Of a stretch of DNA of 27,304 nucleotides, positions 1 through 27,304 are shown in pieces. The stretch is from positions 1-27,304 of the IMG/VR virus record IMGVR_UViG_3300044701_005775; one strand, 5' to 3'. The notes below the pieces were generated by a model, which had not been told where the DNA came from, did not search any database, and was given only the letters and a program-made list of their open reading frames with translations. Position 1 is the stretch's first letter; each line of letters starts with the position of its first letter. This DNA comes from a virus. Both the position numbers and the translations under genes were made by a program.

Positions 1-17
1 GACGTCTTCTTGGCCAT
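1..17 (-). CDS. Possible divergent gene, 5' end only
   Basis: Read on the minus strand, an ATG at 17-15 is followed by the open codons MAKKT. It is preceded by a perfect AAGGAG (complement of 24-29) at a 6-nt spacing. In-frame ATGs further upstream at 56-54 and 62-60 would give a longer N-terminus with no clear ribosome binding site. Only about five codons are in the window, so no product can be named. The strong SD geometry is the only support. If real, the gene diverges from the packaging operon and marks its left boundary. Confidence 0.35.
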
Positions 18-56
18 TGGGGGCTCCTTGGTGGTGGGTTGCTTGTCAATCGACAT

Positions 57-176
57 CCGCATTCACGCGCTGTGCGCCACAGAAGCCAAGCTCTTTCTTA
101 TCCCGGGTGATTCACTCGCCTTTGCATGACCAATCGCATACAGGAGGCCACCCACTTGCACTGAGTTGATCGAACC
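57..176. other. Leader region upstream of the packaging genes
   Basis: This non-coding stretch separates the possible divergent gene from the small terminase gene. I found no convincing sigma-70 promoter on the plus strand. A strong AGGAGG at 142-147 sits about 30 nt before the terminase ATG. The TTG it would serve (156-158) reaches a stop after one further codon, so its role is unclear. In lambda-type phages cos lies just upstream of the small terminase gene, so this is where a cohesive-end or packaging recognition site would be expected, but no cos motif can be identified by eye. Confidence 0.3.
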
Positions 177-764
177 ATGGGACTGTCCATTCGCGCCTAC
201 GCGCGCCACCGAGGCGTGTCGCACGTGGCCGTCAAGAAAGCCATCGACACCGGACGGATCACGCCCTTGCCGGACGGCACCATCGATCCGGTGGCGGCCG
301 ATGCCCAGTGGGCGGCCAACACCACACCGACTCGGCGGTCAGTAGCGGCCGAGCCCCAAGAGGCGCCACAGCCTGCCGCAGCAGCCCGCGCGATCCCGCC
401 AGCGTCCGCATCTGCCAGCAGCCGTCCTCAGCGTGAGGTCGCTGAACCACCGGCGCCGGCGCTCTCTACTGGCGGTACGTCGCTGCTGCAAGCGCGCACC
501 GTCAATGAGGTGGTCAAGGCGCAGACCAACAAAGTCCGCCTGGCCCGTCTCAAGGGCGAGCTGGTCGACCGTTCGCAGGCCGTGGCCCACGTGTTCAAGC
601 TGGCTCGAGCCGAGCGCGATGCCTGGCTCAACTGGCCAGCACGGATCTCGGCGCAGATGGCGGCAGGCCTGGGTGTGGATCCGCATGTGCTGCATGTAGC
701 GCTTGATGCCGCTGTGCGCCAACAGCTGCAGGACCTGGGCGACTTGCAGCCCAAGGTAGATTGA
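177..764 (+). CDS. Phage terminase small subunit (Nu1-like)
   Basis: The 195-residue product is the likely DNA-recognition subunit of the packaging motor. Its N-terminus (about residues 3-35) reads as a helix-turn-helix: SIRAYARHRGVSHVAVKKAI followed by a short wing with the TGRI and GTIDP elements, as in Nu1-type and other excisionase-like DNA-binding domains. A low-complexity Ala/Pro linker (about 50-100) follows, then a helical C-terminus (about 105-190), which in Nu1 contacts the large subunit. The stop overlaps the start region of the large terminase gene, as expected for a terminase pair. The ATG at 177 was chosen because it opens directly onto the HTH. Its own SD is weak. Identity rests on the fold and the position; sequence similarity to lambda Nu1 itself is not obvious. 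Confidence 0.8.
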   Translation: MGLSIRAYARHRGVSHVAVKKAIDTGRITPLPDGTIDPVAADAQWAANTTPTRRSVAAEPQEAPQPAAAARAIPPASASASSRPQREVAEPPAPALSTGGTSLLQARTVNEVVKAQTNKVRLARLKGELVDRSQAVAHVFKLARAERDAWLNWPARISAQMAAGLGVDPHVLHVALDAAVRQQLQDLGDLQPKVD

Positions 765-766
765 AC

Positions 767-2752
767 ATGGACGAGACGTTTTACGAAGGCTGGGACGCGA
801 TCGAGCGTGCCTGGCGCGAAGGCCTTACACCCGATCCGCTGCTCACCGTCTCCGAATGGGCCGACAAGCACCGGGTGCTTTCCAGCAAGGCGGCCTCTGA
901 GCCGGGGCGCTGGCGCACCAGTCGCACGCCCTACCTGCGCGAGATCATGGATTGCCTGTCGCCCATGTCACCGATCGAGCGGGTGGTCTTCATGAAAGGT
1001 GCCCAGGTCGGTGGCACGGAGCTGGGGCTGAACTGGGTGGGTTATGTGATCCACCACGCACCGGGGCCGATGATGGCTGTGTGGCCGACCGTTGAGATGG
1101 CCAAGCGGGCGTCCAAGCAACGCATCGACGCGCTGATCGAAGAAAGCCCCGCCATCCAGGAGCGCATCGCCCCGGCGCGCAGCCGCGACTCGGGCAACAC
1201 CATCCTGGCCAAGGAATTCCACGGCGGGGTGCTGGTGATGACCGGTGCCAACAGCGCGGTCGGCCTGCGCTCGATGCCCGTGCGTTATCTGTTCCTGGAT
1301 GAGGTGGATGGCTACCCGCTCGATGTCGAGGGTGAAGGGGATGCGATTTCGCTGGCAGAAGCGCGTACCCGCACCTTTACCCGGCGCAAGATCCTGATCG
1401 TCTCAACGCCGACGATTGCCGGCGCGAGTGCAGTCGACCGGGAGTTCGAGGCGTCGGACCAGCGCCGGTACTTCGTACCGTGCCCGCACTGCGCGCACCG
1501 CCAGTGGTTGCGGTTTGAGCAGCTGCGCTGGGAACGCGGCCAGCCGGAAACGGCTGCCTACATCTGCGAAGGTTGTGGCGAGCCCATCGCCGAGCACCAC
1601 AAGACCTGGATGCTGGAAAACGGTCAGTGGCAGGCCTGCGCCCCAGAAAACGCCGGACGCACCGCTGGATTTCATCTCTCCAGCCTCTACAGCCCCGTGG
1701 GTTGGCGCAGCTGGATCGAGATTGCCCGGGCGTGGGAGTCGGCGGCGATGTCCGACACGCGTTCGGCCTCAGCGATCAAGACCTTCAAGAACACCGAACT
1801 GGGTGAGACTTGGGTCGAGGAAGGCGAAGCGCCGGATTGGCAGCGTCTGCTGGAGCGGCGGGAGGATTACCGTGTCGGCAACGTGCCTGCGGGCGGATTG
1901 CTGGTCACCGCCGGTGCCGACGTCCAGAAGGACCGGATCGAAGTCTCGGTCTGGGCCTTTGGGCGGGGCAAGGCATCGTGGCTGGTGGAACACCGGGTGC
2001 TGATGGGCCAATCAAATGGAATGAGCGCCCCCACCGAGGTCTGGTCGGCCCTGGCCAAGCTGATGAGTGAAACCTGGACCCACAGCAGCGGCTGCCAGCT
2101 GAGTCTGGCGAGGATCGCTCTGGATACCGGCTACGCCACGCAGGAAGCCTATGCCTTCGTGCGCAGTGTGCGCGATGCCCGGCTCATGCCGATCAAGGGG
2201 ATTGCAGGTGGGGCGGCACTGATCGGCACGCCGACCGCAGTGGACGCCACCGCCAGTGGCAAGAAGCTGCGCCGGGGCATCAAGGTGTTCCCGGTGGCCG
2301 GCGGCATTGCCAAGCTCGAGTTCTACAACAACCTGCGCAAGAGCGCCGAGGTGGCCGAAGACGGTGTGACGACCATCTACCCGGCGGGCTATGTGCATCT
2401 GCCCAAGGTCGATGCCGAATACCTGCAGCAGCTGTGTGCCGAGCAGCTGATCACCCGGCGCGACCGCAATGGCTTTGCCCACCGCGAGTGGCAAAAGATG
2501 CGCGAGCGCAATGAGGCGTTGGACTGCTATGTCTATGCCCGGGCGGCGGCGGCCGCCGCAGGACTGGATCGTTTCGAGGACCGTCACTGGCTCGAATTGG
2601 AAAAACAACTCGGCGTTGGCCCTCCGATCAACGCCCAACAAATCACAACACCCGAGGCCACCCAAGAGCAGAAGTTCGACGGCGGCCTCAGCACTTCTGG
2701 CAGCACAACACAGGGTTCCCGCCGAGTGGTGCGCAGCCGATGGATGACCTGA
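767..2752 (+). CDS. Phage terminase large subunit, GpA family
   Basis: This is the ATPase/nuclease that translocates phage DNA into the prohead and cuts it. Numbering from an upstream TTG at 761, the Walker A-like loop KGAQVGGTE is at about residues 79-87. The Walker B strand with catalytic acidic pair, YLFLDE, is at 176-181. The coupling-type motif VSTPT follows at about 214-218. Two CxxC pairs (C241/C244 and C269/C272) form a zinc-ribbon-like insert characteristic of GpA-type terminases. The C-terminal third should hold the endonuclease domain. Length (about 660 aa) fits lambda gpA (641 aa). ATG 767 is preferred because AAGG at 753-756 is well spaced. TTG 761 overlaps the preceding stop and would add two residues. 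The C-terminal tail (after about residue 620) is low complexity. Confidence 0.96.
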   Translation: MDETFYEGWDAIERAWREGLTPDPLLTVSEWADKHRVLSSKAASEPGRWRTSRTPYLREIMDCLSPMSPIERVVFMKGAQVGGTELGLNWVGYVIHHAPGPMMAVWPTVEMAKRASKQRIDALIEESPAIQERIAPARSRDSGNTILAKEFHGGVLVMTGANSAVGLRSMPVRYLFLDEVDGYPLDVEGEGDAISLAEARTRTFTRRKILIVSTPTIAGASAVDREFEASDQRRYFVPCPHCAHRQWLRFEQLRWERGQPETAAYICEGCGEPIAEHHKTWMLENGQWQACAPENAGRTAGFHLSSLYSPVGWRSWIEIARAWESAAMSDTRSASAIKTFKNTELGETWVEEGEAPDWQRLLERREDYRVGNVPAGGLLVTAGADVQKDRIEVSVWAFGRGKASWLVEHRVLMGQSNGMSAPTEVWSALAKLMSETWTHSSGCQLSLARIALDTGYATQEAYAFVRSVRDARLMPIKGIAGGAALIGTPTAVDATASGKKLRRGIKVFPVAGGIAKLEFYNNLRKSAEVAEDGVTTIYPAGYVHLPKVDAEYLQQLCAEQLITRRDRNGFAHREWQKMRERNEALDCYVYARAAAAAAGLDRFEDRHWLELEKQLGVGPPINAQQITTPEATQEQKFDGGLSTSGSTTQGSRRVVRSRWMT

Positions 2753-2753
2753 C

Positions 2754-2960
2754 ATGACCTACACCCCTGAACATCTGCAGGCCTTGCGTGAAGCCTTGGC
2801 CAGCGGCGAGCACCGCGTCACCTACGAGGGAAAAAGCATCGAGTACCGCAGCGTGTCCGATCTCAAAGCGGCAATTGCCGAGGTCGAGGCCACCATTGCG
2901 CGTGAGTCCGGCGCACCGAAGTCACGCCAGATCCGTGTGACCACCAGCAAGGCGCTCTGA
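2754..2960 (+). CDS. gpW-like head-tail joining protein
   Basis: This 68-residue alpha/beta protein has the gpW pattern: an N-terminal helix (TPEHLQALREALASG), a short beta hairpin (VTYEGKSIEYRS) and a second helix (SVSDLKAAIAEVEATIARE). Lambda gpW is 68 residues and sits between the large terminase and portal genes, as here. In lambda, gpW binds below the portal after DNA packaging and helps seal the head for tail attachment. The start lies directly after the terminase stop and the stop overlaps the portal ATG, so translation is probably coupled. Both size and position match the family. Confidence 0.88.
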   Translation: MTYTPEHLQALREALASGEHRVTYEGKSIEYRSVSDLKAAIAEVEATIARESGAPKSRQIRVTTSKAL

Positions 2961-4492
2961 TGGCCTGGCTCAAAAACCTTCGTCGCCGCATGTTCGGCGG
3001 CGTGCCTGTCTATGACGGTGTCGGCGGTGGTCGCCGTGCCTTGGCCTGGATGCCGGGCAACCCAGGCGCGGTGGCTGCCTTGTCGTTGGCCCAGGACGAA
3101 CTGCGCGCCAAGAGCCGTGATCTGGTGCGGCGCAATGCCTGGGCTGCTGCTGGCATCGAAGCCTTTGTAGCGAATGCCATCGGCACCGGCATCAAGCCGC
3201 AGAGCATGGTGCAAGACCAGGCCACGCGTGAAGCGATCCACAGCCTGTGGTGGGACTGGTGCGAGCAGGCCGATGCCGCAGGTCTGACCGACTTCTACGG
3301 TCTGCAGGCACTGGCCACCCGGGCGATGCTCGAGGGTGGCGAAGCCCTGATCCGGCTGCGTTACCGACGTGTCGAAGATGGCTTGCCGGTAGCCTTGCAG
3401 ATCCAGGTGCTGGAAGCTGAACACCTGCCGACCACCATGAACCGCGATTTGTCCGGTGGCAATGTGATCCGTGCCGGCATCGAGTTCGACCGACTTGGGC
3501 GCCGGGTGGCGTATCACCTGTACCGCTCGCACCCCAACGACGGGTTGTTGGCCCCGATGTCCAGCCAGGGCGGCATGGACACCGTGCGTGTGGACGCCAG
3601 TGAAGTCATTCACCTGTTCCGTCCCTTGCGTCCCGGCCAGATCCGAGGCGAACCATGGCTGACGCGGGCGCTCGTGAAGCTCAACGAGCTGGATCAGTAC
3701 GACGACGCCGAATTGGTTCGCAAGAAAACCGCCGCTATGTTTGCCGGTTTCATCACCCGCATGGCCCCAGAAGACAACCTGATGGGCGAGTCGGCGGCCG
3801 ATGCGAATGGCGTGGCACTGGCTGGCATGGAGCCCGGCACGCTGCAGATCCTGGAACCGGGTGAAGACATCAAGTTCTCGGCCCCTGCCGATGTGGGCAG
3901 TTCCTACGCCGAATTCATGCGCCAGCAGTTCCGGGCGGTGGCTGCGGCCATGGGCATCACCTACGAGATGCTCACGGGTGACCTCACGCAAGTGAACTAC
4001 TCCTCGATCCGTGCGGGCCTGCTGGAGTTCCGCCGCCGCTGTGAATCCTTGCAGCATGGCGTGATCGTGCACCAGTTGTGTCGACCGATCTGGCGCGCCT
4101 GGATGGATCAGGCGGTGCTCGAAGGTGCACTGGATCTTCCCGGTTACCGCAAAGACAAACGGCAGTATCAGTCGGCCAAGTGGATCCCACAAGGCTGGAG
4201 CTGGGTCGATCCGCAGAAGGAATTCAACGCCATGAAGTTGGCCATCCGCGCCGGCCTCATGAGTCGGTCGGAAGCCATCTCGGGCAATGGCTACGACGCC
4301 GAAGACGTGGACCGCGAGATTGCGGCCGACAACGCCCGGGCCGATGCCTTGGGTCTGGTCTTTGATTCCGATGCCCGGCATGACCAGGCACCTGTTGCCA
4401 CACAGGCAGAGCCGAGCGACCCACAGACCGACGAACCGCAAATCGCTGAGTTTAGCGGTGCGTCAGCCAACAACCAGGACCCCCAACCATGA
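2960..4492 (+). CDS. Phage portal protein, lambda family
   Basis: The 510-residue product is the dodecameric portal through which DNA is packaged. Lambda-family portal features include the basic N-terminus, the early segment with RDLVRRNAWAAAGIEAFVANAIGTG (about residues 53-77), and the core segment EFMRQQFRAVAAAMGITYEMLTGDLTQVNYSSIRAGLLEFRR (about 317-358). This core is a hallmark of the lambda-type (gpB) group. The C-terminal 60 residues are acidic, Pro/Gln rich and probably disordered. Lambda gpB is 533 aa and is trimmed by the head protease; the neighbouring S49 protease makes the same possible here, but no cleavage site is evident. The gene overlaps both neighbours by a few bases. Confidence 0.95.
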   Translation: MAWLKNLRRRMFGGVPVYDGVGGGRRALAWMPGNPGAVAALSLAQDELRAKSRDLVRRNAWAAAGIEAFVANAIGTGIKPQSMVQDQATREAIHSLWWDWCEQADAAGLTDFYGLQALATRAMLEGGEALIRLRYRRVEDGLPVALQIQVLEAEHLPTTMNRDLSGGNVIRAGIEFDRLGRRVAYHLYRSHPNDGLLAPMSSQGGMDTVRVDASEVIHLFRPLRPGQIRGEPWLTRALVKLNELDQYDDAELVRKKTAAMFAGFITRMAPEDNLMGESAADANGVALAGMEPGTLQILEPGEDIKFSAPADVGSSYAEFMRQQFRAVAAAMGITYEMLTGDLTQVNYSSIRAGLLEFRRRCESLQHGVIVHQLCRPIWRAWMDQAVLEGALDLPGYRKDKRQYQSAKWIPQGWSWVDPQKEFNAMKLAIRAGLMSRSEAISGNGYDAEDVDREIAADNARADALGLVFDSDARHDQAPVATQAEPSDPQTDEPQIAEFSGASANNQDPQP

Positions 4493-5730
4493 CTTACCTT
4501 GCCTCCCGCTTGTTCGGGACGCCCTTGTTGATTCACCGCCCTAAGCTGGACGTGATCCTGTCAGTGGTCGGCCAGCGCATCGGCATGGCCGATGTGCCAG
4601 CGATGCCCATGATGGACATGGCCGCTTTCCAACGGCCCCCGCTGGCCAGCGCACCTGAGGGCATTGCTGTGATCCCCATCCATGGCTCGCTAGTCAAACG
4701 CTCCCTCGGCATGGAGGCCGCCTCGGGCCTGACCTCCTACGGCGAGATCGCTTCAATGCTCGATGCGGCCCTGGCAGATCCCCAGGTCAGCGGCATCCTG
4801 CTCGATGTCGATTCTCCCGGTGGCGAGGCCTCGGGTAGTTTTGAGTTGGCACGACGTGTGCGCGAAGTGGCCGCCCAGAAACCCGTCTGGGCGGTGGCCA
4901 ATGATGCGGCGTACTCAGCTGCCTATGCCATCGCGGCCAGTGCCCAGCGCCTGTTCGTGACCGAGACCGGCGGCGTCGGCTCCATCGGTGTGATCGCCCT
5001 GCATGTCGATCAGTCGGTCAAGGATGCCAAGGACGGCTACCACTACACCGCGATCACCGCTGGCGCCCACAAGAACGACTACTCGCCGCACGAGCCACTG
5101 TCGGATGCGGCCAAGACCGAACTGCAGGGCGAGGTCGATCGGCTCTACGCCATCTTCACTGAGCACGTGGCTGCCATGCGTGGCCTGGATTTAGAGGCTG
5201 TGCGCGCCACCGAGGCCGGACTGTTCTTTGGTAGCAATGCCGTGACCCAGGGGCTTGCCGATGGTGTCCAGACGTTGGACGCCACCCTCAGCCAATTCCA
5301 CCAGTTCCTCAACGCCCGTCAAAACGCCCTTACCCGTTCGCCGCCTCAGGTGCGGGGCGTCATCCGTGCTGAGGCGGCACCCCTGAAAAAGGAAATGACC
5401 ATGAACGAAGAAGAGAAAGTGCTGGAGACCATCGGTGTCGACGAAGCGGCAGTGCTGGTTGCAGAAGCCCGCCGCGAAGTGACCCAAACTGCCCAGGCGA
5501 TTGCCGAGCTGTGCCTGCTGGCTGGTTGCCCCGACCGTGCGGCCGAGTTCATCGCTGCTGGCAAATCCCAAGCCGATGTACGTCGCGCACTGATCGATGC
5601 CCGTGCCGCGCAGTCCGATACGGCCGACATCCGATCCACGATCACCGTGGATGCGGGCACCCAGTCGCTGGATCGCCCTGAGACCTCGCCCATCGTGGCG
5701 GCCGTCAAGAAACTCACCGCCCAAGCCTGA
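4489..5730 (+). CDS. S49-family head maturation protease (gpC-like)
   Basis: The 413-residue protein matches SppA/gpC-type serine peptidases that process head proteins. The fold is recognisable from IAVIPIHGSLVKR (59-71), ILLDVDSPGGEASGS (103-117) and the nucleophile segment AAYSAAYAIAASA. The predicted catalytic dyad is Ser143 and Lys195, 52 residues apart, the same spacing as in bacterial SppA. Family activity is limited proteolysis of scaffold and portal inside the prohead. From about residue 300 the protein changes to a charged helical tail separable from the peptidase, probably the scaffold (see the nested start at 5401). The ATG overlaps the portal stop (ATGA), implying coupled translation. 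Confidence 0.94.
   Translation: MTYLASRLFGTPLLIHRPKLDVILSVVGQRIGMADVPAMPMMDMAAFQRPPLASAPEGIAVIPIHGSLVKRSLGMEAASGLTSYGEIASMLDAALADPQVSGILLDVDSPGGEASGSFELARRVREVAAQKPVWAVANDAAYSAAYAIAASAQRLFVTETGGVGSIGVIALHVDQSVKDAKDGYHYTAITAGAHKNDYSPHEPLSDAAKTELQGEVDRLYAIFTEHVAAMRGLDLEAVRATEAGLFFGSNAVTQGLADGVQTLDATLSQFHQFLNARQNALTRSPPQVRGVIRAEAAPLKKEMTMNEEEKVLETIGVDEAAVLVAEARREVTQTAQAIAELCLLAGCPDRAAEFIAAGKSQADVRRALIDARAAQSDTADIRSTITVDAGTQSLDRPETSPIVAAVKKLTAQA
5401..5730 (+). CDS. Nested scaffold protein, Nu3-like (in-frame internal start)
   Basis: An in-frame ATG at 5401 (codon 305 of the protease gene) is preceded by AAGGA at 5389-5393 with a 7-nt spacer, a good internal ribosome binding site. It would yield a separate 109-residue protein. 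That product starts MNEEEKVLETIGVDEAA, is rich in Ala, Glu and Arg, and is predicted to be mostly helical with a basic C-terminal end (AAVKKLTAQA). In lambda the scaffold Nu3 is made in exactly this way from inside the C gene and directs capsid assembly before the protease removes it. The SD and the domain break are seen directly; the scaffold function is inferred from lambda. Confidence 0.65.
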   Translation: MNEEEKVLETIGVDEAAVLVAEARREVTQTAQAIAELCLLAGCPDRAAEFIAAGKSQADVRRALIDARAAQSDTADIRSTITVDAGTQSLDRPETSPIVAAVKKLTAQA

Positions 5731-5744
5731 GAAAGGAATCCGCC

Positions 5745-6122
5745 ATGCCCGCCATCACCGAACAAAACAACCTCGGCGACCTTTTGAAGTACGAAGCCCC
5801 CAACCGCTACTCGCGCGACGTCGCCACCATCGCCGCCGGCCAGAACCTGCCTCTGGGCACGGTGCTCGGTCGCAACGCCAGCGACGGCAAGCACTACGCC
5901 ATCGACCCTGCCGCCACCGACGGCACCGAGTCCGCCATTGGTGTGCTGGCCAATGCCGTTGATGCCACCAACGCTGACCGGTCTGATGCCATCCTGATCG
6001 CCCGTCATGCCATCGTCGCCAAGACGGCCCTGGTCTGGCCGATTGCGCTCACCGGTGCTCAGCGCAACGCTTATGAGCAGCAGTTGGCTGAGCGTGGCGT
6101 GCTGGTTCGCGAAAGTGCGTAA
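5745..6122 (+). CDS. Head decoration protein (gpD-like)
   Basis: This 125-residue protein belongs to the lambda gpD group of trimeric capsid-stabilising proteins. Supporting features are the N-terminal stretch with NLGDLLKYEAPNRYSRD, a beta-rich core in which the segment LPLGTVLGRNASDGKHYAIDP is typical, GVLANAVDA, and the closing region KTALVWP. The length fits gpD (110 aa). The ATG has a good SD (AAAGGAA) 14 nt after the protease stop. In lambda, gpD trimers bind the expanded shell and are needed for full-length genome packaging. The order protease/scaffold - D - E is exactly that of lambda. Confidence 0.9.
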   Translation: MPAITEQNNLGDLLKYEAPNRYSRDVATIAAGQNLPLGTVLGRNASDGKHYAIDPAATDGTESAIGVLANAVDATNADRSDAILIARHAIVAKTALVWPIALTGAQRNAYEQQLAERGVLVRESA

Positions 6123-6177
6123 GGGCGCGTAAACCCCGCGCCTGATCAGCCCGTCACCCAACCCCTCATTTCCCCCG

Positions 6178-6215
6178 AACCCGCCTGGCCGTCTGGCTTG
6201 CGCGGGTTTCGTTAT
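6178..6215 (+). terminator. Intercistronic hairpin with T-rich tail between gpD-like and capsid genes
   Basis: AACCCGC (6178-6184) is complementary to GCGGGTT (6202-6208), with a 17-nt loop that can fold further. It is followed by TTCGTTATTTTT. The form is that of a weak intrinsic terminator or mRNA-stabilising stem. The capsid SD (GGAG) starts immediately after the T-tract, so the element sits between decoration and capsid genes and could tune their relative expression. The 7-bp stem and long loop make efficient termination uncertain. Confidence 0.4.
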
Positions 6216-6229
6216 TTTTGGAGCCCCAC

Positions 6230-7231
6230 ATGCAGAACCTCTTTGCCAACCCGGCCTTCAGCATGGCCAACCTAACGGCCGCCATCAACCTGGTGCCCAA
6301 CCGCTACGGACGGCTGGAAGACCTGAACCTGTTTCCTGCCAAGCCCACGCGCTTTCGGCAAATCATCATTGAAGAGCGCAACGGCGTGCTCAACCTCCTG
6401 CCCACCATGCCACCCGGCTCGCCTGGCACTGTGGGCACGCGTGGCAAGCGCAAGGTCCGCTCCTTCGTCATCCCCCATATCCCGCACGATGACGTGGTGC
6501 TGCCCGAAGAAGTCCAGGGCATCCGCGCCTTTGGCTCAGAGACCGAGCTCGAAACCCTGGCGGGCGTGCTGGCCCGGCATCTGGAGACCATGCGCAACAA
6601 GCACGCGATCACGCTGGAGCACTTGCGGATGGGCGCCTTGAAGGGCGAGATCCTGGATGCCGATGGCTCGACCATCTACAACCTCTACGACGAATTCGGC
6701 ATTGACGCGACCACCCTGTCGCTGGGTCTTGCCGATGCCAAGACCAATGTGCGCAACAAGTGCGTCAAGGTCCTCAGCGAAATGGAAAAAGCCCTGCAGG
6801 GCGAATTCATGACCGGCGTGCGCTGCCTGTGCTCTCCGTCCTTTTTCGAGGCACTGACCAGCCACGCCAACGTGGTGGAGTCCTACGCCCGGTTCCAGGA
6901 AGGCGCCTGGCTGCGCGAAGACGTGCGCACCGGCTTCACCTACGGCGGCATCACCTTCGAGGAGTACCGTGGCCAGGCCAGCTCGGCCGACGGCACCGTG
7001 CGCAAGTTCATCGCCGACGGCGAAGCGCACTGCTTCCCCTTGGGCACGGTGGACACCTTCGGCACCTATTTCGCGCCAGCGGACTTCAACGAAACGGTCA
7101 ACACCCTGGGTCAGCCGGTCTATGCGAAACAGGCACCGCGCCAGTTCGACCGGGGAACCGACCTGCACACGCAGAGCAATCCGCTGCCGATGTGCCACCG
7201 CCCGGGTGTGTTGATCAAGCTGACGGCTTGA
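6230..7231 (+). CDS. Major capsid protein, lambda gpE family
   Basis: The 333-residue product is the main shell protein (lambda gpE is 341 aa). Typical gpE-family segments include the N-terminal LTAAINLVPNRYGRLEDLNLFPAKPTRFRQIIIEERNG region, the repeated VLPEEVQGIRAFG strand, and the stretch LARHLETMRNKHAITLEHLRMGALKGEILDADGSTIYN. The C-terminal half includes TYGGITFEEYRG and FPLGTVDTFGTYFAPADF. ATG 6230 follows a clear SD (TTGGAG at 6218-6222) at a good distance. A TTG at 6218 lies inside the SD and is not the likely start. Capsid genes need very high expression, and this one stands apart from its upstream neighbour by a 107-nt gap holding a hairpin. Confidence 0.96.
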   Translation: MQNLFANPAFSMANLTAAINLVPNRYGRLEDLNLFPAKPTRFRQIIIEERNGVLNLLPTMPPGSPGTVGTRGKRKVRSFVIPHIPHDDVVLPEEVQGIRAFGSETELETLAGVLARHLETMRNKHAITLEHLRMGALKGEILDADGSTIYNLYDEFGIDATTLSLGLADAKTNVRNKCVKVLSEMEKALQGEFMTGVRCLCSPSFFEALTSHANVVESYARFQEGAWLREDVRTGFTYGGITFEEYRGQASSADGTVRKFIADGEAHCFPLGTVDTFGTYFAPADFNETVNTLGQPVYAKQAPRQFDRGTDLHTQSNPLPMCHRPGVLIKLTA

Positions 7232-7234
7232 TTC

Positions 7235-7543
7235 ATGCAAGCCACTTTTGAGCGAGCGGTCGCCCGGCTGTTCGCCCGGTTGGGGGTGCCTGGCACCTAC
7301 CGGCTGGCCGATGGCCGAGAAATCGCCACCCGGTTCATCGCCAAGCAGGCCGATGTCGTCGAGTCTTTTGGTGATACCCGGCTGGCGCTGGCCACCCACC
7401 GCTTTGATGTGATGGCCAGTGAGGTGGCATCACCCCGTGAGGGGGATCGTTTCACTGTCGCTGGCCAGACCTACCAGGTGGTGGGTGAACCGCTGGCCGA
7501 TCGCGATCGCCTGATCTGGACCCTGACTGGAGCACCGCTATGA
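7235..7543 (+). CDS. Head-tail attachment protein (gpFII-like)
   Basis: This 102-residue protein sits where lambda gpFII is found, two genes before the gpU equivalent. Its features are an N-terminal helix (MQATFERAVARLFARLGV), then a small beta barrel with the segments TYRLADGREIATRFI and FDVMASEVASPREGDRFTVAGQTYQVVGEPLADRDRLIWTLTLT-like strands. That layout matches the head-tail attachment family, whose members form the collar between portal complex and tail tube. Database entries of this family are often mislabelled as sugar transporters. The stop overlaps the next ATG by four bases. No separate gpFI homologue lies between capsid and this gene. Confidence 0.8.
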   Translation: MQATFERAVARLFARLGVPGTYRLADGREIATRFIAKQADVVESFGDTRLALATHRFDVMASEVASPREGDRFTVAGQTYQVVGEPLADRDRLIWTLTGAPL

Positions 7544-8202
7544 GGCTGATGGCAGCCTTGTCCGGCGACCTAGAGCAGATGTTGGCCGATGAAGTGCGGA
7601 TTGCCGAGCAGGCCGTGACACAGTCGATCCGCGAAGCGACCGATGGTCTCAAAACCGAACTGCGCTCGCAAATCACGGGTGCTGGCCTGGGCCAGCGCCT
7701 GGCCAACACCTGGCGTGGCGAGGTCTACCCCAAAGGTCAGATGAGCATCAAGGCAGCAGGCCTGGTCTACAGCCGAGCCCCCGAAGTGGTGGGTGCCCAT
7801 GGCGAGGGCGCCACCATCCGCTCCAAGGACGGGTTCTGGCTGGTGATCCCGCTACCCGCTGCTGGCAAAGGCCCACGGGGCAAACGCATGTCTCCCGGCC
7901 TTTGGGAAAAGCTCCGTGGCCAGCGCCTGCGCTTCGTCTACCGCCGAGGCAAGCCCTCGCTCCTCGTCGCAGAAAACCAGCGTGCCCGCCAGGGCCAACG
8001 CGGTGGTTTCTCCGCAGCTTCACAGAAAGCCCAAGCCACCGGCCGGGGCCTGGTCACGGTGCCGATGTTCCTGCTGGTGCCCCAGGTGACTCTCAAGAAG
8101 AAATTCGACATCGATAACGCTTCACGCCGCTGGGTCAGCACGCTGGTCAACCGGATCGCCAACCGCTTTGATGAAGCTGAACGCAGAGGAGCCAGCGCAT
8201 GA
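7540..8202 (+). CDS. DUF6441 phage protein, gpZ position
   Basis: The 220-residue protein has the layout of DUF6441. It has a helical N-terminus (LEQMLADEVRIAEQAVTQSIREATDGLKTELRSQI), the central TWRGEVYPKG...LVYSRAPEVVGAHGEGATIRSKDGFWLVIPLP, a basic patch with GKRMSPGLWEKLRGQRLRFVYRRGKPSLLVAE, and the ending VPMFLLVPQVTLKKKFDIDNASRRW. In lambda-type operons this slot (after FII, before U) encodes gpZ-type tail completion proteins. A role in joining or completing the tail tube is therefore inferred from position. The gene is coupled to both neighbours by ATGA overlaps. Confidence 0.72.
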   Translation: MRLMAALSGDLEQMLADEVRIAEQAVTQSIREATDGLKTELRSQITGAGLGQRLANTWRGEVYPKGQMSIKAAGLVYSRAPEVVGAHGEGATIRSKDGFWLVIPLPAAGKGPRGKRMSPGLWEKLRGQRLRFVYRRGKPSLLVAENQRARQGQRGGFSAASQKAQATGRGLVTVPMFLLVPQVTLKKKFDIDNASRRWVSTLVNRIANRFDEAERRGASA

Positions 8203-8642
8203 GCCAGCGACACAGTCAACGTGAGAGCGCCATCGGCGCGCTGTTCGCCTTGCTCGGCCAGCTATCCCTCGGCACCACGGTCAAACGCAACGCCGCCTTG
8301 CCCGAGCGCGTGGCGGACCACGCCATGGCCATCCTGCGCGACGGCGAGATGGGCGAGCCTGAGGTGTCGCTATCTCCCTTGACTTACCACTGGCAGCACC
8401 AGGTGGCCATCGAATTGTTCGTGGCCGATGTGGATGCCGCTGCACGCGATGCCCGCATGGATGGCTTGCTCACCGAGTTGGCCGCCCTGATCGACGCCGA
8501 CCGAACCCTCGGCGGTGTCATCGAGTACGCCGAGATCAGCCCACCAAAGTTTGACGAACTGGCCCCCGACGGCAGCAGTGGCATCAAGGCTTGTCTGCTG
8601 CCCGTGGTTCTGCACTACAGCAGCACCGGCCCCCTGAACTGA
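8199..8642 (+). CDS. Tail terminator protein (gpU-like)
   Basis: The 147-residue protein has the features of small tail terminators: an N-terminal helix (ESAIGALFALLGQL), a strand-rich middle with LSPLTYHWQHQVAIELFVAD, and a helix with ARMDGLLTELAALIDADRTLGGVIEYAEI. In siphophages the hexameric terminator caps the tube once the tape-measure length is reached and then docks to the head. Position, directly between the DUF6441 gene and the tail tube gene, is the same as lambda U. Similar proteins are sometimes mislabelled acyl-CoA transferase. The name rests on synteny and size more than on a sharp motif. Confidence 0.7.
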   Translation: MSQRHSQRESAIGALFALLGQLSLGTTVKRNAALPERVADHAMAILRDGEMGEPEVSLSPLTYHWQHQVAIELFVADVDAAARDARMDGLLTELAALIDADRTLGGVIEYAEISPPKFDELAPDGSSGIKACLLPVVLHYSSTGPLN

Positions 8643-8666
8643 AACCAATTCCGAAGGAGAAACCTT

Positions 8667-9605
8667 ATGGCCCGTGCCTACGGCGCGAACGCCAGCCTTT
8701 TGGCCGCGTTCGAAACCACCTACGGCAGCAACCCAGTGGGCGACTACTGGAAGCTGCCCTTTGTATCCACCACCCTCGGCTCCGAGCAGGGGCTGATTGC
8801 CAACGACCTGATCGGCCTGGGGCGTGACCCCAGTGCCCCGATCCGCGACGTGATCAAGGTCGAGGGCGACATCGTCGTGCCCATTGATGTGCGCAACATC
8901 GGCATCTGGCTCAAGGCCCTGCTGGGCGATGCCAGCACCAGTGGCTCGGGGGTGGTCACCCACACCTTTACCTCCGGCAAGCCCAGCCTGCCCAGCTTGA
9001 CGCTGGAGACAGGCCTACCCGACATCCCGGCCTGGTTTGTAGCGTCCGGCGTCATGGTCAACAGCCTGCAGGTGGGCTTTGCCCGCTCCGGCGCAGCGAA
9101 TGCCACGGTGGGCCTGATCGCCCAGGGCGAAGCCAAGCAGGCCACCACGCTCGATGCCACCCCGGCCAGCCGCGACCTCATTCGCTTCAACCAGTTCCAA
9201 GGCGCCATCAAGCAGGGCGGTGCGGCACTCGGCAACGTGGTCTCGGCCCAGCTGACCTACTCCAACAACCTCGAGCGCATCGAGACCATCCGCTCCGACG
9301 GCAAGATCGACGGCGCCGATCCCACGGTGGCCAGCCTCACCGGCAATCTGGAGGTGCGCTTTGCCGACACCACGCTGATCGATGCCGCCACCAACAACAC
9401 GCCGCTGGAATTGACCTTCGGCTACGCCATCGACGCCGAGCGGCGTCTGACCTTCATCTCGCATGAGGTCTATCTGCCCAAGCCCAAGCTCTCCATCTCC
9501 GGGCCGGGCGGCATCCAGGCCACCTTCGAGTGGCAAGCCGCCAAGGCTGCCGGTGTGGCCCGCATGTTGACCGTCGAATTGGTCAACGACGTGACCACCT
9601 ACTGA
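8667..9605 (+). CDS. Phage tail tube (major tail) protein
   Basis: The 312-residue protein is the likely structural subunit of the tail tube (gpV position). It opens MARAYGANASLLAAFETTYGSNPVGDYWKLPF, a common start for tail tube proteins, then continues through a beta-rich body (VEGDIVVPIDVRNIGIWLKALLG, GSGVVTHTFTSGKPSLPSLTLETG, NSLQVGFARSG). It ends with a second sandwich-like half (LEVRFADTTLIDAATNNTPLELTFGYAI). A strong SD, GAAGGAGA, precedes the ATG, in line with a highly expressed structural protein. Its place after the tail terminator and before a frameshifted chaperone gene supports the assignment. Confidence 0.85.
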   Translation: MARAYGANASLLAAFETTYGSNPVGDYWKLPFVSTTLGSEQGLIANDLIGLGRDPSAPIRDVIKVEGDIVVPIDVRNIGIWLKALLGDASTSGSGVVTHTFTSGKPSLPSLTLETGLPDIPAWFVASGVMVNSLQVGFARSGAANATVGLIAQGEAKQATTLDATPASRDLIRFNQFQGAIKQGGAALGNVVSAQLTYSNNLERIETIRSDGKIDGADPTVASLTGNLEVRFADTTLIDAATNNTPLELTFGYAIDAERRLTFISHEVYLPKPKLSISGPGGIQATFEWQAAKAAGVARMLTVELVNDVTTY

Positions 9606-9625
9606 TCTCCTCCCAGGATATTTCC

Positions 9626-9976
9626 ATGATCAAACTGAACATTCCACGTGAACCGCACTGGATCATTCTGGCCGCAGGCGTGCGCCTGCAGGTCCGCCCC
9701 GCCACGACGGCCTTAGTGATGGCCGCACGCCACGCAGCATCCAAAGTGGCCGGTACCGATACCGCTGCTGCGGGTGAACGCACCGCGACCCTCATCACCG
9801 AACTGGCCAAGCTGGCCGTGCTCGCCTGGGAAGGCGTGGCCGACGACAAGGGCAAACCGGCTGCCGTCACGCCCGAGGGTGTCGCCTCCCTGATGGAGCA
9901 CTGGCTCCTGGCCGATGCCTTCGAGCGCGAATACCTGGCCGGCCTGTACGCCCTGGATTCCGAAAAAAACGCCTGA
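9626..9976 (+). CDS. Tail assembly chaperone, short form (gpG-like)
   Basis: The 116-residue zero-frame product begins MIKLNIPREPHWIILAAGVRLQVRP and continues with mostly helical sequence (TALVMAARHAAS, RTATLITELAKLAVLAWEGVAD, LMEHWLLADAFEREYLAGLYALD). It lies between the tail tube and tape measure genes. This is the universal place for the gpG-type chaperone, which coats the tape measure during tail assembly and is not in the virion. ATG 9626 is chosen because it follows AGGATATTTCC. Longer readings would run back into the tail tube gene. The reading frame ends just after an A AAA AAC slippery heptamer, see the frameshift entry. Confidence 0.85.
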   Translation: MIKLNIPREPHWIILAAGVRLQVRPATTALVMAARHAASKVAGTDTAAAGERTATLITELAKLAVLAWEGVADDKGKPAAVTPEGVASLMEHWLLADAFEREYLAGLYALDSEKNA

Positions 9977-10275
9977 AGGCCCGCACCGCGTGGCACTTCG
10001 GTGGTGGGCCGAGCTACTGCCAGGCCTGCCCTGATCCGTGCCCCGAGTGCCCGTACACCATGAATGCGCCCCAAAGCCTGGATGGCTGGCAAGCCGCCAG
10101 CGCGATTGAAGTTTGTGCCAGCCAGCTGCGCATGGCGCAGGGCCGTGTGGTCGGGCTGGATCTCAACGCCTGGATGCTGGCCTGCGAGAGCACCGGTCTG
10201 GACAAGGCCACAGCGATTGATCTCTTCCCGGCGGTCGAGGCGGGCCTGATGAGCACCCTGCAACAAGACGAATAG
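9626..10275 (+). CDS. Tail assembly chaperone, -1 frameshift fusion (gpGT-like)
   Basis: If ribosomes slip back one base on the heptamer at 9964-9970, translation continues through an open -1 frame to the stop at 10273-10275. This gives a 216-residue protein: 115 residues of the G-like part plus 101 new residues. The -1 frame is open from the slip site and has no credible start with an SD before the ATG at 10060, so it is best read as an extension. It carries a Cys4 cluster, SYCQACPDPCPECPYT (C132, C135, C139, C142), followed by a helical domain (SLDGWQAASAIEVCASQLRM, AIDLFPAVEAGLMSTL). In lambda the T extension binds the tail tube protein while G binds the tape measure. This gene pair has the same layout. 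Confidence 0.85.
9964..10010 (+). promoter_or_regulatory. Programmed -1 ribosomal frameshift signal
   Basis: The heptamer A AAA AAC (9964-9970) is in the correct phase relative to the zero frame (codons GAA AAA AAC). After a 7-nt spacer a stem begins. Bases 9978-9984 pair with 10004-10010, and 9985-9987 pair with 10000-10002, with one bulged G at 10003 and a 12-nt loop. That makes ten pairs including one G-U. The zero-frame stop TGA (9974-9976) lies inside the spacer. Slippery sequence, spacing and stem all match known -1 frameshift sites. Confidence 0.85.
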
Positions 10276-10307
10276 ACCAACGATTCACACGACGACTGAA
10301 TTCCCCC

Positions 10308-12959
10308 ATGGCTGAACGCAACCTCTCCATCCGGCTGTCCGTGGTCGACGGCGGCAAAGTCAAGGCCGAGCTGGCTGAGATCGGGGAGAAGGGGGAGCGC
10401 TCGCTCAAAAAAATCGAGGCGGCAGCCACACCGGCTTCCAGTGGTCTCAAGCTCCTGTCCAGTGCCGCCAACGACGCCAAGTTCCAGCTGCAGGCCGCTA
10501 CCGACCGGTTGGGGCTCTTGGGCTCGGTCTTGGGCAAGCTGGGCCCTGCGGGTCTGCTCGCCGGGGCCACCATCGCCGCGCTGGGCGTGGGCATCACCGC
10601 CCTGGTCATGCCGGTGGCCCGTGTGGGCGACGAGTTCTTCAAGCTCTCGCAAAAGACCGGGGTGTCGGTCGAGGCCCTGACCGCACTTGATTACGCCGCC
10701 AAGCTGTCGGATGTCAGCACCGAAGGCCTGACCAAGGCCCTACAAAAGCTGTCGGTGGCCATGTTCGACACCCAGATCAATGGCGTAGAAGGCAGCGCCG
10801 CACTCAAAGCCCTGGGGGTGTCGGCCACCGATGTGAATGGACAGATCCGCCCGACCGAGCAGGTGCTGCTCGATCTGGCCGACAAGTTCTCTGCCATGCC
10901 CGATGGCGCGGATAAGGCGGCACTTGCCGTCAAGCTCTTCGGCAAAGAAGGCCTGGCCATCATCCCGTTCCTTAACCAGGGACGCGAAGGCATCACTGCC
11001 TTGATGGAAGAGGCCCAGCGCCTGGGTCTGGTCATGTCCGAAGACGTGGCCCGTGCCTCTGAGGTCTTCAATGACAACCTGACGCGCCTGTCTGCCATCT
11101 TCGAGGGCGTGCAACGCCAGATCGGCGCCGCCGTCATTCCGGTGCTGGCCGACTTCACCGAGCAGGTGATCCTGGCCCAGGGCGAGACCGGTAGTTTCAG
11201 CAACGAGCTGCAAAAGATCTCTGCCAACCGCGAAGCCATCTTGGCCTTCCTGGAGTCTGTGGCCTCGGGCCTGGCCTTCATCGCCGAGTCGGCCGTGCTG
11301 GCCAAGCGGGTGATTGCCCAGCCCTTTGACAGCCTGTCGGTGGTCGGCAAGGACATCGAGACCTGGTTCAAGACCGATTTGCTGCGCTCGATGAAATCCA
11401 TGGGGTTCGATCCCAAGGTCATCGATGCCGAGATCGCCAAGCTGCAGGGCGCGCGGGATGACTACGTGCGCGCCGCCAACGACCGGCTCTTCAACATCAA
11501 CCAGAACCCGGGCTATGTGGACCGGGTCGCAAAATTCTTCGACGAGCAGCGCCGCACGGTGCGCGTCATGGGCCAGAAGTTCGTGCTCGACACCGAAGCC
11601 CAGGCCAAGGAAGTGCAGGCCATCTACGACAAGTTCCTGCCGACCCTGCCGCGCAAGCCCACGGTGGCGCTGGACCTCTCCGGCTTTCAAAAGCCCAAGC
11701 CTGCTGAAAAACTCAACGAAGGCGAAGCCTTCTTGAATCAGTTACGCTCGCGCCTGACCCGAACGCAAGAGGGCGAAGCCGCCGAACTGCGTGCCCGGGC
11801 CTTGCAGATCGAAGCCAAGGGCTACAAGGGTGTCGCGGCCGAGGCCGAGCAGTACATCCAGGTGCTCGAAGCCATCGAGCGCCAGAAAGAAGCCAACAAG
11901 GCCTTCGACGCCTTTGAAAAAGAAGAAGCTGCCTCGCGCAAGATCACCGAGGGCCTGATCGGCAGCAACCGCCAACGCATCGAAGCCCTGCAACTGCAGC
12001 GCGAGATGCTGGATCTGTCGGATACCGAGCGCGCCGTCCTGCAAGCCCGCACCGATCTGGAAAAGACTGCTGCGGCATCCCGCAAGGAAGCCAACCAGAT
12101 CGAGGACGCGGGCCTGCGTGTGCAGACCTTGGAGGCGATCAATGACGCATTGGCCCGGCAGCTGCCCATTGTGGAAGACCTGGTACGTGCCAACGCCGAG
12201 TACCAGCGCAGCTTCGAATACGGTGCCAAGTCGGCCTTGCGGTCCTACATTGATGATGCGACCAACGCCGCCAAGCGGGCCCAGCAGGTCACGGTCAACG
12301 CCTTTCGCTCCATGGAGGATGCGCTCACCCGCTTTGTGATGACCGGCAAGCTGGACTTCAAGAGCATGGCCGACTCCATCATCGCCGATCTGGTGCGCAT
12401 CCAGATCCAGCGCGCCATCACTTTGCCGCTTGCCAACTGGCTGGGCAGTGTGATCCCCGGTATGGGGGGTGGCATGGGTGGTGGTGCAGCAGGTGCCTTC
12501 CCCGCCGGCAGCAGTGACCTGATGGGCACCATGGCCAATGTCGCCCACAGTGGAGGCGTGATCGGATCCGATGCGCTCGTCACCCGCTCCGTGCCACCAG
12601 GCATCTTCGCCGGTGCGCCGCGTTTCCACAGTAGCGGCATCGTTTCGGGCGAGGTGCCCATCATCGCCCAGGAGGGTGAGGCGGTCTTCACCCGCGGGCA
12701 GATGCGTGCGCTGGGTGGTGCCTTGTCGGCGAAGTCGCTTCCCCCGGCGGTCAACGTGCAGGTCAACGTGGTCAACAAGGCCCAAGGGGTGGACGCCCGC
12801 ATCGAGCAGCAGCGCCAGCCCGATGGGGGCCTGCGCCTGGATGTGTTCATCGAGCAGATCGAAGGCCGCATGGCCCGTGCCATCAGCCAGGGCACCGGCA
12901 TTGCGCCGACGCTGGAGCGCCGCTATGGCTTGAATCCAGCCATGGGAGCGGTGCGATGA
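10308..12959 (+). CDS. Tail length tape measure protein
   Basis: The 883-residue protein is close in length to lambda gpH (853 aa), so a tail of roughly lambda length (about 130 nm) is expected from the usual length-residue relation. It has a charged helical N-terminus, a hydrophobic segment at about 68-102 (LGLLGSVLGKLGPAGLLAGATIAALGVGITALV), a motif region typical of tape measures (FFKLSQKTGVSVEALTALDYAAKLSDVS), long heptad-rich helices (about 450-620), and the lambda-type C-terminal domain around 660-720 (AFRSMEDALTRFVMTGKLDFKSMADSIIADLVRIQIQRA). A Gly-rich stretch and the AHSGGVIGSD and IIAQEGEAVFTRGQM motifs close the protein. No strong SD precedes the ATG, suggesting coupling to termination of the upstream frameshift product. 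Confidence 0.95.
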   Translation: MAERNLSIRLSVVDGGKVKAELAEIGEKGERSLKKIEAAATPASSGLKLLSSAANDAKFQLQAATDRLGLLGSVLGKLGPAGLLAGATIAALGVGITALVMPVARVGDEFFKLSQKTGVSVEALTALDYAAKLSDVSTEGLTKALQKLSVAMFDTQINGVEGSAALKALGVSATDVNGQIRPTEQVLLDLADKFSAMPDGADKAALAVKLFGKEGLAIIPFLNQGREGITALMEEAQRLGLVMSEDVARASEVFNDNLTRLSAIFEGVQRQIGAAVIPVLADFTEQVILAQGETGSFSNELQKISANREAILAFLESVASGLAFIAESAVLAKRVIAQPFDSLSVVGKDIETWFKTDLLRSMKSMGFDPKVIDAEIAKLQGARDDYVRAANDRLFNINQNPGYVDRVAKFFDEQRRTVRVMGQKFVLDTEAQAKEVQAIYDKFLPTLPRKPTVALDLSGFQKPKPAEKLNEGEAFLNQLRSRLTRTQEGEAAELRARALQIEAKGYKGVAAEAEQYIQVLEAIERQKEANKAFDAFEKEEAASRKITEGLIGSNRQRIEALQLQREMLDLSDTERAVLQARTDLEKTAAASRKEANQIEDAGLRVQTLEAINDALARQLPIVEDLVRANAEYQRSFEYGAKSALRSYIDDATNAAKRAQQVTVNAFRSMEDALTRFVMTGKLDFKSMADSIIADLVRIQIQRAITLPLANWLGSVIPGMGGGMGGGAAGAFPAGSSDLMGTMANVAHSGGVIGSDALVTRSVPPGIFAGAPRFHSSGIVSGEVPIIAQEGEAVFTRGQMRALGGALSAKSLPPAVNVQVNVVNKAQGVDARIEQQRQPDGGLRLDVFIEQIEGRMARAISQGTGIAPTLERRYGLNPAMGAVR

Positions 12960-13456
12960 CCACGGTGAACAACCTGTCCATCTGGCCCGAAACCTTACCA
13001 CCACCCCGGGTCGAGGGCTACAGCCTGTCACCCCGGCCCAGTCTCTTGCGCACCGAGATGGAAACGGGTGCGGCTCGGCACCGGCTGCGCTCACTCACTG
13101 CTCACTACCAGGTGCAAGCGGAGTGGCGCTTCTCGGAATTCCAGTTCGCGGTGTTCGACGCCTGGTGGGCCTTGAACACCCGGCTGGGTGAACAGTGGTT
13201 TGTGCTGCCCCTGGCCGTGCCGCTGGATGTTCAGGCGGTGGAGGCGCGTTTCTTGGCCCCGTGGCAGGCGGAACTGCTGCCCGCCAAACGCTGGCGCGTC
13301 GCCGCGCAACTGGAAATCCGCAACTTGCAGCGCCTGACTGCCGAGGAGTTGGAAGCCGCCAGCATTTACGGCGATGTCGAAATGGCCTTGGCTGACCGGC
13401 TGCACCGTTGGCTGCACGAGCAGATGGGCACGCCCAGCACCCCGCCGTATTTCTGA
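12956..13456 (+). CDS. Minor tail protein, gpM position
   Basis: The 166-residue protein starts by ATGA overlap with the tape measure gene. It reads as a beta-rich domain (EGYSLSPRPSLLRTEMETGAARHRLRSLTAHYQVQAEWRFSEFQFAVFDAWWALNTRLGEQWFVLPL... RWRVAAQLEIRNLQRLT). The pattern of a signed N-terminal strand pair, a helix with WW, then a closing strand resembles distal tail proteins of the lambda gpM type, which connect tape measure and tail tip. No diagnostic motif is visible, so the name rests on position and general pattern. The last 35 residues form a separate helix that gpM (109 aa) lacks. Confidence 0.5.
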   Translation: MTTVNNLSIWPETLPPPRVEGYSLSPRPSLLRTEMETGAARHRLRSLTAHYQVQAEWRFSEFQFAVFDAWWALNTRLGEQWFVLPLAVPLDVQAVEARFLAPWQAELLPAKRWRVAAQLEIRNLQRLTAEELEAASIYGDVEMALADRLHRWLHEQMGTPSTPPYF

Positions 13457-13465
13457 GGAAAGCAC

Positions 13466-14317
13466 ATGTCCATCAAAGATCAACTGCTGCGCTCGGTCAC
13501 GCAACTGGAAACCGACAGCGCCCTGGTGCACGACTGGGCGCATGGCGATGCCAATGCCCAGATCAGCACCGAACGCGGCCCCGTCCGGTCGCCCGCCAAG
13601 CTCATCGCGGACAAGGACGCTGAGATCAACCAGGCAGCCAACAACCTGCTGTTGCGTGCACAGACGGCAGCCAGCCAGTCCGAGGCATCGGCCAGCACGG
13701 CCAGGCAGCAGGCGAGTGCTGCATCCGATTCGGCCAGTCGGGCGGCAACGTCGGAAGCCAATTCGGCGGCTTCAGCTGCTGCGGCAAGTGACAGCGCATC
13801 CCGCGCGCTGACCTCCGAGCAAGCCGCACTGGCGTCTGAAATCCAAGCCACCGAACGGGCCAAGGCCGCGTGGCAGTCCGAATGGGCGGCTGCACAGTCA
13901 GAGGGCCGGTCTGCGGCCTCTGCTGCCCAATCCCAGGCCAGCGCCGAGGCCTCAGCGGTTTCTGCCACTGCGTCTGATAACAGCGCAGATACCGCCGCTG
14001 ATCTGGAATTCCTCACCCGGGTGGAAACCCGGGTCGGCGAAGTCATGGCCGGGGTGGCACTTGCGGGCGGAACTCTGAGCACAAGCTCGGCCGATCGCGC
14101 CTATGTCTCGTCGACCACGGCCAAAGCACAAGCCGAGCTGGCACGCACTGCTGCCAACGCCGCGCTCACTTCGCGCAACCAGGCGGCCATGTCCGAGCAG
14201 GCCTGTGCTGCGTATGTTGACCAAGCCGACAGCCTGGTCGTCGCCCCCTACACCCAGATGGCCGCGCACTTGATCGCCACCCAGGCGGTGGTGATTGAGA
14301 ACCACGCCTTTACCTGA
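13466..14317 (+). CDS. Tail fiber-like protein, Ala/Ser-rich coiled coil
   Basis: The 283-residue protein opens with a globular piece (residues 1-60) that carries LVHDWAHGDANAQISTERGPVRSPAKLIADKD, a segment shared with the virion-attachment end of many phage fibers. From about 60 to 175 it is a low-complexity Ala/Ser/Glu repeat built of units such as SASRAATSEANSAASAA. Repeats of this kind form trimeric coiled-coil rods in phage fibers. The C-terminal part (about 180-283) has further helices. A good SD (GAGGAA) precedes the ATG. It is likely a baseplate-proximal fiber segment that partners the larger fiber encoded next. Receptor or function cannot be read from the sequence. Confidence 0.65.
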   Translation: MSIKDQLLRSVTQLETDSALVHDWAHGDANAQISTERGPVRSPAKLIADKDAEINQAANNLLLRAQTAASQSEASASTARQQASAASDSASRAATSEANSAASAAAASDSASRALTSEQAALASEIQATERAKAAWQSEWAAAQSEGRSAASAAQSQASAEASAVSATASDNSADTAADLEFLTRVETRVGEVMAGVALAGGTLSTSSADRAYVSSTTAKAQAELARTAANAALTSRNQAAMSEQACAAYVDQADSLVVAPYTQMAAHLIATQAVVIENHAFT

Positions 14318-14342
14318 TCCGAATCCCTCAAGGAGCCTTTCC

Positions 14343-16970
14343 ATGGCTGAATCTGCCAGCGGTCTGATGACCGAAGTGGCGGCGCTCACGCACGCCACCA
14401 CGCAACTGCTCAACACCGTCAATGTCCGCAAAGCCACGCTGGATGCCAGCGTCGACGCTGCTGCGGGCAGTGCCATGTCGGCTGCCAACAGTGCCCAATC
14501 TGCGGGTCAGAGTGCCTCGGCTGCGGCCACTACGCTCGATGCCACCGAAGCCGCCCGCGATGTGGCGCAAACCTACCGCGATCAGGCCGTGGCCGTCGTC
14601 ACCAGTAACGACGGTTCCTTCGAGTCTGCCCCGGGCAAAGTCCCGGTCGCGGGTCTGGACGGCAAGATCGACTACGACTACCTGCCGCTGGCCAGCCAAA
14701 ACGCCATCGTTGCCGAAGCCCTGATCCGCTCCACCCATGAAAACCTCCTGGACTTCCTCGACGACAAGCAAATGGAAGCCCAGGTCCAGTCCGCCGTCAC
14801 GGGCGTGGCCAACCTCAACCACCGGGTCGGTACCGAAGTCGCCCGCCTGGACCAGCGCATCAACACCATCGAGCCCGGCATCCCGCCGGCCTACGAAGGG
14901 CTGATCGACCAGGACTTCCTCATCGACGGGTTTGAGTCGGCCTACACCGCCGAGCTGCTGCGCGGCATGGGCGGGTCAGGCCTCTTTAACGTGCGCAACT
15001 ACGCCAACGACGATGGTCCGGGGGCCTTGCACCGTCCGTTTGCGGTTTCGTACTCGGCGCACAGCCAGCACAACCACCCCAATTACTACCGGATGATCGG
15101 CCTGGGCGAGCTTACCGCCCTGGTCAACGGTTACTACGTGCGCATGACGCACAACGACCCGATCCTCGCTGATCAGGACAACCGTTATCTGGCTGCGCCG
15201 CCCGTGCCAGCCGCTGTGCTGGCCAAGCCCACCGGACTCACCTTGAATGCCGACGGTTCGGTCGCGATCGACACGGCCAACGACACCCAGGCGCGCTACA
15301 TGCGCAACCTGTTCACCCAGCACTTGGAAGACACGCGTCTCGATCTCCTGTACGCCGAAGTCTGGCTGGAAAAACTCCCTACCAATCGTGATCTGAACAC
15401 CCTGATCCAGTCCTTTCGCCACCGCGAGAACGCCTCCCGCCTGCAAGACCTTCTGACTTTCGCCCAGCGCCTGAACTTCTCCGGCGCCAAAGACCTGGGA
15501 GAGAACGGCTCCTTCCGTTGTGGCGTGATCAGCCACATTGGCGAAGACGGCACCCCGGAATACGCCTACATCAACTACCGGGTGCGGGCCACACCCGTGG
15601 GCAAGCTCAGCAACCGGGTGGCCAAGACCAGCTACGCCACGGGCGATGAGACCCCGACCATCACCTTCGCTGTGGTGGCTTCTGGCTTTGGTGGCACCCA
15701 CGGCCATGGCCTGGAAGTGCCCTTGAGCCCGGCCGAGATGAACACATTGATCGGTGGCGGCACACTGTACGTGGAGACCGGCTACGGAAAGGCCGATGCG
15801 TCCCCCGCCTCAGAAAACCACACCCACCTGGAGCAGCTGAGCTGGAACGGCAGCACGATCGTCGCGCAGGACATCGGGGCACGGGCTATTGGCACCACGG
15901 GCACCACCGGCAACACCTTCCTCGCGGTCGGCGGTGCGACCCCGACGGTCACCAGCTACCGGCGCTTCGACGGCACCCAATCTGGTCCGGTGGTCTGGGA
16001 CACCTCGGTCTCACCTCACACCCACCCGATCGACGTGCAGTTCGTGCAGGATCGATTTCCCTTCGATCTGGTCAAGGCCGTCAGTCACACACTGGATGCC
16101 ACCAACCGTTTCAAGCTGGTCAAGGATTTGGAGACCCTGGCGCGTTTGCGTGAGGGCGACCCGTCCGCCAACTGGCTGACGCTGGCCACCTCCGGCTACG
16201 CTCGCTTTACGCTGGACCTGGCGGACATGGATGCCTTGTGCACCCAGGTCTGGGGGCTGGACGGCGAAGGGGCCTTCATTGCCGAGAACATCAACTCTTA
16301 CGGCACGGTCTACACCACCTTCAACCCAGACGGGCGCTCTCAGGCGAACCTCGCCAAGTACAACCGCAACTTCGTGACCGGCACGCGTGATGCGGCAGGT
16401 CGGGCCTATGGCCGCCGGGGCTTCAACGACCCGACGCTCTACGTCGCGCGCACCACCCGACCGGAAGTGGTCGAGGGCTACAGCTACATGATCCCGCTGG
16501 AGCTGATCGTCCGTTCGTCGCTGGAGATCTGGAACCCCTGGAACCTACGCATCATCGACGGGCCGCTCGATGCCGCCGCCTCGGGGGATGGCAGCCAGCC
16601 CAACCCCTGGAATGCCGCCTACACCCACCTGTGGTGGAACCTGCTGCCGCCCAACTTCTTCTCGGCAGGCGTCTCGGATCCGTCCGACACCGTGCGCGGC
16701 GGGGTGTGGATCCGGGCCAATGATGGCAATGCCTACCCGGCCGATAACTCCGGCATCTACATCACGGTGGGCAACGCAGCCAATTACCGCAACGCCAGCG
16801 GCACCACGGTCTCCACCACCTTCCGCCAGCGCTACCCCATCGCGCCGCTCTGGCACGAGTTCAGTTACGCCAACGTGCAGGTCAACAACCTGCGCAACAC
16901 CCTGCGCGCGCTCTTGAAAGGCCTGGCCAGCGGCAGCGTCACCGTGAACGACGTCGACAACTACCTCTAA
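14343..16970 (+). CDS. Large tail fiber / receptor-binding protein
   Basis: The 875-residue protein has a short Ala/Ser-rich coiled coil at the N-terminus (about 30-90). It continues into a linker with the GKVPVAGLDGKIDYDYLP motif common to phage fibers and collagen-like rods, then a long beta-rich body. Several His-x-His pairs occur: H243/H245 in the QHNHP segment, H453/H455 (THGHG), H493/H495 (NHTHL) and H559/H561 (PHTHP). The SD AAGGAG with a 7-nt spacer precedes ATG 14343. An upstream ATG at 14295 lies inside the preceding gene. The gene is followed by a smaller fiber-like gene. A host-recognition role is inferred from size, composition and position. Confidence 0.7.
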   Translation: MAESASGLMTEVAALTHATTQLLNTVNVRKATLDASVDAAAGSAMSAANSAQSAGQSASAAATTLDATEAARDVAQTYRDQAVAVVTSNDGSFESAPGKVPVAGLDGKIDYDYLPLASQNAIVAEALIRSTHENLLDFLDDKQMEAQVQSAVTGVANLNHRVGTEVARLDQRINTIEPGIPPAYEGLIDQDFLIDGFESAYTAELLRGMGGSGLFNVRNYANDDGPGALHRPFAVSYSAHSQHNHPNYYRMIGLGELTALVNGYYVRMTHNDPILADQDNRYLAAPPVPAAVLAKPTGLTLNADGSVAIDTANDTQARYMRNLFTQHLEDTRLDLLYAEVWLEKLPTNRDLNTLIQSFRHRENASRLQDLLTFAQRLNFSGAKDLGENGSFRCGVISHIGEDGTPEYAYINYRVRATPVGKLSNRVAKTSYATGDETPTITFAVVASGFGGTHGHGLEVPLSPAEMNTLIGGGTLYVETGYGKADASPASENHTHLEQLSWNGSTIVAQDIGARAIGTTGTTGNTFLAVGGATPTVTSYRRFDGTQSGPVVWDTSVSPHTHPIDVQFVQDRFPFDLVKAVSHTLDATNRFKLVKDLETLARLREGDPSANWLTLATSGYARFTLDLADMDALCTQVWGLDGEGAFIAENINSYGTVYTTFNPDGRSQANLAKYNRNFVTGTRDAAGRAYGRRGFNDPTLYVARTTRPEVVEGYSYMIPLELIVRSSLEIWNPWNLRIIDGPLDAAASGDGSQPNPWNAAYTHLWWNLLPPNFFSAGVSDPSDTVRGGVWIRANDGNAYPADNSGIYITVGNAANYRNASGTTVSTTFRQRYPIAPLWHEFSYANVQVNNLRNTLRALLKGLASGSVTVNDVDNYL

Positions 16971-16994
16971 ACCATCCACCCCTTGGAGAACTTC

Positions 16995-17756
16995 ATGAGC
17001 ATCGAAACCGAACTGCAAAACGTCGTGGCCGCCGCCTCGGCGCTCAACCAGACCGTGCGCGGGCAGATTGATCAGATCAATGTCACGGTCAGTACGACCT
17101 CGGCGAATCTGACCAACAGCGTCAACGCCAAGCTGTCGCAGATGGATGCCTGGCGCGACGGCCACCTCGATGAGCACCCGGCGTTCTCGGTGAATGCCAA
17201 TGCCGATTTCTTGACCTTGAGTGGCGAAGCGCCCATGCAGCTGCCCTCGGGAATGGGCGTGCACGCCAACGGCGACTTCTGGAACAAGTTTGAAGTCGAG
17301 ATCATTCCAGTGCGCAGTGGTCCGTTGCCCGAGGAGCGACCCGCCATCGTGCGCGAGCTGCTGCAGTTCATGAACATGGACCGGCAACACTTCTCGGCGG
17401 GTTTCAACATCATGCGCATGAGCATCAAGGCCGTCACCGACTTTGGGCCCTATGTGTTCCACATCCCCGCCCAGCACGTCAAGGCGGGCCCGTTCACCAG
17501 CGTGATCCTGTATCACAAGATCGTCGGCCGCTCGAGCTGGGGTTGGATGAACAACGGTATCAAAGACGCATGGGCCCAAGCCACGCATCACGTCTACAGC
17601 GGCAACGACGCTGGTGGCTATGTGCACGTCGATGTGGGCGTGGGTGGCCCCAGCGATGTTGGCGACACCCTCTACCTGGCCTTGCCGCAAATCGTGCCTG
17701 GCAAGTGGAACCCCAACCACCGCGCACCCCAGTTCTACACCTGGACCAACCTCTGA
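16995..17756 (+). CDS. Phage tail fiber-associated protein, function unknown
   Basis: The 253-residue protein begins with a heptad-rich coiled coil (about residues 5-50, LQNVVAAASALNQTVRGQIDQINVTVSTTSANLTNSVNAKLSQM). A beta-rich C-terminal domain with many aromatic residues follows (GMGVHANGDFWNKFEVEIIPVRSG, GPYVFHIPAQHVKAGPFTSVILYHKIVGRSSWGWMN, and the ending PQFYTWTNL). Coiled coil plus a compact beta domain is the usual pattern of trimeric phage fibers or fiber tips. ATG 16995 is preceded by TTGGAGAA. A TTG at 16983 lies in the SD and is not favoured. I recognise no specific family. Confidence 0.6.
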   Translation: MSIETELQNVVAAASALNQTVRGQIDQINVTVSTTSANLTNSVNAKLSQMDAWRDGHLDEHPAFSVNANADFLTLSGEAPMQLPSGMGVHANGDFWNKFEVEIIPVRSGPLPEERPAIVRELLQFMNMDRQHFSAGFNIMRMSIKAVTDFGPYVFHIPAQHVKAGPFTSVILYHKIVGRSSWGWMNNGIKDAWAQATHHVYSGNDAGGYVHVDVGVGGPSDVGDTLYLALPQIVPGKWNPNHRAPQFYTWTNL

Positions 17757-17770
17757 TCGGAGACACCATC

Positions 17771-18055
17771 ATGGACGACATCGTCATTGCTTACCCTGCC
17801 AGTCACTCGGACTTCGAGGATTCACATCGGCTGATCGCGACCGAGAAAGGCCTGGAGTCCCCAGCCACAGTCCGGGCACGCGAGCTGTGCGCGCAGCACA
17901 TCGCCAAGTTCTACCCCGAATGGAAGCAACTCAACCTGCTGCGCGCCGGCACCAAGGCGCAAAAGGACCAGATGACGGCCTTCATCGATGCCTGCCGTGC
18001 CTGGTCCAACGCAGAAAAGCCCAACCCGGCCGATCTGGCCGCCATTCAGCCGTGA
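17771..18055 (+). CDS. Small hypothetical phage protein in the fiber block
   Basis: The 94-residue protein begins MDDIVIAYPASHSDFEDSHRLIATEKG and is predicted to be helical (ARELCAQHIAKFYPEWKQLNLLRAGTKAQKDQMTAFIDACRAWSN). ATG 17771 is chosen because GGAGA at 17759-17763 is correctly placed. Longer readings of the frame run far back into the preceding gene. Small proteins placed after a fiber gene are often fiber-assembly chaperones, and the WKQLNLLRA...MTAFIDACRAW segment resembles the helical region of such proteins. The assignment is only a suggestion from position and pattern. Confidence 0.55.
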   Translation: MDDIVIAYPASHSDFEDSHRLIATEKGLESPATVRARELCAQHIAKFYPEWKQLNLLRAGTKAQKDQMTAFIDACRAWSNAEKPNPADLAAIQP

Positions 18056-18067
18056 CGGGGATGCGCC

Positions 18068-18610
18068 ATGCCCGATCCGACCCTGTCTGAAGCCATCCAG
18101 GAGGCCTACGCCCACGCACCGACGGACGCGATCATCCTGCACACCCTGGAACTTCGCCATCCCGACTTCCGGGACGACGCTGGCAACGAAGTAGCCATCC
18201 GCGTGGTGCGCGACCAGGTTGATCTGACTGCCCGGCTGGAAGCCGATGCCCCGCTGAACGCCGGCCAGATGGTCACCTTCATTGCCATGGGTTTTGAGCT
18301 GGATCTGCCACCGGTCGATACCGCGCCGGTGCCAGAGATCGTGGTCACCCTGGACAACGTCAGTCGCGAGATCGTTCGGCACCTGGATGCGGCGGCTGAA
18401 TCGCAGGCGGTGATCGAGATCACCTACCGGCCGTATCTCTCCAACGACCTCGAAGGTCCGCAGATGGATCCGCCCATCACGCTGGTTCTGACCGAGGTGG
18501 AGGCCGATGTGCAGCGCGTCACCGCCCGCGCCCGCATGATGGACATTGGCAACAAGGCCTTCCCCAGCCGCACCTACACGGCGAGGGAGTTTCCGGGGCT
18601 GACGCGATGA
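18068..18610 (+). CDS. DUF1833 family phage protein (gpL position)
   Basis: The 180-residue protein has the DUF1833 layout: an opening helix (LSEAIQEAYAHAPTDAIILHTLELRHPDF), a segment with IRVVRDQVDLTARLEADAPLNAGQMVTFIAMGFELDLPPV, and VTLDNVSREIVRHLDAAAESQAVIEITYRPYLSNDLEGPQ. The closing region, VTARARMMDIGNKAFPSRTYTAREFPGL, has the 'N..FPxxxYT...FPGL' ending of that family. In related phages this gene takes the position of the tail-tip protein gpL, just before the NlpC/P60 peptidase and gpJ. Its start follows the preceding gene by 12 nt and its stop overlaps the next ATG, so it sits in the tail-tip translational group. Confidence 0.82.
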   Translation: MPDPTLSEAIQEAYAHAPTDAIILHTLELRHPDFRDDAGNEVAIRVVRDQVDLTARLEADAPLNAGQMVTFIAMGFELDLPPVDTAPVPEIVVTLDNVSREIVRHLDAAAESQAVIEITYRPYLSNDLEGPQMDPPITLVLTEVEADVQRVTARARMMDIGNKAFPSRTYTAREFPGLTR

Positions 18611-19026
18611 GTGCGATTCCGGCGGCGGAACTCACTGACTTGATTGGTCTACCGTGGGTGGTCGGCGCCCATGGGCCCGATGCCTACGACTGCTGGGGCT
18701 TGTTTGTCACTGTGCAGCGCACCCACTTTCAGCGCTCCCTTCCAGAAAACCCCGTCGATGCCACCAACTTGCGCGCGGTACTCGATGCGTTCAGTGGTCA
18801 TCCCGAGCGCCAGCGCTGGCAGGCCGTCAGCCAACCAGAAGAGGGCGATGCCGTGCTCATGCGTCAGTCGCGTTACCCGGTGCACATCGGAGTCTGGCTG
18901 GACATTGATGGCGGTGGCGTGCTGCACGCCGTGCGCCATGCCGGGGTGGTGTTTCAAAACCTGGCTGCGCTCGATGCCCATGGTTGGCGCATTGAGGGCT
19001 TCTACCGTTTCCGTGAACCGACATGA
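18607..19026 (+). CDS. NlpC/P60-type tail-tip peptidase (gpK-like)
   Basis: This 139-residue protein is a compact NlpC/P60 cysteine peptidase. The likely nucleophile is Cys29 in AYDCWGLF, where 'DCWG' is a hallmark of the phage group. His93 in PVHIGVWL is the general base, and His107 in VLHAVRHAG is the third polar residue. Members cleave peptidoglycan stem peptides, and in lambda-type tails the domain (gpK) acts at the tail tip during DNA entry. The gene lacks the N-terminal Mov34/JAB domain found in full-length lambda gpK. It overlaps the DUF1833 stop and the next ATG. Confidence 0.88.
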   Translation: MSAIPAAELTDLIGLPWVVGAHGPDAYDCWGLFVTVQRTHFQRSLPENPVDATNLRAVLDAFSGHPERQRWQAVSQPEEGDAVLMRQSRYPVHIGVWLDIDGGGVLHAVRHAGVVFQNLAALDAHGWRIEGFYRFREPT

Positions 19027-21407
19027 GTCCGCAGATTTCCACCGTGCCCGTGCCTGCAGTACCGCAAGCCACTGTCGTCTGGCCCCGCAACCCCTTCCAC
19101 CCAGCAGACAAGGATTTGCACGCGGTAGAGGTGGGCAGCACCATCGCCGACTGGATGCGTGCGCAATCCATCACCGAATTCCCGCTGCCCACGGTTTGCC
19201 TGGTCAACGGTCAGCCCCTGCTGCGCCGCGACTGGGCGATCCGCCCTCTGGCCGCGCATGATGTGGTGGTCCTGGTCGGCCTGCCCGGTGGAGGAGGCGG
19301 TGGTGGCGGCAGCAACCCGCTGCGGGTGGTCTTGTCGATCGCCGTGATGGTGCTGGCCCCGTATGCCGCTGCTGGTCTCATGGGCTACGGCATGACGGCG
19401 GCCGGCATTGCCGCCGCACAAGCGGCAATGGGTACCATTGGCTTTGGGCTGTTGGCTGCCGGGGTCAGTGTGCTCGGCGCCTACCTGGTCAATGCCCTGG
19501 TGCCCCTGCCCAGTGCCAATGTGCCCTCGGCGCAAAACGCCCTGGCGCCCAGTCCGACCTATTCGCTGCAATCGCAGGGCAACTTCGCCCGGCTGCTGCA
19601 GCCCATTCCGGTCATCTACGGCCGCCATCTGGTCTACCCTGACCTGGGTGCTACGCCCTACACCGAGTACCTCAACAACGAGCAGTACCTGCACCAGTTG
19701 CTGGTCATCGGCCAAGGCGACTACGAGATTGAAGCGGTACGCATCGAAGACACACCGATCCAGTCCTTCGAGGAGGTGCAGGCCCAGGTCATCCTGCCCG
19801 GTGGCCAGAACACGCTCTTCAACCACGACGTGGTCACGGCGCCCGAAGTCGCGGGCCAAGAGTTGCTTGCCATCGACGATCCGGCCAACACCCGGGGCGA
19901 AGCCATTGGCCCTTTCATCGTCAACCCGCCCGAAACGCGGATCGACACCCTGGGCATCGACATCCTGCTGCCTCGGGGCCTGTTCTATGCCAACGACAGT
20001 GGCGGCCAAGACGCCAAGGAAGTGCGCTGGACAGTGGAAGCCAGGGCGGTGAACGACGAGGGCGAACCCACCACCGGTTGGCAGACGCTCATCAGCGGCA
20101 CCAGCTACAGCGACTGGAGTGGCTGGAACACCACCTGGTCCACGGCCAGTGCCGTCACTACCCAGACCTACCACTCCGATTACGAGGGCGGTTACTACAG
20201 CACCAGCTACGGCCCGCCGCCCATGCCAGCCAACACCCTGACTGAGGAATACCAGCTGGGCGACTGCGCCAGCCAAGACTACGAGTCGGGCATCTGCTAC
20301 AGCTATTTCATCCAGCGCCGCACCCGCAGTGCTTACAGCCAGCAAGAGGTAATCAGCGCCGCCACGCCTGACACCATCCGGCGCAGCTACCGCTACCTCG
20401 TCACGCCAGGTCGGTACGAGGTCAAGGTGGTTCGGCTGGACCACAAAGACACCCGAGCCCGAGCCGGACATGAACTGCGCTGGGGCGAGGTGCGCGGTTA
20501 TCTGGTCAACCCCAGCCTCCCGGCAGGCATCACCTTCCTGGCCGTCAAGATGCGCGCCACCGACAACCTGTCGATGCGCTCCAGTCGACTCGTCAACTGC
20601 CTGGTCACCCGCAAGCTGTCGGTCTGGAGCCCGACCACCGGCTGGAGCTCCCCGCAAGCCACGCGCTCGATCGCCTGGGCCTTTGCCGACGCGGTGCGGG
20701 CCGACTATGGCGCGAAACTGGCCGACAGCCGCATTGACTTGGCGGCTCTCTACCGGCTGGACCAGACCTGGGCCGCACGGGGCGACCGGTTCGACGCGGT
20801 CTTTGACCAGAAAGTCACCGTCTGGGAAGCCCTCACCCGCATCGCCCGCTGTGGCCGGGCGGTGCCCTACCTGCAAAGCGGTGTGGTGCGCCTGGTTCGC
20901 GATGAACCTAGGACGCTGCCGGTGGCACGTTTCACCACCGCCAACATCGTCAAAGACAGCTTCAAGCTGCAGTACGTGATGCCCGGCGAAGAGACGGCGG
21001 ACGCGGTGACGGTGGGGTTCTTCAACCCCAAGACCTGGAAGCCCTCCGAAGTGACCGTATCGCTACCAGGCTCGACCGAAGCCAACCCGGCCACGGTGAA
21101 CCTGTTTGGCTGCACCAGCCAGGCCCAGGCCATGCGCGAAGGCAAATACATCGCCGCCGCCAACCTCTACCGCAGGCGGCTCATCACCTTCCGCACCGAG
21201 ATGGAAGGCTTGATCCCCACCTTTGGCGACCTGATCGCCATCAGCCACGACATGCCCGCACAGGGAACAGAGGGCACCACGACGGGGCAGAGCATGGATG
21301 TGCCCTGGAGCCATCTTGCCCGGGTCATGGCCATCCGCCCAAGGGGCGAACAGGTCGAAATCGCCTGCGTGGTTGAGCACCCGTTGGTGCACACCGCCGA
21401 TCAGTAA
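19023..21407 (+). CDS. Host specificity factor, TipJ / gpJ-type
   Basis: The 794-residue protein is the tail-tip hub. Residues 1-88 form a small gpI-like ubiquitin-fold piece (LHAVEVGSTIADWMRAQSI...VCLVNGQPLLRRDWAIRPLAAHDVVVLVGLP). A run of eight glycines (89-96) follows, then two hydrophobic helices (about 100-160). The gpJ-type hub starts near 170 with the NARLLQPIPVIYGRHLVYPDLG-like segment. Further hub features include VLIGQGDYEIEAVRIEDTPI-type strands, WSP...SIAWAFADAVRADYGAKLADSRIDLAALYRLDQTW, and VTVGFFNPKTW. It is shorter than lambda gpJ (1132 aa) and has no long C-terminal fibronectin array, so receptor binding may rest with the separate fibers. The start overlaps the peptidase stop. 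Confidence 0.9.
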   Translation: MSPQISTVPVPAVPQATVVWPRNPFHPADKDLHAVEVGSTIADWMRAQSITEFPLPTVCLVNGQPLLRRDWAIRPLAAHDVVVLVGLPGGGGGGGGSNPLRVVLSIAVMVLAPYAAAGLMGYGMTAAGIAAAQAAMGTIGFGLLAAGVSVLGAYLVNALVPLPSANVPSAQNALAPSPTYSLQSQGNFARLLQPIPVIYGRHLVYPDLGATPYTEYLNNEQYLHQLLVIGQGDYEIEAVRIEDTPIQSFEEVQAQVILPGGQNTLFNHDVVTAPEVAGQELLAIDDPANTRGEAIGPFIVNPPETRIDTLGIDILLPRGLFYANDSGGQDAKEVRWTVEARAVNDEGEPTTGWQTLISGTSYSDWSGWNTTWSTASAVTTQTYHSDYEGGYYSTSYGPPPMPANTLTEEYQLGDCASQDYESGICYSYFIQRRTRSAYSQQEVISAATPDTIRRSYRYLVTPGRYEVKVVRLDHKDTRARAGHELRWGEVRGYLVNPSLPAGITFLAVKMRATDNLSMRSSRLVNCLVTRKLSVWSPTTGWSSPQATRSIAWAFADAVRADYGAKLADSRIDLAALYRLDQTWAARGDRFDAVFDQKVTVWEALTRIARCGRAVPYLQSGVVRLVRDEPRTLPVARFTTANIVKDSFKLQYVMPGEETADAVTVGFFNPKTWKPSEVTVSLPGSTEANPATVNLFGCTSQAQAMREGKYIAAANLYRRRLITFRTEMEGLIPTFGDLIAISHDMPAQGTEGTTTGQSMDVPWSHLARVMAIRPRGEQVEIACVVEHPLVHTADQ

Positions 21408-21432
21408 ACCGCCAAGAAAGACATTCACCATC

Positions 21433-21468
21433 GGCCCGCCAGAGCAATCTGCGCGGGCCATTTGCTTT
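21433..21468 (+). terminator. Intercistronic hairpin between tail-tip and lysis genes
   Basis: GGCCCGC (21433-21439) pairs with GCGGGCC (21453-21459) around a 13-nt loop, then ATTTGCTTT follows. The stem is fully GC-paired but the T-tract is interrupted, so it is at best a partial terminator or attenuator. Like the hairpin before the capsid gene, it ends just before a TTGGAG ribosome binding site, here that of the DUF6127 gene. Confidence 0.4.
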
Positions 21469-21479
21469 GGAGACCGCAA

Positions 21480-21773
21480 ATGACTGACCAACACACCGAA
21501 ACCGACGCCGCCATCACCCTGCGCCCCGATGATCTGGACGACCTGCTCACCCGCGCCGCCGAGCGCGGTGCGGAGCGGTGCCTCGCTCACCTCGGCCTGG
21601 AAAACGGCCATGCTGCACGTGACATCCGGGAATTGCGCGATCTGCTCGAAGCCTGGCGCGAGGCGCGCCACACCGCCTGGCAGACCATCATCAAGGTGGC
21701 CACCACCGGGCTGCTTGCCGTCATCCTGGTCGGTGCGGCCATCAAGCTCAAACTGATGGGCGGTGCGCAATGA
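21480..21773 (+). CDS. DUF6127 single-span membrane protein, lysis cassette
   Basis: The 97-residue protein has a soluble N-terminus of two charged helices (DLDDLLTRAAERGAERCLAHLGLE, ARDIRELRDLLEAWREARHTAWQTI). One transmembrane helix follows at about 68-90 (IIKVATTGLLAVILVGAAIKLKLM). The arrangement AAERGAER...ALGL...IRELR.LLEAWR.AR.TAW matches DUF6127, which commonly precedes a 3TM holin in prophages. It may act as a holin partner or antiholin, but that has not been shown and is inferred from the neighbour. The ATG at 21480 follows TTTGGAG; a TTG at 21462 is upstream of that SD and is not the start. Its stop overlaps the holin ATG. Confidence 0.8.
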   Translation: MTDQHTETDAAITLRPDDLDDLLTRAAERGAERCLAHLGLENGHAARDIRELRDLLEAWREARHTAWQTIIKVATTGLLAVILVGAAIKLKLMGGAQ

Positions 21774-22198
21774 ACCCGCTCTTCACCACCTTGGCGCCCG
21801 GCCTGTTCGAGGCTGGTGCTCGCCTGATCGACCGGCTGATTCCCGACCCCGCCGAGCGGGAGAAGGCCAAACAGGCGCTGCTGCAGGCCGAGGGCCAGCA
21901 GGCGTTACAGGAAATGCAGGTGAGCCTGTCGGCCATCCTGGCCGAAGCCAACAGCCAGGATCCCTGGACCAGCCGGGCGCGGCCGACCTTCCTGTATGTC
22001 ATCTACGGCGTGATCCTGCTGTCAGTCATTGGCAGCATCATCGGCATCTGGTGGCCCGCCGAGGTGTTTCAAGCTGCAGAAAACCTGTCCAAGTTGCTCA
22101 ACGCCGTGCCAGAGAGCCTGTGGTGGCTATTCGGTGCCGGCTACCTGGGCTACACCAGCGCGCGCAGTTTCGACAAATGGCGAGGCGCGCCACGCTGA
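21770..22198 (+). CDS. Holin of the 3TM family
   Basis: The 142-residue protein starts with an amphipathic helix (NPLFTTLAPGLFEAGARLIDRLIPDPAEREKAKQALLQAEGQQ). A transmembrane helix follows at about 72-95 (PTFLYVIYGVILLSVIGSIIGIWW) and another hydrophobic helix at about 113-130 (PESLWWLFGAGYLGYTSARS). It ends with a basic tail. The 'DPWTSRARPTFLYVIYG' and 'GYLGYTSARSFDKWRG' signatures match the 3TM holin family found with GTAs and prophages. Holins permeabilise the inner membrane to release an endolysin, yet no endolysin gene follows. A strong terminator stands 27 nt downstream of the stop. Confidence 0.9.
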   Translation: MNPLFTTLAPGLFEAGARLIDRLIPDPAEREKAKQALLQAEGQQALQEMQVSLSAILAEANSQDPWTSRARPTFLYVIYGVILLSVIGSIIGIWWPAEVFQAAENLSKLLNAVPESLWWLFGAGYLGYTSARSFDKWRGAPR

Positions 22199-22224
22199 CA
22201 ACCGCCAGCACCACTCAATCGATC

Positions 22225-22280
22225 AAAACCCCGTCTTCTTCATCTGCCTTCCCCGGCAGGTGGGGAGGGCGGGGTTTTTT
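22225..22280 (+). terminator. Strong intrinsic terminator closing the late operon
   Basis: AAAACCCCG (22225-22233) pairs with CGGGGTTTTTT (22270-22280), and an inner stem of CCTTCCCC (22247-22254) with GGGGAGGG (22262-22269, one G-U) closes around GGCAGGT. A run of six T follows directly. This is the clearest terminator in the window and separates the lysis genes from the RfaH-like gene. Confidence 0.88.
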
Positions 22281-22362
22281 GTCGTTTGTGGGGTGCGTTT
22301 CATGGTGGGCATTTCTGCAGCATTGACTTGGCTTTGAGGGAGAACAGCGCCTTCATACGAGC

Positions 22363-23319
22363 ATGCAGAACAAAGACGCCAAGCCCAACAACCACTTCTC
22401 CCAAGGTCTCACTGCCGCCCAAGTCGCCGACCGGATGGGACTGACCACCCGCCAACTGCAAGACCTGCGGCTGCGTGGCATCGGGCCACCAATCGTGCAG
22501 CGTGGGCTGTCAATCCACTACGAACTGGCCGATGTAATGGAAATCGAGCGCCACGAGGCGATGGCGATCCTGGAGCAGGTGCTCGCTAGCGACCGGCCGT
22601 TGACCTTGCTGCGTGCAATGGCGGACCATCGCGGTTTCAAGCTCTCACCCATCCTGCAGCAGGTCAGTGTGACCACGTCATCCAAAGCGACGGAACCAAT
22701 CCCGGCCCCTGAAAGCCCGAAGCTACTCGAATTGGCCGAGTCGGCAAGGGATGTGTTCGCTCCTGTACCACCACCAGAGCCGCCGCCGGCCATCTCGCCA
22801 GCATTGACCGTCATCACGTCCCCGACCACCGCCTGGTACCTCGTCCACACCAAGCCCCGCCAGGAAGACGTCGCCCTGGCCAATCTGCAGCGCCAAGGCT
22901 ATGAGTGCTATTTGCCGCTAATGCGCATCGAACGCATCCGCCGGCGCAAGGCGGAAGTTGCCACCGAGCCGATGTTCCCGCGCTACCTGTTCATCCAGCT
23001 GGACAGCAGCGACCAGGGCAAAAGCTGGTCTCCGATTCGCTCCACCTTGGGCGTGAGCCAGATGGTGCATTTCGGGGCTCGGGCAGCCAAGGTCGATGAC
23101 GCCCTGGTCGATCTGCTGCGCCAACGCGAGCAGGCCATGCCAGTGGACGCCATGTTCCACAGCGGCGACTCGGTGGTCATCACAGACGGCCCTTTTGCCG
23201 GCATCGAGGCGATCTACCAGACAGCGGACGCCGACCGCCGCGCTTTCATCTTGCTTGAAATCCTGTCCAAATCCGTGTCGATGCAGATCGACGCCAGGCG
23301 TCTGCGCAAGGCCGGCTGA
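22363..23319 (+). CDS. HTH-RfaH/NusG fusion, transcription elongation regulator
   Basis: The 318-residue protein has two parts. Residues 16-62 form an excisionase/MerR-like HTH (LTAAQVADRMGLTTRQLQDLRLRG, with the IGPPIVQRGLSIHYELADVMEIE ending). A Pro/Ala-rich linker (about 105-155) leads to an RfaH-type NGN domain at about 157-258, with AWYLVHTKPRQEDVALANLQRQGYECYLP, EPMFPRYLFIQLD and the LGVSQMVHFG motif. A KOW domain follows at 266-318 (SGDSVVITDGPFAGIEAIYQTADADRRAFILLEILSKS). The NGN and KOW halves match RfaH in order, spacing and motifs. RfaH-type factors ride RNA polymerase and suppress termination in long operons that carry ops sites. No clear ops site is seen. The ATG at 22363 has a weak SD. 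Confidence 0.85.
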   Translation: MQNKDAKPNNHFSQGLTAAQVADRMGLTTRQLQDLRLRGIGPPIVQRGLSIHYELADVMEIERHEAMAILEQVLASDRPLTLLRAMADHRGFKLSPILQQVSVTTSSKATEPIPAPESPKLLELAESARDVFAPVPPPEPPPAISPALTVITSPTTAWYLVHTKPRQEDVALANLQRQGYECYLPLMRIERIRRRKAEVATEPMFPRYLFIQLDSSDQGKSWSPIRSTLGVSQMVHFGARAAKVDDALVDLLRQREQAMPVDAMFHSGDSVVITDGPFAGIEAIYQTADADRRAFILLEILSKSVSMQIDARRLRKAG

Positions 23320-23406
23320 CCCGTCGGCGACCACCGTCGCTTTCTTCGCCTTTATTCCTTCTTTCTGCCCCGAACGCCTTGATACGTCTTGGCCTTCGAA
23401 GCAAAC

Positions 23407-25017
23407 ATGGCTCAAACGAATGAGCGCAGAAAGAACATGGCCACAGCATCCGAACCTATTGCCGAACCACCGGCAACCCAAGAATCCACACCCGCCTTCC
23501 GCGCCGCCCAGTACGTGCGCATGTCCACCGAGCATCAGCAGTACTCCACGCACAACCAGGCGGACAAGATCCAGGAATACGCCGAGCGGCGCAACATCCA
23601 GATCGTCCGCACCTACGCTGATGAGGGCAAAAGCGGTCTGTCCATCGATGGCCGCGCGTCCCTGCAACGCCTAATCGCCGATGTTGAATCCGGCAACACC
23701 GACTTCAACCTGATTCTGGTCTACGACGTAAGCCGCTGGGGGCGGTTTCAGGACGCGGACGAGTCGGCGTATTACGAGTACATCTGCAAGCGCAAGAACA
23801 TCCACGTCGCCTACGTAGCCGAGCAGTTTGAAAATGACGGCTCCCCCGTCTCCACCATCGTCAAAGGCGTCAAACGCGCCATGGCCGGGGAGTACAGCCG
23901 GGAACTCTCGGCCAAGGTCTTCGCTGGCCAATGCCGGCTGATCGAACTGGGCTTTCGCCAAGGCGGCCCCGCCGGCTTTGGCCTGCGCCGGGTGCTGATT
24001 GACCAGACAGGCGCCGTCAAAGGCGAGCTCAAGCGCGGCGAGCACAAAAGCCTGCAAACCGACCGGGTCATCCTGATGCCAGGCCCCGACTTTGAAGTGG
24101 CCACCGTCAACCAGATCTACCGCTGGCTGGTGAAAGACGATCTGCCCATTGCCGAGATCGTCAAACGCCTGAACGACCAGCCCATTTACACTGATCTGGA
24201 CCGCCCCTGGACCTACAGCACGGTCCGCCAAGTGCTGACCAACGAGAAGTACATCGGCAACAACGTCTACAACCGCCACTCCTTCAAGCTCAAGAAGAAG
24301 CATGTCGACAACCCGCCCGAGATGTGGATCCGCAAGGAAGGGGCGTTTGATGGCATCGTGCCAGTGGCCACCTTTATTGCCGCCCAGGAAATCCTGGCCG
24401 AGCGCAGCAAGAAGCTGACCGACGCCGAACTGCTCGACCACCTCAAGGCCCTGTACGCCGAATGCGGGCGCCTGTCGGGCTTCATCATCGACCAGGCCCC
24501 AGCGCTGCCCAGTGCCGCCACCTACATCCAGCGCTTTGGCAGCCTGACCCGGGCGTATGAACTGGTGGGCTACCACTGCCCGCGCAGCACCGAGTTCCTG
24601 GAAATCAACCGCCGCCTGCGCCAACTCCACCCCGAAATCGTCAGCCGCACTGAGCACACCATCGCCGAACTGGGCGGCCACATCACCCGAGATCCCAAGA
24701 CCGATCTGCTCACGCTCAACGACGAACTGGTCATCAGCCTGGTGCTGGCCCGCTGCCAGACGGCGGCCAACGGCCACCAGCGCTGGCGCATCCGGTTCGA
24801 TCCGGCCAAGTTCGACCCCGACATCACCGTCGCCATCCGGCTGGACGCTGCCAACACCCAAGAGCTGGACTACTACCTGCTGCCCCGGCTGGATCTGCCC
24901 GATCAGGAAATCCGCGTCAGCAACAAGAACAGCGCCGACTTCGAGTGCTTTCGCTTTGACGACCTGAACTTCTTCTATGGCATGTCGGAGCGAGAGCGGC
25001 TGCAGCGCCGTGTCTGA
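23407..25017 (+). CDS. Large serine recombinase, atypical C-terminus
   Basis: The 536-residue protein is a large serine recombinase (resolvase N-terminal domain plus a recombinase domain). The catalytic nucleophile is Ser40 in YVRMSTEHQ, with Arg38 close by. The LVYDVSRWGR segment (Asp107, Ser109, Arg110) is the second catalytic motif. The recombinase domain follows with AGFGLRR...PIAEIVKRLNDQPIYTD...TVRQVLTNEKYIGNNVYNR. The usual Cys4 zinc ribbon seems absent. Instead, residues 346-390 contain ECGRLSGFIIDQAPALPSAATYIQRFGSLTRAYELVGY, a homing-endonuclease-associated-repeat-like segment. It probably integrates or excises the element carrying it. ATG 23407 was chosen; ATG 23437 is also possible. 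Neither has a strong SD. Confidence 0.9.
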   Translation: MAQTNERRKNMATASEPIAEPPATQESTPAFRAAQYVRMSTEHQQYSTHNQADKIQEYAERRNIQIVRTYADEGKSGLSIDGRASLQRLIADVESGNTDFNLILVYDVSRWGRFQDADESAYYEYICKRKNIHVAYVAEQFENDGSPVSTIVKGVKRAMAGEYSRELSAKVFAGQCRLIELGFRQGGPAGFGLRRVLIDQTGAVKGELKRGEHKSLQTDRVILMPGPDFEVATVNQIYRWLVKDDLPIAEIVKRLNDQPIYTDLDRPWTYSTVRQVLTNEKYIGNNVYNRHSFKLKKKHVDNPPEMWIRKEGAFDGIVPVATFIAAQEILAERSKKLTDAELLDHLKALYAECGRLSGFIIDQAPALPSAATYIQRFGSLTRAYELVGYHCPRSTEFLEINRRLRQLHPEIVSRTEHTIAELGGHITRDPKTDLLTLNDELVISLVLARCQTAANGHQRWRIRFDPAKFDPDITVAIRLDAANTQELDYYLLPRLDLPDQEIRVSNKNSADFECFRFDDLNFFYGMSERERLQRRV

Positions 25018-25056
25018 ACCCCATCCAGCAACCCCACCCAGAAAGGAAGCTCACCC

Positions 25057-25104
25057 ATGAACCCGAGTCCAACCCGCACGTACGAAAACAGGAGGCAAAC
25101 ATGA
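25057..25104 (+). CDS. Leader mini-ORF coupled to first ParB gene
   Basis: An ATG at 25057 has a good SD (AAGGA, 25043-25047) and encodes the 15-residue peptide MNPSPTRTYENRRQT. Its TGA (25102-25104) overlaps the ATG (25101) of the ParB-like gene in an ATGATG arrangement. The codons AGG AGG in the mini-ORF form the SD of the ParB gene. Translation of the leader would therefore cover the downstream SD and could couple or modulate ParB expression. Conservation cannot be tested here. Confidence 0.4.
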   Translation: MNPSPTRTYENRRQT

Positions 25105-26066
25105 TGACCGGCACCCCCGACACCGTCACGCTCGTCCCCATCAACCGGATCGAGATCCTCAACTCCCGCGACCGCAACATGAAGGTCTTTGAGGAGATCG
25201 TGGACAACATCCGCGCCATCGGCCTCAAAAAACCCATCACCGTGGCCGAACGCCCCGGTGACGATGGCGACCCGCGCTACGTGCTGGTCTGCGGCGAGGG
25301 GCGACTCAACGCCTTCCGCATCCTGGGCGAAAGCCACATCCCCGCCCTGGTGGTGGACGTGAGCGATGAAGACGCCTTCATCATGAGCCTGGCCGAGAAC
25401 ATCGCCCGGCGCGGCTACCGCCCGCTGGAGATCCTGGCCGACATCGAGGTGCTGAGGAAACGTGGCTACAGCGCCGAGATCATCATCCAGAAGACGGGCC
25501 TGTCGCCCAAGTACGTCAAAGACATCGTCTTCCTGCTCGACCAGGGAGAGGAGCGCCTGATCGAGGGCGTGCAGCGCGGCACCATCCCGCTGACCACGGC
25601 CCTGGAAATCGCCCGGGCCAACGAGAACGCCAGCACCACAGTGGAAGATGGCCAAGCCAATCTGGGCGACCTGCTGCAAGAGGCCTACGAAAACGGCCAG
25701 CTTAAAGGTCGCCAGATCATCGAAGCCAAGCGCCTGATCGAAAAGCGCCTGGAGCACGGTCCCGCATCCCCCAATCGCGACCAGATCAAACCACCCACCT
25801 CCAGCTACAGCCTGGTGCGCACCTACCAGCGCGAGGTGGAACGCCAGCGCAAGATGGTGCTGAAAGCTGAGCACGCCCACCAACGGCTGCTGCTGGTGGT
25901 ACAGGGCCTCAAAAAGCTGTTTGCCGACGAGCACTTTGTGAACCTGCTGCGCGCCGAAGCCCTGGACACCCTGCCCAAGTACCTGGCGGAGCGGATCAAC
26001 ACTCTGGGCGGCGCCACCAACCCGATGATACCGACCACCCCCGAACCCGAAGGAGTTACGACATGA
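25101..26066 (+). CDS. ParB/RepB-like partition protein, first copy
   Basis: The 321-residue protein has a ParB N-terminal domain with GLKKPITV (41-48), the Arg-box variant GEGRLNAF (65-72; canonical GERRxxA) and AENIARRGYRPLE (98-110). A helix-turn-helix follows at about 116-145 (LRKRGYSAEIIIQKTGLSPKYVKDIVFLL). The C-terminal half is helical and highly charged, and lacks an obvious ParB dimerisation motif; it may belong to the RepB C-terminal group. In ParB proteins the N-domain binds CTP and the HTH binds parS. No parA gene or parS site is seen nearby. A strong AGGAGG precedes the ATG. The gene overlaps the leader mini-ORF upstream and the second ParB gene downstream. Confidence 0.88.
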   Translation: MMTGTPDTVTLVPINRIEILNSRDRNMKVFEEIVDNIRAIGLKKPITVAERPGDDGDPRYVLVCGEGRLNAFRILGESHIPALVVDVSDEDAFIMSLAENIARRGYRPLEILADIEVLRKRGYSAEIIIQKTGLSPKYVKDIVFLLDQGEERLIEGVQRGTIPLTTALEIARANENASTTVEDGQANLGDLLQEAYENGQLKGRQIIEAKRLIEKRLEHGPASPNRDQIKPPTSSYSLVRTYQREVERQRKMVLKAEHAHQRLLLVVQGLKKLFADEHFVNLLRAEALDTLPKYLAERINTLGGATNPMIPTTPEPEGVTT

Positions 26067-26896
26067 ACCTGGCCATGAACCCTATGCAGACGAACCCACG
26101 CAACAACCTCACCGAGATGTACCCCGGCATCTACCAACCCGGCCATGGTGACGACCACCACGACGGTCCGAACTTGCCGACCGCGCCTCTCAATACGCTG
26201 CTGGGCTTCGAGCTGGAGACCTACCAGGTGCCGCTGGACCAGCTGCTGCCCAGCAAGAAGGTGCCCGACGGCGTGATGAGTACACGCAAGTACAAGCAGA
26301 TCGTCTCCAGCATAAACGAGGTGGGGCTGATCGAACCGCTGTCCGTCATCCAGCCCGACCGCAAGAAACCTGAGTACCTGGTGCTCGACGGCCACCTGCG
26401 CGTCCTGGCCCTCAAAGAGCTGGGCATGAGCGTCGGCCCCTGCCTGTTCGCAAAAGACGACGAAACCTTCAGTTACAACCACCACATCAACCGGCTGTCG
26501 ACCATCGCCGAGCACTACATGATCCGCCGCGCCATCGACCGTGGCGTGAGCAAGGAGCGGTTGGCCCGGGCGTTCAACGTCAACTTGAGCTCTATCAACC
26601 GGCGCATCAACCTGCTCGAAGGCATCTGCCCCGAGGCCATCACTCTGCTGCAGGACAAGCAGTTCACGCCGGATGTCACCCGCATCCTGCGCAACATGAA
26701 GGCCGCCCGCCAAGTGGAAGCGGTGGAGCTGATGATCGCCAGCAACACCATCACCGTGGCGCATGCCGAGGCCCTGCTCAAGGCCACACCAACGGAGCAG
26801 CGTACCGACGTCAAGCCCGCCGAGCGGGAGAAGAAGACCGCGCCCATCGAGCAGATCGAAAAGCTGGAAAAGGAAATGATAAGCGTAGTGAATTAA
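26063..26896 (+). CDS. ParB/RepB-like partition protein, second copy
   Basis: The 277-residue protein overlaps the first ParB gene by ATGA and has its own SD (AAGGAG 26050-26055). A probably disordered 45-residue N-terminus is followed by a ParB-type domain: VPLDQLLPSKK..., KYKQIVSSINEVGLIEPLSVIQPD, and LDGHLRVLALKELG. The last is a diverged version of the Arg box, without the GERR signature. A helix-turn-helix occurs in AEHYMIRRAIDRGVSKERLARAFNVNLSSINRRINLLEGI. The tail (about 200-277) is helical and lysine/glutamate rich. The protein is only distantly similar to its neighbour, so the two may form a heteromeric pair. No ParA partner lies in the window. Confidence 0.88.
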   Translation: MNLAMNPMQTNPRNNLTEMYPGIYQPGHGDDHHDGPNLPTAPLNTLLGFELETYQVPLDQLLPSKKVPDGVMSTRKYKQIVSSINEVGLIEPLSVIQPDRKKPEYLVLDGHLRVLALKELGMSVGPCLFAKDDETFSYNHHINRLSTIAEHYMIRRAIDRGVSKERLARAFNVNLSSINRRINLLEGICPEAITLLQDKQFTPDVTRILRNMKAARQVEAVELMIASNTITVAHAEALLKATPTEQRTDVKPAEREKKTAPIEQIEKLEKEMISVVN

Positions 26897-26925
26897 TTGA
26901 CATTTACATAGACGCCCGCTAACCT
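26897..26925 (+). promoter_or_regulatory. Candidate sigma-70 promoter downstream of the ParB genes
   Basis: A perfect -35 TTGACA (26897-26902) is followed by a 17-nt spacer and a weak -10 TAACCT (26920-26925). It begins directly after the second ParB stop. The -10 match is only three of six, so strength depends on an activator or is low. Transcription would start near 26932, just before the hairpin. Confidence 0.45.
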
Positions 26926-26938
26926 CTGCCTCAGTTGT

Positions 26939-26971
26939 CGAGTAGCCGTCTTTCTTTGAAAGACGAGTAGC
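26939..26971 (+). repeat. Hairpin flanked by CGAGTAGC direct repeats
   Basis: CGTCTTTC (26947-26954) and GAAAGACG (26958-26965) form an 8-bp inverted repeat with a TTT loop. Two copies of CGAGTAGC flank it (26939-26946 and 26964-26971), overlapping the right arm. The block lies 13-45 bp downstream of the -10, so it is placed to be an operator, an mRNA structure or a recombinase/partition site. Which one cannot be decided from sequence. Confidence 0.5.
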
Positions 26972-26994
26972 GGGGTGGGGGTCTGGGGGAGGGG
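26972..26994 (+). promoter_or_regulatory. G-quadruplex motif overlapping the ribosome binding site
   Basis: Four G runs of 4-5 bases are separated by loops of T, TCT and A (G4-T-G5-TCT-G5-A-G4). The last two runs contain the SD GGAGG (26988-26992) of the next gene, whose ATG is at 26999. Folding of the mRNA here would hide the SD. Confidence 0.55.
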
Positions 26995-26998
26995 CGCC

Positions 26999-27304
26999 AT
27001 GCGACGGCAGGCTGTGGATAACTTGGAGTTGAACCGGTGGCGTTCCATGTCGGCCACTTCGGTGTTGGCCTCGCCGCTGTGTGAGCACGCCAAACTGGAC
27101 CCCACCTTCCGTCCGATCCAGAGTCAGGAGACCCGACGTTGGCACGTCACGGTCGGCGGGCATGTCTTCGAATTGCTTTGCACTGGCCCCAAATTCTTTG
27201 ACACGCGCGTCAAAAAGGGCGGTGGCGGGGCAGTCGACTTGGTGATGCACCTGCACGGGGTGGACTTCAAAGGCGCAGTGCGGTTGCTGCGGCAAGGGCT
27301 ATGA
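26999..27304 (+). CDS. Small protein with primase/CHC2-like fold signature
   Basis: The 101-residue protein has an N-terminus of unclear character (about 1-45) followed by WHVTVGGHVFELLCTGPKFFDTRVKKGGGGAVDLVMHLHGVDFKGAVRLLRQ. The pattern of a beta pair, GGGGAVDLVMHL and a helix ending FKGAVRLL resembles the DnaG/CHC2-type zinc-binding domain found at the start of primase- and relaxase-associated proteins (compare the G-GGDxxxF...PEAL region of primases). The Cys/His zinc ligands of CHC2 domains are not present in the usual places, so zinc binding is doubtful. The stop TGA overlaps an ATG at 27301, so the next gene probably begins there and the pair may be one functional unit. ATG 26999 has an SD 6 nt upstream. 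Confidence 0.55.
   Translation: MRRQAVDNLELNRWRSMSATSVLASPLCEHAKLDPTFRPIQSQETRRWHVTVGGHVFELLCTGPKFFDTRVKKGGGGAVDLVMHLHGVDFKGAVRLLRQGL
27013..27021 (-). promoter_or_regulatory. DnaA-box 9-mer
   Basis: TGTGGATAA on the plus strand is TTATCCACA on the minus strand, a perfect match to the strong DnaA-box consensus. It lies within the first codons of the last gene, just beyond the repeat/G-quadruplex block. A single copy can arise by chance, so its significance depends on whether an origin is nearby. Confidence 0.35.

Follow-up and report, generated by a model that had tools for sequence, protein, structure and literature searches.

Among the specialised NusG paralogues, recruitment is understood in detail only for RfaH of E. 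coli (PMC7593976). This protein (TIGR01955; PDB 5OND, 2OUG) is a standalone NGN-KOW factor of 162 aa that is encoded apart from its targets, long glycan operons preceded by the ops element GGCGGTAGCGTG. Four of its residues, K10, H20, R23 and R73, make direct contacts with ops (PMC5995543), and ops-contact residues are also given in PMC2871177. Wang et al. found that many RfaH clusters adjoin envelope genes and that one cluster is associated with the gene of an HTH regulator, as a neighbour and not as a fusion (PMC7593976). The specialised antiterminators UpxY, LoaP and TaA are encoded within or beside their target operons, as is probably the protein described here. A search of the open literature yielded no RfaH or NusG paralogue fused to an HTH.

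The window, i.e. the whole stretch of DNA analyzed, comprises positions 1 to 27,304 (27,304 nt) of virus record IMGVR_UViG_3300044701_005775. It harbors a gene in which an HTH is joined to an RfaH-type protein:

22363-23319, plus strand: coding sequence of the HTH-RfaH fusion, 318 aa, with an architecture common to 25 full-length proteins
22402-22647, plus strand: winged HTH of the HTH_17/excisionase/MerR type, approximately residues 14-95, assigned by homologue profiles, predicted fold and pN/pS
22666-22824, plus strand: Pro/Ala-rich, fast-evolving disordered linker, residues 102-154, assigned by pLDDT below 50 and by pN/pS
22831-23130, plus strand: NGN domain, residues 157-256, assigned by profile matches and PDB alignment
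23152-23316, plus strand: KOW or C-terminal RfaH domain, residues 264-318, aligned to the RfaH CTD structures 2lcl and 6tf4

The ORF starts with ATG, and no start codon is located further 5' in the open frame. The first-pass annotation had assigned RfaH-type NGN and KOW domains to the C-terminal half, and this was confirmed. TIGR01955 matched residues 158-312 with an E value of 4e-49 and 166.6 bits, above its equivalog cut-off of 144.5 bits, which was exceeded in all three branches of the family (170.7 bits in L003, 157.1 bits in L057). The NusG (NGN) Pfam profile matched with an E value of 1.6e-22, E. coli RfaH PDB entries were aligned by phmmer at residues 157-317, and PHROG 6386 (transcription antiterminator) was matched as well. 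The profiles of UpxY (63 bits, cut-off 100) and LoaP (43.8 bits, cut-off 125) scored far below their family cut-offs. The NGN-KOW core is 35-40% identical to E. coli RfaH, and alignment to the latter shows that E48 is kept in the fusion family, along with F51 and Y54. In RfaH, E48 is known to form a salt bridge with R138. The two proteins differ in the added HTH and linker, in the location of the fusion gene beside a glycan cluster and in the HTT motif (65-67), which is replaced by SWS or SWT. Due to this replacement and the fused HTH, the protein was not filed as a strict orthologue of E. coli RfaH; judged by its sequence, it is an RfaH-type paralogue.

Recognition of the N-terminal HTH by Pfam is weak in the window protein (HTH_17, E 0.04-0.08, below the cut-off). 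Among the homologues, HTH_17 was matched in 9 of 19 members with a best E value of 1.2e-6, and L003 passes the Pfam cut-off of 27 with 27.8 bits. AlphaFold2 modelling of the HTH alone, with 26 relatives as input, gave a confident fold (mean pLDDT 86) composed of helix-helix-wing-long helix-helix. The nearest structure is the GIsul2 excisionase (Z 8.7, rmsd 1.5, 56 residues), followed by Rpp (Z 7.6), the RdfS excisionase (Z 7.3) and further by BldC, Pukovnik Xis and MerR proteins; SoxR shares the fold too, and terminase small subunits use it, as do the MerR and BldC regulators. Homologue matches and predicted fold thus agree with the excisionase/MerR-type HTH and Pro-rich linker described in the first pass, but not with the length of 62 residues given there for the HTH, as the folded domain covers approximately residues 14-95 and the linker residues 102-154. 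In contrast to the excisionase and MerR proteins, the HTH is joined here to an elongation factor and has no tyrosine integrase as partner. The model of the full-length protein was poor (pLDDT 58), with an unstructured linker at approximately residues 102-153 (pLDDT below 50) and a CTD and domain placement too weak to read. No target site of the HTH was identified.

The low Pfam score in the window protein, together with the standalone relatives L005 and L006, which work as short RfaH ORFs without an HTH, could be taken to mean that the HTH is a leftover without function, or that the ORF was called too far 5', and that a functional protein begins near residue 147. A start near residue 150 had also been considered in the first pass. 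However, the HTH is conserved in all three branches, with pN/pS values of 0.12-0.25 in three separate groups that indicate purifying selection. In its alignment 20 columns are invariant, among them columns of the recognition helix and the wing, and its fold is predicted with confidence, so that the probability of a leftover is practically negligible. Across the three groups, pN/pS was 0.10-0.14 for NGN, 0.11-0.14 for KOW and 0.42-0.74 for the linker (0.56 in group 1).

The search for further proteins of the same two-domain architecture, which had been suggested along with structure prediction, was successful. The 25 full-length proteins fall into three branches with approximately 60% NGN-KOW identity to each other and originate from genomes of Comamonadaceae/Burkholderiales and from many IMG/VR contigs. 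The fusion is rare; of 399 genomes sampled from the order, 2 contain it, and the phage and plasmid collections searched contained standalone RfaHs only and no full-length fusion. In the phylogenetic tree three standalone proteins (L005, L006 and that of Diaphorobacter) are placed among the fusions. A single origin of the fusion was not rejected (p-AU 0.26), and the three standalone proteins have perhaps lost the HTH. The sequences thus show the two-domain HTH-RfaH protein to be an old, conserved family.

The fusion gene is located between phage genes and a recombinase-ParB module:

177-22198, plus strand: morphogenesis and lysis genes of a lambda-like siphophage, from terminase to TipJ-type tail protein and holin
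22229-22274, plus strand: intrinsic terminator between the phage late/lysis genes and the fusion, with a 20-pair stem and a T tract
23389-25017, plus strand: large serine recombinase with Resolvase and Recombinase domains (Pfam)
25101-26066, plus strand: ParB/RepB-like protein 1
26063-26896, plus strand: ParB/RepB-like protein 2, shortened to 277 aa compared with 344-359 aa in most relatives

The phage late genes of the window encode terminase, portal, capsid E, tape measure, TipJ and holin. Late genes with a holin are positioned directly 5' of the fusion in many contigs, which, like the match to PHROG 6386, would suit an antiterminator of the prophage with phage operons as its targets, in late-gene expression or lysogenic conversion. 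However, the strong terminator, which is kept in group 1 relatives, separates the late genes from the fusion, and a canonical ops leader was not found in the phage part of the window. Moreover, the phage side varies: the DNA 5' of the same downstream module comes from phages of two unrelated types and, in one case, from a phage remnant. The stable partner of the fusion is therefore the recombinase-glycan module, and a role in phage transcription is very unlikely.

Genes with a radical-SAM-like CX3CX2C motif (e.g. LGLSCNYECEYCSQRF) were observed among the tail genes of the bordering phages in L032/L033, L035, L039-L041 and L044/L045. The Bal53 prophage harbors three successive recombinase-like genes near its terminase end (L030/L031/L098 side, 2.8-6.0 kb of the reversed context), which by eye are tyrosine recombinases.

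On the other side, wherever the DNA 3' of the fusion could be read, the gene directly following it is almost always the serine recombinase, and most relatives with longer DNA retain the order fusion-recombinase-ParB1-ParB2; in G218 the ParB frames were not recognisable in the ORF call. The position between this recombinase and phage genes, and the RdfS and GIsul2 excisionases among the fold neighbours, are compatible with a bifunctional regulator linked to mobility, whose HTH would be an excisionase or directionality factor for the serine recombinase or the phage and whose RfaH half would control expression. However, the serine recombinase-ParB-ParB cassette is common in other Burkholderiales, where it carries other cargo and no HTH-RfaH fusion. 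The same fold also occurs in MerR and BldC regulators and in terminase small subunits, and no attachment sites were established. A function of the HTH in recombination is thus unlikely.

The cargo of the cassettes L121-L136 is by eye often restriction- or helicase-like, and these cassettes are usually located 3' of a gene for a small zinc-finger-like protein. The serine recombinase of the window (23389-25017) shows a sub-threshold match to HNH_repeat, which is homing-endonuclease-associated, at residues 344-395. The ORF at 26975-27304, which follows the short ParB2, has no match in Pfam, NCBIfam or PHROG.

In the relatives, the recombinase-ParB module runs into a glycan biosynthesis cluster with the same direction as the fusion. 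The first gene of this cluster is mostly MarR_EPS (TIGR04176, E 1e-47), and its content includes Pfams of ManC, GMD, Fcl-type epimerase, Ugd and fucosyltransferase as well as glycosyltransferases and others. Glycan genes are also located between fusion and recombinase, namely a GT2 and a Nudix gene in L015 and GalU in L013. Directly 5' of the glycan cluster, the canonical E. coli-type ops GGCGGTAGCGTG is part of a conserved leader of approximately 40 nt (cgcgcttgccgatcgtgacacggcat-ops). Leader and ops precede MarR_EPS or Ugd in Bal53, Hainich, JRMC, G013, G009, G218, G400, L008, L009 and L086, and nearly every relative with readable downstream sequence has the canonical ops; E1MAG harbors a variant only (TGCGGTAGCCTG). 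A scan of nine genomes detected the exact 12-mer with the leader before MarR_EPS or Ugd at 7-8 places (G002, G003, G004 twice, G218, G400 and G006 twice) and one more leader copy in G218:C8, where no gene was called, and the remaining exact 12-mer matches, none of which has the leader, appear to be chance occurrences. A search of the window, L002 and L008 against Rfam gave no match, and in the extended inverted repeat around ops two-sided compensatory change was not seen. The window stops short of glycan cluster and ops, both of which are assigned to this record on the basis of its relatives; an insertion or junction at 26063-27304 would explain their absence. The fusion gene is a phage-bordering gene of freshwater Burkholderiales that heads surface-sugar gene clusters.

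These findings favor, with a probability of about 0.6, that the fusion is an ops-recruited RfaH-type antiterminator of the adjacent surface-glycan operon, which has gained a winged HTH of the excisionase/MerR type. In the relatives the gene heads a co-directional run consisting of HTH-RfaH, serine recombinase, ParB, ParB, a second RfaH in one branch and the glycan cluster. By analogy to E. coli RfaH, the NGN-KOW part would load onto RNA polymerase paused at the ops of the glycan leader and exclude NusG and Rho, which would allow the polymerase to read through the cluster of 15-20 genes. The HTH, attached by a flexible linker of approximately 50 residues, might bind nearby double-stranded DNA, most likely the promoter region of its own gene, and such binding might result in autoregulation and keep RfaH concentrated around the locus. 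Thus, the extra domain most likely supplements recruitment by ops and does not replace it. A tentative extension is that two DNA readouts deliver this RfaH paralogue, the HTH at a promoter-near duplex site and the NGN at the single-stranded ops hairpin, and that antitermination is thereby limited to the gene's own element.

The residues of the ops patch were compared with those of E. coli RfaH. The fusions share K10, R23, Q24 and T72 with this protein, whereas H20 is an asparagine in most fusions and a histidine in three members of branch 3, R73 is replaced by leucine, valine or isoleucine, and the HTT motif differs as described above. Standalone beta-proteobacterial RfaHs (L008, G218, G400 and Diaphorobacter plasmid pDCB1), whose NGN-KOW is 49-69% identical to that of the fusion, lack the HTH but share its ops-patch substitutions, with lysine, leucine, isoleucine or valine at position 73, and its glycan context. 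As the same changes occur in these standalone relatives, the fusion is not singled out by them. Given this and the canonical ops in the leaders of the relatives, the proposal of the first-pass annotation that recruitment takes place by another route than ops is not supported.

That proposal corresponds to an antiterminator tethered to a promoter or another DNA site, in which the HTH brings RfaH to the polymerase at initiation or early elongation and ops is not needed. Antiterminators of the lambda Q type, which are loaded from a DNA site, offer an analogy; the protein is unrelated, and the likeness lies in the concept of a factor that binds DNA and from there reaches RNA polymerase. Tethering would be consistent with the changes at H20 and R73, with the reach provided by a long flexible linker and with a conserved element that directly precedes the start codon:

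22323-22362, plus strand: conserved promoter-like element TTGACTTGGCTT-N10-ACAGCGCCTTCAT, directly 5' of the start codon

In each of the three branches the start codon is preceded by this element in a 40-bp form (CTTGRCTT-N8-ANCAGMGCSTKMAT), and the third-branch fusion L057 was recovered by a search with the element alone. A consensus sigma-70 -10 was not found in it. The element was also detected 5' of standalone HTH_17 genes in E1MAG, G022 and G237, and a wider scan placed it 5' of genes that encode no HTH, namely DUF2924-recombinase and small phage genes. It is therefore not an HTH-specific operator, and its candidacy as the HTH's own operator was dropped. As the glycan leader has a conserved canonical ops and the ops-patch changes are common to standalone RfaHs, recruitment by tethering in place of ops is not very likely, and an ops-recruited antiterminator with a supplementary HTH is the preferred reading.

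In Bal53 (G002), the only other RfaH/NusG-like match shows 37% identity and is located on a different contig; this genome therefore has no RfaH of the fusion's lineage other than the fusion itself. In branch 3 (G218, G400) a second, standalone RfaH is encoded just 5' of the glycan cluster next to ops, and the fusion may do another job there. The standalone gene is positioned between ParB2 and ops in G218, G400 and L008, and in the Rhodocyclaceae L008/L009 it is the only RfaH at that spot. Distant RfaH-like genes of the same genomes could be the users of ops instead. An RfaH that has its own duplex-DNA-binding domain and a conserved ops a few kb away is a natural system for separating DNA tethering from recruitment by ops, and the branch whose cluster also encodes a standalone paralogue adds to this use. 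The packaging of ops-controlled glycan clusters with a recombinase-ParB cassette, bordered by prophages, bears on the joint movement of surface antigens and phages in freshwater bacteria. In L088-L091 (G218, G400) the HTH-fused and the standalone RfaH are located approximately 4 kb apart and flank the recombinase-ParB module.

The promoter-like element was treated as belonging to Burkholderiales mobile elements. Other assignments were rejected: read as the beginning of an antisense gene (MKALF...) it would open frames of only 13-45 codons in most loci, and as a phage att repeat its copies at the two ends of the G400 prophage are only partly alike. The motif TTCAT-NNNN-GCATG at the gene start, seen by eye in three branches, was considered as a fusion-specific operator and is too short to claim. 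A form of 31-40 bp, CTTGGCTT-N8-AACAGCGCSTSAAT, is repeated in Burkholderiales mobile elements before small phage, HTH_17 and DUF2924-recombinase genes, with copies at positions 94-55 of the window (minus strand) and in L099/L029-L031 (Bal53), L090 (G400), L092 (G237) and L097 (G022).
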